NCBI RefSeq assembly: GCF_024298825.1
Contig: NZ_CP101153.1
Coordinates: forward strand, 62,001 to 126,000
Source: Haloglomus salinum
Lineage (GTDB): Archaea; Halobacteriota; Halobacteria; Halobacteriales; Haloarculaceae
DNA: 64,000 nucleotides
Direction: 5' to 3'
A program made the position numbers and the translations under genes. A model generated the notes under the pieces. The model was not told the DNA's origin and searched no databases. It saw only the letters and a list, made by a program, of their open reading frames with translations. This document shows positions 1-64,000 of the stretch, piece by piece. Each line of letters opens with the position of its first letter. Within the stretch, counting starts at the first letter, position 1.

Positions 1-1768
<1,768 letters not shown>

Positions 1769-1852
1769 GTTATTCCAGCAATCGAAAATGAAAATGGAAA
1801 CTAATAGAGTCACGTTGGAGTTCGACGCCGAATCGACGACGGAGGGCGAACG

Positions 1853-4384
1853 ATGAGTTCGGACGTCCCGGACGTCCCCGACGAGGTCGCGGAACGGGTC
1901 GAGAGCGTCCGCGTCGAGGACGAGATGGAGCAGTCGTACATCGACTACGCGATGAGCGTCATCGTCGGGCGTGCGCTGCCCGACGCGCGTGACGGCCTCA
2001 AACCCGTCCAGCGGCGCATCCTCTACGCGCTGCACGAGATGGGGGTCACGTCGAACTCGGGGCACCGCAAGTCCTCGAACGTGGTCGGGGAGACGATGGG
2101 TAACTACCACCCCCACGGCGACAGCGCCATCTACGACGCGCTGGCGCGGATGGCCCAGGACTTCTCCCTGCGCTACCCGCTCGTCGACGGACAGGGGAAC
2201 TTCGGGAGCATCGACGGTGACCCGCCCGCGGCGATGCGGTACACGGAGGCGCGGATGGCGCCGCTGGCCGAGGAGATGCTGGACGACATCGAGAAGGACA
2301 CCGTCGACTTCGAGGCCAACTACGACGACCGGCTCCAGGAGCCAGCGGTCCTGCCGGCTGCCCTCCCGAACCTGCTGCTGAACGGTGCCTCCGGTATCGC
2401 CGTCGGGATGAGTACGAACATCCCGCCGCACAACCTGGGCGAGGTCATCGACGCCTGCATCCACGTCATCGAGAACCCCGAGTGCCCCATCTCGGACCTC
2501 ATCGCGACGAAGGAGTCCGGCGGTCCCATCAAGGGCCCCGACTTCCCGACCGGCGCGCGTATCGTCGGCAAGGAGGGCGTCTACGACGCCTACACGACCG
2601 GCAAGGGCCGGGTCCGGGTCCGCGCGGAGTACGACGTCGAGCACAACGAGGGCGGGAAGGACCGCATCATCATCACCGCGTTCCCGTACCAGGAGAACAA
2701 GGCGCGCCGCATCGAGCGCATCGCGGACGACGTCAACGAGGGGAAGATAGAGGGCATCACGGACATCCGCGACGAGTCCGACCGGGACGGGGTCCGTGTC
2801 GTCATCGAGCTGAAGCGCGGCGCGAACACGGAGGTCGTCGAGAACCAGCTCGTCGAGCGCCACCTCGAGGGGACCTTCGGCGTCAACTGCGTCGCGCTCG
2901 TCGACGGCCAGCCCCAGCGGCTCGACCTCAAGCGGATGCTGGAGGTGTACGTCGACCACCGCCGCGAGGTGGTGCGCCGGCGCTCCGAGTTCGAACTCGC
3001 GGAGGCCGAGGACCGCGCGCACATCCTCGAGGGCCGGCTGCAGGCGTTGCAGAACGTCGACGAGGTCGTCGAACTCATCCGGAACAGTGAGGACCGGAAC
3101 GCAGCCATCGAAGCCCTCCAGACCGACGAGGACGCGCTCGGCTTCACGCTCAGCGAGGCGCAGGCCGAGCACATCGTCCGGATGCAGCTCGGGTCGCTGA
3201 CCTCGATGGAGGCCGCCGACGTCGAGACGGAGTACGAGGAGGTCACGGCCGAGATCGAGCGCCTCGAGACCATCCTCGGCTCGCAGGCGGAACTCGACCG
3301 CGTCGTCACGGAGGAGCTGGAGGAGATGAAGGAGAAGTACGACGACGAGCGCCGGACGAGCTTCATGGAGGACGTGGGCTCGGTCACGCGCGAGGACCTC
3401 ATCCCCGAGGAGGACGTGGTCGTCGTCGTCACGGAGGAGGACTACGTCAAGCGGATGCCCCTCGACGACTTCGACCCGCAGCACCGCGGCGGGAAGGGTA
3501 TCATCGGCGTCCGCCCGAAGGACGGGGACCGCGTCGCAACCGTCTTCGAGGCCAACACCCACGACTACCTGCTCTGCTTCACCAGCAAGGGGCAGGTCTA
3601 CCGGTTGAAGACCTACGAGATTCCCGAGATGGGCCGGACCGCACGCGGCACGTCGGCCCAGCAGGTGCTGGACCTCGACGGTGACGAGGAGATCAACGCC
3701 GTCGTCGACCTCGAGGACCTCGACGAGGAGGACTTCCTCGCGATGGTCACGCGGAACGGCTACGTCAAGCGGACGGAGGTCGGCGCCTTCGAGAACGTCC
3801 ACTCGGGCGGCATTCGCGCTATCAAGCTGGAGGACGGCGACAGCCTCGCCGACGTCGAGGTGACGGACGGCGAGATGGACCTCGTCATCGCCAGCCGGCA
3901 GGGGATGACCATCCGCTTCGACGAGGACGAAGCCCGCTCGATGGGTCGGACGGCCCGCGGCGTGAACGGCATCAAGCTCCAGGACGGTGACGAGGTGGCC
4001 GGGCTCGTCGCCACCCACGACGAGGACGAGCGCGCGCTGTTGACCGTCACCCGGCAGGGGTACGGCAAGCGCACGCGGCTCGCGGAGTACCGCCGGCAGT
4101 CCCGCTACGGGAAGGGACTCATCGACATCAAGACGACCGAGCGTAACGGCCAGGTCGTCTCCGTCAACGCCGTCACGGACGACGACGGGCTGGTCATCAT
4201 GAGCGAGAGCGGCCAGATAATGCGGACCCACGTCGACGAGGTGTCGATGCAGGGCCGCAACACGATGGGCGTCGTCGTGATGCGCCTCGACGATGACGAC
4301 TGGGTCGCGAGCGTCGACACCATCCCCGCGGCCGACAACGACCCCGACGCCGAGGACGACCCGACGGCCGACGCCGACGAGTAA
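1853..4384 (+). CDS. gyrA: DNA gyrase subunit A
   Basis: This is the DNA breakage-reunion subunit of gyrase, 843 aa. The catalytic tyrosine is Tyr130 in AAMRYTEAR. The quinolone-determining helix reads [11 protein letters not shown], with Ser91 and Asp95 at the positions that are Ser83 and Asp87 in E. coli, so the sensitive-type residues are retained. A GyrA box (QHRGGKG, about residue 542) opens the C-terminal beta-pinwheel, whose later blades carry GRTARG and related repeats. This argues for true gyrase rather than topoisomerase IV. The C-terminus is an acidic tail. The ATG at 1853 is preceded by a GGAGG Shine-Dalgarno sequence about 8 bases upstream. It is probably co-transcribed with gyrB. 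Confidence 0.97.
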
Positions 4385-4428
4385 CCCCGCCGTCCACGGG
4401 TTCCGGTCGTGGCAGCCGCCCCGACCGC

Positions 4429-4851
4429 CTACTCTTCGCCGTCGTTGTAGAACCGTTCGTCGAGCGCCCGCTGTGCCTCGTCGTCGTCCTCGTACCGCTC
4501 GTCGAGGGCCGCCTGGCTCGGGGCCGTCTCCGCCTCGCCAGCGACGCGGTCGACGCGCAGCTGGGTCCGTTCCTCGCTGAGGCCGAGGCTCTCGGCCATC
4601 CGGCGCTCGACCTCCTCGGGGTCGTCGGCCTGCGAGCCGACCTTCCGGGCGATGAGGAACAGCCCGAATCCGACCGCGGCGAACAGGACTGACAGGGCAC
4701 CGATAGCGACGAGCGCCCCGGTCTCGCCCCCGACCAGCAGTGCGCCGACCAGCGCCACGAGCACGACGACGAGCACCGCGCCGGCAGCGACGAGCGCCGC
4801 GCTCGCCCGGTCGGCGGCGGCCGCACCGTTCGTTCCTGCGTCTCCGGTCAC
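4429..4851 (-). CDS. Small two-helix membrane protein of unknown function
   Basis: This is a 140-aa protein that I do not recognise. Two long hydrophobic segments (roughly residues 17-42 and 46-74 from the chosen start) are followed by a charged, acidic cytoplasmic-type tail rich in Glu, Asp and Arg, with EEVERRMAESLGLSEE and ALDERYEDDDEAQ. I chose the GTG at 4851. The longer frame from 4959 would run over the start of the divergent methyltransferase, and its extra residues look unlike coding sequence. It converges on gyrA with 44 bp between stop codons. A structural or regulatory membrane role is possible, but nothing in the sequence decides it. Confidence 0.72.
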   Translation of the reverse strand: MTGDAGTNGAAAADRASAALVAAGAVLVVVLVALVGALLVGGETGALVAIGALSVLFAAVGFGLFLIARKVGSQADDPEEVERRMAESLGLSEERTQLRVDRVAGEAETAPSQAALDERYEDDDEAQRALDERFYNDGEE

Positions 4852-4948
4852 AGCCGGACACAGGGACTGCCACCTCAAAACGCTGGCCCCCGCGGTCCCG
4901 CGACCCGCGACCGGCAGACCCTTGCTCGACGCGAGCGCCCGGGCGACC

Positions 4949-5608
4949 GTGACGGACATCCAGTCCCAGTCGCACGCGGACCGCGTGTACGACTGGTGGA
5001 GCCAGCACCCGGGGCTGTTCGACCTGTTCGCGGGCGCCGCGTTCTTCGGACACTACCGCGACCTCCGCGAGACGGCCGTCGCCCGCCTCGACATCGCGCC
5101 GGACGACCGCGTGCTGGACCTCGCCTGCGGGACGGGCCCGAACGTCCCGTTGCTCGTCGACCGGGCGGGCGAGGAGGGCATGGTCCTCGGCTTCGACCAC
5201 TCGCGCGGGATGGTCGCGGCCGCCCGCGACCGGGGCCGCGAGGGCAAGTACGCAGCCGTCCGCGTCGCTCGGGCGGACGCGGGCAACCTGCCGCTCCCCG
5301 ACGACGCGATGGACGCGGCGCTCTGCACCCTCTCGCTGTCGGCCATCCCCGACCACCTCGCGGCCATCCAGGAGCTCCGGCGGGTCGTCCGGCCCGGCGG
5401 CCGCGTCGTCGTTCTCGACGCCCAGCCGTACCAGTCGGGGCCGATGCGCCTGTTCAACCCACTCGTCAACTACGTCTCCGCGGTCGCGACGAACTGGTAC
5501 CCCGACCGCCACCTCCCGACGGACCTCCGTGCGGCGTTCGGGGCCGACCGGGTGGACGTGGACCTGTACAACGGTGGGACGGCGTTCGTGGCGACGGCCG
5601 AAATATAG
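4949..5608 (+). CDS. Class I SAM-dependent methyltransferase
   Basis: This is a 219-aa methyltransferase of the UbiE/Methyltransf_11 type. Motif I, VLDLACGTGPNVPLL, forms the SAM-binding loop. The acidic residue after the second strand is in GFDHSRGM. Post-I motifs follow as DAGNLPLPDDAMDA and the RRVVRPGGRVVVLD strand typical of this family. The substrate is not evident; small lipophilic or quinone-like acceptors are common in the family. The GTG at 4949 gives MTDIQSQSHADRVYDWW, a usual start for these proteins; the longer open frame upstream overlaps the divergent gene and is out of character. An AT-rich stretch follows the stop. Confidence 0.88.
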   Translation: MTDIQSQSHADRVYDWWSQHPGLFDLFAGAAFFGHYRDLRETAVARLDIAPDDRVLDLACGTGPNVPLLVDRAGEEGMVLGFDHSRGMVAAARDRGREGKYAAVRVARADAGNLPLPDDAMDAALCTLSLSAIPDHLAAIQELRRVVRPGGRVVVLDAQPYQSGPMRLFNPLVNYVSAVATNWYPDRHLPTDLRAAFGADRVDVDLYNGGTAFVATAEI

Positions 5609-5696
5609 CTATAGGCCGATATATTTCAAATATGGCTAAATTACACCCCATATATCGCACCCATATTTGATATTGGAGAACTCGGTTGGGTAGTGC

Positions 5697-5868
5697 ATAC
5701 CGCGCGAGCAGGGCGGGACTCCGTCCCGCTTGCAGTCGGACGTAGTCCGACGACGAAGCGAGCGCGGTTTCACCGGCGGCGAACGAAGTGAGCCGCCGGC
5801 CTTTTTCTGAACGTTTTTGCTGCGAGTGGTTCGGCGGCTTCGCCGCCGAACCCGAGCAGGAAAAAGCT
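5697..5868 (-). repeat. Three-palindrome 3' element, copy A (downstream of arginase)
   Basis: Read on the minus strand, this element starts directly after the arginase TAG stop with AGCTTTTTCC, then CTCGGG, a first GC-rich palindrome (GGCGGC loop GCCGCC), the core GCAAAAACGTTCAGAAAAA (forward 5797-5820), a second palindrome, GGTGAAAC (forward 5767-5774 region), and a long third palindrome set with CGCGC ends. Copies at 9,800 and 15,810 share the order and the unpaired cores, but their stems differ in sequence. The T-run after the stop could terminate transcription. Its function as a unit is unknown. Confidence 0.75.
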
Positions 5869-6768
5869 CTATATGATACGCTTCCCGAGCGCGCTCGCGA
5901 CCAGTTCGACCCCGAGTTCTGCGGTCCGGTTGAGTTCGTCGAGGATGGGGTTGACCTCGACGAGTTCCATCGAGACGAGCAGGTCGCGATGCTCGGCGAT
6001 CTCCTCCATCGCGGCGTGGGCTTCGCGGTAGGTGGCGCCGCCCCGGACCGGCGTCCCGACGCCGGGTGCCTCGTCCGGGTCGAGGAAGTCCATGTCCAGC
6101 GAGGCGTGGAAGCCGTCGGTCCCCCCGGTCGCCACGTCGACGGCCTCGTCAGCGATGGCCGGGAGCCCCCGGTGGTCGATGTCGCTCATCGTGTAGACGG
6201 TCAGGTCGGACTGGGCGAGGGCATCGCGCTCGGCGTCGTCGAGGTCCCGGATGCCGACGAGGACGACGTTCTCGGGGTCGATACCGGCACGGGCCCAGTC
6301 GTGGTCGGCGAACTCGCCGACACCGAGTGCGGCCGCGAGGCTCATCCCGTGGACGTTGCCGGAGGGCGTCGTCGAGGGGGTGTTGTAGTCGCCGTGTGCA
6401 TCGAACCAGACGACGCCGAGGTCACGGTCGCGCGCGGCGCCGCCCATCGAGCCGATGGCGATGGAGTGGTCGCCACCGAGGACGAGCGGAAGCCGGCCGT
6501 CGTCGACCGCGTCGGCCACCTCGTCCGCGAGCACGGTACAGACCTCCCGCGTCTCGTCGAGGAACTTCGCGCTGTCGCCGTACTCCCCGCCGGTCCCGTC
6601 GTGGGTCTCGGGGCGAGGGACCGGCAGGTCACCGCGGTCCGCACAGGGGTGGCCTGCAGCCTCGATGTCGTCGGCGAGCCCGGCGTACCGGATGGCCGAC
6701 GGCCCCATGTCCACGCCACGCCGGTCGGCGCCGAGGTCCATGGGAACGCCGATGAGTCGAACGTTCAT
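5869..6768 (-). CDS. rocF: Arginase (ureohydrolase family)
   Basis: This 299-aa ureohydrolase hydrolyses L-arginine to ornithine and urea, a dinuclear Mn2+ reaction in the cytoplasm. Metal ligands are visible in GGDHS (Asp100, His101), FDAHGD (Asp123, His125, Asp127) and SLDMDFLDP (Asp225, Asp227). The C-terminal TAELGVELVASALGKRI is more typical of RocF-type arginase than of agmatinase or formimidoylglutamase, so arginase is the preferred reading. Substrate identity is an inference from family resemblance. The ATG at 6768 is the first plausible start. The gene stands alone, 67 bp from the sugar epimerase gene on the same strand, and copy A of the structured repeat follows its stop codon. Confidence 0.87.
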   Translation of the reverse strand: MNVRLIGVPMDLGADRRGVDMGPSAIRYAGLADDIEAAGHPCADRGDLPVPRPETHDGTGGEYGDSAKFLDETREVCTVLADEVADAVDDGRLPLVLGGDHSIAIGSMGGAARDRDLGVVWFDAHGDYNTPSTTPSGNVHGMSLAAALGVGEFADHDWARAGIDPENVVLVGIRDLDDAERDALAQSDLTVYTMSDIDHRGLPAIADEAVDVATGGTDGFHASLDMDFLDPDEAPGVGTPVRGGATYREAHAAMEEIAEHRDLLVSMELVEVNPILDELNRTAELGVELVASALGKRII

Positions 6769-6835
6769 GCTCGGCGGTCGAGTCCCTCCGGCATAGGGTT
6801 GTGGTCATGCGCGCCGCGAGAACGCCGCGGCCCTG

Positions 6836-7753
6836 CTACTGGTACTGTGAACAGACGCGTTCGAGGCCCTCGTCGAAGGAAATCTCGGGTTCCCAGCCCG
6901 TCGCCGCCTGCATCTTCGAGGGGTCGGCCATCGTGTCGTGGACGTAGACGTCCTCGGGGATCTGGTTCTCGGCGTACACCGGCTCGACATCCGCCCCGAG
7001 TTCGTCGTTGAGGCGGTCGACCAGCTCGTTCAGCGAGTAGGACTCGCCAGTCCCGAGGTTGTAGATACCCTGGAGGTCGTGGTCCGCGGCGAGTTCGATG
7101 CCGCGGACGATGTCGTCGACGTGGGTGAAATCGCGGGTCTGCGTGCCGTCGCCCCAGATTTCGGGCCGCTCGCCGTTCGCGATGGCGTCGGCGAACTGCG
7201 CGATGAGGTTGGCGTACTCGCCCTTGTGTTCCTCGGCGCCGCCGAAGCCCTGGTAGACCGAGAAGAAGCGCAGCCCGCACGTGGTAAGCCCGTAGTGGTG
7301 GTTGAAGTACTCGGCGTACCGCTCGCGGGCGAGTTTCGAGGCCTCGTAGCCCGTTCGTGCGGTCACCTCCATGTCCTCCGGCGACGGTTCGGTCCGGTCG
7401 CCGTAGATAGACGAGGTCGTGGCGTAGACGACGTGGTCACAGCCGTCCTGCCGGGCCTGGTCGACGGTGTTGACGAAGCCCTCGATGTTGACGCGGGCGC
7501 CGCGGGCAGGGTCCTCCTCGTGCATGAAGTACGAGGAGAGTGCCGCGAGGTGGAACACGACGTCGACGTCGGTCGGAAGGTCGTCGTCGAGCACCGAGCC
7601 CTCGACGAACTCGACACCGTCGTCGAGGTTCTCCGGCGTGCCGAGATAGCCGTCGTCGAGCGCGATGACCTCGTTGTCCGTGGCGAGCCGGTTCGCCAGG
7701 TTCGACCCGATGAACCCCGCACCACCAGTCACCAGCACACGGTTCCCGTGCAT
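6836..7753 (-). CDS. NAD-dependent nucleotide-sugar epimerase/dehydratase
   Basis: This is a 305-aa extended short-chain dehydrogenase/reductase of the GalE-like group. The Rossmann glycine motif is GGAGFIGS (residues 10-17). The catalytic Tyr-x3-Lys pair is YEASK (Tyr136, Lys140), with an upstream serine in TTSSIYG. Mid-protein RFFSVYQGFGG and DFTHVDDIVRG are standard substrate-loop and HVDD motifs. It probably interconverts UDP-sugars for surface glycan or S-layer N-glycosylation, but the particular sugar cannot be read from the sequence. The start at 7753 fits the family length. It diverges from the winged-helix gene at 7872, so the 118-bp gap holds both promoters. Confidence 0.88.
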   Translation of the reverse strand: MHGNRVLVTGGAGFIGSNLANRLATDNEVIALDDGYLGTPENLDDGVEFVEGSVLDDDLPTDVDVVFHLAALSSYFMHEEDPARGARVNIEGFVNTVDQARQDGCDHVVYATTSSIYGDRTEPSPEDMEVTARTGYEASKLARERYAEYFNHHYGLTTCGLRFFSVYQGFGGAEEHKGEYANLIAQFADAIANGERPEIWGDGTQTRDFTHVDDIVRGIELAADHDLQGIYNLGTGESYSLNELVDRLNDELGADVEPVYAENQIPEDVYVHDTMADPSKMQAATGWEPEISFDEGLERVCSQYQ

Positions 7754-7838
7754 ACCGGAGGGGCCGCGTCCGCGCGCAAAGACGTGTCGGTCCCGTGCCG
7801 GCTGTCCGTCTGTCCGCCGCTGGCCACCTCACCACCGG

Positions 7839-7846
7839 ATTTATGC
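7839..7846 (+). promoter_or_regulatory. TATA box for the winged-helix gene at 7872
   Basis: ATTTATGC lies about 28 nt before the ATG at 7872, the spacing expected when transcription begins at or next to the start codon (leaderless mRNA). Confidence 0.6.
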
Positions 7847-7871
7847 GAAACGATGGTGAACTGTCCGTTAC

Positions 7872-8405
7872 ATGTCGTCCATCGAGCTCACCCCCAGTCA
7901 GAAGGCGATTCTCCAGGAACTCGTCAATCTCTACCGGGAGTCCGAAACCGCCGTCAAGGGGGAGGACATCGCGGACCGGGTCGACCGCAACCCGGGCACC
8001 ATCCGCAACCAGATGCAGTCGCTGAAAGCCCTCCAGCTCGTAGAGGGGGTACCAGGCCCCAAAGGGGGGTACAAGCCGACCGCCGGAGCGTACGAGGCAC
8101 TCCAGATCGAGGATATGGAGCAGGCCGCCGACGTGCCGTTCTTCCACGACGACGAACCCGTCGAGGGCGCCAACGTCCAGGAGATCGACCTCACCAGCGT
8201 CCACCACCCGGAGCTGTGTCGCGCGGAGATCCGCATGCAGGGCTCCATCTCCGAGTTCCACGAGGGCGACCCCATCCAGGTCGGCCCGACACCGCTCTCG
8301 AAGCTCGTCATCGAGGGGACCCTCGAGGGGAAGGACGACACCAACAACACGCTCATCATCACCATCGACGATATGCGGGCCCCTGCCGAGGAGCCCGCGC
8401 ACTGA
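7872..8405 (+). CDS. Winged-helix DNA-binding protein (Rrf2/TrmB-like regulator)
   Basis: This is a 177-aa predicted transcription regulator. Residues about 1-75 form a winged helix: TPSQKAILQELVNLY, then a recognition-type helix in DRVDRNPGTIRNQMQSLKALQLVEG, with a GGYKPT wing. The C-terminal half (VQEIDLTSVHHPELCRAEIRM onward) is a beta-rich domain that I cannot name. It may sense a ligand, and conserved-looking His and Cys residues (VHHPELC) could bind a metal. It is divergent from the epimerase gene and followed by an FAD oxidoreductase with its own promoter. The target genes are unknown. The ATG follows a well-placed TATA box, which supports the start. Confidence 0.75.
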   Translation: MSSIELTPSQKAILQELVNLYRESETAVKGEDIADRVDRNPGTIRNQMQSLKALQLVEGVPGPKGGYKPTAGAYEALQIEDMEQAADVPFFHDDEPVEGANVQEIDLTSVHHPELCRAEIRMQGSISEFHEGDPIQVGPTPLSKLVIEGTLEGKDDTNNTLIITIDDMRAPAEEPAH

Positions 8406-8601
8406 CGGTCTCGGCACCGCTCGAGAGGGGGTTCATCCCTCACCACGGCCCGTTCCTCCGCCACGCGCCAGGCCCCGAGAGGGTCATTCGGCGCCCGTCA
8501 ATCGACGGGCGTCGTTTCAGCCACGTATCAACGACCCAGTCTATCGAGGCCGATTCGGCCGCGTTACCTCGTCACACCCCCACACGAGGGCGAATCAACA
8601 C

Positions 8602-8609
8602 CTTTGTAT
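8602..8609 (+). promoter_or_regulatory. TATA-like box for the FAD oxidoreductase
   Basis: CTTTGTAT is centred about 27 nt before the ATG at 8633, consistent with a leaderless transcript and with choosing that ATG over the long upstream open frame. Confidence 0.5.
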
Positions 8610-8632
8610 CCGGGCGACGCCGACCCACGAAC

Positions 8633-9799
8633 ATGACAGAGGACGTCGTCGTGCTCGGCTCCGGTTACGCCGGCACGGGCGCGGTAATGAGTCTCGAAGA
8701 CGAACTGAACGGCGAGGCCGACGTGACGTGGATCTCCGACGTCCCGCACCACCTTGTGCTCCACGAGTCCCACCGCTGCATCCGGGACCCGTCGGTCCAG
8801 GACAAGATCACCTTCGACTGCGAGGACATCGCCGGTTCGGCCACCCGCTTCGTCCAGGGCACGGTCGAGAACGTCGAGCCCGACGAGCGGACCATCGACC
8901 TGGCCGACGGCTCCACGGTCGACTACGACTACCTCGTCGTCGGCTTCGGCTCCCGGACCGCGTTCTTCGGCATCGACGGCCTCAAAGAGCACTCGCTCAC
9001 GCTCAAGAGCCTCGACGACGCCCTCGAGGTCCACGAGGAGGTCAAGGAGGCCGCCCGGCAGGCCTCGCGCAACGACCCCGCGCAGGTCGTCGTCGGCGGC
9101 GCCGGCCTCTCGGGTATCCAGTCGGCCGGCGAGATCGCGGAGTTCCGCGACCGCCACCGCGCCCCGATAGATATCCACCTCGTCGAGGGGCTGGACAACG
9201 TCTTCCCCAACAACGACCCCGTCGTGCAGGCCAAGCTCCACAACCTGCTCGAAGACGCCGACGTCAACATCATGACCGGCGAGTTCATCGGCGAGGTCGA
9301 CGAGGAGACCGTCTACGTCGGTGACGATACGGAACTGGACTACGACGTCCTGCTCTGGACCGGCGGCATCACGGGCCGCGAGCCGGCCGCGAACACCGAC
9401 CTTGACCAGGACGAGCGCTCGCACCGCATCCACGCTGCCTCGGACTTCCAGACCGACGACGAGCGCGTCTTCGCGCTCGGCGACGCCGCCCTGGTCGACC
9501 AGGGCGAGAACCCCGCTCCCCCGACCGCGCAGGCCGCGTGGCAGGCCGCCGAGGTCGTCGGCGAGAACGTCGCCCGCACCATCCGCGGCCAGCCCCTCGA
9601 GGAGTGGCGCTACAAGGACAAGGGTACCCTCATCTCCGTCGGCGACGACGCCGTCGCGCACAACGTGATGGGTGTCAAGGCCGTCTCGCGGACGTTCGGC
9701 GGCCCGCTCGCCGAGACCCTGAAGAAAGGCGTCGCCGCCCGCTGGATCAACGACGTGGCCGGGCCTATCGCGGCAGCGAAGGCCTGGCCCGACATGTAG
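8633..9799 (+). CDS. FAD-dependent pyridine nucleotide-disulfide-type oxidoreductase (type II NADH dehydrogenase-like)
   Basis: This 388-aa flavoprotein belongs to the NDH-2/sulfide:quinone reductase-like group. The N-terminal FAD Rossmann motif is VVVLGSGYAGTG. A central NAD(P)H-binding motif, VVVGGAGLSGIQSAGEIAE, follows at about residues 154-172. The FAD ribityl Asp is in VFALGDAAL. No redox disulfide of the glutathione-reductase type is apparent, as expected for NDH-2-like enzymes. It probably passes electrons from NADH to membrane quinone; hydrophobic and amphipathic C-terminal residues could dock on the membrane. The ATG at 8633 was chosen because the TATA-like box sits 27 nt upstream. 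Copy B of the structured repeat begins right after the stop codon. Confidence 0.87.
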   Translation: MTEDVVVLGSGYAGTGAVMSLEDELNGEADVTWISDVPHHLVLHESHRCIRDPSVQDKITFDCEDIAGSATRFVQGTVENVEPDERTIDLADGSTVDYDYLVVGFGSRTAFFGIDGLKEHSLTLKSLDDALEVHEEVKEAARQASRNDPAQVVVGGAGLSGIQSAGEIAEFRDRHRAPIDIHLVEGLDNVFPNNDPVVQAKLHNLLEDADVNIMTGEFIGEVDEETVYVGDDTELDYDVLLWTGGITGREPAANTDLDQDERSHRIHAASDFQTDDERVFALGDAALVDQGENPAPPTAQAAWQAAEVVGENVARTIRGQPLEEWRYKDKGTLISVGDDAVAHNVMGVKAVSRTFGGPLAETLKKGVAARWINDVAGPIAAAKAWPDM

Positions 9800-9945
9800 A
9801 GCTTTTTTCCGACTCGGGTGGCCTTGCCCTCGCCTGCGGCGAGCGCTGCGGCCACCACTCGTCGCAAAAAACGTTCAGAAAAAGGCCGCCCTCCGGCCCT
9901 TCGGGCCTCCGGGCGGTGAAACGCGCGCCTCCGGCGCGCGTACGT
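9800..9945 (+). repeat. Three-palindrome 3' element, copy B (downstream of FAD oxidoreductase)
   Basis: Directly after the TAG stop comes AGCTTTTTTCC, CTCGGG, a palindrome (GTGGCC...GGCCAC enclosing CTCGC...GCGAG), the core GCAAAAAACGTTCAGAAAAA (9864-9883), GGCCG, a second palindrome built on CCGGCCCTTCGGGCC, GGTGAAACGCGC (9915-9926) and a third short palindrome GCGCCTCCGGCGC. Order and unpaired segments match copies A and C while the stem sequences differ. Confidence 0.78.
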
Positions 9946-10000
9946 ACTTCTCGATTGCTGCTGTCGGCGCCTCTTTCACTCCGGCACTCGCAGAGCGCCC

Positions 10001-10915
10001 ATGCCACCTCGTCTCTCCACCGACGCCTCGCTCATCCGCGACCCGGGTGTCGAATCCGTCTACCGCGACATCGACGGCCTCGAACTCCACGCCGTCGTCG
10101 CTGGCGACCCGGACGACCCGCTCGTCGTCCTGCACCACGGCTTCCCCGAGTTCTGGTGGGGCTGGGCCGACTACATCCGGCCGCTCGCCGACGCGGGCTA
10201 TCGTGTCCTCGTGCCGGACGGTCGGGGCTACAACCTGAGCGAGACGCCCGACGACGTGGCCGACTACAGCGCGGACCGGCTCTCGGCCGACCTGCAGGGC
10301 TGGGTCGAGAGCGAGGGCCGGGCGTCGGCCCACGTCGTCGGGCACGACTGGGGAGCCGCTGTCGCGTGGGACGCCGCCCTCCGGCATCCCGATGTGGTCG
10401 ACCGGCTCGTGACCATCAACGTCCCGCACCCGGCGGCGTTCGCGGGCGCCCTGATGCCGAGTCGCGAGCGCTGGAAGCTCAACCTCCGGCAGTGGCGCCG
10501 GAGCTGGTACATCCTCTTCTTCCAGCTCCCGAGGGTCCCGGAGTGGCTCAACCGCCGCGACGACTACGAGGGGATGGCCCGCTTCCTCCGGCAGGCCTCG
10601 CCCGGAACGTTCTCCGACGCCGACATGGACCGCTACCGGGCGGCGTGGAGCCGGCCCGGAGCCCTGAAAGCGATGCTGGACTGGTACCGCGCGGCCGTCC
10701 AGCACCGGCCCGACCTGCCCGGCATCACCGTCGAACAGCCGACACTCGTCGTCTGGGGCGAGCAGGACGACGCGCTCCTGCCCGAGTTGGCCGAGCAGAG
10801 CGTCGGCTTCTGCGCGGACGGTCGGCTGGAGACGTTCCCCGAGGCGAGCCACTGGGTGACCCACGAGCGACCGGAGGCGGTGACGGAGCTGATTCTGGAG
10901 CACCTGGAAGAGTAG
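10001..10915 (+). CDS. Alpha/beta hydrolase, epoxide-hydrolase-like
   Basis: This is a 304-aa alpha/beta-hydrolase. The oxyanion-hole motif is LHHGFPEFWWGW. The nucleophile elbow is VVGHDWGAA with Asp116 in place of Ser, which is typical of epoxide hydrolases and haloalkane dehalogenases. The general base is His284 in EASHWVTHE. The HGFPE signature and the cap-domain tyrosine-containing stretch favour epoxide hydrolase over dehalogenase. It would open an epoxide to a diol; the substrate is unknown. The ATG at 10001 follows repeat copy B. No strong TATA box is visible, so the promoter may lie within or just after the repeat. An AT-rich tail with a T-run follows the stop. Confidence 0.85.
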   Translation: MPPRLSTDASLIRDPGVESVYRDIDGLELHAVVAGDPDDPLVVLHHGFPEFWWGWADYIRPLADAGYRVLVPDGRGYNLSETPDDVADYSADRLSADLQGWVESEGRASAHVVGHDWGAAVAWDAALRHPDVVDRLVTINVPHPAAFAGALMPSRERWKLNLRQWRRSWYILFFQLPRVPEWLNRRDDYEGMARFLRQASPGTFSDADMDRYRAAWSRPGALKAMLDWYRAAVQHRPDLPGITVEQPTLVVWGEQDDALLPELAEQSVGFCADGRLETFPEASHWVTHERPEAVTELILEHLEE

Positions 10916-11115
10916 CGGATTATTCTCCTGCGAGATATTTTTCTGTAGAATTCTGGATTTAATGCACATATAGGCTTCTTTCGAAGGATATATTCGGAGT
11001 CCGCGGTGACGAGCCCAGCAGCTCCTGTCCACGGAGCGTCGAAAGAAACGGAGTGTCGGTCAGCAGACGGTTCGAGGCGCGGTCGGTGGGAGGGGTGCTG
11101 TGGCGGTGGCCGACT

Positions 11116-12813
11116 TCACATCATGCCGCCCATGCCGCCGCCCATGCCGCCCATGCCGCCGCCCATGCCGCCGGGGGCGCCGCCCGGGCCGCCGGGTCCG
11201 CCGGCGTCCTCGTCGTCGTCGCCGGTCTGGCCGCCCTTCAGGTCGCCAGCGGCGATGACGTCGTCGATGCGCAGGATCATCACGGCCGCCTCGGTGGCGG
11301 ACTCGATGGCCTGGGTCTTCACGCGGAGCGGCTCGACGACGCCCTCCTCTTCCATGTCGACGATGTCGCCGGTGTAGGCGTCGAGGCCGGCGGCGGTGTT
11401 GCCGTCGTCGTGCTCGGAGCGCAGGTCCACGAGCGAGTCGATCGGGTCGTGGCCGGCGTTCTCGGCGAGCGTACGCGGGATGACGTCGATGGCGTCGGCG
11501 AACGCCTCGACGGCGAGCTGCTCGCGGCCCTCGACGGAGTCCGCGAAGTCACGGAGCCCCATCGAGAGCTCGATCTCGGGGGCGCCCCCACCGGGGAGGA
11601 CCTTGCCGTCCTCCAGGGTGACGCGGACGACGCCCATCGAGTCCTCGATGGCGCGCTCGACCTCGTCGACGACGTGCTCGGTCCCACCGCGGAGGACGAG
11701 CGTGACCGAGCGAGCCTGGTCGACGTCCTCGACGAAGATGCGGGTGTCGCCGCCGATGTCCTTCTCGGCGACGGAGCCGGCGAAGCCGAGGTCGTCCTCG
11801 GTGATGTCGTCGATGTTGGAGACGACCTTCGCGCCCGTGGCGCGCGAGAGCGCCTTGATATCGGACTTCTTCGCGCGGCGGACGGCGAGGATGCCCTCCT
11901 TCGCGAGGTAGTGCTGGGCCATGTCGTCGATGCCCTTCTGGGCGAAGACGACGTCCGCGCCGGCGTCCTTGAGCTGGTCGACCATCTCGCGGAGCTGCTC
12001 CTCCTCCTGGTCGAGGAACTGCTGGAGCTGGTCCGGCGAGTCGACGTTGACCTCGGCGTCGATCTCGGTCTCCTTGACCTCGATGGCCGTGTCGAGGAGG
12101 GCGACGTTGGCGTCCTCGGCCATGTACGGCATGTTGTCGTGGACGCGCTCCTTGTCGACGATGACGCCCTCGACGAGCTCGGAGTTCTCGACGGCGCCGC
12201 CGACGACCTTCTCGAGCTTGACGTTGTCGGTGTCGATACCGTCGTCGTCGGCGACGGCCTGGACGGCCGAGACGACGAGCGAGGAGAGGGTGTCGCGTGC
12301 GTTCTCGGCGCCCTTGCCAGTCATCGCCGTCGCGGCGATCTCCTCGAGATACTCCGTATCGTCCGAGGAGACCTCGATGGCGTTCTCCTTGAGGATCTCC
12401 TTCGCGCGCTGGGCGGCCTGGCGGTACCCCTGCGCGAGGATGGTCGCGTGGATGTCCTGCTCGAGGAGGTCCTCGGCCTTCGCGAGGAGCTCGCCGGCGA
12501 TGACGACGGAGGTGGTGGTCCCGTCACCGACCTCGTCCTCCTGGGTCTCGGCGACCTCGACGATCATGTTGGCCGCGGGGTGCTCGATGTCCATCTCCTT
12601 GAGGATGGTGACGCCGTCGTTCGTGACGACGACGTTGCCCGTCGAGTCGACGAGCATCTTGTCCATCCCCTTCGGGCCGAGTGTCGTCCGAACGGACTCG
12701 GCGACGGCCTTCCCGGCCGTGATGTTCATCGACTGGGCGTCTCGCCCGGAGGTCCGCTGGCTGTCCTCGCTGAGTACGATAAGGGGCTGGTTCCCCATCT
12801 GCTGCTGAGCCAT
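11116..12813 (-). CDS. ths: Thermosome subunit (group II chaperonin)
   Basis: This is a 565-aa archaeal group II chaperonin subunit that forms a double-ring ATP-driven folding chamber in the cytoplasm. Landmarks are the equatorial [12 protein letters not shown] and [11 protein letters not shown], the ATP-phosphate motif GDGTTTSVV, the apical-domain block around [20 protein letters not shown], and the closing LRIDDVI. The C-terminus is a flexible Gly-Met-rich tail of GGM repeats, typical of halophilic subunits. Haloarchaea have two or three paralogues and I cannot assign which one this is. The ATG at 12813 lies six bases downstream of the predicted transcription start. Heat-inducible expression is known for the family but not shown by this sequence. 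Confidence 0.95.
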
Positions 12814-12842
12814 AATCAGTAGAATCTGTGTTTGTGGTTCTA

Positions 12843-12850
12843 CATAAAGG
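12843..12850 (-). promoter_or_regulatory. Thermosome promoter (BRE/TATA)
   Basis: On the minus strand GAAACC followed by TTTATG resembles a BRE plus TATA box. It lies about 33 bases upstream of the ATG, giving a predicted leader of only a few bases. Confidence 0.6.
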
Positions 12851-13010
12851 TTTCTGTACCGCTGTGCCGAACCGCCGGACGTGGGGGGTTACGGGGCCTG
12901 TGAGTGGGTCGCAAGGACGCCACTTTTATCAGTCTGGCGTAGCGGGCGATAGCGAGCGGCGAGCGGCCCCTCACAGCCGGCGCTCGCCGTCGAGCCCCGT
13001 TTAGGCCCTG

Positions 13011-13017
13011 TATAGTA
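13011..13017 (+). promoter_or_regulatory. TATA box for the Tat lipoprotein
   Basis: TATAGTA is centred 30 bases before the ATG at 13044. This favours that ATG over the in-frame GTG at 13023, which would fall upstream of the predicted transcription start. Confidence 0.55.
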
Positions 13018-13043
13018 AGGGAGTGGTGTCCACCCGCTCAGGT

Positions 13044-14513
13044 ATGCGGCGGCGTGACCTCCTCGCGACGACCCTCGGCTTCGTCACCCTGACCGGTTGC
13101 ATCCAGGGCGAATCCACCACCGACCAGGGACCGACCCCGGTTCCGGTCCGCCACACGAGCACAGCCGGCCCGCCCGAGGTCGAGTGGCAACGCGACTACG
13201 GCGCGAAGGGCAAGCCGTCGACACACACCCCGAACGGCTCGCCGGCCCTGTACGCCAACGCCGTCGAGCGCGCCGGTGGCGGTGGGTTCGTCGTCGCTGG
13301 CGAGAACTTCGGCCGCGGCATCGACGCCTACGCCCAGTGGCTCGACGCCGACGGCCGCACGACCCGCATCCACACGTTCGGCCGCGAACACGTCAACACG
13401 AGGAACGTCTACCAGGGAGACGGTATCAACCGCGCGAACGGTGTGGCCCGAACCAGCCAGGGTGGGGTGGTCGTCGCCGGCACGCAGGCCCGCTCGCAGC
13501 CGACCGACAGCCACGACGAGGTCGTCGGTCCGATGGGATGGGCAGCGGAACTCACCGCCGAGGGCCAGGTGCCCTGGTCCTTTGCTCCGGACGGGCAACC
13601 CCGCGGGAGTTTCGAGTCCGCCGCGTCGACCGGGGACGGGCGAACCGCGCTCGCGGGGCGTCGCTCTACCGACCAGGGACTCGCGGGTTGGCTGGTGGTT
13701 CTCGACGACGGTGGGAGTGTGACCACCGAGACCACGCTCCAGTCGGGAGTCCCCGAGCGTGGCCAGGTCGCCGAGGGGTTCCGCTCCGTCACCCGGACCG
13801 GCGACGACGGCTTCCTCCTCACTGGCAAGCACGCGAGCGGCGGCTGGCTGGTGAAGACCGACGACTCCGGAACGACGCAGTGGGAACACCGGTTCGACGG
13901 CCACTCGGTCATCCTCATGGACGCCGTCGAGACCCCGGACGGGGCGTACCTCGTAACGGGACGGCGGACGAACCCGGACCAGCAGGCGACCTACTCCATC
14001 ACGAAGTCCGGGACCCACCCCTCGGACCTCGTGGTCCGGCAGGTGAGCGCCGACGGCGACCTCGGGTGGACCCGGACGGTCGACGCCGGTGGGAACGAAA
14101 TCGGCACTGCCATCACGGCGACGGCAGACGGCGGCGTCCTCGCGGCCGGCACGCACCACCTGAACGACCGGGAGGGAGTGGTCGCCGCCAAGCTGGACGC
14201 TAGCGGTCGGCCACAGTGGACAGAGACCTACCTCGTGGACGCGTCCATCTCCGGGACCGACGTCGTGCAGGCGCCCGACGGCGGCTTCGTCGTCACCGCC
14301 AGGGAACTGACCGTGAAGCTCGCCGGAACCGGCACCGCCAGCACGGACACCGGCCGAGAAACCGGGTCAGAGACGGACTCGGCCGCTGAATCCACGCCAG
14401 CCACCGGGTCGACGACGGCCACTGGGTCGGAACCAGCTACCGAGTCGACACGGGCTACCGGGTCAACAACCTCGAACCGAACCGGGACAGAAGAGGCAGA
14501 CCCCTACGCCTGA
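13044..14513 (+). CDS. Exported Tat lipoprotein with beta-propeller-like repeats
   Basis: This 489-aa exported protein has a twin-arginine signal (MRRRDLLATTLGF) running into a lipobox LTGC, so it should be folded, exported by Tat and lipid-anchored at the Cys. The body has about six short repeats of the form DGGFVVAG or DGAYLVTG (GGGFVVAGE, GGVVVAGTQ, DGFLLTGKH, DGAYLVTGR, GGVLAAGTH, GGFVVTARE) spaced 50-70 residues apart, which suggests a beta-propeller. The last 65 residues are a Ser/Thr/Gly-rich low-complexity tail, possibly O-glycosylated. No catalytic residues are recognised; it may bind or scaffold at the cell surface. The start choice rests on the TATA position and the Tat motif. Confidence 0.78.
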   Translation: MRRRDLLATTLGFVTLTGCIQGESTTDQGPTPVPVRHTSTAGPPEVEWQRDYGAKGKPSTHTPNGSPALYANAVERAGGGGFVVAGENFGRGIDAYAQWLDADGRTTRIHTFGREHVNTRNVYQGDGINRANGVARTSQGGVVVAGTQARSQPTDSHDEVVGPMGWAAELTAEGQVPWSFAPDGQPRGSFESAASTGDGRTALAGRRSTDQGLAGWLVVLDDGGSVTTETTLQSGVPERGQVAEGFRSVTRTGDDGFLLTGKHASGGWLVKTDDSGTTQWEHRFDGHSVILMDAVETPDGAYLVTGRRTNPDQQATYSITKSGTHPSDLVVRQVSADGDLGWTRTVDAGGNEIGTAITATADGGVLAAGTHHLNDREGVVAAKLDASGRPQWTETYLVDASISGTDVVQAPDGGFVVTARELTVKLAGTGTASTDTGRETGSETDSAAESTPATGSTTATGSEPATESTRATGSTTSNRTGTEEADPYA

Positions 14514-14529
14514 GCGGCAGTCGGGGCAG

Positions 14530-15135
14530 TCAGTCGCCGCCCTCGGCCTCGCCGGGGTCACCCGTCGCCTCGGCACCGCCGGCCTCGCCGCCCGGGAACT
14601 CGTGGTACTCGATACCCTTGGTCTCCATCTCGTTGTGCTTGCGCTCGAGGAAGGAGTAGACCGCGCCGTGCGGGGCGCCGTCGAGAATCATCTCCACGGC
14701 CGACCGGACGACCTCGACCTCCTCGGGTTCGCCGATGATGCCGACGGTCTTCCCGTAGATGACGACCTCGGCGCCGGAGAGTTCGGCCATCAACTGGCGG
14801 GTCCGACCGTCCTCGCCGATGAGACGACCCTTCTGTCGCCGGAGGTCGTTCTCGTTGCGGGTAGCGGCGCGGAGGTCGACGAGGTCGAGCATCCGCATGT
14901 CGCCGCCGAGCAGCGAGAGCGCGGCCTCGGGCGAGAAGCCCCGACCGATGGCCTTCACGATGTCCGGTCCCTTCAGGCCCTTCACCGGGTCGCCGACCGT
15001 CTCCACCCGCACCGAGCCGGTCTCGCTGTCGATATCGAGGCGGACCTCGGCACGGGACTCGATCTCCCGCATCGTCTCCCCGCCCTCGCCGATGAGGGCG
15101 CCGACGCGGTCCTGCGGAATCGTCACGTGCTGCAT
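14530..15135 (-). CDS. KH-domain RNA-binding protein (Dim2/Pno1-like rRNA processing factor)
   Basis: This is a 201-aa protein with two KH-type RNA-binding folds. The first runs from MQHVTIPQDRVGALIGEGGETMREIE, with the GxxG loop IGEGG. The second centres on KGRLIGEDGRTRQLMAELSGAEVVIYG. The linker GFSPEAALSLLGGDMRMLDLVDLR is diagnostic of archaeal Dim2/Pno1, which assists 16S rRNA 3'-end maturation and start-codon complexes in partnership with Nob1. The tail is Gly/Glu-rich and acidic. The ATG at 15135 begins at the conserved N-terminus; the longer frame upstream is not protein-like. It diverges from the Lrp-family gene, with 245 bp between their starts. The RIO kinase and eIF1A genes that often neighbour it are absent here. 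Confidence 0.9.
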   Translation of the reverse strand: MQHVTIPQDRVGALIGEGGETMREIESRAEVRLDIDSETGSVRVETVGDPVKGLKGPDIVKAIGRGFSPEAALSLLGGDMRMLDLVDLRAATRNENDLRRQKGRLIGEDGRTRQLMAELSGAEVVIYGKTVGIIGEPEEVEVVRSAVEMILDGAPHGAVYSFLERKHNEMETKGIEYHEFPGGEAGGAEATGDPGEAEGGD

Positions 15136-15329
15136 GCGAGTGCGTTCGTGACGACCCCGTTTAAGACTTCGCTGTGGCCGCGAGTGCCACACGTGGGGCC
15201 TCCTCTCCCGGTTCTCGCGACCCACCCACATGCACTCGGCGGCACCCGGTCCGCAGTCGACACCGCGCCCGACCGCCGACCCGACGGACAGCGTGGCGAC
15301 CGGGACGGGACGGCGCTTGAGACGCGAAC

Positions 15330-15348
15330 TTCGGTTTACGTTTCCGAA
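15330..15348 (+). promoter_or_regulatory. Inverted repeat upstream of the Lrp-family gene
   Basis: TTCGG-N9-CCGAA lies 33-51 bases before the ATG at 15381. Lrp-family regulators often autoregulate through such dyads, so it is a candidate operator; five-base arms make this weak. Confidence 0.3.
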
Positions 15349-15380
15349 AGAGGTTTTTCGACGGCCGCAAACGGTATGAT

Positions 15381-15809
15381 ATGAGCGCAGAGTCCACGGA
15401 GGACCGTATCCTGTCCGTCCTGGAGGAGGACGCACAGGCCTCCTACGCCGAAATCGCGGACCGGGCCGGTGTCTCGAAGCCGACCGTCCGGAAGTACATC
15501 GACCGGCTGGAAGAGGAGGGCGTCATCGTCGGCTACTCGGCCGACGTCGACCCGAAGAAGCTCTCGGGGCAGTCTATCGCCCTGGTCGGCCTCGAGGTGG
15601 CCAGCGAGTCGTACGTCGAGGCGACGCGCGCCCTGAAGGCACTCGACGCCGTCGAAGCACTGTACTCCTCCAGTGGCGACCACACGCTGATGGCCGAGGT
15701 GCGCGCTGCCGACGGGGACGCACTCGGCGAGGTCATCGCCGACGACATCCTCGCCGTCGATGGAATCGAGGAGGCCCATCCCTCCTTCCTGCAGGAGCGC
15801 TTGAAATAG
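15381..15809 (+). CDS. Lrp/AsnC-family transcriptional regulator
   Basis: This 142-aa regulator has an N-terminal winged helix (residues about 5-55; DRILSVLEEDAQASYAEIA, recognition helix VSKPTVRKYIDRLEEEGVI) and a C-terminal RAM/AsnC ligand-binding domain (from SIALVGLEVAS to FLQERLK). In this family the RAM domain oligomerises and senses amino acids. The ligand is not evident. The gene is divergent from the KH-domain gene, with a possible dyad operator in front. Copy C of the structured repeat starts immediately after its stop codon. The ATG start is the only sensible one. Confidence 0.88.
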   Translation: MSAESTEDRILSVLEEDAQASYAEIADRAGVSKPTVRKYIDRLEEEGVIVGYSADVDPKKLSGQSIALVGLEVASESYVEATRALKALDAVEALYSSSGDHTLMAEVRAADGDALGEVIADDILAVDGIEEAHPSFLQERLK

Positions 15810-15985
15810 AGCGGTTTTCACGCCTCGGGTACCACTCGGCGTCGTGGAATCGTGGAGCGATTCCACGGGCAATCAGAGCGCGAAGCGTTCTGATGCCAGC
15901 AAAAAACGTTCAGAAAAATGCCGGGCTACGCTCACTTCGTTCGCACCGGCCGGAGAAACGCGCTCACTTCGCTCGCGCATATGTA
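15810..15985 (+). repeat. Three-palindrome 3' element, copy C (downstream of Lrp gene)
   Basis: After the TAG stop come AGCGGTTTTCACG, CTCGGG, two adjacent hairpins (GTGGAATCG...CGATTCCAC and CAGAGCGC...GCGTTCTG), the core GCAAAAAACGTTCAGAAAAA (15899-15918), TGCCG, a second palindrome with TCACTTCGTTCG, GGAGAAACGCGC (15952-15963) and a third palindrome GCGCTCACTTCGCTCGCGC. It has the same architecture as copies A and B with different stems. The following 15986-16120 stretch shows no further feature. Confidence 0.75.
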
Positions 15986-16120
15986 TCAGCAGAGATTACC
16001 TTCTGACAGGAACCCAGTGCAAGACTCAGAGCGAGAGTGCAGCACGAGCCCGAGGTCAAACATCACGGCGCGGTGATCCCGTTTCACACCGGAGATTGGA
16101 ACGCGTCGTCGGACGATTCG

Positions 16121-16369
16121 CTAGATTTCGTCACCGCCGCCGCTCCCCTCCGAGGGCATCGTGGCTTCAGGGTCATAGATGCCGTAGAGACCGGTGAACA
16201 GGAAGATACCGCCGACGAAGAGCATAATGGGGCCATCGGGTACCTCTCCCGTGTACGTTATCCAGGGAATGTCTCCCGTGTACACAGTCCAGAAAACAGC
16301 AGCACCGAACACTGCCATACCGACCGAAATGATACGCTGAGTCCTTGTACTCCGGTAGACTCTCCCCAT
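16121..16369 (-). CDS. Small two-helix membrane protein of unknown function
   Basis: This 82-aa protein is basic at the N-terminus (MGRVYRSTRTQRI). It has two predicted membrane helices (about residues 13-29 and 47-65) separated by a short loop containing TYTGEVPDG, and ends in a Gly/Glu/Asp tail. I do not recognise the family. The ATG at 16369 was preferred to the upstream TTG because a TTTATTAA TATA box is centred 27 bases before it, predicting a leaderless mRNA. It lies between the Lrp gene and the acyl-CoA synthetase gene, with no sign of an operon. Confidence 0.7.
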   Translation of the reverse strand: MGRVYRSTRTQRIISVGMAVFGAAVFWTVYTGDIPWITYTGEVPDGPIMLFVGGIFLFTGLYGIYDPEATMPSEGSGGGDEI

Positions 16370-16392
16370 AACAGAACACGTTGTCAATTTCG

Positions 16393-16400
16393 TTAATAAA
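16393..16400 (-). promoter_or_regulatory. TATA box for the small membrane protein
   Basis: TTTATTAA on the minus strand is centred 27 bases before the ATG at 16369. The rest of 16401-16649 shows no gene or clear motif. Confidence 0.6.
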
Positions 16401-16649
16401 TTTGGGGCGTGGAACTACTTGCGACTTCGTGACGCGATTGGCGAGACCGTTTCCATCAGCTGACGAGAGCGTTCTCCACGAGGACTACCACTCTCGTCAT
16501 AGCGGCTCGAGCGGCAGCCTGCGACTTCAACCGTGAGTCGATGACGGTTCCGCTCAGGTCCATGCCCAGAAGGCCGATGCCGCGTCTCGGACCCGAGCCT
16601 TCCAGAGGTGGCGGTGTCCGCGTTCGAAGAGGTTGCGGGAGATGCCGAA

Positions 16650-18161
16650 TCAGTCGAATCGGTCTCTCAGCGATACCTTGTCGACCTTCCGCGTCTCGGT
16701 TTTGGGCAACTCGTCGACGAACCGCACGACCCGAGGCCGCTTGTAGTTCGCCAGTTCATCAGACTCGCGACAGTGGTCGATGACATCGTCCTCGGTCAGT
16801 TCGTCTCCGGCTGGGACGACGATGGCGGTGACTGCTTCACCGAGGCGTTCGTGCTCGGTCCCGATGACGGCGACGTCGCGAACGTCCGGGTGTTGCGAGA
16901 CGATGTCCTCCACCTCCGCGGGGTAGACGTTCTCTGCCCCGGTGATGATCATGTCGTCGATGCGGTCCTCGATACGGTAGAACCCGTCTTCGCCCACCCA
17001 GCCGATGTCACCGGTGTAGAGCCAGTCGCCATCGAACGCCTCCGCGTTCACTTCCGGGAGTTCGTGATAGCCGGGCGTCACCGTCTCGCCACGGACCGTT
17101 ATCTCTCCCACTTCGCCCGGTGGCAGCTCCTCCCGGGTTGCCGGGTCGGTGATCTTCACGTCGACCAGCCGCTCGTAGGCCCGGCCGATGGTCCCGTCTT
17201 TCTTGTCCTTCGGGTGGTTCAGGATGGCCAGCGGCGTCGTCTCGGTCATGCCGTACCCCTCGGTGATGGTGACGCCGAACCGTTCCTGGAACTCCTCGAT
17301 GGCGTGTTTCGGCACCGGCGCCGAACCGACAATCATCGCCGACATGTGACTCAGGTCGTAGTCGTCGGCCGAGTCGAGGTGGAGCAGGTCGGTCATCATC
17401 GTCGGGACGATGAACGAGTAGTGGGCGTCGACCGATTCCAGCATCTCCAGATACGCCTCCGGGTCCCACTCCGGGAGCAGGCCTGCCGTGCCGCCAGCGA
17501 CCAGTGTCGGGGTGAGGGTGATATTCAGCCCGGCGACGTGGAAACACGGAGCGACCGTGACGGTGTTGGTGGTGGCGCCGAGTTCGTACATCTCGACGAA
17601 GCCCATCGCGTTGCCGATGTAGTTCCGGTGGGTGTGCTTGACGCCCTTCGGCTTCCCGGTCGTTCCCGAGGTGTACATGACACCGGCCACCTCGTCGCTC
17701 TTTGCGGGGTAGTTTCGGCCGCCGGCGTCGCCCGCTTCGATGAGGGCCTGGAGGGAGAGCCCCTCGTCGTATCCCTCCGGGACGATCGCTGTCTCCAGTC
17801 CATCGACCTTGTCCTGAAGCGAGAGCGCTGCGTCCGCGAAGGTGTCGGTCGCAAGAATACCCGACGCCCCCGCATCTTCGAGCACGTAGACGAGTTCCTC
17901 CGTCTCGAAGCGCAGGTTCAGTGGCAGGTGGTGGACGCCGCTTTTCAGGCAGGCCAGGACGGCGACAGCGAGCTGGGGGCTGTTCGGCGCGTAGAGGGCG
18001 AGCTTGTCGCCCGGTTCGAACCCCTCGGTTCGCAGCGAGTCCGCGAGACGGTCTGCTTGGTCCTGCAACTCCCGGTAGGTCAGTTCGGCGCCAGGGAAGG
18101 CGATAGCTGTCTGCTCTGCGTTGTCCCGAGCTGCGCGATCGATGTAGTCGGCGAAATTCAT
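16650..18161 (-). CDS. AMP-forming acyl-CoA synthetase (ANL superfamily)
   Basis: This 503-aa enzyme activates a carboxylic acid through an acyl-AMP to an acyl-CoA. The P-loop-like A3 motif is MYTSGTTGKPKG. Adenine and acyl-pocket motifs GYGMTET and YTGDIGWVGEDGFY follow, then the hinge RIDDMIITGAENVYP and the C-terminal catalytic Lys in KTETRKVDKVSL. Length and motif order fit medium/long-chain fatty-acyl-CoA or related ligases. The exact acid cannot be inferred. CTATTATG centred 31 bases before the ATG (18188-18195) is a good TATA box. This is the last strongly core-like gene before the lower-GC accessory stretch. Confidence 0.93.
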   Translation of the reverse strand: MNFADYIDRAARDNAEQTAIAFPGAELTYRELQDQADRLADSLRTEGFEPGDKLALYAPNSPQLAVAVLACLKSGVHHLPLNLRFETEELVYVLEDAGASGILATDTFADAALSLQDKVDGLETAIVPEGYDEGLSLQALIEAGDAGGRNYPAKSDEVAGVMYTSGTTGKPKGVKHTHRNYIGNAMGFVEMYELGATTNTVTVAPCFHVAGLNITLTPTLVAGGTAGLLPEWDPEAYLEMLESVDAHYSFIVPTMMTDLLHLDSADDYDLSHMSAMIVGSAPVPKHAIEEFQERFGVTITEGYGMTETTPLAILNHPKDKKDGTIGRAYERLVDVKITDPATREELPPGEVGEITVRGETVTPGYHELPEVNAEAFDGDWLYTGDIGWVGEDGFYRIEDRIDDMIITGAENVYPAEVEDIVSQHPDVRDVAVIGTEHERLGEAVTAIVVPAGDELTEDDVIDHCRESDELANYKRPRVVRFVDELPKTETRKVDKVSLRDRFD

Positions 18162-18187
18162 ACGGTACCGCCTTCACCCACTGAGGA

Positions 18188-18195
18188 CATAATAG
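18188..18195 (-). promoter_or_regulatory. TATA box for the acyl-CoA synthetase
   Basis: CTATTATG on the minus strand is centred about 30 bases before the ATG at 18161, predicting a very short leader. Confidence 0.5.
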
Positions 18196-18204
18196 TTACC
18201 AGCG

Positions 18205-18963
18205 TTACCATATAGCGAAATTTGTCACAACATCGTTAGGAGTGGTGTGGGTCTGGCCAGAGTCGTGAGGTGGATAGAGGCTAATCGTTCGGCCCGGGTT
18301 TCGGTATCTCTGCCTCGGAATCTGCCAATAAACCAAGCTGAGGACGCTGGCGAGGACGACTTGGAGGCCGCCGCCGACCAACCAGTGTTCCGGGTGACGG
18401 TCCAGCAGCAAAAACAGGCGAAGATGGAGTCCAAACATCCCGATGGCATCGTCTATGACTTCTCGCACCCACCCCTCGCCCAAGAGGAGAAGTTTCGCGC
18501 TCGGGTGGTCGGATTGGAGCACATCAGGTCCAGGTGGAATTTGACACCCAAGACGGGCGGGCGAAGCGGACCCGCGAGGTCGTCATCAAACGGCGGCAGT
18601 GCACGCGGGCGGAACGCATCCCCAAGCGGACAGATCCGCGCGAGCGCCTCTCCCGGATGGAGCTGGCGAAGGTAACTCGAGAAGCAGACCGATGGCACAG
18701 CGGCTTCGGACCGACCACAGTCGGGCAGCCGTCTCCCTGATGCTCGCGAGGCGGGTCGCACGGGAAGATGCGAAGGAGGCTCCCAACAGGTCCAGCGCCA
18801 AATGGACCGGTCGCGGCGTTGAATCCATGCTGAGACAGGGGTGCGGTCGGTTTATATGAAGAATATATCGGGCTCGGGCGCGGTTATATCGGCATAAGTG
18901 TGGAAAATCAATTAAATCCTTGATACAGTTTGAATTCGCCAGTTCTCGATTTTATATCAATAT
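18205..18963. other. Gene-poor stretch, probably decayed coding remnants
   Basis: No intact gene is recognised in these 760 bases. On the minus strand at 18205-18522 one frame contains a hydrophobic run (GMFGLHLRLFLLLD, then GGGLQVVLASVLSLVYWQ) that could be the remains of a membrane protein. Frames upstream of it are disrupted. 18850-18963 is AT-rich with several TATA-like runs but no gene start beyond it. I read it as the left edge of the accessory region; this is inference. Confidence 0.4.
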
Positions 18964-20424
18964 TCAGAACTTATCCTTGATGTGTTGCAGACCGAGACGA
19001 GCTACAAGATGTGCTGGCCCCCGTTTCGGGAGGTCACAGGCAGTACGCAGATGGCTCGGTGGATCACTACCGTCGAAATCCATCTCCCAGCCAAGATCGT
19101 CGCCGAACCGTTTTACAGCGGTTTCTGCACGTTTACAAATAGGACCAGGATCCAGCGATCGGACCTCGTTATCGTGCATGAGTAGCTCGCCATCGACAAT
19201 CGTTGACTCGACATCGCCGGCCGTCGCCGTGTTCACTACTAGTGCTGGGATGTTCGTCTTCGGTGCGAACTTGGGATCCGTCAAATCCAGCACTATAAGA
19301 TCCGCGCGCTTTCCGGGTTCGATACTGCCGATTTCGTCCCCAACGCCAAGCGCCCTCGCTCCGTCGATGGTAAGCATCCGAATCAGCTCCATCGAGTGAA
19401 ACTGATTTGTCCCGAAGGAGAGGTTAGCCGCCAACCGTGTCTGTCTGGCTTCGCCCAGCAGGTCGCTCGAGTCGTGCCAGTAGTGATCGTCGAGACCGAG
19501 TCCAACTGTTGTACCGGCCTCTCGTAGCGACGGCACGGGTGTCCATTCGGTTTCCCCATCCGGTTCCCAGTAACAGAAGATGGACGGGCAGTGGGCGACG
19601 GATGCGTCGTTTGCTGCCATCCGCTCGGTATCGTCATCGTCGGCGACGCGAAAGTGGGCAGCGACGAGACGCTCGTTCAACAATCCGACCTCTTCCAGCA
19701 GCGCAAGTGAGTCCTCAGCGTCGTTCGCCCGGGCCATCGTGTTGCTTGCGTCCAACTCGAGGAGGTGCGTGTGGACAGGTAGGTCGGGATACTCGGTTGC
19801 AAGATTAGCAGTACGTTCCCAGACGTCCCGAGAGCACGACCAGTCGTCGTGAGGACAAACCGTCGCCTGAATCCTCCCATCGTAGCTGCCGTGATACTCC
19901 TCGATGAACGAGCGAGCGCGCTCGAACTGCTCGTCTTCGGGAATATCCCAGAACAGGTCACTGATCCAGGGGCCGAAAAAGCCCCGTAGTCCGGCTTTAC
20001 CGAACGCTTCAGCCCCACGGCTCGGAAGCGCGTCCATCGCATTGGTCGTCGTGATACCACTCCGGATGAAATTTAGTGCGGCGAGATCACAGCCCGCTTC
20101 GACGAGATACTCGTATCGGCCTCGACCGAGCTGTTCACAGAGGGCGGTCATGTCGGCGAACAGCTCGCCGAGGCCCATTTCACTGAACGCACCGGTGAGT
20201 GCCGTCAGTTCGAGGTGGGCGTGGGCGTTGACCAGCCCCGGCATGACGAGCCGGTCGCGTCCGTCAATGACGGTGTCGGCGGCCGCGTCGGCGTCATTCG
20301 GTTCGGATGGTCGAACCTCCCGAATCGCCCCGTTGTCGACGACGACTGTCCCGTTCCGATACAGATGGTTCTCTGCATCGACGGTCAGCACTATCGCGTC
20401 GTGAATCAGGATATCTGCCGTCAT
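18964..20424 (-). CDS. Amidohydrolase-family deaminase/chlorohydrolase
   Basis: This 486-aa enzyme belongs to the amidohydrolase superfamily branch of MtaD, guanine deaminase and AtzA/TrzN. The metal-binding HxH is NAHAHLE. Later ligands and catalytic residues appear as VHTHLLE, AAHF, VAHCPS and LGLDDHYW, in family order. The C-terminal IEPGKRADLIVLD closes the composite beta-sandwich. It probably hydrolyses an aromatic or heterocyclic C-N (or C-Cl) bond using one divalent metal; the substrate is unknown. The ATG at 20424 was chosen over the GTG 21 bases upstream because GGAGGG sits about eight bases before it. It is 184 bp downstream of the P450 gene, and both read leftward. Confidence 0.85.
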   Translation of the reverse strand: MTADILIHDAIVLTVDAENHLYRNGTVVVDNGAIREVRPSEPNDADAAADTVIDGRDRLVMPGLVNAHAHLELTALTGAFSEMGLGELFADMTALCEQLGRGRYEYLVEAGCDLAALNFIRSGITTTNAMDALPSRGAEAFGKAGLRGFFGPWISDLFWDIPEDEQFERARSFIEEYHGSYDGRIQATVCPHDDWSCSRDVWERTANLATEYPDLPVHTHLLELDASNTMARANDAEDSLALLEEVGLLNERLVAAHFRVADDDDTERMAANDASVAHCPSIFCYWEPDGETEWTPVPSLREAGTTVGLGLDDHYWHDSSDLLGEARQTRLAANLSFGTNQFHSMELIRMLTIDGARALGVGDEIGSIEPGKRADLIVLDLTDPKFAPKTNIPALVVNTATAGDVESTIVDGELLMHDNEVRSLDPGPICKRAETAVKRFGDDLGWEMDFDGSDPPSHLRTACDLPKRGPAHLVARLGLQHIKDKF

Positions 20425-20599
20425 GCTTGATTCCCTCCGGGACACTGTGTCTGCCCATCAGGAAATAGTAGGGTTGCTTCGCGCCATATAGCATGAGCTA
20501 CTGAATCGGAGACCCGAGCATCCGTGAGATCGAACGGGGCGGAACACATCTCTTCCAGTATCGCTACCCTGTTCATCCCAGCCGAAGGGTGGATGATCC

Positions 20600-20611
20600 T
20601 GAAACGTTTCA
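20600..20611. promoter_or_regulatory. Perfect 12-bp palindrome TGAAACGTTTCA
   Basis: The palindrome overlaps the P450 stop codon and lies about 175 bases upstream of the amidohydrolase start. It may be an operator for that gene or chance. Confidence 0.3.
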
Positions 20612-21937
20612 ACATTTCTCGAGTTCTATCTCGATCGGTTCAGCGGGCTTGAGGTTCGTACTGGCAATCAACTCCGGGCTCGGGTCGGAGACGAGGTCGA
20701 ACGAATACTCGTTGAGAATCGTTGCGAGCACCGTCTTCATCTCCATACGAGCGAACCGCATCCCGATGCAGTGACGAGGTCCGCCGCCGAACGGGAAGTA
20801 GGCGTACTCCGGGCGGTCGTCGTCGTCGTCCGCGAACCGCTCCGGGCGGAACGTTTCTGGGTCGTCCCACCACGCCGAATCGCGATGGACGGCCCACTGC
20901 GGCAGCACCAAGGTAGTTCCCTCAGGAATAGTATACCCCTGTAACTCCACGTCCTGCGAGGTTTCCCGGAAGAACATATACACGGGCGGATAGAGGCGTA
21001 ACGCCTCGTCGATCACGTTTTCTGTCTGTTCGAGCTTGGGGAGATCCTTGGCGGTCAGGTTCTCGTCACAGGCGGCGTCGATTTCTGCCCGGAGCGCAGC
21101 CTGCTCGTCAGGGTGCTGCGCGAGACAGAGTAACGTGTAGGTCAATCCGAGCGCAGTCGTCTCGTGCCCTGCGAAGAGGAACGTGACCATGTTGTCTCGG
21201 AACTCTTCTCGTGTCAGGTCACTCGCTTCGACGACCTCCACGAGGATCGACAACAGGTCATCGCCACGGTGCTCTGGGTTCTGTTCCCGCCGCTGTCGGG
21301 CCAGATCGTCGACGAACTGCTGGAGTTCGTCGGTTTTCTGCCTGTAGCGCCGATTCGTCGGCGTTGGGAGACGGTCCGGAAGGAACGACCAGAACCTGCT
21401 CGTATCGAAGCGCGCAAGGATTGCGTCCGAGGCCTCCGAGACGACCGGGTTCTCCGTCACATCCACGCCGAACAATGTCCGTCCGAGTACGTCTATCGTC
21501 ATCTCGGTCATCCGGTCGTTCACGTCAACGACCATCCCGTCACGCCACTGTTCGACCGTCTCTTCCGCAGTGGTACGCATCTCGGGAACGTACGTGTTTA
21601 TCCGATTCCGATAGAATGCTGGTTGGACCTGTGTCCGTTGGTTCTGCCACTGACCTCCTCCCGTGACGAATAACCCCTCACCCATTGCGTCGGCGAGATT
21701 CCGGGTCAACACCTCGCCCTTCTCGAAGGCCTCGTGACTGTCGAGGAGTACTTGCTGTATCGCGTCGGGATGGGCAATCATGCACGCCTCTGTCCCGAAT
21801 ACTTCGTAACTCGCGATGCGACCGTACTCGTCGCGTAACTCCTCGAAGAACCCGAAGATATCGTAGCTCAGATCAACTGTATTACCGACGACTGGTAATC
21901 CGCGTGGACCGGGTGGATATCTCACTTCCGTGTTCAT
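20609..21937 (-). CDS. Cytochrome P450 monooxygenase
   Basis: This 442-aa P450 has all signature motifs. The I-helix oxygen-activating motif is AGHETT, the K-helix ExxR is EALR, PERF follows in ETFRPERFA, and the heme loop is FPFGGGPRHCIG with axial Cys390. The N-terminus (YPPGPRGLPVVGN) has a proline-rich hinge but no membrane anchor, so the enzyme should be soluble. It resembles the CYP102/CYP4-like bacterial-archaeal type. Redox partners are not encoded nearby; haloarchaeal ferredoxins could serve. Neighbours are an amidohydrolase downstream and an ABC exporter upstream, all leftward, which suggests modification and export of a small molecule. That link is inference. Confidence 0.95.
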   Translation of the reverse strand: MNTEVRYPPGPRGLPVVGNTVDLSYDIFGFFEELRDEYGRIASYEVFGTEACMIAHPDAIQQVLLDSHEAFEKGEVLTRNLADAMGEGLFVTGGGQWQNQRTQVQPAFYRNRINTYVPEMRTTAEETVEQWRDGMVVDVNDRMTEMTIDVLGRTLFGVDVTENPVVSEASDAILARFDTSRFWSFLPDRLPTPTNRRYRQKTDELQQFVDDLARQRREQNPEHRGDDLLSILVEVVEASDLTREEFRDNMVTFLFAGHETTALGLTYTLLCLAQHPDEQAALRAEIDAACDENLTAKDLPKLEQTENVIDEALRLYPPVYMFFRETSQDVELQGYTIPEGTTLVLPQWAVHRDSAWWDDPETFRPERFADDDDDRPEYAYFPFGGGPRHCIGMRFARMEMKTVLATILNEYSFDLVSDPSPELIASTNLKPAEPIEIELEKC

Positions 21938-22180
21938 ATCTTGTTTTCGATACTTGGGCTCCGATAGTGCTCGAATGCGATACGGGTGCCATCTGCTGAC
22001 GTGACTGTTCGCATCGTGTGGATTTCTTCGTTGATGCGCGAAGAGTGAACCCCTGTCTCTCAGTCATTCGACTCTTTTTGTGGGGGTCCTTCTGCCAGTG
22101 GTCTCGTTAGGCTCTCCTGAGAGAATCGTTCAGAGAAACAGTTGACTCAGCGAGTCTACGAAAACGAGCAGAAGGGACCG

Positions 22181-23098
22181 TTACTGAACTTCAGCCCTGG
22201 AGGCCCGCTTGAGAAGGCGAATCGCGATACCACCTAGTACGACGTTGAACCCGAGAAGAACCACAGTTGCAGGGACGACCGTGTTCCAGAGTCCCCCGAG
22301 CGATGTTATCTCGATGACCGACATTACGTCCTGTCCGAGCATCAGCGCCCGGATCGCATCGACACCGTACGTGATGGGATTGGCGACTGCGACTGCCTGA
22401 ATCCAGCCAGGGAGGACCTCTAATGGAAGAAACGCACTAGAGATGAAGAGAAGAGGGAACGTCAGGAGGTTCGCGATCATCACGGTGGCCTCTCGGTCAC
22501 GTGTAACGAGCGCGACGATATTCGAGTACGCCATGAAGACCCCACCGAAGATGACGGTCACAGTGAATATACCGAGTACGCCGAACACTCCTGTTTGGAG
22601 ATACTGCTCTGCGGTTGTACCCGATTTGAGAAGCAACAGGAGATATCCGAGCCCAAGGATGATACCTGTTTGAGCAGCGATTCGGACTACCTCCGACAGT
22701 GCTTTGCCGACAAACATGGCGCCTCGATTCATCGGGGAAATCAGCGTCTTGTCGAACATGCCGGTCTCCATATCGTCTACCAGTCCGATGCCGGAGACAG
22801 CAGCGGCTGCTAACGCTGACTGAATAATTATCGCGGGCGTGAGATACGTCACGTACGTAACGTCACTCTGTACCGACTGGGTCACGGCTCCGCCAGCGAT
22901 TGCGCCGAGGACTTCGGCCATTAGGACGAAGAAGATGATCGGCTGGATCAGTGACGTGAAGGTCACGTAGGGATTGCGGGAGGTCTTGACCAGCCACCGC
23001 TTGAAGCTGATCCGCGTGTCAGTCGCGGAACTGTTCCCCGATGCCCTCTTTGCCGGGTCCTCATCGATGGTGCCAGGCTCGTCGGTAACTCCGCTCAT
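22181..23098 (-). CDS. ABC-2 type exporter permease
   Basis: This 305-aa permease has six predicted membrane helices. The ABC-2 signature regions FKRWLVKTSRNPYVTFTSLIQPIIFF and the mid-domain LGLGYLLLLL are DrrB-like. The N-terminal 30 residues are soluble and acidic. It should pair with the ATPase encoded immediately upstream (4-bp ATGA overlap, so translation is coupled) to export a drug-like or lipid-like substrate. Clustering with P450 and amidohydrolase genes makes a small-molecule substrate plausible but unproven. Confidence 0.9.
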   Translation of the reverse strand: MSGVTDEPGTIDEDPAKRASGNSSATDTRISFKRWLVKTSRNPYVTFTSLIQPIIFFVLMAEVLGAIAGGAVTQSVQSDVTYVTYLTPAIIIQSALAAAAVSGIGLVDDMETGMFDKTLISPMNRGAMFVGKALSEVVRIAAQTGIILGLGYLLLLLKSGTTAEQYLQTGVFGVLGIFTVTVIFGGVFMAYSNIVALVTRDREATVMIANLLTFPLLFISSAFLPLEVLPGWIQAVAVANPITYGVDAIRALMLGQDVMSVIEITSLGGLWNTVVPATVVLLGFNVVLGGIAIRLLKRASRAEVQ

Positions 23099-24153
23099 CG
23101 AGCCACCTCCTGGGCACGCGTGGTCCCAGTACTGCTTCCGCTCTCACCAACATCCTCTCCCCCAGCCAGTGTGAGGAAGACGTCATCAAGCGTGGGGGAA
23201 TGGATGTCGAAATCAGTGATTGTGATGTCTGCCGCGGCAAGTTCGGTGAAGAGCTTGCTCGTGGCCGAACGGGCGTTATCAGCTTCGATGGTCAGGCCAT
23301 CGGGAGTCCGCTCGATAGCCACCGCGTCGATGGCATTGAGTTGGCGGACGGTGTTCCTCGCACAGCGCCGGGTCTCTTCTGACGGATCTTCCAGTGCGAG
23401 TGTGACGGTCTCCGTCCCAACAGCTGACTTGAGGGCATCCGGTGCTCCTGTGTGGGTGATCTGCCCATCCTGGAGGATGGCCAGGCGGTCACACAGTTCG
23501 TTTGCTTCTTCGAGATACTGCGTCGTCAGAAACACCGTCGTTCCCTGTTCATTGATCTTCTCGAAGTAGTTCCAGACCCGGAGTCGCGCCTCGGGGTCGA
23601 GCCCAGTCGTCGGCTCGTCGAGGAACACGACGGGTGGCCGATGGACGAGGACGGTAGCGGTATCGAGACGCTTCTGCATTCCTCCAGAGAACGTCTCTGC
23701 CCGCTTGTCCGCAACATCTCGCAAGTCGACGAGATCGAGCAGTTCCTCGATGCGATCCGCTCGCTCTGCTCTCGGAACGCCATACGTCCGGCACGCGACA
23801 CGTAGGTTCTCACGAGGTGTGAGCTCGAAGTCGATACTCGTTTCCTGGGCCATGTAGCCAATAGATTCGCGCACGGCCTGGGGGTCGTTCTTCGTATCGT
23901 AGCCGTTGATCCGGACCGACCCCTGTGTCGGATGTAGTAGTGTAACGAGGGTCTTGATAGTGGTCGTCTTCCCGGCCCCGTTCGGACCGAGGAACCCGAA
24001 GAACTCGCCCGAGTCGACGTCGAGAGAGACGCCCCGGACGGCTTCGGTCCCATCTTGGTACGTTACACGGACATCCTCTGCGACGATTGCTGATTGATGT
24101 GCCGAGGAATCTGTGTCGGACACAGATTGGTGCTGTGCCTGTTGTACTACCAT
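23095..24153 (-). CDS. ABC exporter ATPase (DrrA-like)
   Basis: This 352-aa ATP-binding subunit has Walker A GPNGAGKTTT, signature FSGGMQKRLD, Walker B VVFLDEPTTGLDP and the H-loop TTQYLEEA. The C-terminal 100 residues form the DrrA extension common in daunorubicin-type exporters. The ATG at 24153 was chosen over a TTG two codons earlier. A TATA-like TTTAAA lies at 24211-24216, about 60 bases upstream, leaving a leader of roughly 30 bases. The stop codon overlaps the permease start. Confidence 0.93.
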   Translation of the reverse strand: MVVQQAQHQSVSDTDSSAHQSAIVAEDVRVTYQDGTEAVRGVSLDVDSGEFFGFLGPNGAGKTTTIKTLVTLLHPTQGSVRINGYDTKNDPQAVRESIGYMAQETSIDFELTPRENLRVACRTYGVPRAERADRIEELLDLVDLRDVADKRAETFSGGMQKRLDTATVLVHRPPVVFLDEPTTGLDPEARLRVWNYFEKINEQGTTVFLTTQYLEEANELCDRLAILQDGQITHTGAPDALKSAVGTETVTLALEDPSEETRRCARNTVRQLNAIDAVAIERTPDGLTIEADNARSATSKLFTELAAADITITDFDIHSPTLDDVFLTLAGGEDVGESGSSTGTTRAQEVAR

Positions 24154-24210
24154 AGGCAATTAGCATATCACGACGAATCTAGGTAGGCGCTCCTCGAATT
24201 CATGCGGCTG

Positions 24211-24216
24211 TTTAAA
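24211..24216 (-). promoter_or_regulatory. TATA box for the ABC exporter operon
   Basis: ATTTAAAC on the minus strand sits in the 91-base gap between the HTH_10 gene stop and the ATPase start, with a predicted leader of about 30 bases. Confidence 0.5.
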
Positions 24217-24244
24217 TCCCCAACGAACAGCGAGTCGATCTGGA

Positions 24245-24931
24245 TTAGTTCGGAAGTGCCGGCCACATCGTAGCCAGGGTTTCTTCTATGAGTTGGGTTT
24301 GTGCTCGGCGAAGTCGTTCGGAGACAGAAGACGGAGATAGGTTCAGCTCCTCCGCAATATCTTCCAAGGATGCCTGCCGGGGGATTTCGAAATAACCCAG
24401 TTCATATGCGATCCGGAGCGCTTCGTGTTGGCGGTCAGTAAGTCCGTCGCCCGGTGGTTCGGATTCGCCGTCCTGTGTGAGGCGATGTAACCGGAAGTCA
24501 GCGTTCCGCTGCCAGAACGAGGAGAACTTATTGAATGCATCCCGATCTGCAAACCAACCGGTCTGTCGCCAGCCGTCCGGTCTCACGTCGATCCGCTGGA
24601 TGATAGCGTCGGCCGTTGCGAGGGCCTCTAGCCCCTCGAGATCGTCAAGATACTCACCGAGTTGCTCCTCCAGACTGAGCGCTGGGAGTACCTGATATCG
24701 ACGAGTTTCGCCAGCCTGTCCAACGAGCGTCCACTCTCCGACATCGTATGCCTCGGTTAATGCGTGCTCGATCTTCGACTGGAATCCGTCTTGTACGGTA
24801 ACGAGAAACAGCGGCCGGTTTCCGTGATTGAACTGCATATCGAGTGTCAATGTCGCTTCGCGAACGGTTGCCGCCACTCCAGTCAGTGGCAGCCCCGGAC
24901 AGTCGATACCGAATTCAGCGACGAGTCCCAT
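24245..24931 (-). CDS. HTH_10 (Bat-type) transcriptional regulator
   Basis: This 228-aa haloarchaeal regulator has an N-terminal bacterio-opsin-activator-like domain (about residues 1-150) and a C-terminal HTH_10 domain. The latter has the hallmark LTDRQHEALRIAYELGYFEIPRQASLEDIA followed by the recognition helix LSPSSVSERLRRAQ. The ATG at 24931 (MGLVAEFG) is preferred to the longer frame. It lies directly upstream of, and in line with, the ABC exporter, P450 and amidohydrolase genes, so it may control them. The signal is unknown. Confidence 0.88.
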   Translation of the reverse strand: MGLVAEFGIDCPGLPLTGVAATVREATLTLDMQFNHGNRPLFLVTVQDGFQSKIEHALTEAYDVGEWTLVGQAGETRRYQVLPALSLEEQLGEYLDDLEGLEALATADAIIQRIDVRPDGWRQTGWFADRDAFNKFSSFWQRNADFRLHRLTQDGESEPPGDGLTDRQHEALRIAYELGYFEIPRQASLEDIAEELNLSPSSVSERLRRAQTQLIEETLATMWPALPN

Positions 24932-25123
24932 GTGCTGCCGTTTCGACCGTCCATATTGAGTGTTGATGCAATAGTTCACGGACGACAGGATATCTAACGA
25001 TTACAGCGCGGGTTCCACGAGTGGCCGACCCGTAGTCATCTACTCGATGTTATTCTGCCCCGGCCGCTATGACCCTCAACGGTCCTCTCTCCCAACTGAC
25101 GCTGAACGGTACGTCTCACCTGC

Positions 25124-25146
25124 TTAAATAAGACCGAAATATTTCG
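25124..25146 (+). promoter_or_regulatory. TATA box plus CGAAATATTTCG operator
   Basis: A TTAAATA TATA box (25124-25130) is followed four bases later by a perfect 12-bp palindrome CGAAATATTTCG (25135-25146). The palindrome lies between the TATA box and the predicted transcription start near 25152, a position where a bound repressor would block polymerase entry. It serves the CxxC-protein gene at 25184. Confidence 0.6.
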
Positions 25147-25183
25147 ATGAACAGTCTCCAGCTATCAGCCCCGATATTGCGGC

Positions 25184-25630
25184 ATGGTTGAACTCCAGAC
25201 GGATTATTATGCGCATGCACCAGAAGCCATCGACGGACTCGACCGAATTGCCGAGTACCTTGAGGAATCTGACATAGAGCCAGACCTACTCGAATTGATC
25301 AAGTTGCGTGCCTCGCAAATCAACGGCTGTGGCCACTGTACAGAGCTTCATTTCGAGCGGCTCGAAGAACTTGGAGAAGATTCGCAGCGACTATCGGTTC
25401 TCACAGCGTGGGATGAGGTTCCATACTTTTCATCTCGCGAGGAGGCAGCATTAGCTTGGACGGAGGAAGTCACACAAATTTCGCAGGAAATCTCTGAGAG
25501 CAGTTACGAGAAGGTACATGATGAGTTTTCAGATGAAGAACTGGTTATGATTACGGTCGCGATCAATTTCATCAACTTCTACAACCGACTCGCACTCTGC
25601 TTTCGCAGGCCATCAGACGAGGAGCCGTAA
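25184..25630 (+). CDS. Carboxymuconolactone decarboxylase/AhpD-family protein
   Basis: This 148-aa protein of the CMD/AhpD fold has the peroxidatic-type CxxC motif NGCGHCTELH (Cys49 and Cys52), with the following His. The family consists of helical oligomers with alkylhydroperoxidase or related thiol activity. Start and length match family members. It has its own promoter with a repressor-type palindrome. It is followed after 58 bases by an alpha/beta-hydrolase gene and a lipoprotein gene, which are probably co-transcribed. Base use is less GC-rich than in the core genes, in keeping with the accessory region. Confidence 0.88.
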   Translation: MVELQTDYYAHAPEAIDGLDRIAEYLEESDIEPDLLELIKLRASQINGCGHCTELHFERLEELGEDSQRLSVLTAWDEVPYFSSREEAALAWTEEVTQISQEISESSYEKVHDEFSDEELVMITVAINFINFYNRLALCFRRPSDEEP

Positions 25631-25688
25631 AAAGGGCCCCATGACTGAGAGAACGGCTTAGCCTCGTTGCCCTCGAACTCAGCGTTGC

Positions 25689-26492
25689 ATGACGACGACA
25701 GAGACCGTAGACGGGACAGAGATAGCGTACGAACGATACGGTGACGGCCAACCACTGATCCTTCTCCACGGGGGGATGGCCTCTCGACAGTACTGGAATC
25801 CGGTCTTGCCGCATTTCGAAGAGTATGCCGCTGTGGTTCCGCAGCGACCGGGCTTCGGAACGTGCCTCGACGATCAAGAGGAGACAAGCGCGGAAGAAGT
25901 ACTTCACCGCGAGACGCAGTACGTTCGCACACTCGTCAACGCGATCGACGGCGAGCCGATCCTCTCCGGCCACTCCTACGGTGCATTGACCGCAGTAGAG
26001 TCCGCGACAGATACAGTGGTCGATGCGGTCGTCGCATACGAACCGGCGGCACTCCCCGAGGAGTATCGCACGGAAGCCAATCTCGCCGAGCGGATGAGTG
26101 ACTTGCTTGAGGAAGGTGACCGCCGGGAAGCCGTGAAACGCTACATCGAGGATGTGCTCCACCCGGATGGAATCGACGATCTCGACGCGTGGTTGGCAGA
26201 ATGGCCCGTCTGGCCGGGATGCGTGGAACTCGCCGAAGAGGTCGTGAGGATGAACCGAGCCGTCGAGCGGTACGAGCTACCTGAAGCTCTCGACGTTAGA
26301 GTGCCCGTACTCGTGATGACCGGAACCGAAGGACCAGCATTCCTCCGAGAGAGTGCCCGTAGTTTTCATAACGCCCTCCCCCACAGTCGCCTCGTCGAGT
26401 TCGACGGCGTCAGTCACAGCGGTCCGAGTGAGGCGCCGAAACGAATTGCAGCTGAGATCGACTCGTTCCTTGTGAGCAGTCGTAATGAGTAG
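25689..26492 (+). CDS. Alpha/beta hydrolase
   Basis: This is a 267-aa alpha/beta-hydrolase. The oxyanion motif is LLHGGMAS. The nucleophile elbow is LSGHSYGAL with Ser96. The acid is probably the Asp/Glu in VMTGTEGP, and the base is His243 in GVSHSGPS. It could be an esterase, lactonase or C-C hydrolase. Its position after the CMD-family gene is suggestive of an aromatic or lactone substrate but not decisive. Its last eight bases overlap the next gene's start, pointing to translational coupling. Confidence 0.85.
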   Translation: MTTTETVDGTEIAYERYGDGQPLILLHGGMASRQYWNPVLPHFEEYAAVVPQRPGFGTCLDDQEETSAEEVLHRETQYVRTLVNAIDGEPILSGHSYGALTAVESATDTVVDAVVAYEPAALPEEYRTEANLAERMSDLLEEGDRREAVKRYIEDVLHPDGIDDLDAWLAEWPVWPGCVELAEEVVRMNRAVERYELPEALDVRVPVLVMTGTEGPAFLRESARSFHNALPHSRLVEFDGVSHSGPSEAPKRIAAEIDSFLVSSRNE

Positions 26493-27003
26493 AGATACAG
26501 CTCAACGGCCGACCGCCGATAGGGCCAGCAGCATAGTATCCAGACGCAAGGTCCTCACGGGTCTCGGAGCGACTGCTGCGGCTGGTCTTGCCGGCTGCAG
26601 CGGCACCGAATCGGGCGGAACGGAAACCGTGGACTGTCACAGCTCTGCACTCGAGCACGGCGAGGGGGATGTCCTCGACGGGGGGGTGATGGCGACTGTG
26701 GAGGACAGGGATGTCCGCCTGGTGGTTCCCCTATCCGTCGAAACGGTACGCAGCCAGAACGTCGATCGACTCGAACTGGTCGATGCCTCAGGGGTGGTAG
26801 CACACGTGATTCCTGTGTCCCCGGAGGACCAGAACGTGATGGCCAACAAGATGGGAGTCGGTGAGGGACAACTCCAGTACGAACAGTATCTCGCCCAGCG
26901 GCCCTTCCACGGTCAGTACAGAGTCATCGCCCTTGATCGAAGCGGGACCGAACTTGACTCGATTACCATCGAGTTCAACTGTTTCCCTGAACTCGAGGAC
27001 TGA
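26485..27003 (+). CDS. Exported Tat lipoprotein of unknown function
   Basis: This 172-aa protein has a twin-arginine signal after a short hydrophilic leader (VSRRKVLTGLGATAAAGL), then a lipobox LAGC at about residue 38. The mature part is beta-rich, with TVEDRDVRLVVPLSVETV and a final NCF. It holds a second and third Cys (DCHSS and FNCF) that could form a disulfide. I do not recognise the family. The start overlaps the hydrolase gene by eight bases, so the two are coupled. It may be a surface component that works with the hydrolase; this is inference. Confidence 0.75.
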   Translation: MSRDTAQRPTADRASSIVSRRKVLTGLGATAAAGLAGCSGTESGGTETVDCHSSALEHGEGDVLDGGVMATVEDRDVRLVVPLSVETVRSQNVDRLELVDASGVVAHVIPVSPEDQNVMANKMGVGEGQLQYEQYLAQRPFHGQYRVIALDRSGTELDSITIEFNCFPELED

Positions 27004-27054
27004 GACTAGTCCTGAATATCTCTGTTATTTAAGTAATGGTCTGGCCAGAGTATA

Positions 27055-27735
27055 CTAATTTGTTGATGTCGAATTCTGTCGAATGCTGTCCCAATCTGTA
27101 ACATCTGTGACTGTTCCGTTCGTCAAGTCGATACTGACCGAATATTTCAGACTATCCCGTCCATCATCTCTAGGTTGTCTGATACGAACGACTGCTTGGT
27201 CCTCTACGTAACGCGGTTCTCGCTTGACCGTTACCGACCCATCCTCTCGATTGTCCGTGCCAGTGTCTGTAATCGTAAACTCACCGCTGGTCTGGTTGCT
27301 GTCAATCCTCACATCGTAAGACCGTTGACTGGAGGCGGACAGATTCAACCCCCTGACCGGCTCGACTGTGAGCTCGTACTCGCCCATCGAAGCCAGTGCT
27401 TGCTCCACGGTGTGATTGTTCATCGCAACCATCCGTGCCCGCTCGCGTTCAGCCTCCGTCAGCGGTCGGTTTGTACTCGTCTTCACAGTGAACTGGCCGG
27501 TACTCGTTTGTTCGACCGTTATCTCGCTCACGTTGGTGAGGTCGGTTACTACGGTTTCCGAACCCCCTGTTCCAACGAACGTGACGTTCTCGTTGGACAC
27601 GACGAACTCACCCGCTGTGCCGGAATTCGAGACCGGCGCGGTCACGCCGAAGGCAGTTCCCATGCCCGCTACCGCTACCCCGATCACGGTGAGCCCGGCG
27701 AGGACGAACAGCCGCGTACGAATGACCTCGGTCAT
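27055..27735 (-). CDS. Membrane-anchored exported protein of unknown function
   Basis: This 226-aa protein has one N-terminal hydrophobic helix (RLFVLAGLTVIGVAVAGMGTAFGV), acting as signal or anchor. The extracellular part is Thr/Ser/Asn-rich with many N-glycosylation sequons (NVT, NVS, NHT, NQT, NGT). No enzyme motif is seen. TATTAAT at 27762-27768 (minus strand) is placed for a leaderless transcript from the ATG at 27735. The gene diverges from the membrane-anchored winged-helix regulator, and a GTTTCA array lies between the two promoters, so it is a likely target of that regulator. Confidence 0.75.
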   Translation of the reverse strand: MTEVIRTRLFVLAGLTVIGVAVAGMGTAFGVTAPVSNSGTAGEFVVSNENVTFVGTGGSETVVTDLTNVSEITVEQTSTGQFTVKTSTNRPLTEAERERARMVAMNNHTVEQALASMGEYELTVEPVRGLNLSASSQRSYDVRIDSNQTSGEFTITDTGTDNREDGSVTVKREPRYVEDQAVVRIRQPRDDGRDSLKYSVSIDLTNGTVTDVTDWDSIRQNSTSTN

Positions 27736-27783
27736 ACTGTCATAATTCGGTGGAAAACCTGATTAATACTGGGATGAAACGAC

Positions 27784-27826
27784 TTTGAAACCAGTTTCAA
27801 ACGCGTTTCACGCGTGTTTCACGCAC
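27784..27826 (+). promoter_or_regulatory. GTTTCA array with 11-bp period (operator region)
   Basis: The palindrome TTTGAAACCAGTTTCAAA (27784-27801) runs into two further GTTTCA units. The three GTTTCA hexamers start at 27794, 27805 and 27816, exactly 11 bases apart, so they lie on one face of the DNA. The array sits between divergent TATA boxes (27762-27768 minus; 27852-27858 plus). It is a strong candidate binding array for a cooperatively bound regulator, most simply the product of the gene at 27882. Confidence 0.65.
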
Positions 27827-27851
27827 TCTGTAGCCGATATGAATCGATGGC

Positions 27852-27858
27852 TATATTT
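27852..27858 (+). promoter_or_regulatory. TATA box for the membrane-anchored regulator
   Basis: TATATTT is centred 27 bases before the ATG at 27882, predicting a leaderless mRNA and supporting that start. Confidence 0.65.
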
Positions 27859-27881
27859 TTCTGTAATATGATGGTTTCCAT

Positions 27882-28460
27882 ATGAGTTCGCGGGCCCTCC
27901 AACACACGCACCTGGTAGCGGCGGTTTTCTTTCTCGCTGCCGTTCTCGTTCTGGCTGTCCAGTTGATCACCCCGTCCCCGGTTGTGGTTTCGCTTGGGGA
28001 GAACGGGACACAGACATCAAGCATTGGCGAGTACTTCACGTACCGCGAGGTGGCTGTTGCTGTGATTGCGGCCGTCGTTTGTGGAGCCAGCGGAATGTAT
28101 CTCATTCTTCACGACCAGGCGTATGTGGCCGCCGAACAGAATCGTTCGAAGTCGCAGGGACAGCCACCTCTTGAGACAACCGGTGGTCGCGCCACGCAGC
28201 CGAAACGGTCTGACCCCTCGACAACAGGTTCACTTCCGGACGAAGAACAGTGGGAAGAGACACTCGAGACACTCGCGAGCCATCAAGAGACCATCTACGA
28301 ACTGCTGATCGAGGCCGATGGGGAGCTGCCACAGCAGCAACTCGTCGACGAGACCGATCTCTCGAAGGCGACCGTCAGTCGAACGCTTGACAAACTAGAA
28401 AACCGGGGACTCGTGGAGCGAAAGCGGAGTGGGATGGGCAATACCATACTCATCGAGTAA
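27882..28460 (+). CDS. Membrane-anchored winged-helix regulator
   Basis: This 192-aa protein has two N-terminal membrane helices (about residues 11-28 and 55-78) flanking an outside loop of about 25 residues. A polar linker follows, then a C-terminal MarR/IclR-like winged helix: LASHQETIYELLIEADGELPQQQLVDE with recognition helix LSKATVSRTLDKLENRGLVERKR. The topology suggests a one-component sensor that reads a signal at the membrane and binds DNA in the cytoplasm. The genes on both sides encode exported proteins, and GTTTCA-type arrays lie before and after it, so autoregulation plus control of both flanking genes is a reasonable inference. Confidence 0.82.
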   Translation: MSSRALQHTHLVAAVFFLAAVLVLAVQLITPSPVVVSLGENGTQTSSIGEYFTYREVAVAVIAAVVCGASGMYLILHDQAYVAAEQNRSKSQGQPPLETTGGRATQPKRSDPSTTGSLPDEEQWEETLETLASHQETIYELLIEADGELPQQQLVDETDLSKATVSRTLDKLENRGLVERKRSGMGNTILIE

Positions 28461-28483
28461 GTAGCCGACCCGAACCGAAACAG

Positions 28484-28522
28484 GTCTAAAACCGGTTTCA
28501 AACGCCTCTCGAACCGCTTTCG
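28484..28522 (+). promoter_or_regulatory. Degenerate copy of the GTTTCA array
   Basis: TCTAAAACCGGTTTCAAACGC repeats the palindrome-plus-GTTTCAAACGC start of the array at 27784. Hexamers GTTTCA, CTCTCG and CTTTCG begin at 28495, 28506 and 28517, again 11 bases apart. It lies about 140 bases upstream of the exported-protein gene at 28666. Confidence 0.5.
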
Positions 28523-28665
28523 CTCCCGTTGTCAATCAAAGGCTATGAGGTCTTTCAGACAACGTGAGACCGCGGCGAACCTGGGCGACGTGGCCCTGAT
28601 TCCCTGAGGTCCAGAACGCAGGTATCAGCCCTCCCGCTCCGGTTCGCCGACAACAAAGACTAGCT

Positions 28666-29331
28666 ATGCGATACAACGCACTCACGCTTGTGGTCGTGGC
28701 ACTGCTCGCCGTCGGGGCGAGCGGTGGCGTCGCCGCAAGTACGAATCCCTCCACAGCTGGCACCACGCCGGCTGATGTACCGGCAGCTAACCATACCGTC
28801 GATATCGTCAATCCCGATGAGATAAGTGACGAAGAGGTCGACCGGGCCATCGAGACAGCGTGGGCCAACGACGAAGTTCAGAGCTACTTCGATGACGATG
28901 CCGCGGTCCACTTCGATATCTGGGCATCAGAGTTAGACGAAAGAGTCGTCCACGTCAACATCGCCCCGGCCGATGCACCCGATTCGACACGGGTTATTGC
29001 CGATGTCGATATCGAACGGGGAACTGTCACGTCGATCGACGAGCCGGTGCGGCTCAACGCCTCGAACGCGATGACAATCAATACCAGCGGCGATACCTCC
29101 GTGTCGATCGACGGTGCGGAGTACGAACTACACGGAAACGACACGACTAGTGACGGAGACGCCACGCGATATCCTGCCCATCAAGCCACTCACTTCCAGC
29201 TCAACGAGAGTTCGATCGAGCGCGGTGGAGACGGAGCATTCACATTCGAGCTCGAGGATGACGATGGAACAGTCACCGATGTCTCCATCGGAGATATCTT
29301 CCGAATCGACTTCCCGTCGGCTGAGGAGTGA
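28666..29331 (+). CDS. Secreted acidic protein of unknown function
   Basis: This 221-aa protein has a Sec-type signal peptide (MRYNALTLVVVALLAVGASGGVAAS, cleavage probably after ASGGVAA). The mature protein is very acidic and carries several sequons (NHT, NAS, NTS, NDT, NES). A central part, DIVNPDEISDEEVDRAIETAW, is helical and the rest is beta-rich. No transmembrane anchor or catalytic motif is visible. It is downstream of the membrane-anchored regulator and its degenerate operator array, in a possible three-gene regulatory unit. Confidence 0.72.
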   Translation: MRYNALTLVVVALLAVGASGGVAASTNPSTAGTTPADVPAANHTVDIVNPDEISDEEVDRAIETAWANDEVQSYFDDDAAVHFDIWASELDERVVHVNIAPADAPDSTRVIADVDIERGTVTSIDEPVRLNASNAMTINTSGDTSVSIDGAEYELHGNDTTSDGDATRYPAHQATHFQLNESSIERGGDGAFTFELEDDDGTVTDVSIGDIFRIDFPSAEE

Positions 29332-29793
29332 ACGCAGGTAATAGCGACGCCCGCTAATCCTACTCGTCGCTGCTCCTCTCCGATTTTCCATTTATTTCTG
29401 TGAATCGAGCGGGGGTACTACCGCGATGGCCGACTCGCCATAGACGGACGATTCGGCATCGAGGCATCATCGGACGTGTCCTTCGCTGGTTGTCGTGTGC
29501 AGGTGACTGTTGTCTGCGGGCTCGGTGCTCAGTCGTCGATCAGTTCGATAGGCTGGAGTGGATTGCTCTGCAGGAGATATGAAGGGTCGTATTCGCCAGG
29601 GACAGATTCAGCACGCTACAAACCGGTCGATCACGGACATCAACTCGAGCTACTGTCATATCCAACGGCGCTTCTCACTTTGCTCTCCGAGCGAGCGGCA
29701 GAAGGCTCGTGACGTTTCTCTGACACTCTGGTAGATGGTCGCGTTCTCGTGGTTCTCCTGCCGTGTGGCTCCCTCAGGTATCCTCCACCTGAA
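29332..29793. other. Intergenic stretch without a supported gene
   Basis: A TATA-like CATTTATT (29388-29395) is present, but only short frames follow it. One 78-codon frame from a GTG at 29476 has no recognisable domain, signal or ribosome binding site. The convergent neighbours end at 29331 (plus) and 29794 (minus). Confidence 0.4.
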
Positions 29794-32700
29794 TCAGTCC
29801 GAGCCGGGATATCCTCGTTCCATGATAACCTCGACGGCCGTTTGCTCGGCTAGCCGGACATGTTTGTTGAACGTCGGCTGAGTGACCCCCAGCATGTCGG
29901 CAACATCCTGGCCGCTTGATTCCCGGGGCCAGGCGAAGTATCCGGCCGAATAGGCCGTCTCGAAGGCCTCCCACTGCCGGTCGGTGAGTTCCTCTCGGAC
30001 GAGGTCCTGAAGTTCGAACAGTGATGGAATCGTTCGCTCGCGCTGTCGCTGGGCCACGAGTTCGGTATCGGGGTATCGGCTCTGGAACCCTTTTAGCAGC
30101 GACCTGACATCTGCCTCCCTGGGCGTCTCGACGACCAGTGTTCCCGTGCCGCCGTCGGCAGTTGCCTCCCGGACCACAGCACCGTAATCGGTGAACACTG
30201 AACCGAACCAATTCGATCTGCACACCTCAATCAGTCCGGTTTCATCGTCCTCGTCGACGCTGACGACTTGAGCGGTCTCGACGCTCTGCGCAGCCTCGGC
30301 TATATCGATCAACTCGCTCGGATCGGCTCTCTCGACAACGTAGAACGTCGAGAAGGAGCCGCCAGTCCGCCGGATGGTTCGCTCAAGTCTGACCTGGCAG
30401 TTCGTCTCGTCACTGGCCCGAATCATGAACAGGCCCTCGTCACGAGCCGCGAGTTCGAGTTCTGTCGTCCCCTCCGACTCCAGGGCGCGCTCCCTCTCGG
30501 CGACGGTGATGGCGTAGCCGATCGACCGGCCGAGTTCGGCGAGTACGTCCTGAGTCGAGTTATCAAATGCTCCCGGCTCTGTCGAAGCCACTGTGAGCAC
30601 GCCGTGATTCCGGTTCTCGTAGCTGACCGGGACGGCTACCACCGACTGGATGCCGTGTCGAAGAGCGGTTTTTCGCCAGTCGCCAGTCACGTCGGTGGCG
30701 ACGCTCCCGACGGCCTGGGTCTCGTCGTTCCGGAAGGCCCTGACCGAGGGGTGATTCCCCGCACCAGCGTCGAGAGTCATGCTCATGGCATCGAGATAGG
30801 TCTCTTTGCTCCCGGCACTGGTACCGACGACGAGCCCGTCCTCGTGAGCCGTCGGTTCGGCAACCCAAACTAGGTCGTGGAGGTCAACATCGATTAGGCG
30901 GTCGCAGACGGCTTTCTCGATACCGGCCCGGGAAGATTCTTCGACCGTGGCTCGTTCGATATCCCTGATGAAGGCGTTGAGCTGCTCTAGACGTTCGGCA
31001 CGTCGCTGGTGGTGACGGAGTTCTTGCTCGCGTTCCTCGAGTGCGCGCTCGCCAGCGACGTGGTTTAGCGCGGCTTCGAGCGTCGCAGCGAGCGCCTGCG
31101 CGAGGTCGACCTCCTCGGCGTCGAACGAACTGTCCGGTACCCTGACGAGCATCACGCCGTGGTTCCCGAGCGAAAGCACCAGATCAGGACTATGGTGTCC
31201 CATCTCGGATAGTTCTGTCACAGGATCGGTGCTAGTGGCCGACTCACCCTCGACGAACACCTGCCAGGGCAGGGAGTCACCGGGAGCAAACGAGGGCAGG
31301 TTCGCCGCCTCCGCCTGGGGACTCGACGCCGCCACCGGCACGAGTTCTCCTTGACCCTCGTCGTAGAGATGGGCCGAGACGACGGGAAATCCGAGTACGT
31401 TATCCGCCGCCTCGACGGCCAGTTGGCAGGCCACTTCCCGAGAATCCACTGCAGTGAGTTCGCGCGTCGCCTCGTGGAACGACGCAATCCGCTGTTCACG
31501 CTCCCTTCGCTCGGTCACGTCCCGACTGACAACGACCATCCGAGACGCTCCAGGCCCCCAGTCTGTCGGGTAGAAGTCCGATCTGACCCATCGTACTGAC
31601 CCAGCAGGTCGCTGGATACGGAATTCCTGAGAGTATCGGTCGTCTGCCGTCCCAGCCGCGACATCTGCCTCTATCCCCTCAACGAACGTAGCGAATCTAT
31701 CTCGGTCTTCAGGGTGAACGGTGGCAAGAATTCCTTCGTCGTTGTTCTCGAAGATGTCTTCGAGCGACTGTCCCCAGATCTCCTCGTAGCCCGCGCTCAG
31801 GTCGTCAGATTGGATGGACGGGTTCGTAATTTCGTCGGCCGGCCCAAGATAGATTGCTTCGTCGATTCGATCGACGACCGCGGAAAGGCGGCGCTCCGTC
31901 CGGCGTTTTTCGGTGACATCGCGCATAATCGCAAGGTAGCGTGGTTCGCCGTTGATTGTCGCGGGCGTGGCGTTGACCTCTACCAGAAGCCGGTCCCCCT
32001 GAGCGGTTTCGAACAACCAGTCGACCTCACGGGAATCTCCGGATTCAATGACATCGTCGACGACTTCCTTGAGATACTCCTTATCGTATCCCTCCTCGCC
32101 GACGCTGAGTACGAGGTCGTCACCCAGAATTGCTTCACGATCGTAGCCGGTGAGTTCCGGGAGGCGGTCGTTAACCCTGATAAGTTCGTAAGTCTCTGGA
32201 TCAAAGACTCCGATGGCGTCGGTGACGCTGTTGAACATCTGTTCGAACTCGCGGACCCGACGCTTCCGTTCGGTGACATCCCGATGACTTGCGATAGTCA
32301 CTTCCTCGCCCCCGATTACTGCCGGAGTGATTCGAACCTCCAACCACAGGTCTTCACCCTCTTTCGTTCGCCCCTTCCAGTCTACCGTCTCTGGCTCACC
32401 GGTCTCCGCGACGCGCTGGTGGATTTCGCGGGCACGTTCGACTGTGAACCCCTCCTCAGTCGCCATATACTCGGCCACCCCACGCTCACGAACGGCTCTG
32501 AGGTCGTCTTCGATGAGGTCGTCGAGAAACGCCTCGTTGGCGTCGAGAACATCCAACGTCTCGGGATCGTATACTGCGATCGGATCGATGACACCGTTGA
32601 ATATTTCTTCGAACTCCCGGGCACGCCGCTCACGCTCGGTGATATCTCGCGAGACGATCAGCGTTCGACGTTCCCCACCGATACGCGCTGGAGCGATGTT

Positions 32701-33390
32701 CGCCTCCACCCATCGGCGGTCGCCATCCGCGGTCTCCAGCAGCCACTTGTGGGTCTCTGCTTCGTCGTTCTCCAGAACTCGGCGCATAATCTGGTAGGCC
32801 CGGGCCGCCGTGTACCCTTCATCGGTGGCGCTGATGGCTGAAACTCCGCCGTCGAGTATCGAATCACGATCCGTCCCGATGAGGTCAACCATCGCCTCGT
32901 TGATTTCTTCAATCTCTTCGTCGTGGGGATCATGGACGGTAATAGCGTCGGTTACAGTATCGAATATCTCCCGCGACTCACCGCGGATTGGACTCCTGTG
33001 GTCCAGTTCCCCCGAGATTCGATCGAGAATGACATCGTACTGTGGGGCCGCCGTGATTCGGGAATAGTAATCGGAAGCGCCTGCCTCAAGAGCCGCTGCA
33101 ATCGTCGTACGGTCATCCTGAGCGTCGGTCAGGAGGAGAACGGGGACGGACGCGGTAGCCAGTGCTTCGACGGTGTCTAACAGGGAGTCCAGTTGATCAC
33201 CGACGAGAACGGCGTCTACGTCGGAGGAACCGCTGGCGACACTGCGTTTTACCGCAACCTTTCCCGACGTGACTGCGTCCGCCGACACCGATTCCCCGAC
33301 ATCAACGAGAGTGTCAACCACGTCTTGGGCAAATCCTTCGTCGCCATCGGCGACCAACAGCCGAAGTCCGTCGGAGCCCGGAGTTGCCAT
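29794..33390 (-). CDS. Multi-domain PAS/GAF sensor with Bat and HTH_10 output domains
   Basis: This is a 1198-aa one-polypeptide sensor-regulator. Order: receiver-like domain (about 8-125), four PAS domains (about 145-260, 265-385, 390-505 and 510-640, each ending in a DVTE(R/K) PAC motif), a GAF domain (about 650-790), a coiled linker (LEEREQELRHHQRRAERLEQL), a second GAF (about 815-960), the bacterio-opsin-activator domain (about 970-1125) and HTH_10 (LTDRQWEAFETAYSAGYFAWPRE, then VTQPTFNKHVRLAEQ). There is no histidine kinase or ATPase domain. The receiver lacks the usual conserved Lys (ASDYYSRI) and its phospho-Asp position is irregular (VLVGDQL), so phosphorylation is doubtful. It probably senses light, redox or small ligands and acts directly on DNA; targets are unknown. 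Confidence 0.9.
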   Translation of the reverse strand: MATPGSDGLRLLVADGDEGFAQDVVDTLVDVGESVSADAVTSGKVAVKRSVASGSSDVDAVLVGDQLDSLLDTVEALATASVPVLLLTDAQDDRTTIAAALEAGASDYYSRITAAPQYDVILDRISGELDHRSPIRGESREIFDTVTDAITVHDPHDEEIEEINEAMVDLIGTDRDSILDGGVSAISATDEGYTAARAYQIMRRVLENDEAETHKWLLETADGDRRWVEANIAPARIGGERRTLIVSRDITERERRAREFEEIFNGVIDPIAVYDPETLDVLDANEAFLDDLIEDDLRAVRERGVAEYMATEEGFTVERAREIHQRVAETGEPETVDWKGRTKEGEDLWLEVRITPAVIGGEEVTIASHRDVTERKRRVREFEQMFNSVTDAIGVFDPETYELIRVNDRLPELTGYDREAILGDDLVLSVGEEGYDKEYLKEVVDDVIESGDSREVDWLFETAQGDRLLVEVNATPATINGEPRYLAIMRDVTEKRRTERRLSAVVDRIDEAIYLGPADEITNPSIQSDDLSAGYEEIWGQSLEDIFENNDEGILATVHPEDRDRFATFVEGIEADVAAGTADDRYSQEFRIQRPAGSVRWVRSDFYPTDWGPGASRMVVVSRDVTERREREQRIASFHEATRELTAVDSREVACQLAVEAADNVLGFPVVSAHLYDEGQGELVPVAASSPQAEAANLPSFAPGDSLPWQVFVEGESATSTDPVTELSEMGHHSPDLVLSLGNHGVMLVRVPDSSFDAEEVDLAQALAATLEAALNHVAGERALEEREQELRHHQRRAERLEQLNAFIRDIERATVEESSRAGIEKAVCDRLIDVDLHDLVWVAEPTAHEDGLVVGTSAGSKETYLDAMSMTLDAGAGNHPSVRAFRNDETQAVGSVATDVTGDWRKTALRHGIQSVVAVPVSYENRNHGVLTVASTEPGAFDNSTQDVLAELGRSIGYAITVAERERALESEGTTELELAARDEGLFMIRASDETNCQVRLERTIRRTGGSFSTFYVVERADPSELIDIAEAAQSVETAQVVSVDEDDETGLIEVCRSNWFGSVFTDYGAVVREATADGGTGTLVVETPREADVRSLLKGFQSRYPDTELVAQRQRERTIPSLFELQDLVREELTDRQWEAFETAYSAGYFAWPRESSGQDVADMLGVTQPTFNKHVRLAEQTAVEVIMERGYPGSD

Positions 33391-33532
33391 GACTGATGAT
33401 ATCGACGAAGCCGGAAGTATTCACTCACTGGGCTAGCCCTGCGATTGCCGTTCACCGTCGTCAGAGCCTCAGGTGCCGTGCCAGTTCGTAGAACCCCTCC
33501 CCACTCTTCGAAGCGTCCCCCACGTGGAACCA

Positions 33533-33874
33533 TCAGTCAGCGTTCTTCCCCGCGAGCGACACGGCTGTCTCGATCCCCTCCTCGTTGATTACCAATTTAA
33601 CCTCGTCGAGAGTCAGTCGGTAGTAGTTCCGATGATTGCCATCAGAATCGTGTCGATTCGTGGCAGCCACGAATCCGAGGCTCTGCAGTCGGTTGAGCCG
33701 GCGATACACCGTTGGGCGCGAAATATCACACTCGGTGGCGAGGTCGACTGCCGCCATTGGCCCGTCGTCGAGTGTGGCCACAATCCGACAGGCGTACTCG
33801 TCGCTCAGTATGTCGATCGTCGCCTCGGGGGCGGAGGACTCGTCGGAACGATTGTGCCCAGGCGCTTGCGTCAT
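33533..33874 (-). CDS. Small winged-helix regulator (ArsR-like)
   Basis: This 113-aa protein is almost entirely a winged helix: ILSDEYACRIVATLDDGPMAAVDLATECD, recognition helix ISRPTVYRRLNRLQSLGFV, wing TNRHDSDGNHRNYYRL. It has the same layout as the 130-aa regulator at 37275 (SDAYAIAIVEALADGP, ARSTVYRHLDRLIRSGLV, DPDGHHHKTYHL), so the two are paralogues. It lies at the left end of the block carrying the GTTTC-N6-TCGAAC motif and is a candidate for binding it. No metal-site cysteines are present. Confidence 0.82.
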   Translation of the reverse strand: MTQAPGHNRSDESSAPEATIDILSDEYACRIVATLDDGPMAAVDLATECDISRPTVYRRLNRLQSLGFVAATNRHDSDGNHRNYYRLTLDEVKLVINEEGIETAVSLAGKNAD

Positions 33875-34023
33875 AATCTCGGATACCGACCCGGCGTCCC
33901 CAAACGTGGCTGCTAGGTCTACTACCCAATCGTCGGAAGGGGGCTATCAATATAGATTCGACCTCCTCCGAGTAATCGTCGACGGGCGCGATTTTGGTAG
34001 TCACACCTAGCAGTGGATCGGGG

Positions 34024-34045
34024 TGTTTCTGACCGTCGAACCGGG
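34024..34045 (+). promoter_or_regulatory. GTTTC-N6-TCGAAC motif, copy 1
   Basis: TGTTTCTGACCGTCGAACCG lies 98 bases before the ATG at 34123. It is one of five copies with identical internal spacing between 34.0 and 41.8 kb. Confidence 0.55.
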
Positions 34046-34122
34046 GCCGCTCGTTCATTCTGTCTCTGCCCCTTGACCGAACCGAGTCCGAGTTCGTCAT
34101 CTCTGGACCGGACCCCCTACCG

Positions 34123-35349
34123 ATGGACGCAGGAACAACTGATACCAAAGTGTTGTCCGATACACCATCATGGAACGACTCGAACCAGGGCGGCAACGGC
34201 GATGCTCGCCCCGGAATGTGTCGGTCAGATGGGGGCAGGAACGAACGGCAGGTTCTGGTGGTCGGCCATGGTCTGGGTGCCCTCGCAACCGTCGGCTTCC
34301 TCGAGCACGCTGGCCTTTCGCCGGTGCTCGCCCCCGGGGACATCGACCGCCCGGACCACCGGGCAGTCATCATCTGGAGAACAGGGCTGGAACTCCTCGA
34401 ACGGATCGGGCTCCGCCGACCCGTAGAAGCTGAATCAACACCACTCAACGACCTTCGCTGCCTCGACCCCCCGCATACCTGGAGCGTCGACCCCTCTCCC
34501 CGGCCTTCACTGGTGGCGATTCGGCGTGACCGACTCGCCGACTGCTTCGAGCGCCAGCTCGAGAGCCGTATCCGAACGGTAGACCACGCCGTCAGATCGA
34601 CCACCTCTACGGGACGACGCATCCGGGTATCGTTCGAGAACGGCGTGACCGAGGGGTTCGACACCGTCGTGACGGGCGATCGAGCAGTGTATCCGGAAAC
34701 TGGGGGCGAAACGTCGGTGTCGGTGATCCACCAGTGGGCGTTTGACTGGCCATCGGGAGTCCCTGCTCCGAACGTGCCCACCGAAGCCTGGGGAAGTCGA
34801 GCCGTCGCGTTCGCGGTGCCGGTTGGCGACACTGTGCGTGCTGGCCTCTCCGCCGCTGATGGGATATCACCGACGGCTCCGACGGTGATCGATCGTCTCC
34901 ATGAGCGATTCACGTCCTTCGCCGGGGCATTCGGCGAGGCGATCTCGGCCCTGGACGAGGGCGCTATCGGGTACAGACGAATCCCCTATCAGATTCCGGT
35001 TTCTCTGTCACGCGACGGAATCGTACTGGTTGGGCCGGCGGCCGCCGCCTCCCTTCCCGGAGATAGTCTCGGTCCAGCGCTATCGATCGAGGATGGCTGG
35101 GTCCTCGCAGACGCACTGAGGTACGGCCCGACCTCACTCGAAGCTGCGCTTTCTGAGTACGAACGTCGGAGACGGTGGCGGCTAGCCACTATCGAGTCGT
35201 CCATGGACGACGAAGCAGTCGTCGCCCGTGTGGGCGATACCCCGTCTGGGATGACCTACCAGTTTGCTGTCCGCCGCACAGCCGCGTTCAGCCATGTTCT
35301 CAACATAGATTCCGACCAGTTCACTCCCGAGGTTCCCGACGGGCTGTGA
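34123..35349 (+). CDS. FAD-dependent monooxygenase-like protein with altered flavin motif
   Basis: This 408-aa protein is related to the PHBH/geranylgeranyl-reductase group. The N-terminal Rossmann motif VLVVGHGLGALATVGFLE begins near residue 43, after a polar extension. The segment that should carry GDAAH reads VLVGPAAAASLPGD, so the flavin-ribityl Asp is replaced by Pro, while the following GPALSIEDGWVLADAL is well conserved. It may bind flavin poorly or have another role. A second Met (MCRSDGG, residue 32) is an alternative start. Copy 1 of the GTTTC-N6-TCGAAC motif lies upstream. Substrate unknown. Confidence 0.78.
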   Translation: MDAGTTDTKVLSDTPSWNDSNQGGNGDARPGMCRSDGGRNERQVLVVGHGLGALATVGFLEHAGLSPVLAPGDIDRPDHRAVIIWRTGLELLERIGLRRPVEAESTPLNDLRCLDPPHTWSVDPSPRPSLVAIRRDRLADCFERQLESRIRTVDHAVRSTTSTGRRIRVSFENGVTEGFDTVVTGDRAVYPETGGETSVSVIHQWAFDWPSGVPAPNVPTEAWGSRAVAFAVPVGDTVRAGLSAADGISPTAPTVIDRLHERFTSFAGAFGEAISALDEGAIGYRRIPYQIPVSLSRDGIVLVGPAAAASLPGDSLGPALSIEDGWVLADALRYGPTSLEAALSEYERRRRWRLATIESSMDDEAVVARVGDTPSGMTYQFAVRRTAAFSHVLNIDSDQFTPEVPDGL

Positions 35350-35485
35350 TTACTGATTTCGAAGGCTCGTTAGCCGTCGACAACCACTGGTAGATTTCGA
35401 CACGGTAGATCTTTCACACTCATCTCTTCAGGCTATCCGCCAACATCTCTATTAACCAATGATAATATTGGAATATAATTGACAT

Positions 35486-35493
35486 GTATATAT
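35486..35493 (+). promoter_or_regulatory. TATA box for the threonine dehydratase-like gene
   Basis: GTATATAT in an AT-rich 60-base tract, centred about 48 bases before the ATG at 35538, predicts a leader of about 20 bases. Confidence 0.55.
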
Positions 35494-35537
35494 GGATAAC
35501 CCGGATTCCTATCTTGAAGCCGCGATAGAAAACAGAT

Positions 35538-36560
35538 ATGACGGGATACGAACCTGTTCCCTCACCGGATGCGACCACGGTGTTTCCGTATCACGAGCTC
35601 ACGCCACCGGAAACGGCCGATGTGTACCAGGCACGGCCAGCGGTCAGTCGACATCTTCCCCGCACCCCACTCGTTCGAAGCGAACCCCTTTCCAGAGAGT
35701 TCAACGCCGATGTCTACCTGAAGCGCGAGGACACGCTTCCGACAGGTGCATTCAAAGTCCGTGGCGGTATCGCGCTGGTCTCCGACCTCGACCGAGAATT
35801 CCATGACCCGGGTCTGATCGCTGCCAGCACCGGCAATCATGGTCAGTCGGTGGCGTATGCGGGCCGTACCTTCGACATTCCCGTGACGATTGTCGTCCCT
35901 AATGAGGCCAATCCATCGAAGGTGACCGCAATGGAACAGTTGGGTGCCGATGTGCTGTTCCACGGAGATGACTTCGACGAAGCGCGCGAACATGCGGAAG
36001 CACTGGCCGCCGAGGCGGGGTACCGGTACGTCCATTCAGCAAACGAACCGACACTGATTGCGGGAGTGGGATCCGCAGGACTCGAGGTCGTCGAGGACTG
36101 CCCCGACATCGATTATCTGTTCTGCCCGGTTGGTGGCGGCTCGAGTGCTGCTGGATACTGTCTCACAGTTGGAGCGCTCACTGACACGACGGTCGTCGGC
36201 GCCCAATCCGAGGCTGCCCCAGCGATGTATCGGGCGTGGGCAGAGGGCGATTTAGAGCCGCACGACAGAATGGAGACGTTCGCGGAAGGTGTGGCGACAC
36301 GAGTTCCCTTCGCGCTTACGACGGAGCTACTGCGCAACCGACTTGACGACTTCCGACTCGTCAGCGAGGCGAGTCTCAGGCAAGGCATTCGCGACATGTA
36401 CACGGCCGAGAGAATCCCGATGGAAGGAGCATGTGCTGCGAGCCTGGCTGCCATGCGGCAGTTCGCCGATGAGCTCGAAGGGGAGACGGTCGTGTTCCCT
36501 ATCTCTGGACGGAATATCGCGCCCGACAAACTCGAGGCCATTCTTGACGAGGACGCCTGA
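35538..36560 (+). CDS. PLP-dependent threonine/serine dehydratase-like enzyme
   Basis: This 340-aa fold-type II PLP enzyme has the Schiff-base lysine Lys73 in LPTGAFKVRG. The asparagine-containing substrate loop is ASTGNHGQS, and the phosphate cup is PVGGGSSAAG. It lacks the C-terminal ACT regulatory domain of biosynthetic IlvA, so it should be non-allosteric (catabolic threonine/serine dehydratase, or a racemase or diaminopropionate-type relative). The expected reaction is deamination of threonine or serine to a 2-oxo acid. It has its own TATA box and no copy of the local shared motif. It is probably monocistronic. Confidence 0.87.
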   Translation: MTGYEPVPSPDATTVFPYHELTPPETADVYQARPAVSRHLPRTPLVRSEPLSREFNADVYLKREDTLPTGAFKVRGGIALVSDLDREFHDPGLIAASTGNHGQSVAYAGRTFDIPVTIVVPNEANPSKVTAMEQLGADVLFHGDDFDEAREHAEALAAEAGYRYVHSANEPTLIAGVGSAGLEVVEDCPDIDYLFCPVGGGSSAAGYCLTVGALTDTTVVGAQSEAAPAMYRAWAEGDLEPHDRMETFAEGVATRVPFALTTELLRNRLDDFRLVSEASLRQGIRDMYTAERIPMEGACAASLAAMRQFADELEGETVVFPISGRNIAPDKLEAILDEDA

Positions 36561-36804
36561 CATCATTACAGAGATCGACGGCCGATTAGCTGCGATGGCG
36601 GCATCTCATCGCGAAGCACCGCCGTTCCGCCGGATGCTCCCGGACGAAGTGTGTCTCACGTCACGCCTTGGCCCGGTCTCGAAACACTGCTTCTGTAGCT
36701 CAATCGCAGTTGCATTCACGTGTACCCGCACTCTTTCTATCGGACACTAAGAATTCGGACATATCTTGGCCGCGGCCGTTGGTTGAGGGCGGCTGCAGGG
36801 TGTT
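36561..36804. other. Intergenic stretch without a supported gene
   Basis: The gap between the dehydratase stop (36560) and the Zn-ribbon gene (36864) holds no recognised gene. The only notable feature is copy 2 of the shared motif at its right end. Confidence 0.4.
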
Positions 36805-36823
36805 GTTTCCACATCTCGAACAC
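36803..36823 (+). promoter_or_regulatory. GTTTC-N6-TCGAAC motif, copy 2
   Basis: TTGTTTCCACATCTCGAACA lies 59 bases before the ATG at 36864, with the same six-base spacing between GTTTC and TCGAAC as the other copies. Confidence 0.55.
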
Positions 36824-36863
36824 TCGATTAGAGATTTTGGTTCGTTCGACGCTCGTTCCACTC

Positions 36864-37157
36864 ATGACCATTCGCGATAGCTGGCCCGCTGGCCGAGACG
36901 AAAGCGTGATATGCATCGCATGTGGGACCGAGATGAGGCTATCTGAGGCATGCGAGTACGACAAGTATGGAGGACAATATCACCGCGAGGATGACTGCTT
37001 CCAGTACCTCTGTGAGTCCTGTTTTGGGGTCTCTCATCACCTCTCACGCTCGGGGCTGGAGGAGACGCTCATCGAGGCTGGTGCGGGGAGAGTCAGTGAC
37101 CGGATATTCCTCCGGAGGTACTTCGACCTCGCCGGGGGCGAGTCAACGAGGGGATAG
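36864..37157 (+). CDS. Small zinc-ribbon-like protein
   Basis: This 97-aa protein has two CxxC knuckles, CIACGTEM and LCESCF, separated by about 30 residues rich in Tyr, Asp and His (EYDKYGGQYHREDD). This suggests one bound zinc. The C-terminal helix is HHLSRSGLEETLIEAG. Small haloarchaeal proteins of this layout are common, but their function is unknown. I chose the ATG at 36864 (MTIRDSW); the longer frame upstream is not protein-like and would include the shared motif. It could be a nucleic-acid- or protein-binding accessory factor. Confidence 0.75.
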   Translation: MTIRDSWPAGRDESVICIACGTEMRLSEACEYDKYGGQYHREDDCFQYLCESCFGVSHHLSRSGLEETLIEAGAGRVSDRIFLRRYFDLAGGESTRG

Positions 37158-37221
37158 TCACTGAGGGAGCGGGACCGTTGAGGAGTCGAATCAATACTGA
37201 TAGCCGCGGGTACCACAACTC

Positions 37222-37239
37222 GCTGTCAGTTATGACAGC
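37222..37239. promoter_or_regulatory. Perfect inverted repeat GCTGTCA-N4-TGACAGC
   Basis: Seven-base arms with a GTTA spacer lie 36 bases before the ATG of the winged-helix gene at 37275. Position near the expected transcription start suggests an autoregulatory operator; a short mRNA hairpin is the alternative. Confidence 0.5.
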
Positions 37240-37274
37240 AACAAGAGGGGCCTAGACGCCACCGTACATCACGG

Positions 37275-37667
37275 ATGGCACTGCCCCCGACCTCCTCGAC
37301 CGAGGCACCGGATGTCGGAGCGAGCACCCCCGGCTGTCCCGCCCCCGATGACGAGGGACCCATCGTCTCGCATATCAGCGACGGCGCCCCGCCACAGCTC
37401 ACGGTGCTGAGTGATGCGTACGCCATCGCCATCGTCGAGGCTCTCGCTGACGGGCCGAAGCGTGGGCGTGAACTAATCGATGACTGCGGCGGCGCACGGT
37501 CGACCGTGTACCGGCACCTCGATAGACTGATCCGGAGCGGTCTCGTGGCTGCCGAGACAACGCTCGATCCCGATGGCCACCATCACAAGACCTACCATCT
37601 GGTCAGGGACACCATCGCCGTGCGCGTCGAACGGAACGGGCTCACGGTGACGCTTCGAGGGGAGTAA
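37275..37667 (+). CDS. Small winged-helix regulator (ArsR-like)
   Basis: This 130-aa protein has about 40 N-terminal Pro/Ser/Asp-rich residues, then a winged helix (LSDAYAIAIVEALADGPKRGRELIDDC, recognition helix ARSTVYRHLDRLIRSGLV, wing LDPDGHHHKTYHL). It is paralogous to the regulator at 33533. It is encoded directly upstream of the isolated RpoB' gene, same strand, 170 bases apart. A perfect inverted repeat precedes it. It may regulate itself, the RpoB' gene and the other genes sharing the GTTTC-N6-TCGAAC motif; that is inference. Confidence 0.82.
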   Translation: MALPPTSSTEAPDVGASTPGCPAPDDEGPIVSHISDGAPPQLTVLSDAYAIAIVEALADGPKRGRELIDDCGGARSTVYRHLDRLIRSGLVAAETTLDPDGHHHKTYHLVRDTIAVRVERNGLTVTLRGE

Positions 37668-37691
37668 CTCCGGCCCCCGGGCGTTCACGGC

Positions 37692-37713
37692 TGTTTCCGA
37701 TCTTCGAACACGG
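37692..37713 (+). promoter_or_regulatory. GTTTC-N6-TCGAAC motif, copy 3 (RpoB' gene)
   Basis: TGTTTCCGATCTTCGAACAC lies 145 bases before the RpoB' start. A CTATTCG sequence follows 30 bases after GTTTC, as at copy 5. No ordinary TATA box is evident in the 170-base gap. Confidence 0.6.
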
Positions 37714-37837
37714 TTGCCACCACTATTCGTAACCGACACCACGGGGCGTCCGTGGCGACCTCCGGTCCCGTGCCATTCGAGCCCTCCCCCCCTCGTGGCC
37801 CGGTGGGCCGGAGCCGCCGAACTCATCCACTCAACCC

Positions 37838-39664
37838 ATGACTCAGGACTCCAATGCGAGCGTGTACATCAACGGTAGTCTCGTCGGTCGTCACCAAAAT
37901 CCGCAGCAGCTGGCAACGCGAATCCGCGAGGCGAGACGCCACGGGGAACTGTCCGACATGGTCAACGTCTCCGTCGACGAGAGTACCAACGAGGTCATCG
38001 TCAACGCGGACGCCGGCCGGGCCCGGCGCCCGCTGCTGGTCATCGAGGACGGCGAGCCCCTCGCCACCCAGGAGGAGGTCGAGGCGCTGAAGCAGGGCGA
38101 ACTCGAGTTCGAGGACCTCGTCGACCGGGGCTACGTCGAGTTCATCGACGCCGAGGAGGAAGAAGACATCTACGTCGCCGTCGACGAGACGGACCTCACC
38201 GAGAAACACACCCACCTCGAAATCGACCCGCAGCTCATCTTCGGCATCGGCGCCGGGATGATTCCCTACCCGGAGCACAACGCCTCGCCCCGCATCACGA
38301 TGGGCTCGGGGATGATCAAGCAGTCGCTCGGCCTGCCGAGCGCGAACTACCGCATCCGGCCGGACACGCGCCAGCACCTCCTGCACTACCCGCAGCTCTC
38401 GCTGGTCAAGACCCAGACGACCGAGCAAATCGGCTACGACGAGCGCCCGGCCGCACAGAACTTCGTCGTCGCGGTCATGTCCTACGAGGGGTTCAACATC
38501 GAGGACGCGCTCGTCCTGAACAAGGGCAGCGTCGACCGCGCACTCGCGCGCTCGCACTTCTTCCGGACCTACGAGGGCGAGGAGCGACGCTACCCCGGCG
38601 GCCAGGAGGACCGCTTCGAGATTCCCGACGACGAGGTGCGCGGCGCTCGCGGTGAGGACGCCTACACCCACCTCGACGAGGACGGCCTCGTCAACCCCGA
38701 GACCGACGTCGGCGAGAACGACGTCCTCCTGGGCAAGACCTCCCCGCCGCGGTTCCTCGAAGAGCCCGACGACATGGGCGGACTCAGCCCGCAGAAACGC
38801 CGCGAGACCTCCGTCACCATGCGCTCGGGCGAGAGCGGCGTCGTCGACACGGTCACGCTGATCCAAGGTGAAGATGGGTCAAAGCTGTCGAAGGTCTCCG
38901 TGCGCGACGAGCGCATCCCAGAAGTGGGCGATAAGTTCGCCTCGCGACACGGCCAGAAGGGCGTCGTCGGCCACATCGCGCCGCAGGAGGACATGCCATT
39001 CACCCAGGACGGCATGACGCCGGACCTCATCATCAACCCGCACGCGCTGCCCTCCCGGATGACGGTCGGACACATCCTCGAAATGCTGGGCGGCAAGGTC
39101 GGCTCGCTTGAGGGCCGGCGTGTCGACGGCACCGCCTTCACGGGCGAGGACGAGGACGAACTCCGAGAGGCACTGGCCGAACAGGGCTTCAAGGACTCCG
39201 GAAAGGAGGTCATGTACTCCGGCGTGACCGGCGAGAAGATCGAGGCGGAGATCTTCGTCGGGACCATCCTCTATCAGAAGCTCTACCACATGGTCTCGAA
39301 CAAGATCCACGCCCGCTCTCGCGGCCCGGTGCAGGTGCTCACTCGCCAGCCAACGGAAGGAAGAGCCCGTGAAGGCGGATTACGGATCGGGACGATGGAA
39401 CGGGACGCGTTCGTCGGCCACGGTGCCGCGATGGCGCTGAAGGACCGGTTGCTCGACGAATCGGACGAGGAATCGATTCCTATCTGCGGCGAGTGTGGAA
39501 TGACTGCCATCGAAGACATCACTCAGAACCGTGTCTACTGTCCCTCCTGTGGCGAGGAGACGAACGTTCATCAAGTCGAGACGAGCTACGCCTTCAAACT
39601 ATTGCTCGACGAGATGAAGGCGCTGGGAATCGCACCGCGGTTGGAGATCAGCGATGTGATTTGA
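37838..39664 (+). CDS. rpoB1: DNA-directed RNA polymerase subunit B' (isolated paralogue)
   Basis: This 608-aa protein is a full-length archaeal RpoB' (the C-terminal half of bacterial beta). Catalytic-core motifs are intact: [15 protein letters not shown] (about 215-229, with the Glu-Asp pair), [16 protein letters not shown] (about 361-376, with both active-site lysines), and [21 protein letters not shown]. The C-terminal clamp zinc site is CGEC and CPSC (Cys550, 553, 568, 571). Haloarchaea normally encode it within rpoH-B''-B'-A'-A''. Here none of those genes is present, and neighbours are a winged-helix gene and a glycosidase-like gene, so this is probably a second copy. Codon use shifts to less GC-rich at both ends. 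It could form an alternative polymerase. Confidence 0.93.
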
Positions 39665-39769
39665 TATGATCTGCCCCACCGGTGCACGGCGAATGGGCCA
39701 GTAATGAGCCAGCTCACGAGGTACGATGACAATCCTGAACCACCCCCATGAGGGGATGAGAACGCCCGT

Positions 39770-40864
39770 ATGACGCTTACTGATCGGGAGTCACCGTACG
39801 CGATCGCCATGTGGGATTTTTCCTGGCTGGAGCGGCATCGCGAGGGTGACGCATACGCCGACTGGGACCAGGTCCTCGATGAACTCACGGCACGAGGCTA
39901 CGACGCCGTCCGAATCGATGCCTACCCCCATCTCGTGTCGATGGATCCATTCGGGGGATGGACCATTCCGCCGGCATTTGAGACTGCAGCCTGGGGAGCG
40001 CCGACCACATGTCAGGTCACTGTTATCCCGGCTCTCCTCGAGTTCATCGAGAAGTGTGCAGAGCGAAATGTCGCTGTTGCCCTCTCATCTTGGTTCAGAG
40101 CGGACACCACAAACGCACGCATGGATATCCAACAACCGGCGGATCTCGCGTCAGTCTGGATCGATACACTGGATCGAATCGCAGACGCCGGGCTCCTTGA
40201 GACGATTGCCTGGGTTGATCTCTGCAACGAGTTCCCACTCCCCGACTGGGCACCGTTCTTCAACCGTCCTGGTGACCCGCACGTCACACATCGTCGCTCC
40301 TCGGCTGCTCGACGATGGATTGACAAGTCAATCGCGGCCGTCCGAGAACTGTATCCGAATCAGATTTACTGTGTCTCTGAAACAGCTGGGCCAGGAAAAC
40401 CCTGGGGGCGCGCCCCCGAGTCAGAGATGGACCTCGTCGACACCCACCTCTGGCTGATGAACACCAGTGACTTCTTCGATTGGTCACACGACATCGATTC
40501 CGCGGAACATTACGACTGGCTTGCCGACGATGGCCAGGAACGTTACGTCGAGTACGCTGAGCGCTGGCAGGCACGACTCCGCTCCGAGATTGAGTCGGCA
40601 GCGATGTGGTCCCGGAACGCCGGGGTACCGCTTGCGACTACCGAATCGTGGGCAGTCATCCACTACGATGATCGCGCCGAGCTAGAGTGGGACTGGATCA
40701 AAGAGCTGTGTGCGATCGGCACCAAACACGCGGCGAAGACAGGCCGCTGGGTTGCACTCTCGACGAGCAACTTCTGTGGACCCCAGTTCCGAGGAATGTG
40801 GGACGACGTTCGCTGGCACCGCGAACTGACCAGTGTGATTCGGAATGCCCCGGTGGATACCTAA
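39770..40864 (+). CDS. Cellulase-like TIM-barrel glycoside hydrolase
   Basis: This 364-aa protein has the pattern of clan GH-A enzymes. YDAVRIDAYPH is near strand 2. A putative acid/base Glu follows Asn in WVDLCNEFPLP, and a candidate nucleophile Glu is in LATTESWAV, with a C-terminal aromatic-rich strand GRWVALSTSNFCGPQF. No signal peptide is present, so the enzyme is predicted to be cytoplasmic and to act on an imported oligosaccharide or glycoside. The substrate is unknown. It lies 105 bases after the RpoB' gene and could be read through from it; no shared motif copy precedes it. Confidence 0.75.
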   Translation: MTLTDRESPYAIAMWDFSWLERHREGDAYADWDQVLDELTARGYDAVRIDAYPHLVSMDPFGGWTIPPAFETAAWGAPTTCQVTVIPALLEFIEKCAERNVAVALSSWFRADTTNARMDIQQPADLASVWIDTLDRIADAGLLETIAWVDLCNEFPLPDWAPFFNRPGDPHVTHRRSSAARRWIDKSIAAVRELYPNQIYCVSETAGPGKPWGRAPESEMDLVDTHLWLMNTSDFFDWSHDIDSAEHYDWLADDGQERYVEYAERWQARLRSEIESAAMWSRNAGVPLATTESWAVIHYDDRAELEWDWIKELCAIGTKHAAKTGRWVALSTSNFCGPQFRGMWDDVRWHRELTSVIRNAPVDT

Positions 40865-40904
40865 AGCACACTGTGCCCCCGGCCGGGTTGAACGCGATTC
40901 GGCC

Positions 40905-40926
40905 TGTTTCCGATTCTCGAACAGGG
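40905..40926 (+). promoter_or_regulatory. GTTTC-N6-TCGAAC motif, copy 4
   Basis: TGTTTCCGATTCTCGAACAG lies 111 bases before the methyltransferase ATG at 41017. Here the ends form CTGTT...AACAG, which shows the dyad character of the motif. Confidence 0.6.
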
Positions 40927-41016
40927 ACCGGACAACTACCGGGACTAACACCATCTCGTAAGACGGTGTCTCGGTCCCCTCTCGAGAGGCGGTCTCGAAA
41001 CACACAGAGCTAATCC

Positions 41017-41688
41017 ATGACAGATAACTTCCGGTCCAGTGGCGCAGGTGATTCCCCCGGCCTCGGGACGCAACAGCACAAGTCTGTTGGAGATATCGCC
41101 GGGGTGTACGCAGACGAGGCCGAGGCCCTCGATCGATGGCGTTGGCTGGACAGACTGTTCGCAGGGCGATACCGTAAGCGGCAGTTCGGAGACGCCGAGG
41201 GGCAGGTCCTCGACGTTGCCTGCGGAATCGGGGCCAACTTCCGGTATCTCCCACAGCCGGTCGACCTCGTTGGAATCGACATCAGTCCCGAGATGCTGAC
41301 GAGAGCAGAGGCTGAATTGGCCCGACTCGACATCAACGGCGCGCTGTATTCGATGGACGCCGAAACACTGGCGTTCTCCGACAACAGTTTCGATACGGTC
41401 ATCTCGTCGTTTTCTACCTGTACATTTCCCGATCCCGTCAAGGCCCTGCGAGAGATGCGGCGCGTCTGTAGGGGTGATGGAAGAATACTCCTCCTCGAGC
41501 ATGGGCAAAGCGATATCGGACCGGTTGCACGCCTACTGGACTGGCGTGCCGACGCACATTACGAAAAGTCCGGGTGTCGGCTCACCCAACGGCCACTGCA
41601 GGTCGTTAGTAGCGTCGGGGTGACCGTCGTCGATGTGCGAACAGAGTTCCTCGACATCATCACGTGCGTCGAAGCAGTCCCAGAGTGA
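41017..41688 (+). CDS. Class I SAM-dependent methyltransferase
   Basis: This 223-aa UbiE/Methyltransf_11-type enzyme has SAM motif I VLDVACGIGANFRYL and the second-strand acidic residue in VGIDISPEM. Motif DAETLAFSDNSFDTV follows, then the MRRVCRGDGRILLLEHG strand. The C-terminal LTQRPLQVVSSVGVTVVDV resembles methyltransferases acting on small hydrophobic molecules, and such genes often sit beside P450 or lipid genes. The acceptor is unknown. A polar N-terminal extension of about 25 residues precedes the fold. The motif copy upstream links it to the local regulon. Confidence 0.88.
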   Translation: MTDNFRSSGAGDSPGLGTQQHKSVGDIAGVYADEAEALDRWRWLDRLFAGRYRKRQFGDAEGQVLDVACGIGANFRYLPQPVDLVGIDISPEMLTRAEAELARLDINGALYSMDAETLAFSDNSFDTVISSFSTCTFPDPVKALREMRRVCRGDGRILLLEHGQSDIGPVARLLDWRADAHYEKSGCRLTQRPLQVVSSVGVTVVDVRTEFLDIITCVEAVPE

Positions 41689-41735
41689 CCCCCTATTGCC
41701 GTCGTATTACCGCCCGAAGCGACTGTTTCGTTGGG

Positions 41736-41757
41736 TGTTTCTGAGTTTCGAACACGG
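41736..41757 (+). promoter_or_regulatory. GTTTC-N6-TCGAAC motif, copy 5
   Basis: TGTTTCTGAGTTTCGAACAC lies 195 bases before the CPBP-protease gene. CTATTCGG follows 28 bases after GTTTC, close to the position seen at copy 3. Confidence 0.6.
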
Positions 41758-41931
41758 CTTCAGTCTATTCGGTACCTCCGAGCAACCGGCCCATTGCGAT
41801 GTCTGCAACCATGGTCCGATTCCCACCGAGAGGTAGCGACCCGATTGAGTACCGACCGGAGCTCCGGTACCGATGCGAGCCCACGAAGACTGCACCCACT
41901 TCGTTGAAACAGACGAGCGTGGAGGGAAAGG

Positions 41932-42882
41932 ATGCCTAAGGCGGTCAGTGGAGCTATCCAGTGGTTCGTATACGGACGACAGACGGACCGAATCCGTGCC
42001 TCGTGGCGTATCTTCTTCCCCTTGCTTATCGCTACCGTCGCGCTATTCGGTTTCGGGGGGCTCGCGACCGCGCTTGAGGTGAACCGGGGAACGATGATGC
42101 TCATCTCGTTCAGTGGCACGACAGTCGTTACCACTGGGCTGCTCTTGATCTGGGCGCGATATGTCGACAAGCGCCCGGTCACGGAGTACGGCTACCATGT
42201 CTCGAGGGACTGGTGGTATGATCTACTCGGCGGCTTGGGGCTCGGAGTGGTGTTGATAGCCATCAATTTCGGAATCGCCCGTATGAGTGACTCACTACAG
42301 GTAACAGAGATGGCCAGTGTCGATGGCCCATCCTTGGTATGGTTACTTCTCTTTCTCCTCGGATTCACCTGTGTCGGCTTCTATGAAGAGTTCCTGTACC
42401 GGGGGCTGTTCATAACGAACGCCATCGAAGGCTTGTCTGAACGCGGAAGTTCGCCATCGATGGCAGCCGGTATTGCCCTTCTTGCGAGTACGGTAACGTT
42501 CGCCCTCGTGCACCTTCCCAGTGCTGTCGCACAGGGAGGCGACGTCACAGTCGTGGCAGCAAAGACCGGCCTGCTCGGTGGACTGCTCGGAGTCGCGTAT
42601 CTCCTCACTGACGAACTGGCCCTTCCGATGGGACTCCATCTCGGCGTCAATTACGCGCAGATGAACCTCTTCGGAATCGGCGCAGCCGGTGTCGCGGGTA
42701 TTCCGACCGTAATTACCGTTGAGCAAACCGCGTCCGGATTCTGGGATCCCGCCCATGGCGCGCCACTCCTGGGAGCAGCCTTGATTGGATACGGCCTCGT
42801 CGCACTGTGGGTAAACTGGCGCCAGTACGCATCCGGAATCTTCCGGCCAACCCGCAAAACTCGCACCGACCCAGACCAATGA
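41932..42882 (+). CDS. CPBP-family intramembrane metalloprotease
   Basis: This 316-aa membrane protein has about eight hydrophobic segments. The CPBP (Abi, CAAX-protease) motifs are complete: EExxxR in FYEEFLYRG (Glu152, Glu153, Arg157), FALVHLP (His194) and GLHLGVNYAQ (His236, Asn240). The family cleaves or modifies prenylated or hydrophobic peptides; in bacteria it is linked to bacteriocin immunity and signal-peptide processing. GGAGGGAA lies just before the ATG. The stop codon overlaps the next gene's start (ATGA), so it forms an operon with the serine hydrolase and its membrane partner. Confidence 0.9.
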   Translation: MPKAVSGAIQWFVYGRQTDRIRASWRIFFPLLIATVALFGFGGLATALEVNRGTMMLISFSGTTVVTTGLLLIWARYVDKRPVTEYGYHVSRDWWYDLLGGLGLGVVLIAINFGIARMSDSLQVTEMASVDGPSLVWLLLFLLGFTCVGFYEEFLYRGLFITNAIEGLSERGSSPSMAAGIALLASTVTFALVHLPSAVAQGGDVTVVAAKTGLLGGLLGVAYLLTDELALPMGLHLGVNYAQMNLFGIGAAGVAGIPTVITVEQTASGFWDPAHGAPLLGAALIGYGLVALWVNWRQYASGIFRPTRKTRTDPDQ

Positions 42883-44570
42883 AGTCGTCGATTCTACGTG
42901 CAGAAACCGACAATTCTGGTGGTATGACGAGACGGACACTTCTCGGCGGACTCGCTGCGCTCGGAACTAGCGCTGTCGGGACAGTATCCGGTCGAACGCG
43001 AACAGCCACTGGAGGCACTGACCTGAAGGAGGCACAGAACGGCGATACCTTCCCCACCCCGGAAGAGTTGGAGCGGTTCGTCGACGATCTCGTGGCCGAA
43101 CACCTCGGAGATCTAACGCCCGGGGCAGCCGTGGCAATCGTCGAGGGGGACACCACCCGTCTCGCCAAGGGATACGGTAAAGCGAACGTGGAGACCAACA
43201 GGCCTGTTCGAGCCGATGAAACGGTGTTCCGAGTGGGTTCCGTTGGCAAGCTCGTAACCTGGACCGCAGTGATGCAGAGCATCGAGGAGGGGGTACTCGC
43301 TCTTGACGAGGATGTCAACACCTATCTTGAGAACTCGGAGGTTGAGATTCCAGACACCTACGACGAGCCTGTGACCCTCGGCCACCTCGGTACCCACACT
43401 GCGGGATTCGAATCGGCCCTCGATCCGGAGGTCGTCTCCGATGCGGACGCGCTCGCTCCGCTGGAGACAGTGCTGGCCGAACAACAGCCGGCCCGCATCC
43501 GGCCGCCCGGGTCCGCAGTGGGATACTCGAACTACGGAGCTGCGCTCGCCGGACACATCGTCGCGGAGGTCCACGACACAACCTTCGAAGACTACGTCGA
43601 GTCGGAGATATTCCGGCCGCTCGGGATGAATCATAGTACGTTTGCCCAACCAGTCCCCGATGGTCATCCCGGAACCCTCGCGGCAGGGCACACCCGTGAT
43701 GGGGAAGCGTTCACTGTCCTGGACAAGGTCTTCATCAACATGCGACCGGCCGGGTCGCTGAGTGCGACACCCTCGGATATGGCGCAGTTCATGAGTGTCC
43801 ACCTCGGCGATGGCGCTATCGGCGAGACCCGTATTCTCGACAGGTCCACTGCAAGACGAATGCACAGTGTCCACCACGTCCGTCATCCAGCAGTCAACAA
43901 CTGGCGCTACGGGTTCTACGAGTACGGTGCTCCAGAGGCGAACTTGCTTGCACACTCGGGTTCGACAATCTACTTTATGAGCCTGCTCGTTCTCGCCCCC
44001 GACCACGATGTCGGCATCTTCCTGAACTACAACAGTGACACGGCCCAGCCGGCCCGGCTGGAACAGATTATCGACCGGATTCTCGATCGGTATCAGTTAC
44101 AACCGTCGCCAGTACAGCCAGACCCGACGGACAAATCCGGAACGCAGAGGCGGGCTGATGCGCTCTCTGGTGAGTACAGTCTCACGATGCTCCCCGAGCG
44201 CGGGCCACTCCACCTGGTTGATGTCCTCGCTCATCTCTCGGTCGAAACGACGGACGACGGACGGCTGATCACCGGGAATCGGGAGTGGATCGAGTCCAAG
44301 CCGTACGTGTTCCACGAGGTCGACGGCGACGATGTCCTCGCATTCGAGATGGACGGCGACGAGGTTGACGTGCTGAACATGAGTAGTGCTCAGCAGGGGG
44401 TCCACGAGCCCGTACCGTTTCACGAACGACAGCTGGTGACTGGTGGTGTGGTTGCCGGGTCGTTGTCCGGCTTTGCGCTTTCGCTCCTCGGCTGGGGCGG
44501 ACTCGGAGCATGGCGACGATGGAATCAGTATCGCACGGAAGATGGCGATGGAGGTGATTCAGGTGAGTGA
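42879..44570 (+). CDS. Beta-lactamase-type serine hydrolase, exported, C-terminally anchored
   Basis: This 563-aa serine hydrolase belongs to the class C beta-lactamase/D-Ala-D-Ala peptidase fold. SxxK is SVGK (Ser121, Lys124), and the Tyr-x-Asn motif is YSNYG (Tyr216). A Tat-like signal MTRRTLLGGLAALGTSAVG starts 15 residues in, so the ATG at 42924 is a possible alternative start. One membrane helix near the C-terminus (GVVAGSLSGFALSLLGWGGLG) anchors it. Archaea lack murein, so substrates may be esters or D-amino-acid peptides. It overlaps the CPBP gene by four bases and the following membrane-protein gene by eight. Confidence 0.88.
   Translation: MKSSILRAETDNSGGMTRRTLLGGLAALGTSAVGTVSGRTRTATGGTDLKEAQNGDTFPTPEELERFVDDLVAEHLGDLTPGAAVAIVEGDTTRLAKGYGKANVETNRPVRADETVFRVGSVGKLVTWTAVMQSIEEGVLALDEDVNTYLENSEVEIPDTYDEPVTLGHLGTHTAGFESALDPEVVSDADALAPLETVLAEQQPARIRPPGSAVGYSNYGAALAGHIVAEVHDTTFEDYVESEIFRPLGMNHSTFAQPVPDGHPGTLAAGHTRDGEAFTVLDKVFINMRPAGSLSATPSDMAQFMSVHLGDGAIGETRILDRSTARRMHSVHHVRHPAVNNWRYGFYEYGAPEANLLAHSGSTIYFMSLLVLAPDHDVGIFLNYNSDTAQPARLEQIIDRILDRYQLQPSPVQPDPTDKSGTQRRADALSGEYSLTMLPERGPLHLVDVLAHLSVETTDDGRLITGNREWIESKPYVFHEVDGDDVLAFEMDGDEVDVLNMSSAQQGVHEPVPFHERQLVTGGVVAGSLSGFALSLLGWGGLGAWRRWNQYRTEDGDGGDSGE
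44548..44565 (+). promoter_or_regulatory. Strong Shine-Dalgarno sequence that decides the next start
   Basis: GGAGGTGATT, fully complementary to the 16S rRNA 3' end, lies inside the serine hydrolase gene about six bases before GTG 44563. This favours that GTG over ATG codons at 44542 and 44548. Confidence 0.6.
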
Positions 44571-44967
44571 ACAGTTCGAGGAACCGAAGACGGGATCCAG
44601 ATTACCGGGATCCGATCGTTCTGAGGTGGTTACTCGCGCATTCAAGCAACGATTCAGTAGCCCTGCCTGGCTCGCGCGAGCAGCTGGCTCGGGACTCTGT
44701 ATCGTGTCGTTAGGATTCATCGTGGCCCTCGCCGTTCCAGTCGCGAACCAAGGTGCGATAACGCTCATCACGAAACCGTTCTTGGTCCAAGTTGCACTTT
44801 TCCTGCCATATCTCGTTTTGTTGTTCACTGTGGGGACAGTCGTCGGTACCGTGGTGGCGTGGTGGGGGCGCTACTGGTCGCTAGCAGCCCGTATCCATCA
44901 GACGATTCTGGCCCTTCTCGGTCTCGCATTGGTTTGGCAATTCACCATACTGGGATTTTTGGCCTAA
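44563..44967 (+). CDS. Three-helix membrane protein, probable partner of the serine hydrolase
   Basis: This 134-aa protein has a polar N-terminus of about 35 residues followed by three hydrophobic helices (SGLCIVSLGFIVALAVPVA, VQVALFLPYLVLLFTVGTVVGTVVAWW and QTILALLGLALVWQFTILGFL), with WWGRYWSLAARIHQT between the last two. That loop pattern resembles the membrane-domain tail fused to some serine beta-lactamase-like proteins, so here the tail appears to be a separate, overlapping gene. A frameshifted single gene is the alternative, but a perfect ribosome binding site argues for a real second cistron. Confidence 0.7.
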   Translation: MSEQFEEPKTGSRLPGSDRSEVVTRAFKQRFSSPAWLARAAGSGLCIVSLGFIVALAVPVANQGAITLITKPFLVQVALFLPYLVLLFTVGTVVGTVVAWWGRYWSLAARIHQTILALLGLALVWQFTILGFLA

Positions 44968-45061
44968 TACCGTGGATAAATCTGTTACCTTTGCATTAAT
45001 CAGGAGTATTGAGGGCTTTAACTCGGCATTTCGTCTGAATAGATAATTATAGCGCTGATAG

Positions 45062-45175
45062 GGACTCGCCCTCACGAGCGCAACTGCGGCCGAGTACGAC
45101 GACGGCAAAGAGTTCGATGTCGACGCGTGGGCTGCGGCAGCTGAAGACCAGAGTGCTGGTGGCGATTCTCAATGA
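45062..45175 (+). pseudogene. C-terminal fragment of an unidentified protein
   Basis: A 37-codon frame follows an in-frame stop and reads TAAEYDDGKEFDVDAWAAA and then AEDQSAGG before TGA. The composition is clearly protein-like and haloarchaeal, but the N-terminal part is missing. Its stop overlaps an ATG (ATGA), as in an operon. The family is not recognised. Confidence 0.45.
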
Positions 45176-45231
45176 GTCGGTTCACTGATAGAGTCGCGAA
45201 GCAGGCTGCAACCTACATTGATACGGGCTAA
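45172..45231 (+). pseudogene. N-terminal fragment of a second unidentified protein
   Basis: Starting at the ATG that overlaps the previous stop, the frame reads MSRFTDRVAKQAATYIDTG and then stops. It looks like the beginning of a gene whose remainder has been deleted. Confidence 0.35.
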
Positions 45232-45469
45232 TTGTCATCGATCTCGCTCGTGAGCCGCTCAGGAATCAACTCCTCGGGCGTTCAGCATGCGCCAGCAGAG
45301 CTCCGCGACTGACGAACTCCCTATCGACACTGCCGACAAACGCTCTACCCTGCACCTTCCGATATAGTCCGGTGAAACACCGAAAGGTGAGAGTAACCGA
45401 CCGTCTTCGACTGGCCATTGCACCAATTACCCCGGAAATTGTTTTCGTCCCCAACGGAACCGATTCGGT

Positions 45470-45706
45470 ATGGCGGCCGAGGAAGACGAGACGACGGTCA
45501 ACGAGAGCTACGGCGTCACGATTCCCGCATCGGTCCGAGAGGACCTCGAGCCCGGAGACCGCCTTCGCTGGGCTGTCGACGAAGATGGGCGACTGGTCGC
45601 GGAGATCGTCCGCGAGCGCCATGGGGCGTTCAGCGACCTCGAGCCGATAGATATCGGCGAGGAGACGGATGCCGTCGAGGCGACCGAGAGTTACGAGTGG
45701 TCCTGA
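45470..45706 (+). CDS. vapB: AbrB/VapB-type antitoxin-like protein
   Basis: This 78-aa protein has a SpoVT/AbrB swapped-hairpin DNA-binding domain (NESYGVTIPASVREDLEPGDRL, then WAVDEDGRLVAEIV) and a short acidic tail ending EATESYEWS, as in haloarchaeal VapB antitoxins. Such proteins bind their own promoter and neutralise a PIN-domain RNase encoded next. The toxin gene here is reduced to a small remnant at 45841-45933, so this antitoxin is probably orphaned. The start is the ATG at 45470. Confidence 0.8.
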   Translation: MAAEEDETTVNESYGVTIPASVREDLEPGDRLRWAVDEDGRLVAEIVRERHGAFSDLEPIDIGEETDAVEATESYEWS

Positions 45707-45774
45707 TGCAGGAGGCTATCGTCGATTCGAAGTCATCTTCGGAGCCCGAATGAAGTGCGACCAGTTTGACCGCC

Positions 45775-45797
45775 TCCCGCGCCTAAAGACGCGGGTA
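45775..45797. repeat. Hairpin resembling an IS200/IS605 right end
   Basis: CCCGCG and CGCGGG flank CCTAAAGA (45776-45795). Hairpins of this shape close the right end of IS200/IS605 (TnpB-type) elements in haloarchaea. No transposase or TnpB gene remains. It lies inside the broken toxin gene, so it may mark the insertion that disrupted it; this is inference. Confidence 0.4.
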
Positions 45798-45840
45798 TGC
45801 GCTCGCATTCTGTATCACCGACACCATCACAGTCGCATAC

Positions 45841-45933
45841 ATGCAACGGCAGGGACTCGAGTACATCTATAGTTTCGACGACGACTTCGACGGCATCATC
45901 CGCCTGAACTCCGACGAGAATCCGTTCGGCTGA
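45841..45933 (+). pseudogene. vapC: C-terminal remnant of a VapC PIN-domain toxin
   Basis: A 30-codon frame reads RQGLEYIYSFDDDFDGI and then RLNSDENPFG before the stop, the typical C-terminal end of haloarchaeal PIN-domain VapC, including the last acidic cluster. The N-terminal three quarters are missing. It follows the AbrB-type antitoxin gene, so a VapBC module has decayed. Confidence 0.65.
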
Positions 45934-46149
45934 ACGGACGAGTCCGGTCCCGAGCCCTCGGCGTGTCTCGGATTACAGAATACACCTGGTTGTGCTCTCG
46001 CTGATTCGCAGCCCCACTCCGGTATCTTCTGAGATTCCGACCCAGGTTCACCGTCCATAGCCGCACGAATAGAGCATCGTAGAGTAGTGGATACTTGTCT
46101 CTGAAGGAGTATAATACTCAGATTCGCTCTGCCCCCCGGCCAATCAAAC

Positions 46150-46156
46150 ATTTAAA
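46150..46156 (+). promoter_or_regulatory. TATA box for the DUF1450-like/sulfatase operon
   Basis: TTTAAAC lies about 58 bases before the ATG at 46211, predicting a leader near 30 bases. The rest of 45934-46210 has no supported gene. Confidence 0.5.
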
Positions 46157-46210
46157 CACCTGGTTATGCGAAGGAAGTGTTGTTAGCGGCGGCGCCTCGG
46201 AGTCGTCCCC

Positions 46211-46501
46211 ATGTCGTCAGACTGGACGGACCACGGGGAAGAGACCACGAATCCTGGCGAGACTGGACCGGATGCCGAAGTCGCCAGCCCAACCGTAGAG
46301 TGTTGTATCGATAATCTGGACCCCGATAGCCGCCAGGCAATCGAGGCCAGTGAGGCGTCAGTCGACATCCGGTACTGTCTCCAGCGGTGTGGACGCTGCT
46401 ACAAGGAACCGTTCTTCGTCGTCGACGGTGAGGCGCTCACCGGAGCCGACCACGCAACGCTTCTCGAGACGCTGGAGTCCGGGGTGACCCACGATGCGTG
46501 A
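46211..46501 (+). CDS. DUF1450-like cysteine-rich small protein
   Basis: This 96-aa protein has about 28 acidic leading residues, then ECCIDNLD, YCLQRCGRCYKEPFFVVDGE. The cysteine pattern (CC...C...C..C) and the PFFVVDGE ending resemble the DUF1450/YuzB family of small proteins of unknown role. The cysteines could bind a metal or Fe-S centre. Its stop overlaps the sulfatase start by eight bases, so the two are translationally coupled. It might assist sulfatase maturation or metal supply; that is a guess from position only. Confidence 0.7.
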   Translation: MSSDWTDHGEETTNPGETGPDAEVASPTVECCIDNLDPDSRQAIEASEASVDIRYCLQRCGRCYKEPFFVVDGEALTGADHATLLETLESGVTHDA

Positions 46502-48101
46502 CCTGAACGTCCTCTTCATCTCGGTCGATAGCCTCCGGCGCGACATGCTCGGGGCCTACGATTCCCCGTTCGACTGGGTCACCGAGATAGGGGTCGAGAC
46601 TCCCAACCTCGACCGGTTTGCTGAGAAGGCCATTACGTTCGACAACCACTACGCCGGGAGCCTCCCGTGTATGCCGGCCCGCCGGGAGTGGGACACCGGC
46701 ATACAGGAGTTCCTCTGGCGGGGGTGGGGGCCGATCGAGGCGTACGATACGACGCTCGCTGAGAAGGCCCGAAACAACGGCGTGCTGACGAAACTGCTCA
46801 CCGATCACTTCCATCTCTTCCAGCACGGCTCGAGTGGGTACTACGAGGACTACCACGGGTTCGAGTTCGTTCGTGGGCACGAGGACGACCTCTGGAGGAC
46901 ACAGCCGTACGAGGCCGACGAAGACCTCTTGCAACAGGTCGGCTACGACCTCGATAGCGACCGGAATGAAACGACTGCGGAGGTGACGGATGCCGCAGCG
47001 AACCCCAACCACGTTCTCGACCCATACGACCTGGGACACTATCGGCCGCGGTGGAAATACGCCCGCAACGTCGCGGAGTTCGACGATGAGGACGAGACGG
47101 ACTTCTTCGCCGCGAAGGTGCTCTCCAGGGCGGCCGACTGGCTCCGGACCACCACTGGGTGGGACCAGTGGTTGCTTCGGATCGACGAGTTCGATGTTCA
47201 CGAACCGTTCCACTGTCCGGAGCCGTACGCCTCGATGTACACGGACGAGGACCCGCGTGACCCGGAGCTACCAGTCTGGCCATACTATGGCCGGACGGAC
47301 AGAGGACAGGCGTCACTCACCGACCGCGAGCTGTCGTTCATCCGCTCGCAGTTCGCCGGAAAGGTGACCATGGTCGACAGCTGGCTTGGCCATGTCTTCG
47401 ACGCGCTCGACGAGCAGGACCTCTGGGACGAGACGGCCGTCGTCATCACGTCCGATCACGGGTTCCTTCTGGGCGAACACGGCTGGATCGGGAAGATGAG
47501 TCCGGACTTCGACCTCGTCGCGCAGACGCCACTGTTCGTCTGGCACCCGGATAGCCCCGAATCGGGAACGACCGTCGATGCACTGACCTCGGCCGTCGAT
47601 CTGCACGCGACGGTTCTCGACCTTCTGGGTGCCGAGAGCGACACCGGGACACACAGCGAGAGCCTGCTCCCGACCATCCAGGGAGAAGCCACTGAACACC
47701 GAGACTGGGCGCTCTACGGCTGGTGGCACTCGGATATCAACGTCACCGATGGGAAACACACCTACATGGCGCCGATACAGGAGGATGTCCCGCTGTACAA
47801 CTACTCGACGATGCAGATGAGTGCACAGAGCCCATTCACTCCGACGAGCGGCTACGAGGGTGCGGAGTCGGGGGTGTTCCTTCCATACACCGACGTGCCG
47901 GTCTGGCGACAGCAGTATCCCTCGGCATCCCTGGTTCGGCAGCCCAGACTGTACGATACCGACGCTGACCCGAGCCAGTCCGACAACATCGTGACCGAAT
48001 CACCGTCGGTGAAGACGAAGATGGAGGAACTACTGCAGGACGCGCTCGAGACCATGGAGGCTCCCGAGGAAGTCTTCGAGCAGTACGGAATCGATCAGTG
48101 A
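46494..48101 (+). CDS. Sulfatase (formylglycine-dependent)
   Basis: This 535-aa enzyme of the sulfatase/alkaline-phosphatase superfamily hydrolyses sulfate esters. The metal motif at the N-terminus is LFISVDSLRRD. The formylglycine motif is SLPCMPARRE, with Cys59 in the CxPxR consensus, and C-terminal metal ligands are in ITSDHGFLLGEHG. It is a Cys-type sulfatase and should need a formylglycine-generating enzyme; none is encoded in the window. No signal peptide is evident, so it is predicted to be cytoplasmic. A metal-dependent alkylsulfatase-like gene lies downstream. Confidence 0.9.
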   Translation: MRDLNVLFISVDSLRRDMLGAYDSPFDWVTEIGVETPNLDRFAEKAITFDNHYAGSLPCMPARREWDTGIQEFLWRGWGPIEAYDTTLAEKARNNGVLTKLLTDHFHLFQHGSSGYYEDYHGFEFVRGHEDDLWRTQPYEADEDLLQQVGYDLDSDRNETTAEVTDAAANPNHVLDPYDLGHYRPRWKYARNVAEFDDEDETDFFAAKVLSRAADWLRTTTGWDQWLLRIDEFDVHEPFHCPEPYASMYTDEDPRDPELPVWPYYGRTDRGQASLTDRELSFIRSQFAGKVTMVDSWLGHVFDALDEQDLWDETAVVITSDHGFLLGEHGWIGKMSPDFDLVAQTPLFVWHPDSPESGTTVDALTSAVDLHATVLDLLGAESDTGTHSESLLPTIQGEATEHRDWALYGWWHSDINVTDGKHTYMAPIQEDVPLYNYSTMQMSAQSPFTPTSGYEGAESGVFLPYTDVPVWRQQYPSASLVRQPRLYDTDADPSQSDNIVTESPSVKTKMEELLQDALETMEAPEEVFEQYGIDQ

Positions 48102-48177
48102 GATGCCCGGGCGAATCACTCATGCCCGATTGCTTGTCTCCCCGAGCGTTCATGGGTCTCGGAGATAATCGGGTATC

Positions 48178-48861
48178 ATGCGATTTGCCACGTTCACGTT
48201 CCGGCATCCCGATGGGGGGCTGCAATCGCTCGGCAGGGCCTTCGCCAGTGCCGATGACGTGGCCCGGGTCGCGGTCCACTCCCAGCGGTTACTCGACGAT
48301 GGGCAGGCGATCTACCTGTACGAACTTGTCGGGGATGCTGGAACTGTCCGGGATATCCTCGACGAGACCGATATCGCCACCAGCTACCAGGTGGTCCAGG
48401 GAACGGAGTCCGTGTTCGCGTATATCCACTTCGAGCCGACGCCGACCGTCGAGCAGCTCCTCCGGGCACCGGCGGAGTATGGTCTCCTCATCGATGGGCC
48501 GGTGACTGTCCGAGACGACGGAACGCTGGAAATCACGCTCGTCGGCGAGGAGGAAGACATCAGGAAGGCGTTCTCCTCGCCCCCTGACGATCTCACGGTA
48601 TCAGTCAAGCGCGTCGGTGACTACCACCCCGGTGCAGAGCAGCTGTTCACGAATCTGAGCGAGCGCCAGCGTGAGGTGCTCCGGACGGCCCACGAACTCG
48701 GATACTACCAGGACCCGCGTCAGGTCACACATCAGGATATCGCCAGCGAACTGGACTGTACGCCGTCGAACGTCGGTGACATCCTCCGCCGTATCGAGAA
48801 CAACATCATCGGCGAGATAATGACTGCTCAGTTCGGGACCGCTTCCGACAGCCCCGCCTGA
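48178..48861 (+). CDS. HTH_10 (Bat-type) transcriptional regulator
   Basis: This 227-aa protein has an N-terminal bacterio-opsin-activator-like domain (starts MRFATFTFRHPDGG) and C-terminal HTH_10: LSERQREVLRTAHELGYYQDPRQVTHQDIA, recognition region LDCTPSNVGDILRRIE. It lies between the sulfatase and the MBL alkylsulfatase-like genes, same strand, so it is the best candidate regulator of the cluster. The signal could be a sulfate ester or its product; this is not shown by the sequence. Confidence 0.88.
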   Translation: MRFATFTFRHPDGGLQSLGRAFASADDVARVAVHSQRLLDDGQAIYLYELVGDAGTVRDILDETDIATSYQVVQGTESVFAYIHFEPTPTVEQLLRAPAEYGLLIDGPVTVRDDGTLEITLVGEEEDIRKAFSSPPDDLTVSVKRVGDYHPGAEQLFTNLSERQREVLRTAHELGYYQDPRQVTHQDIASELDCTPSNVGDILRRIENNIIGEIMTAQFGTASDSPA

Positions 48862-48891
48862 TTCCGCTGTAGTATCATTCCCATAATGAAT

Positions 48892-48898
48892 GGCTTGG
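48892..48898 (+). promoter_or_regulatory. TATA box for the MBL-fold hydrolase
   Basis: CATAATG centred about 50 bases before the ATG at 48945 predicts a leader near 23 bases. Confidence 0.4.
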
Positions 48899-48944
48899 CA
48901 TGCGGAGGAACGAGAGTTAGTCACAGACACCCACACACTGCCCC

Positions 48945-50192
48945 ATGCCACGACCCGGCATCAGCCCATTCGAGATCGACATGTTCGTCGACCATCTCGA
49001 TGGTCCCGTCGAGGTAACCGACGACGTCTACTACTACGCTGAGTTCAGCGGTGTGACCGCCTTCGAGACCAAAGAGGGCCTCGTCCTCGTCGACACCGGT
49101 CTCGAAGATAACGCCCCGGCCCTCGCCGAGACGATTCGTACGGAAACCGACCTGCCGGTCCACACCGTCGTCTACACGCACGGCCATCTCGACCATGCCT
49201 TCGGATTGGAGGCGTTCCTGCTCGAGGACCAGTCGGACCCGAAGGTCATCGCTCACGAGAACATGCCGGCTCGGTTCGACCGCTACGAGCGGACTTCCGG
49301 CCACAACGAGGCGATAAACGCCCGCCAGTTCGGTGGCACCGCGACCGAACAATCAGCTGGTGACGGTGAGAGCCAGTTCCAGTGGCCAGACCACCCGCCG
49401 ACCACCTGCTACCGTGACGAACTGACGCTCACCGTCGGTGGCCTCACCTTCGAGATCCGCCATTCCAGAGGCGAAACGGACGACCATTCATGGGTGTACT
49501 GTCCCGAGAAAGATGTCCTCTGCACGGGTGACTTCCACATCAATGTCGCACCGAATCCGGGCAACCCACAGAAGGTCCAGCGCTACCCGGAGGAGTGGGC
49601 CGAAGCGCTCCGTGAGATGGCAACGTTGGCCCCGCGCCACCTCTGTCCGGGTCACGGAGAGCCACTGGTTGACGCACCCGAGAAGATTCAGGATTGCCTC
49701 GGTGATTCGGCCGATTACCTCGAATCGATTGTCGAGCAGACGATCGAGGCACTGAATGACGGCTCGCCGCCGCACGTCGACATCGTCCACGAGGTCGAGG
49801 TGCCTGATTGCGACGTTCCGTGGCTCGCGGAAACGTACGATGAGAGCGAGTTCATCGCACGGAACGTGATTCGGCGCTACGGTGGCTGGTGGTCGGGACG
49901 TCCATCGGAACTCAAACCCGCACCGCGCGAACGCCTCGCGTCGGAACTTGCCTCGCTTGCGGGGGGTGCTGACGTGCTGGCCGACAGAGCACTCGCGCTT
50001 GCCGACGAGGACGTGCGTCTGTCCTGTCACCTAGCCGATTTCGCCCTCGAAGCGGCGCCAGGGAACGAATCTGTACAAGCAGCCGTCGCGGATATCTACA
50101 CACATCGCGCCAGCGAGGAACGCAACCTCATGTCGGGGAATCTCTATGCGGCGGCGGCCGCGTACGCAAGTGAGGGGCGACCGTTCAGATGA
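48945..50192 (+). CDS. Metallo-beta-lactamase-fold alkylsulfatase-like hydrolase
   Basis: This 415-aa protein has an N-terminal MBL domain with HxHxDH in YTHGHLDHAFG (His79, His81, Asp83, His84), further ligands in HSRGETDDHSWVY and CTGDFHINVAPN, and a C-terminal helical region starting near RNVIRRYGGWWSGRPSELKPAP. That motif is characteristic of the BDS1/SdsA1 group of zinc alkylsulfatases. It would cleave primary or secondary alkyl sulfates by hydrolysis of the ester. The C-terminal SCP2-like domain is shorter than in SdsA1, so a different substrate is possible. It belongs with the sulfatase gene upstream in an organosulfate cluster. Confidence 0.83.
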   Translation: MPRPGISPFEIDMFVDHLDGPVEVTDDVYYYAEFSGVTAFETKEGLVLVDTGLEDNAPALAETIRTETDLPVHTVVYTHGHLDHAFGLEAFLLEDQSDPKVIAHENMPARFDRYERTSGHNEAINARQFGGTATEQSAGDGESQFQWPDHPPTTCYRDELTLTVGGLTFEIRHSRGETDDHSWVYCPEKDVLCTGDFHINVAPNPGNPQKVQRYPEEWAEALREMATLAPRHLCPGHGEPLVDAPEKIQDCLGDSADYLESIVEQTIEALNDGSPPHVDIVHEVEVPDCDVPWLAETYDESEFIARNVIRRYGGWWSGRPSELKPAPRERLASELASLAGGADVLADRALALADEDVRLSCHLADFALEAAPGNESVQAAVADIYTHRASEERNLMSGNLYAAAAAYASEGRPFR

Positions 50193-50219
50193 TTCTGCCG
50201 TGTACCTGTGGAGGGAATC

Positions 50220-51569
50220 ATGCCTAGGGATTTCGACCTGCTTTCCGGACGCATCGGCGTGGTAGAGGCAACGGCGCTACTCGTCGGAAACGTCATCGGA
50301 ATCAGTATCTTCACGCTACCGGGACCGCTCGCAGCCGACGCCGGGCCGCTCGTTGCAATCGGTATTCTGGTGGCGGCCATCCCGCTTGGGTTCGGGATTC
50401 TGATCAGCTTCCAACTCGGGAGCGCTATCCCTGTCGCCGGTGGGAACTACGTCTACGCGAGTCGGTTGGTTCACCCATTCGCGGGGTTCCTGATTCCGTG
50501 GCTGATTCTCCCTGGTGTGTGGGCCGGCCTCCTGTTCATCGGCGACGGGTTCGCGGAGTACGTCGGCGTCTTCCTATCGGTCCCCGACCTCGCTCTGGTC
50601 TATGCCCTGCTCGTGCCGTTCCTGGTGTTGAACATCGTCGGTATTCGACCCCTGGCCCGTGTCCAGCTCACACTCGTTGTCGTGCTGTTCGCGAGCATGC
50701 TGGTGTTCATCGTTCCTGGAGCGTTCTCCATCACCACATCGAACTATACGCCCGCGCTGCCGAACGGCGTGGCTCCCTTCGCTATCGCCGTGGTCTCGCT
50801 GTACTTCCCGCTCCGGGGATTCGGGCTGATAACCGCCCTGGGTGAAGAGCTCACCGAGCCCGCTCGGAACATCCCCCGGGTGCTCGGTTACAGTGCGGCC
50901 ATCTCGCTGACGATGTTCGTCTCGCTGGTGGCCGTCCTCGTCGGCGTGGTCAATTGGCAGTCGCTGGCTGGTGTCGATGCTGCCGTGCTCGTCGCTGCTA
51001 GAACGTTCCTCCCCGACCCGGTGATCGTGGCTGTAGCGGTCGGCCCCGTCGTCGGCGGACTTACATCGCTCAGCACCACCTACACCGGATTCTCACGGTC
51101 ACTGATGCGAGCGGCTCGAGACGAGCTGCTCCCTCGGCGGATTGCGGACATCCACCCCGAGTTCGGAACGCCGCATGTGGCCCTATTGGTGCTCGGAATC
51201 CCACCGTTGGTGGTTGCGCCTGTTCGCCCCTCGCCAGTTATCCTCTCGATCTGGATCGCACTCGCAGTGCTGACTGCGGGGACGCTCAAGGCCGTCGCAC
51301 TCTGGCGGCTCCCATCGGTGTATCCGGACCGTTACGCGGAGGCGCCGGTGACACTTCCCAGAGGGATGCTCAAGGCGGTTGCAGTCCTCGGTGCGCTGAC
51401 GTCGCTGGTGCTGGTGTCGGTCGTCGCCACGCAGCTACCCCAGCTACTCGGTGTCTTCATCGGCCACATCTTCCTGGGATACCTGGCATACCGACTGCGG
51501 GTACGACAGTTGGCTGGCCGCGGGACGGATCTCCGATCGGTCCTTCGTCAACTGGCATCCCACGAGTGA
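50220..51569 (+). CDS. APC-family amino acid permease
   Basis: This 449-aa transporter has about 12 predicted helices. The first helix contains the conserved unwound segment GNVIGISIFTLPGPLA, and PLRGFGLITALGEELTEPARNIPR marks the APC signature. It should import an amino acid or amine by cation symport or exchange. The ATG at 50220 was chosen because GGAGGGA lies just before it; a GTG 12 bases earlier would put that ribosome site inside the gene. It follows the MBL hydrolase by 27 bases and may be co-transcribed. Confidence 0.9.
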   Translation: MPRDFDLLSGRIGVVEATALLVGNVIGISIFTLPGPLAADAGPLVAIGILVAAIPLGFGILISFQLGSAIPVAGGNYVYASRLVHPFAGFLIPWLILPGVWAGLLFIGDGFAEYVGVFLSVPDLALVYALLVPFLVLNIVGIRPLARVQLTLVVVLFASMLVFIVPGAFSITTSNYTPALPNGVAPFAIAVVSLYFPLRGFGLITALGEELTEPARNIPRVLGYSAAISLTMFVSLVAVLVGVVNWQSLAGVDAAVLVAARTFLPDPVIVAVAVGPVVGGLTSLSTTYTGFSRSLMRAARDELLPRRIADIHPEFGTPHVALLVLGIPPLVVAPVRPSPVILSIWIALAVLTAGTLKAVALWRLPSVYPDRYAEAPVTLPRGMLKAVAVLGALTSLVLVSVVATQLPQLLGVFIGHIFLGYLAYRLRVRQLAGRGTDLRSVLRQLASHE

Positions 51570-51623
51570 GGCTCCCGAGTCGTGGGGGACTTCGAGCTAC
51601 AGTGGCGGGAGGCGCCGGCCAGA

Positions 51624-51630
51624 TTTTATC
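51624..51630 (+). promoter_or_regulatory. TATA box for the integrase pseudogene
   Basis: TTTTATC is centred 30 bases before the ATG at 51657, still placed for a nearly leaderless transcript. Confidence 0.5.
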
Positions 51631-51656
51631 GGGGATACCGCGACGACTAGCCCTCG

Positions 51657-52725
51657 ATGGGCTCGGAAAACGAAAACCATCAACAGACTGCGCTCACCGA
51701 GGATTTCGATAGTAGCTCCGGCGCTCAGAAGTCCCGCTCGGCTCAAGATAGTGACCTACGAGCGCTCGCCGACCGATATCTAACCTCCCAGCGAACTACG
51801 CGAAGTCAGGCCTATGCGAGTACGGCGGCTTCGGTCCTCAACCGCTGGGCGGCCTGGATGCGGCAAGAGTCACACGAACTGGACGAGCTGAACGATTCCC
51901 AAACCGGGCCCCGAGTGCTGAACGAATACGCCCTCCAGTTAGCCGAGCGTGTGGCAGACGACGAGTTGGTGGCAGCCACAGCAGAGCGATACTTCGCAAT
52001 CGTCTCGGCGTGTCTCTCGCTCGGTGTCCGACAGAGGGGACTCGATCGCAATCCTGCACTCGCCGAGGCAGCCTCGGAGTCACTCCCACAGCAGCAGCGC
52101 TCGGACCGCACGGACCAGCAGTTCTGGACGCCGGCCCAGCTGGCAAGCTATCGTGAAGTTCGTCGATGAACGAGCAGCGGCTGCTCCCGATGCTGCACTG
52201 ATCGAGACTCGAAACCGTGCGCCGGTTCGCGTCCCCGCATATTCAGGGGGCCGTGGCGCCGAGGTTCTCTCCCATACGAAAGACGACCGGGAGGGTCGCA
52301 ACGGGTTCCGGTGGGAGAACGTGGATTTCGATGCTGGCACCATGCTGATTTTCGGAAAGAACCAGACCTGGGAGCGAACGTCGCTTCCGTCGAAGTGTCT
52401 GCCTGCTGTCCGCGATTTCCACGGAGCCCTAGACCCCGACGATGGACAGTGGCCGGTGTTCCCCTCAGGCCATTCCCCTTCGCTCTACGACAAAGCACGA
52501 GCGGAGCTGGGCGACCGATTCGACCAACTCCTCGCTGACGAGCAAGGAGACATCTGGCAATTGTTCCGGACGCAGAACATCTCGCCGCCACCGCTGACGA
52601 CGGCGGGAGCCCGTTCGGTGATGAAGCGCCTCACGGACGGGGCGGATCTCGAAGTCGATGGTGAGTACCTCAAACTCCACGGCGGTCGGCGTGGCCTGGG
52701 TGATCTCCTCTACCGGATTGACCGA
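51657..52725 (+). pseudogene. XerC/D-like tyrosine recombinase, frameshifted and truncated
   Basis: The N-terminal SAM-like core-binding domain (51657-52148) is intact and ends in FWTPAQLAS. An extra T at about 52149 shifts the frame: the continuation IVKFVDERAAAAPDAAL lies in another frame. The catalytic domain keeps the first Arg (AYSGGRGAEVL, weakened in NRAPVRVPAYS), FGKNQTWERT, PVFPSGHSPSLY and the HxxR box HGGRRGLGD. Sequence similarity stops near LLYRIDRG, before the His and nucleophile Tyr, where the next gene begins on the other strand. It is therefore dead as a recombinase and probably a relic of island integration. Confidence 0.88.
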
Positions 52726-53255
52726 GGCGTCCGGTCGCAGTACTCCCTGTACTCCGCGCCGTACTGTTGGTGGAGCCACGGTTCCTCGGCGAACGGCATC
52801 GAGACGAACCAAACTGCCACCGCTGCACCAACCAGCACCACGGAAGGCGAGGCACTCGCCACCACAATCCCGCTAGTGATGCACAACAGGAAGACGGTCT
52901 GGGGGTTGCGAGTGCACCGGTAGAAACCCTCTGTTCGCAGTTTTCCCTCCATCCCGCTACTCTCCTCGACACCCAGATCGAAGGTGGCCGCGAGAAACCC
53001 GACGGCACCAGCGATGGCAAGGAGCCCGCCAGCGACGAAGGCCTCGGGCCGTGGCAGGAGTGACACGTTCCAACTAAGATAGCTGACACCGAGGAGTGAG
53101 ACGGTCGCGACACCACTGAGTCCGATGTACGTCCACCACCGCCAGTCTCGTTCACCGGGAGGCCAGAATCGGTATCCTGTGAACCGACTGGCGACCATTC
53201 CGGTGGCTAGTGCGAGACCCGCAACGATGCCAGTCACGGTCAAGATACCCCTCAT
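52710..53255 (-). CDS. Isoprenylcysteine carboxyl methyltransferase-like membrane methyltransferase
   Basis: This 181-aa membrane protein has five hydrophobic segments. The ICMT/PEMT-type C-terminal motif RTEGFYRCTRNPQTVFLL and PFAEEPWLHQQYGAEYREYCDRTPR bind SAM and the substrate head group in this family. It probably methylates a lipid or small hydrophobic acceptor. The C-terminal end overlaps the truncated integrase, so its insertion or rearrangement may have removed the recombinase C-terminus. It is three bases downstream of the cation efflux gene, same strand, so the two are co-transcribed. Confidence 0.83.
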   Translation of the reverse strand: MRGILTVTGIVAGLALATGMVASRFTGYRFWPPGERDWRWWTYIGLSGVATVSLLGVSYLSWNVSLLPRPEAFVAGGLLAIAGAVGFLAATFDLGVEESSGMEGKLRTEGFYRCTRNPQTVFLLCITSGIVVASASPSVVLVGAAVAVWFVSMPFAEEPWLHQQYGAEYREYCDRTPRSIR

Positions 53256-53258
53256 CTA

Positions 53259-54200
53259 TCAGTGGGAGTGGTCGTTGAGGTGCGTACTGCGGTCGTCGTA
53301 GGCAGGACACAACTCCACCGTGGCGTGATCGACGCCGTGATGGGCGAGTTCCTTGTGGACGCGCTGGGACACGTCTTCGGCCTCGGCCATCGTCTCCACG
53401 CCCGTCTCGATGTGAGTCGTGGCGACGGTGATCTGGCTGCACACCTGCCACCCGTGCAGGTCATCGATCTCCTCGACGCCCTCTATCTCCCGAAGGTGCG
53501 CTCGGATTTCGCCTGCGTCGAACGGCGACCGGTGGAAGAAGATGGCACCGCTACCGCGCAACACGTTCCCCGCCGACCACGTGATGACCACCGCGATGAG
53601 GGCGGCAGTAATCGGGTCAACGATACGCACGCCAGTTACCTCGATCACGACGGTCGAGACGATGACGGCGACCGAGCCACCGGCGTCACCAAGGAGGTGG
53701 TAGAACGCACCCCTCTCGTTGAGGCTCATCTCGCCACCCTGCAAGACGTATACCGAGCCGACGTTGACCAACAGGCCGCCGAACGCGATTGCGAGCGTGG
53801 GGCCAGTTCCAATTTCGATCGGGTTGAGGAACCGCTGATAGGACTCCCAAAGAATGAACCCAACCATCGGCAACAACAGGATGCCGTTGAGAAACGCTGC
53901 CGTCGGCTCCAATCGGTGGAGGCCGTACGACCACTGGTCGCCCTCGTCGTAGTGGTCAGCCACGTACGCCGCGGCGAATGCCATCACGTACGCTAGCGCG
54001 TCAAACAGCATGTGGAACGCGTCGCTCAGCAGTGCGACTGACCCGAACAGGATGCCGCCAGCAAATTCGACAAGGAATCCGAGGAGGTTGATGACCGAGA
54101 CAGCAGCGAGCTTCCGGCTGCTCGTCGATGAGCCACCGTGTCCGTGACTGTGGTCATCATGCGACCCATCGTGAGTCGGGGGTGACCCGTGTTCGCTCAT
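53259..54200 (-). CDS. Cation diffusion facilitator (CDF) metal efflux transporter
   Basis: This 313-aa transporter has six membrane helices. The metal sites HxxxD appear as LLSDAFHMLFDALA (helix 2) and YHLLGDAGGS (helix 5). His-rich stretches lie at the N-terminus (HDDHSHGHGG) and the C-terminus (HLNDHSH). The cytoplasmic C-terminal domain carries HGWQVCSQITVATTHIE. It should export Zn2+, Co2+ or Cd2+ against a proton gradient; zinc is most likely from the CzcD-like pattern. TTTTAAC at 54228-54235 on the minus strand is well placed as its TATA box. Confidence 0.92.
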   Translation of the reverse strand: MSEHGSPPTHDGSHDDHSHGHGGSSTSSRKLAAVSVINLLGFLVEFAGGILFGSVALLSDAFHMLFDALAYVMAFAAAYVADHYDEGDQWSYGLHRLEPTAAFLNGILLLPMVGFILWESYQRFLNPIEIGTGPTLAIAFGGLLVNVGSVYVLQGGEMSLNERGAFYHLLGDAGGSVAVIVSTVVIEVTGVRIVDPITAALIAVVITWSAGNVLRGSGAIFFHRSPFDAGEIRAHLREIEGVEEIDDLHGWQVCSQITVATTHIETGVETMAEAEDVSQRVHKELAHHGVDHATVELCPAYDDRSTHLNDHSH

Positions 54201-54227
54201 CTTACTTCGGTCTTGAGACGGGATGTT

Positions 54228-54235
54228 GTTAAAAC
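54228..54235 (-). promoter_or_regulatory. TATA box for the CDF transporter operon
   Basis: TTTTAACA on the minus strand is centred about 31 bases before the ATG at 54200. The upstream region 54240-54300 is very AT-rich. Confidence 0.5.
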
Positions 54236-54303
54236 TGCTTCTAATACTCCGGGTCTAGTTACCAACTGCTAATAAAAAATAGCGCGTATATTATTAATAA
54301 ACC

Positions 54304-54375
54304 GCGCTCCTCCCGCGCATCCCTCCCGACATTCAGCACGAGGCGGTTTACGACGCACTCGGATTGCAGCGATAG
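54304..54375 (+). pseudogene. Possible C-terminal gene remnant
   Basis: A short frame reads LPRIPPDIQHEAVYDALGLQR and stops. It looks like a protein C-terminus, without an upstream gene. The decamer ATTCAGCACG occurs here (54331-54340 region) and again near 54422. It may be debris at the right edge of the island. No other feature is seen up to 54525. Confidence 0.3.
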
Positions 54376-54525
54376 GTTTTGACGCTACCTCTACCGTCGC
54401 ATGACCGACTCGCGCACTCTATTCAGCACGGTCACGTCTAGCTGTCATATACCCGGAGTTTCGACGAGGCCAGTCGTTTCCACTGTTCTGTCCATCTCCA
54501 CCGCTCATTAGCCGCGACGGTCACC

Positions 54526-54532
54526 GTTATCC
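54526..54532 (+). promoter_or_regulatory. TATA box for the SRPBCC gene
   Basis: GTTATCC is centred 27 bases before the ATG at 54556, predicting a leaderless mRNA. Confidence 0.5.
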
Positions 54533-54555
54533 GCCGCCCGCACCTACCCTCGACC

Positions 54556-55035
54556 ATGCCGACCTACGAGCGGACGACACGCGTCGCCGCGCCGCTGGAG
54601 GAGGTGTGGGAATTCCACTCCCGCGTCGAGGGGCTGGAGACGCTCACGCCCGACTTCATGAACCTCCGTGTCGAGCGCGTCGTCGGGCCGGACGGGGAGT
54701 CCGACCCCGAGGTGCTGGAGACGGGCGCACGCATCGACATGTCGATGCGGCCGTTCGGTGTCGGGCCGCGCCAGACCTGGACCTCCGTCATCGGGGCCCG
54801 CGAGGCCCACGAGGGTGCGGCCTACTTCCGGGATACGATGGAGGACGGCCCCTTCCCGGAGTGGGAGCACACGCACCTGTTCTACGCCGACGACGGCGGG
54901 ACCATCTGCCGGGACCGGCTCCGATACCGGCTTCCCGGCGGGCCGCTCGGGCGACTCGCGGAACCCTTCGGCGACGTGGGATTCGAGCCGATGTTCGCGG
55001 GCCGCCACCGGAAGACGAAGCAGGTCCTGGAGTAG
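54556..55035 (+). CDS. SRPBCC (START-like) ligand-binding protein
   Basis: This 159-aa protein has the helix-grip fold sequence pattern of SRPBCC/CoxG-like proteins: it begins TYERTTRVAAPLEEVWEFHS, with the usual edge strand and 'VWEFHSRVEGLETLTPDF' helix, and closes with a long C-terminal helix (GDVGFEPMFAGRHRKTKQVL). Such proteins hold hydrophobic ligands in a central pocket. The ligand is unknown. It starts the core-like right part of the window, with strongly GC-biased third positions. A small membrane-protein gene follows 53 bases later. Confidence 0.85.
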   Translation: MPTYERTTRVAAPLEEVWEFHSRVEGLETLTPDFMNLRVERVVGPDGESDPEVLETGARIDMSMRPFGVGPRQTWTSVIGAREAHEGAAYFRDTMEDGPFPEWEHTHLFYADDGGTICRDRLRYRLPGGPLGRLAEPFGDVGFEPMFAGRHRKTKQVLE

Positions 55036-55088
55036 GGTGAACGCGACGAACCGGGAGCGCTTTTGTGCCGCCGGGTCCCGGGAGGCGT

Positions 55089-55625
55089 ATGGACTGGTTC
55101 GTCGTCGCCCACGTCGGCGACACGTCGCTCGGGCTCCAGGGCGCCATCGGCGTCGGTGCGTTCGCGGGCCTGCTCGCGACGATACTGATGAACGTCCCGA
55201 TGCAACGGCTCCCGGAGGGGAGTACCCCGCCGTTCGTCGCGGCCGGCGCACTCACGGGCGAGGAACTGTCCGAAGTGTCCGAAGGACTGGCCAGCCTCGT
55301 CCACTACGCCGCCGGAACCCTGGGTGGTGTCGGGTTCGTCCTGGCCGCCGAGGGTATCGAACGGGTCGTCACCGCGCGCGGCGGGGCCCCGGGGTTCGAC
55401 CTGGTGCTCTCCGGAACCGGCATCCGTCTGGTGCCACATTTCATCGCCGCCGCCATCACGTTCTCCGTCCTCTTCCTCCTCTTCAGCTACGTCGTCCTCC
55501 CGCTGTTCGGCAAGGGAGCCGGGGACCGGGCCCGACAGGTCCGCAACGACTGGGCCATCTCGGTGGCGGTGTACACGGCGGCACTGACCATCGTTCTCCC
55601 CGTCCTGACGGTAGCGCTGACCTGA
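55089..55625 (+). CDS. Membrane protein of unknown function
   Basis: This 178-aa protein has four hydrophobic segments (GAIGVGAFAGLLATILMNVPM, SLVHYAAGTLGGVGFVLAAE, LVPHFIAAAITFSVLFLLFSY and WAISVAVYTAALTIVLPVLTV). A His-containing helix (VPHFIAAA) is the only notable polar residue within a helix. I do not recognise the family. The ATG at 55089 has a GGAGG ribosome site just ahead, and the codons before it are not protein-like. Confidence 0.72.
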   Translation: MDWFVVAHVGDTSLGLQGAIGVGAFAGLLATILMNVPMQRLPEGSTPPFVAAGALTGEELSEVSEGLASLVHYAAGTLGGVGFVLAAEGIERVVTARGGAPGFDLVLSGTGIRLVPHFIAAAITFSVLFLLFSYVVLPLFGKGAGDRARQVRNDWAISVAVYTAALTIVLPVLTVALT

Positions 55626-55722
55626 CGGCGCGACTGTGTGCGCCCGGGCGGGCCATCGAACTCGGCCACCGCCGCGTCCGGGGACCGCCCGGACTTTTGC
55701 CGGGCGCGCGAGGAGCGGGCGT

Positions 55723-56457
55723 ATGGCCAAGCAGCCGCACATCCTCTGCGAGCCGGGCGACCTGAACGACATCGCGCTCGTACCGGGCGACCCTGGGCGG
55801 GTCGAGCGTATCGCGGGGCAGTGCGACGACCACTCGCTCGTCGCCGAGAACCGGGAGTACCGGGTGGTGAACGCCACCTATGGCGGGGTCGACCTGACGC
55901 TCTGCTCGACCGGAATCGGGGCCCCCTCGACCGCCGTCGCCGTCGAGGAACTGGCGAACGTCGGCGTCGAGACGTTCCTGCGCGTGGGGACGACCGGCGC
56001 ACTGCAGCACGGCATCGAGATCGGTGACATGGTCGTCGCCACGGCGGCCGCGAAGGACGAGGGGACCACGAAGCGCTACGAGGACGCCACGGTGCCGGCG
56101 GTCGCGACCCACGAGGTGGTCGCGGCGCTGCTCGCGGGCGCACAGGCACGTGACGAGGACATCCACGTCGGCCCCATCGCGACGGACGACGCGTTCTACG
56201 CCGAGACGGAGGCGTACGTCGAGCGCTGGGAGGCCGCCGGACTGCTCTCCGTGGAGATGGAGGCCGCCGCGCTGTTCACGCTGGCACGGCGGAAGGGACT
56301 GGACGCGGGCGCCATCTGTACGGTCGATGGTAACCTCGTGGCGGGGACCCAGAAGGGCGAGACGGACGACGACGAACTGCCCGAGAAGGCCCACGACAAC
56401 GTCGAGCGTGCCATCGGCATCGCGCTGGACGCCGTCGTCACGCTCGACGAGGCCTGA
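55723..56457 (+). CDS. udp: Uridine phosphorylase-type nucleoside phosphorylase
   Basis: This 244-aa enzyme of the PNP/UDP family cleaves a nucleoside with phosphate to base and ribose-1-phosphate. Phosphate-binding motifs are VPGDPGR and the RVGTTGAL loop. The ribose-binding VEMEAAALFTLAR is diagnostic of this family. Uridine rather than purine specificity is preferred from overall resemblance but not certain. The ATG at 55723 starts MAKQPHIL, the family's usual N-terminus; the upstream extension is Pro/Arg-rich and not coding. Confidence 0.88.
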   Translation: MAKQPHILCEPGDLNDIALVPGDPGRVERIAGQCDDHSLVAENREYRVVNATYGGVDLTLCSTGIGAPSTAVAVEELANVGVETFLRVGTTGALQHGIEIGDMVVATAAAKDEGTTKRYEDATVPAVATHEVVAALLAGAQARDEDIHVGPIATDDAFYAETEAYVERWEAAGLLSVEMEAAALFTLARRKGLDAGAICTVDGNLVAGTQKGETDDDELPEKAHDNVERAIGIALDAVVTLDEA

Positions 56458-56591
56458 GCCACACGCCGCCACCGCGGAGGCCGGCGCTTCGCCAGGCATC
56501 CGGGTGGCGCTCCCCCCTTGTATCTCGGCCGTGATGAACCGTGTAGTATAACGATTCTGCCGCCCCCTTGTCAGACATATTAACACACTTA

Positions 56592-56608
56592 GTGATATAT
56601 TATCTCAC
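56592..56608. promoter_or_regulatory. GTGA-N9-TCAC dyad and TATA boxes before the small HTH gene
   Basis: TATTAAC (56578-56584) is a likely TATA box. The dyad GTGA-N9-TCAC (56592-56608, also containing TATATTAT) overlaps the predicted start of transcription and could be an operator for the gene at 56621. Confidence 0.35.
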
Positions 56609-56620
56609 GATATTCTTATT

Positions 56621-56827
56621 ATGCTACATCGTCTGGACAGCAGCATGCACCAGCACGCGGTCCGAACGGCGATGGCCCTGTACACAGGTGGGACACTGGA
56701 CCTGGAGACGGCAGCACGACAGGCGGGTGTGTCGACCGACCGCATCGAGCGGGCGGCCCGGCGTCTCGGCACCACCCCATCCGCACGCACGACCTCCCGC
56801 GAACGGCTCAACGTCTCCGCGGACTGA
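56621..56827 (+). CDS. Small helix-turn-helix protein
   Basis: This 68-aa basic protein has a short helical pattern, AVRTAMALYTGGTLDLETAARQAGVSTDRIERAARRLG, which reads as a helix-turn-helix with recognition helix VSTDRIERAARR. The tail is Ser/Thr/Arg-rich. It is similar in layout to small haloarchaeal domain-only HTH proteins with unknown targets. An ATG 24 bases further in (MHQH) is an alternative start. AT-rich upstream DNA holds TATA boxes and a small dyad, suggesting tight control. Confidence 0.65.
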   Translation: MLHRLDSSMHQHAVRTAMALYTGGTLDLETAARQAGVSTDRIERAARRLGTTPSARTTSRERLNVSAD

Positions 56828-56982
56828 CCGCGTCCGGCAGTCAGGTCCCCGAGCGATACGTACGGAATCGACTCTCTCTCTCTTCCGCGACTACCACCAG
56901 CCACGCAGCCGTCGCTTCAGGGCGGTCATCGAGCGGCAGTCAGTTCTCGGACACCGTACCGCCAGCGAGAGTCCGCGGGCGG

Positions 56983-58884
56983 CTAGCTCCCTTCGGCGGC
57001 CGCCGTGGGCGGCGCGAGCGCGTTCGTCGAACTCGTGCCCGTCGACCCGGACGAGCCGTCGTCACCGCCACCGAGGAAGTCCGTCTCGATGGTCGTGTCG
57101 TTGCCGAGGATGTCGAAGGAGACACGCTTGGTTCCTTCCGGCGTCTGGATGGTCGCGGTGGTGTTGCTGGACATCCGGGTGACCTCGTCGTTGCGGATGT
57201 GAGTCGGCCACCACTCGTCCATCTTCTGGTTGTCCAGGTAGATGACGTAGGAGACCCGCCGGGTCGCACCAGGGGCGATGGTGTGGCTGTTCTCGGAGCT
57301 GTTGTCCGCGACGGTGACGCTGTTGAGGTTCACGACGTAGTCGATGCCCTCGATGGTGACCGAGGAGAACGTGTTCTCGTTGCGAATCTCGGTCGTGACG
57401 ATGAGCGGCGCCGACTGCGGGTCGGAGACACCCCACTCCGCGTCGACCTCCGTGATGGTGAGGACGTGTTCGCCGCGCTCCGTCGTAACGCGCTGGGAAT
57501 CCTCGGTCTCGACCTGTCCGATGATGTTCGTCGTCTGCGTGTTCTGCCGGTCCGGCAGACTCACCGGGAGCGTCGTGACCGCGATGTCGGCGGTGCCGGT
57601 GGCGGTCGTCGTGACCGTGGAGCGCTCACCGTTGTTGACGTGGCGCGACCACCAGCGCGGGACGGCGTCGTTGTCCGCCAGCGCGGTGATGGTGAACGTC
57701 CCCTCGCCGGCGGGGAGGCTGTCGACGGTCGACGTGTTCTGTGCGAACAGCACGTCGTTGACCTCGGTCGTCTGGTTGACCTGCAGCGTCAGCAGGTCGT
57801 TGAACTCGCCCTCGTTCGGGTTGTCGACGGTGACGTCGGTGACGATCTCGGTCGTCTCGTCGGTCACCGCGCCCCAGTCGCTGCTGGTCGACTGGACCTC
57901 CGGCTCGCCGAACTCGGGCGCGACGCCGTCCTCGGCGGGGAGTTCGGTGATTCGCGTGGGCTCGTCGCCGAGGAAGTCGGTCTCGAACCGGATACGCCGG
58001 TCGAAGACGTTCAGCGGCACCCGCTTCAGTTCACCGTCGTCGCGGACGAGGCCGAACACCTCGACGCGGAGGCGCGTGGACTGTGAGTCTCGCAGGTGCG
58101 TGACCCACCACTGCTCCATCCGCGGCGTGGACAGCGCCGCGTTCGCGGTGAACGTGTCCGCCTCGCCCGGTTCGAGGACGATGGAGTCGTTCGTTCGCCC
58201 CTCACCCACCGTGACGTTGTTCATCACGATTCGGTACTCCGTGCCGTCGAGCTGGACACTCCGGTTGTGGACGTTCTCGAGGTCGACGGAGAAGGCGATG
58301 GGTGTCTCCTCGGCGGTCGCGGTTCCCCACGAGGCCCGCTGGTCGGAGACGGTCATGATGTCCTGGTCGGCGATGCGGACGGTGCTACTGTTGTCGCTGG
58401 CGAACGCGGTGAGCAGGTCGGTCTCGATGGAGCGGTTCTGCGGCGGGAGCGAGGCACCCAGCCCCGCCACGCCGACCCTGGCCTGCGTGGAGACGACCGT
58501 CCGCTCGTCGTTGTTGACGTGGGTCACCCACCACGCCGGGATCTTCGCGTTGTCGAGCTGGGCGGTGAAGTCGACCACGTTCCGCCCGGGGTCGAGACCG
58601 ATACCACCCTCGGAGCCCTCCGAAACCCGCACCGAGTTCATGTATATCTCGTAGTTCAGGCTCGCGGCGCCCGGGAACGACTGGTTGTTCGGATTGGTCA
58701 CCACGACCTGTGTCTCGATGCCGGTCGACTCCTCGGAGACGCTGCCGAACTCCGTCTGGACCGACTCGACGATCGGCTGCTCGAAGGAGAGATCACCACC
58801 AGTGAAGAACAGTGCTGCCGCGCCACCGGCGGCAGCCACCACGACGATTCCACCGACCGCAGCCGCCACCTTCGTTGACACCAC
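56983..58884 (-). CDS. Membrane-anchored protein with four LEA-2/WHy domains
   Basis: This 633-aa protein has one N-terminal membrane helix (VAAAVGGIVVVAAAGGAAALFF) followed by four tandem LEA type 2 (WHy) domains. Each domain is about 140 residues and carries a WWxTHxxN-like marker (AWWVTHVNND, QWWVTHLRDS, RWWSRHVNNG, EWWPTHIRND) and an 'ETDFLG' closing strand. The C-terminus is Gly/Ser-rich. LEA-2 proteins are associated with desiccation or osmotic stress and with lipid or protein binding at membranes. A GTG start (58884 or 58881) fits GTTTTACC at 58911-58918 about 30 bases upstream; the longer open frame would start upstream of that TATA box. Confidence 0.82.
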   Translation of the reverse strand: MVSTKVAAAVGGIVVVAAAGGAAALFFTGGDLSFEQPIVESVQTEFGSVSEESTGIETQVVVTNPNNQSFPGAASLNYEIYMNSVRVSEGSEGGIGLDPGRNVVDFTAQLDNAKIPAWWVTHVNNDERTVVSTQARVGVAGLGASLPPQNRSIETDLLTAFASDNSSTVRIADQDIMTVSDQRASWGTATAEETPIAFSVDLENVHNRSVQLDGTEYRIVMNNVTVGEGRTNDSIVLEPGEADTFTANAALSTPRMEQWWVTHLRDSQSTRLRVEVFGLVRDDGELKRVPLNVFDRRIRFETDFLGDEPTRITELPAEDGVAPEFGEPEVQSTSSDWGAVTDETTEIVTDVTVDNPNEGEFNDLLTLQVNQTTEVNDVLFAQNTSTVDSLPAGEGTFTITALADNDAVPRWWSRHVNNGERSTVTTTATGTADIAVTTLPVSLPDRQNTQTTNIIGQVETEDSQRVTTERGEHVLTITEVDAEWGVSDPQSAPLIVTTEIRNENTFSSVTIEGIDYVVNLNSVTVADNSSENSHTIAPGATRRVSYVIYLDNQKMDEWWPTHIRNDEVTRMSSNTTATIQTPEGTKRVSFDILGNDTTIETDFLGGGDDGSSGSTGTSSTNALAPPTAAAEGS

Positions 58885-58910
58885 GGTTACCTCGGATAGT
58901 CCGTCGGCGC

Positions 58911-58918
58911 GGTAAAAC
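58911..58918 (-). promoter_or_regulatory. TATA box for the LEA-2 protein
   Basis: GTTTTACC on the minus strand is centred about 30 bases before the GTG at 58884 and supports a leaderless GTG start. Confidence 0.5.
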
Positions 58919-58975
58919 GTGTTGGCCACCCGGCGTACCCCCGGCGGCTAAGGGGGCGGCACGCCCAGCGCGGGT

Positions 58976-59398
58976 GTGAACGTCGGCTACATCACCTACT
59001 CGCTCGTCGCGCTCGCGGCGTACACGCTCGTCTCCCCGCTGACGAAACTGGCCACCCGGGACCTCCCCAGCGACGCCGTCGCCGCCGTCACCAACGGGAT
59101 GCTCGCGGTCGCCGCGCTCGGGTTGACACTGTACGCCGGGGACTCGGTCACCCGCACGCTGACCCACCCCGACCGCGTCTATGTCCTCGGTGCGGGCGTC
59201 TGCCTCTCGGTCGGCATCGTCGCCTACTACCGCGCGCTCAAGGCCGGCCCCGTCTCGGTGGTCGTGCCCATCTTCGGGATGTTCCTGGTGACCTCCTCGC
59301 TCGTGGGTATGGCCTTCCTCGACGAGGCGCTCACGTTGCGGAAGGGCGCGGGTATCGTGCTGGCGGTGGTGGCGGTACTGCTGGTCACGACGGAGTAG
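58976..59398 (+). CDS. EamA/DMT-superfamily transporter, single four-helix domain
   Basis: This 140-aa protein has four to five predicted helices and one EamA domain (YSLVALAAYTLVSPLTKLATRDLPS ... VVVPIFGMFLVTSSLVGMAFLDEALTLRKGAGIVLAVVAVLL). Most DMT permeases carry two such domains; a single one suggests a homodimer as in EmrE-like proteins. The substrate could be a metabolite or drug. It starts with GTG at 58976, divergent from the LEA-2 gene, 91 bases away. Confidence 0.85.
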   Translation: MNVGYITYSLVALAAYTLVSPLTKLATRDLPSDAVAAVTNGMLAVAALGLTLYAGDSVTRTLTHPDRVYVLGAGVCLSVGIVAYYRALKAGPVSVVVPIFGMFLVTSSLVGMAFLDEALTLRKGAGIVLAVVAVLLVTTE

Positions 59399-59528
59399 TG
59401 GTTCGGAAAGCACTCGATGCCGGCATTCAGCTTCTCCAGTACGCGAACGCGAGGAGGAGTCCCAGAGGAGTTGAGTATTAATTGCGGTGGTGCAGAAATC
59501 AGCACACACGCTGCCCAGGAATCCCGCT

Positions 59529-60041
59529 ATGCCGTTTACACCATTCCATCTCGGTCCCGGACTCTTGCTCGGGCTGTTGGCCCTGCGGTGGCTCGACCTC
59601 CCGACAGTGCTGGTCGCCAGCGTGCTCGTCGACATCCGGGCAGCACTGGTGTTCTTCGACGTTTTGACTGGCCCACTACACGGTCCGTTCCACACGTTTC
59701 TCGGGGCGACCCTTCTGGGGGTCGTACTCATCGCTGTCTCGCTGCCGGTACGTCCGACACTCGATTCCGTCCTTGCCTGGTTCCGGCTACCACAAGAACC
59801 GTCGGTGACGCGGATTGTAGCCGGTGCGTGTGTTGGGGTCTGGCTCCATATCGTCCTCGACGCGATACTGTACGCGGATATGGCACCGTTGGCACCGCTC
59901 TCCGGGAATCCACTACTCGGTCTGATCGGTGTCACAGCGGTCTATATCGCCAGTCTCGTCGCTGGTGTCCTTGGCGTTGGGCTGTACGTGCTGGCAGCGT
60001 CTGGTCTGGTAGAACTGCTGCCACAATCCACTGGACGATAG
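59529..60041 (+). CDS. Membrane-bound metal-dependent hydrolase-like protein (YdjM/DUF457-type)
   Basis: This 170-aa membrane protein has about five helices. His and Asp residues placed at helix ends, TPFHLGPGLLLG, GPFHTFLGATL and WLHIVLDAILY, match the pattern of the YdjM/DUF457 membrane hydrolase group. The reaction is unknown. The ATG at 59529 was preferred to the GTG 14 codons upstream because it matches the family N-terminus (MPFTPFHLG). Base use is less GC-rich than in its neighbours, so it may be a recent acquisition between the EamA and helicase genes. Confidence 0.75.
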   Translation: MPFTPFHLGPGLLLGLLALRWLDLPTVLVASVLVDIRAALVFFDVLTGPLHGPFHTFLGATLLGVVLIAVSLPVRPTLDSVLAWFRLPQEPSVTRIVAGACVGVWLHIVLDAILYADMAPLAPLSGNPLLGLIGVTAVYIASLVAGVLGVGLYVLAASGLVELLPQSTGR

Positions 60042-60083
60042 CGACCACGCCGCTCAATAGGCCGCGACCCCACCGGACGAGTA

Positions 60084-62969
60084 GTGAGCGAACCGGAGCC
60101 GGTCGCGGGTGCGGACGCGTTCACCCACCTGCACGCGGACGTTCGGGCGGCCCTCTCCGAGCGCGGCTTCAGTACGCCGACGGAGCCACAGCGCCGCGCG
60201 ATTCCACCGCTGGCGCGAGGCGATGACTGCCTCGTCGTCGCGCCGACCGGCACGGGCAAGACCGAGACGGCGATGCTGCCGGTCCTCTCCGCCATCGTCG
60301 AGCGGCGCGAGCGTACCGACGAGGACACCCACGGCGTTCAGGCCCTCTACATCACGCCGCTCCGGGCCCTGAATCGCGACATGCGCGAGCGGCTGGAGTG
60401 GTGGGGCGACGTGCTGGATGTGACTGTCGACGTGCGCCACGGCGACACCACCGACTACCAGCGCTCGAAGCAGGCCGAGAACCCGCCGGACGTGCTCGTG
60501 ACGACACCGGAGACGCTACAGGCGATGTTCACCGGCAAGAAGCTCCGGCGGGCCCTGGCGGACGTCGAGCACGTCGTCATCGACGAGGTCCACGAACTCG
60601 CCGCGGCCAAACGTGGCGCGCAGTTGACAATCGGCCTCGAACACCTCCGGGAGTACGCCGACGACTTCCAGCGGGTGGGCCTCTCGGCGACCGTCGGCGA
60701 CCCCGCCGAGGTCGGGCGCTTCCTCACCGGTGGCACGGACCCGACCATCGTCGAGGTGGACGTGGGCTCTCGGCTCGAAATCGAGGTTCGCGAGCCCGCC
60801 GTGACCGAACGTGACGAGCGACTCGCCGGCCAGCTCATGACCGAGGCGAGCGTCGCCAGCCACGTCCGTGTCATCGACGACCTGGTCCGGGAGAACGAGG
60901 CGACGCTCGTCTTCGTCAACACCCGGCAGACCGCCGAGGCACTTGGCTCGCGGCTGAAGGAACTCGGGACGAACATCGGCATCCACCACGGCTCGTTGTC
61001 GAAGGAGGCCCGCATCGACGTCGAGGACGGGTTCAAGGCCGGCGAGCTGGACGGGCTGCTCTGTACCTCCTCGATGGAACTGGGCATCGACGTTGGCCAC
61101 ATCGACCACGTCGTGCAGTACCAGTCGCCGCGGCAGGTCTGTCGGCTCCTGCAGCGCGTCGGGCGGGCGGGGCACCGCCGCGACGCCGTCTCCTCGGGGA
61201 CGGTCATCACGACGCGCCCGGACGACACGTTCGAGGCGCTGGCCATCACCGAGCGCGCGCTGGACGGCGATGTCGAGCCCGCCCGCATCCACGACGGGAG
61301 CCTCGACACCGTGGCCAACCAGCTATGCGGGCTCCTGATGGGCTTCGGCGAAATATCGGCGCGGGGCGCCTACGAGATAATCACGCGCGCCTACCCCTTC
61401 CGCGACCTCGACGAGGACGCGTTCAAGGAGGTCGTCCGCGAGTTGAGCGAGAACCGCATCCTCTGGCTGGACGAGGAGGCCGACCGGCTGGAGAAGTCCC
61501 GGGGGACGTGGCAGTACTTCTACGCCAACCTCTCGATGATTCCCGACGAGGCCAACTACACCGTCGAGGACATGGCCTCTGGACGCACCGTCGGTACCCT
61601 CGCAGAGCGCTTCGTCGTCAACTTCGCCGGCCCGGGCGAGGTGTTCATCCAGGGCGGCGAGATGTGGCGCATCACGGAGGTCGACGAGGAGGAAGAAGCC
61701 GTGAAGGTGACGCCGGTCGAGGACCCCGGCGGCGAGGTCCCCTCCTGGGTCGGCCAGGAGATTCCCGTGCCGTACGACGTGGCCCAGCACGTCGCCCGAC
61801 TCCGTGAGAAGGCCGCGAGACGGTTCGAGTCGGGGGCCGACCACGACGCGGTCGCGCGGTGGCTCGCCGACGCGTACCCCACAGACGAACACACCGCACA
61901 CTCCGCGCTCGGACAGGTCGCCGACCACGTCGAGGCCGAGGCGCCCGTCCCCGGACCCTCACGCGTCGTGGTCGAGTTCAAGGGCCGCGAGGTGGTGCTG
62001 AACGCCGCCTTCGGCCATCGGACGAACGAGACGCTGGGGCGCGTGCTGTCGGCACTCCTTGGCCAGCAGTCCGGCTCCAGCGTGGCGATGGAGGTGGACC
62101 CGTACCGCATCGAGATGGAGGTCCCGGGTGGCATCCGCGCCAGCGACGTGGTGGAGAAACTGGAGACGACGGACCCGGACCACCTCCGGCCGCTGGTCGA
62201 ACTCTCGCTGAAGAACGCGGACTCGCTGAAGTTCAAGCTCGCACAGGTCGCCGCGAAGTTCGGCGCGCTCAAGCGGTATCGCGGCACGGGCGCTGCCAGC
62301 TTCGGCCGCGACCGCCTGCTCGCGGCGCTGAAGGACTCGCCCGTCTACGACGAGGCCGTCCGAGAAACCCTCCACGAGGACCTCGCGGTCGGGCGGGCCG
62401 CCGATGTCCTCCAGCGTATCCAGACGGACGCGGATGCTGACGCAGGGTTCGTCCCCATCGACATCGAGGTGGTCGGCAACCGTACACCCATCGGGCTGGG
62501 CGGGCACTCTTCCGGTCGCGAACTGCTCGCTCCGGAGAACGCCGACGCGAGCGTCATCGCGACGGTGAAGGAACGCCTCCAGAACGACCGTGTCATCCTG
62601 CTGTGCTGTCACTGCCACGAGTGGGACCGACGCCAGCAGGTGAAGCGGGTACCCGACCAGCCCGAGTGCCCCGAGTGTGGCTCGACCCGTGTCGCGGCGC
62701 TCAACCCGTGGGCCGACGAGGTGGTGCAGGCCGTCCGCGCGGACGAGAAGGACGAGGAGCAGGAGAAGCAGACCGAGCGCGCCTACCGGGCGGCGAGTCT
62801 GGTCCAGAGCCACGGCAAGCAGGCGGTCATCGCGCTCGCCGCGCGGGGCGTCGGCCCGCACAACGCCGCGCGGGTCATCAACAAACTCCGGGAGAACGAG
62901 GACGACTTCTACCGGGACATCCTCACGAAGGAGCGCCAGTACGCCCGGACGAAGTCGTTCTGGGACTGA
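60084..62969 (+). CDS. lhr: Lhr-type DEAD/DEAH-box helicase
   Basis: This 961-aa superfamily 2 helicase is of the archaeal Lhr group. Walker A is VVAPTGTGKTETA (Lys59, Thr60), motif II is DEVH (Asp167-His170), motif III is LSATVG, and motifs V-VI are in TSSMELGIDVGHIDHVVQYQSPRQVCRLLQRVGRAGHR. The Lhr winged-helix and C-terminal domains follow (FAGPGEVFIQGGEMWRI, then VVEFKGREVVLNAAFGHRTNE). A zinc-binding segment is near residues 841-870 (LLCCHCHEWDRR, ECPECGSTR). It translocates 3'-5' on single-stranded DNA and probably acts in replication-coupled repair. A GTG start. Confidence 0.92.
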   Translation: MSEPEPVAGADAFTHLHADVRAALSERGFSTPTEPQRRAIPPLARGDDCLVVAPTGTGKTETAMLPVLSAIVERRERTDEDTHGVQALYITPLRALNRDMRERLEWWGDVLDVTVDVRHGDTTDYQRSKQAENPPDVLVTTPETLQAMFTGKKLRRALADVEHVVIDEVHELAAAKRGAQLTIGLEHLREYADDFQRVGLSATVGDPAEVGRFLTGGTDPTIVEVDVGSRLEIEVREPAVTERDERLAGQLMTEASVASHVRVIDDLVRENEATLVFVNTRQTAEALGSRLKELGTNIGIHHGSLSKEARIDVEDGFKAGELDGLLCTSSMELGIDVGHIDHVVQYQSPRQVCRLLQRVGRAGHRRDAVSSGTVITTRPDDTFEALAITERALDGDVEPARIHDGSLDTVANQLCGLLMGFGEISARGAYEIITRAYPFRDLDEDAFKEVVRELSENRILWLDEEADRLEKSRGTWQYFYANLSMIPDEANYTVEDMASGRTVGTLAERFVVNFAGPGEVFIQGGEMWRITEVDEEEEAVKVTPVEDPGGEVPSWVGQEIPVPYDVAQHVARLREKAARRFESGADHDAVARWLADAYPTDEHTAHSALGQVADHVEAEAPVPGPSRVVVEFKGREVVLNAAFGHRTNETLGRVLSALLGQQSGSSVAMEVDPYRIEMEVPGGIRASDVVEKLETTDPDHLRPLVELSLKNADSLKFKLAQVAAKFGALKRYRGTGAASFGRDRLLAALKDSPVYDEAVRETLHEDLAVGRAADVLQRIQTDADADAGFVPIDIEVVGNRTPIGLGGHSSGRELLAPENADASVIATVKERLQNDRVILLCCHCHEWDRRQQVKRVPDQPECPECGSTRVAALNPWADEVVQAVRADEKDEEQEKQTERAYRAASLVQSHGKQAVIALAARGVGPHNAARVINKLRENEDDFYRDILTKERQYARTKSFWD

Positions 62970-62997
62970 CCGCGTGTCGGTCGCCAGCCTGCGGGCG

Positions 62998-63522
62998 TCA
63001 GCAGACGCTGTACGTCGCGTCCGCGCCGCCGTCGTCGGTCGGCCAGACGATGGCGTCGCCGTAGCACTCGCTGGTCTCGATGGTGACCGACGCACGGTCG
63101 CCGCCGCGCTCGGCGACGACGCGGAACGACTCGATGCCGTCCGGGTCGGCCGCGGCGGTGTTGTAGACGACGCGCTCGCCGGGCGGAAGCGTCACGGACT
63201 CGTCGTAGACGGTCTCGCTCGTCGCCTCACGGAGCACCTGCACGTGGATGGTGACCTCGCCGTCGAGTCGGTTCTCGACCACGACCTCGTGGTCCGGCTC
63301 GGGCCCGTAGTGTGGCGTCCCGGGCGTCGGGTCGGCTGTCGGCGTGGCGGAGGAGCCCGGTGTGTCGGTCGGTGTGTCGGTCGGTGTGTCGGTCGGTGTG
63401 TCGGTCGGGGATACTGTCGGCGACCTCTCGGTCGGGGACGGGGCGCCATCGGTCGGGACGAATCCGGTACAGCCCGCGAGCAGGAGGCTCGCGACCAGGA
63501 GGAGGGCGTACGGGCGGGGCAT
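62998..63522 (-). CDS. Sec-type lipoprotein with PTDT repeats
   Basis: This 174-aa protein has a signal peptide ending in lipobox LAGC (YALLLVASLLLAGCTG). A linker follows, rich in Pro, Thr, Ser and Asp, including four PTDT units. A C-terminal beta-rich domain then runs from HEVVVENRLDGEVTIHVQVL to a final Cys, with a second Cys in SECYGDA that could pair with it. It should be anchored on the outer face of the membrane with the linker spanning the S-layer. Function unknown. It converges with the helicase gene (28 bases between stops). Confidence 0.78.
   Translation of the reverse strand: MPRPYALLLVASLLLAGCTGFVPTDGAPSPTERSPTVSPTDTPTDTPTDTPTDTPGSSATPTADPTPGTPHYGPEPDHEVVVENRLDGEVTIHVQVLREATSETVYDESVTLPPGERVVYNTAAADPDGIESFRVVAERGGDRASVTIETSECYGDAIVWPTDDGGADATYSVC
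63361..63408. repeat. Four 12-bp tandem repeats inside the lipoprotein linker
   Basis: TGTGTCGGTCGG occurs four times in a row and encodes PTDT units. Such repeats expand and contract by slippage, so linker length may differ between strains. Confidence 0.85.
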
Positions 63523-63712
63523 CGACCGGGAATGGCCACTCCCCCGGCATAGGTCTTCCTCGTGTCGTCACCGCAGGACAGGGTGCGGATGAGCCACACG
63601 GTCGGGAACCGCTCGATACCACGGTACTTCGGGCACCATCCATGTCCGACCCGGTCTGTTACGCCAGCGTGGTATCACGGCTCGGTGTTCGGAAACAGTA
63701 CCGTCTGCTCAC

Positions 63713-64000
63713 TCACTCCCGGAGCGACGGCTCCACGGCCTCCAGCGCCTGCTCGAAGTGCGCCCGTGTGATGCGGACCTCGTCGGCCCGCTCGGTCGCG
63801 GCCTCGGGTCCCAGGTCGGCCGCGAACTCGCGGATGGCACGCATCGAGGCCGTCCGGACCAGTGCCTCCAGGTCAGCCCCCGAGTAGCCCTCCGTGACGG
63901 CGACGAACTCGTCGAGGTCCACATCGTCGGCGAACGGCTTGCCCCGGCCGTGGACCTGGAGGATGGCCCGGCGACCGTCGGCGTCGGGGGCCGGCACCTC
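63713..64000 (-). CDS. Cdc48/VCP-family AAA ATPase, C-terminal part (start outside the window)
   Basis: The last 95 codons of an AAA ATPase are present. PAPDADGRRAILQVHGRGKPF is the sensor-2/lid region, DLDEFVAVTEGYSGADLEALVRTASMRAIR carries the sensor-2 'GYSGADLEAL' motif, and RITRAHFEQALEAVEPSL is the typical Cdc48 C-terminal helix. The Walker motifs lie beyond the right edge. It probably unfolds ubiquitin-like (SAMP)-tagged or damaged proteins. The frame is open to base 64000. Confidence 0.88.
   Translation of the reverse strand, partial: EVPAPDADGRRAILQVHGRGKPFADDVDLDEFVAVTEGYSGADLEALVRTASMRAIREFAADLGPEAATERADEVRITRAHFEQALEAVEPSLRE

Follow-up and report, generated by a model that had tools for sequence, protein, structure and literature searches.

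Gene and array layout of the locus

The DNA analyzed here is a 64,000-nt stretch of Haloglomus salinum (GCF_024298825.1, NZ_CP101153.1, positions 62,001–126,000, forward strand), hereafter the window, in which we describe three genes termed A, R and C. Gene A (27055..27735, minus strand) encodes an exported or membrane-anchored protein of 226 aa with a signal- or anchor-like hydrophobic stretch at its N terminus, gene R (27882..28460, plus strand) a regulator of 192 aa, and gene C (28666..29331, plus strand) a protein of 221 aa with a signal-peptide-like N terminus and without evident sequence kinship to A. According to the open reading frames of the window, A and R are divergent and C lies downstream of R on the same strand. 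An earlier annotation made from the letters of the window (the sequence-only reading) had given this order correctly, with repeat arrays before and behind R and the exported-protein genes A and C adjoining. Pfam searches assigned no family to A or C and Foldseek returned no significant match for A; a PepSY-like fold, considered for both proteins from their helix–strand pattern by eye, was dropped on these grounds. Just past A lies a gene for a small TAT/lipoprotein-like secreted protein without Pfam family (26485–27003, plus strand), and the module is adjoined by a gene for a 1198-aa bacterio-opsin-activator-like regulator with several PAS and GAF domains and with BAT and HTH_10 domains (29794–33390, minus strand). 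The genome also holds a second, diverged copy of the module (L033, G000:C1:394000-401000), with its own array at 396990–397025 and a regulator at 397099–397719 that is 52% identical to R.

R matches the Pfam family DUF7343 (PF24034) with 56.4 bits against a cut-off of 27.6, and MarR (35.4 against 24.6) and MarR_2 (43 against 27) above their cut-offs with the winged helix only, these DUF7343/MarR-like matches spanning residues 131–190. An NCBIfam search with R gave only subthreshold winged-helix matches, and no paper on DUF7343 was among the literature searched. The predicted layout comprises membrane helices at about residues 4–29 and 54–80 with a short external loop, a linker (98–116), a helix (121–144) and the winged helix (131–190). 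In the AlphaFold model, helices at 4–29 and 54–91, a disordered linker at 98–116 and a helix at 121–144 accompany a confident winged helix, so that the two membrane helices and the winged helix attributed to R by the sequence-only reading are borne out in the predicted structure, with the winged helix at the C-terminal end. The best Foldseek matches of this model are ArsR/MarR winged helices, with AspA and TubR also listed, all with modest E-values, as the alignments cover nothing but the winged helix; the recognition helix is nearly invariant among relatives of R. Transmembrane transcription regulators (TTRs) are defined by a predicted DNA-binding domain plus a transmembrane region in a single protein that controls transcription from the membrane (PMC10269533), and R, with both regions predicted in one chain, is a predicted member of this class.

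The front array (27775..27821) lies in the upstream region common to the divergent genes A and R and reads TGAAAC-N5-TGAAAC-N2-GTTTCA-N5-GTTTCA-N5-GTTTCA, that is, five half-sites on one 11-bp lattice around a dyad, two inverted and three direct. Half-sites 1 (27775..27780) and 2 (27786..27791, left dyad arm) lie on the minus strand and appear as TGAAAC on the plus strand, and half-sites 3 (27794..27799, right dyad arm), 4 (27805..27810) and 5 (27816..27821) are GTTTCA on the plus strand. The three GTTTCA units at 27794, 27805 and 27816 had been read exactly; the inverted half-sites at 27775 and 27786 had been missed, and the palindrome TTTGAAACCAGTTTCAAA, exact at 27784–27801, overlaps the first GTTTCA rather than preceding the units as had been stated. 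The rear array (28476..28533), located before gene C, is degenerate with a geometry like that of the front array, reading CGAAAC-N5-TAAAAC-N2-GTTTCA-N5-CTCTCG-N5-CTTTCG-N5-GTTGTC. Its claimed 11-bp lattice is present, with further on-lattice units in CGAAAC (28476), TAAAAC (28487) and GTTGTC (28528), although the units at 28506 (CTCTCG) and 28517 (CTTTCG) that had been listed are weak taken singly. The 12-mer said to be common to both arrays agrees at 11 bases and is not identical (front AGTTTCAAACGC, rear GGTTTCAAACGC).

Promoter elements and the leader of gene C

Based on the sequence and on a consensus in related loci, a candidate core-promoter element of A was placed at 27751..27759 on the minus strand (GGTTTTCCA in the window, GGTCTTTCA as the consensus); its start is separated by 21 nt from the nearest half-site and lies 24 nt ahead of the start codon. 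A candidate element of C was placed at 28543..28557 on the plus strand (CTATGAGGTCTTTCA), the GG of which starts 21 nt from the nearest lattice position. The two genes have in common a TATGAGGTCTTTCA-like element at equal distance from the array. On both the A and the C side the GGTCTTTCA element begins 21 nt past the nearest lattice position and is in phase with the lattice. The sequence-only reading had recognized that the arrays adjoin the promoters of the exported-protein genes; it had overlooked this fixed phase, as well as the fact that the arrays belong to those promoters. When genes are rearranged among related loci, the array travels with the exported-protein promoters and not with the R gene. 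In most loci the element lies 32, 42–44 or 53–54 nt from the dyad half-site (in seven A cases the automatic element pick landed on a half-site and not on the promoter), and the start codon of A follows the element by 23–28 nt. This last spacing suggests that the A transcript is leaderless, start sites being placed here by their distance to start codons.

The leader of C is longer than that of A and contains an inverted repeat at 28573..28649 (plus strand) with arms at 28573–28587 and 28635–28649. Nearly all of the 29 C leaders checked, from divergent-type loci, hold such a long inverted repeat, with 27 different stem sequences; judged from these leaders, the stem is conserved as pairing and not as sequence. 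The repeat begins near the presumed transcript start and mostly ends 6–24 nt before the start codon, and in twelve loci no more than 1 in 100 mononucleotide shuffles of the same C leader attains its stem score. An Rfam search of the locus, C leader included, gave no match.

The position of the arrays bears on the sign of regulation. MarR/ArsR-like winged helices are most often repressors, and R might likewise bind the array to repress both its targets and its own gene until an external signal relieves the repression, a reading that we consider rather unlikely. The arrays lie upstream of the core promoters and end 21 nt before the common promoter element, which is the position of archaeal activator sites (PMC6396743, PMC4390858): the boxes of ArnR are found at −43 to −84 (PMC6396743) and the elements of GvpE directly next to the BRE (PMC4390858). 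In addition, the TATA-like stretches TTGATGA and CTATGAG look weak. Since the array directly precedes the weak core promoters, in the position of archaeal activator sites, activation is favored over repression, and by this analogy R is probably an activator.

Array geometry and distribution in haloarchaea

Scanning of GTDB genome contigs gave 43 loci with organism names, all from haloarchaea, to which more were added from whole-genome searches; the comparison set comprises 48 loci, in which L007 and L070 are an identical place counted twice. The R relatives in this set have 35–66% protein identity to R. The divergent layout of the window is found in 32 loci, and the front-array layout is conserved throughout these loci of identical gene order; the 16 others are arranged differently, mostly with an A-like gene upstream of R on R's strand, and in the tree this operon layout appears in up to three separate places. 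An array is present in all 48 loci (scores 7–16, against shuffled means of about 2–3 and maxima of 3–6). Our first impression that the operon-type relatives have no arrays proved wrong: the array there sits upstream of A and not of R, and thus at the site where the operon promoter must be. Rear arrays are low-scoring and degenerate in many loci and clearer in some relatives, for example in Halostella pelagica (L036), TGAAAC-N5-TAAAAC-N2-GTTTTC-N5-GTTTCA-N5-GTTTCC. In Natrinema versiforme (L035), where an insert parts R from C, the rear array is found beside C. The stretch of about 1.1 kb between R and C in that locus (3583–4730) holds a TAT-signal-like gene.

Exact GTTTC/GAAAC core pairs were counted over the 48 loci in place of scoring by the array template (which had served to locate the operon-type regions; gene starts defined the 32 divergent ones), giving 79 pairs at 11 bp, 29 at 22 bp, 3 at 10 bp and 4 at 12 bp. 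After shuffling, the 11-bp count falls to 0.03 and no distance exceeds 2. The 11-bp spacing, on whose persistence in orthologous loci the sequence-only reading had staked its proposal, is therefore conserved. Offsets from GAAAC to GTTTC peak at 7, 18, 29 and 40, and the distance from the dyad to the start of R clusters at 66–69, 75–82 and 86–89, about one turn apart; the lattice stays put and the turning point shifts along it between loci. As the offset peaks imply that overlapping dyads exist, each 11-bp unit could be a 12-bp dyad GAAAC-N2-GTTTC occupied by an independent R dimer, with neither a head-to-tail row nor cooperativity. We find this doubtful, since either side of the dyad has strong half-sites in one orientation and weak overlapping ones in the other, and the strict 11-bp step together with the whole-turn dyad shifts points to contacts between neighbors. 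The shortness of the motif and the degenerate rear copy might suggest chance, low sequence complexity or a mobile or CRISPR-like element as the source of the repeats; this is hardly credible given the shuffle tests, the conservation at the protein identities given above and the genome-wide exclusivity. Allowing up to 2 mismatches, GTTTCA-N5-GTTTCA has 12 matches in the window; 9 of these fall in the front and rear arrays, and shuffled sequences average 1.86 matches and reach at most 5. With the same tolerance, the 18-bp palindrome is confined within the 4.19-Mb genome to the places of the front and rear arrays, the latter being the second best place in the whole-genome pattern search.

We then surveyed 194 near-complete genomes of the class with a 36-bp array model built on sequence only. 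The model matches 46 of the 194 genomes and R matches 49, with both in 44, the array only in 2, R only in 5 and neither in 143 (Fisher 2e-35, for related genomes in which events are not independent). The pairing of array and R drawn in the sequence-only reading thus holds as co-occurrence across genomes. Altogether 48 of 51 array places are within 1.85 kb of an R gene, the other three, those of the array-only genomes and a single additional distant one, being weak matches within coding sequence. A regulon elsewhere was considered and rejected, the three distant array matches (G071, G115, G151) being weak, within coding sequence and of score 5. On inspection, four of the five R-only genomes (G205, G110, G062, G183) hold an array that the strict filter had missed, weak in G183 (score 6); in the fifth (G108), R is present only as a fragment and gene A is missing. 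Gene A was found in 48 genomes, always with R and in none alone (Fisher 5e-45 over the 194 related genomes), and R and A are an obligate pair. Profile matches of A cross one in-frame stop in G016, G056, G132, G187, G212 and G062, which may be broken genes or over-long alignments.

Because A and R are never apart, co-occurrence alone cannot tell which of them the array serves, and another widely conserved haloarchaeal factor could bind it to control A, with R merely a neighbor of A. The array precedes C too, which has no evident kinship to A. The only argument against a general factor is that there are no arrays elsewhere: such a factor should have further sites, whereas the array model finds nothing in the Haloglomus salinum genome outside this module and the second copy at 396–398 kb, and none of the 145 genomes without an R match has a convincing array. 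A general factor would have to lack further arrays in every genome, and we deem it improbable. A site that occurs only beside one regulator gene, nearly everywhere that gene occurs, and that stays at promoters when genes move is most simply explained as the operator of R.

Proposed mechanism and relation to known regulators

Taken together, we consider it likely that the locus is a self-contained regulatory module built from R and its exported partner A, in most cases joined by a second exported protein, C, and from operator arrays of its own that lie before A/R and before C. Judging from the conserved sequence features, R would in all likelihood be a one-component transmembrane regulator dedicated to this locus; its subunits would most likely bind the arrays in a row along one face of the DNA, and A, C and R itself would be under its control. 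R would be held in the membrane by its two N-terminal helices, with the MarR-like winged helix in the cytoplasm, and the winged helices of several R molecules would dock on the GTTTC-core half-sites every 11 bp, about one helical turn. Inversion of the half-sites about the dyad combined with the 11-bp step would arrange the R row along a single face. In line with the sequence-only reading, we infer that this binding is cooperative and would tether the DNA at the membrane, where R most likely brings the basal factors to the promoters of A and C and would also act on the R gene. Exported A and the external loop of R probably make up the input side, and sensing would run through A.

In ToxR and TcpP the N-terminal domain is an OmpR-type winged helix, and the protein crosses the membrane once. 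The ToxR/ToxS and TcpP/TcpH systems resemble the present module in their membrane-held winged helix and in their short direct repeats about one turn apart, and the partner is encoded next door, a role that A may have here by analogy. These repeats are TNAAA-N5-TNAAA for ToxR and, with an 11-bp step, TGTAA-N6-TGTAA for TcpP (PMC4829181); the direct repeats about one helical turn apart that mark operators of the ToxR/TcpP/CadC family are found in the array as well, with its conserved 11-bp step. Unlike ToxR and TcpP, R has a C-terminal MarR-like domain and two membrane passes, its array is longer and contains an inversion, and there is no sequence kinship. R has no OmpR-type (Trans_reg_C) match, and its winged helix follows the two membrane helices. 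ArnR and ArnR1 of Sulfolobus acidocaldarius are, like R, archaeal membrane-bound one-component regulators with two membrane helices, and their two boxes upstream of the BRE are both needed for binding (PMC6396743). In ArnR, however, an N-terminal HTH stands together with HAMP and sensor domains and C-terminal membrane helices, the inverted repeats read TCGAC-N5-GTCGA and there are several targets, whereas R has the reverse domain order, no HAMP, sensor or N-terminal HTH domain, a tiny external loop and dedicated sites only.

Pho boxes also have an 11-bp step. Winged helices of the PhoB/OmpR class bind in tandem to these direct repeats (PMC3348028), but belong to receiver-domain response regulators of another winged-helix family that have no membrane helices. 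The GvpE half-site TGAAACGG resembles TGAAAC. As in the array described here, the GvpE activator region is central and common to divergent promoters, its sites directly adjoining the BRE, where close distance is needed (PMC4390858). GvpE differs in being leucine-zipper-like, with an 8-4-8 element and no membrane anchor; R is a winged helix with membrane helices. The Foldseek matches of R also include AspA (pNOB8) and TubR, winged helices that bind centromeres and line up along DNA; both are soluble plasmid-partition proteins and do not regulate a local operon. R would work like ToxR/TcpP or ArnR, yet is a member of neither family. More speculatively, the module may be an independently evolved haloarchaeal counterpart of ToxRS/TcpPH, in which A gates R via the small external loop and the phased, inverted 11-bp lattice fastens the promoters at the membrane, each locus having a regulator of its own; we put this forward as possible rather than probable.

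Transmembrane regulators are predicted in many archaea, and the mapped sites that we found in the literature are those of the Sulfolobus ArnR pair only. The module described here offers a regulator whose operator is sharply defined, conserved and unique, in genera that include Haloferax, Haloarcula and Halorubrum, and predicts both a partner (A) and two target promoters of one common geometry. Such an operator lends itself to direct tests of binding, of phasing along the helix and of promoter contact made from the membrane.
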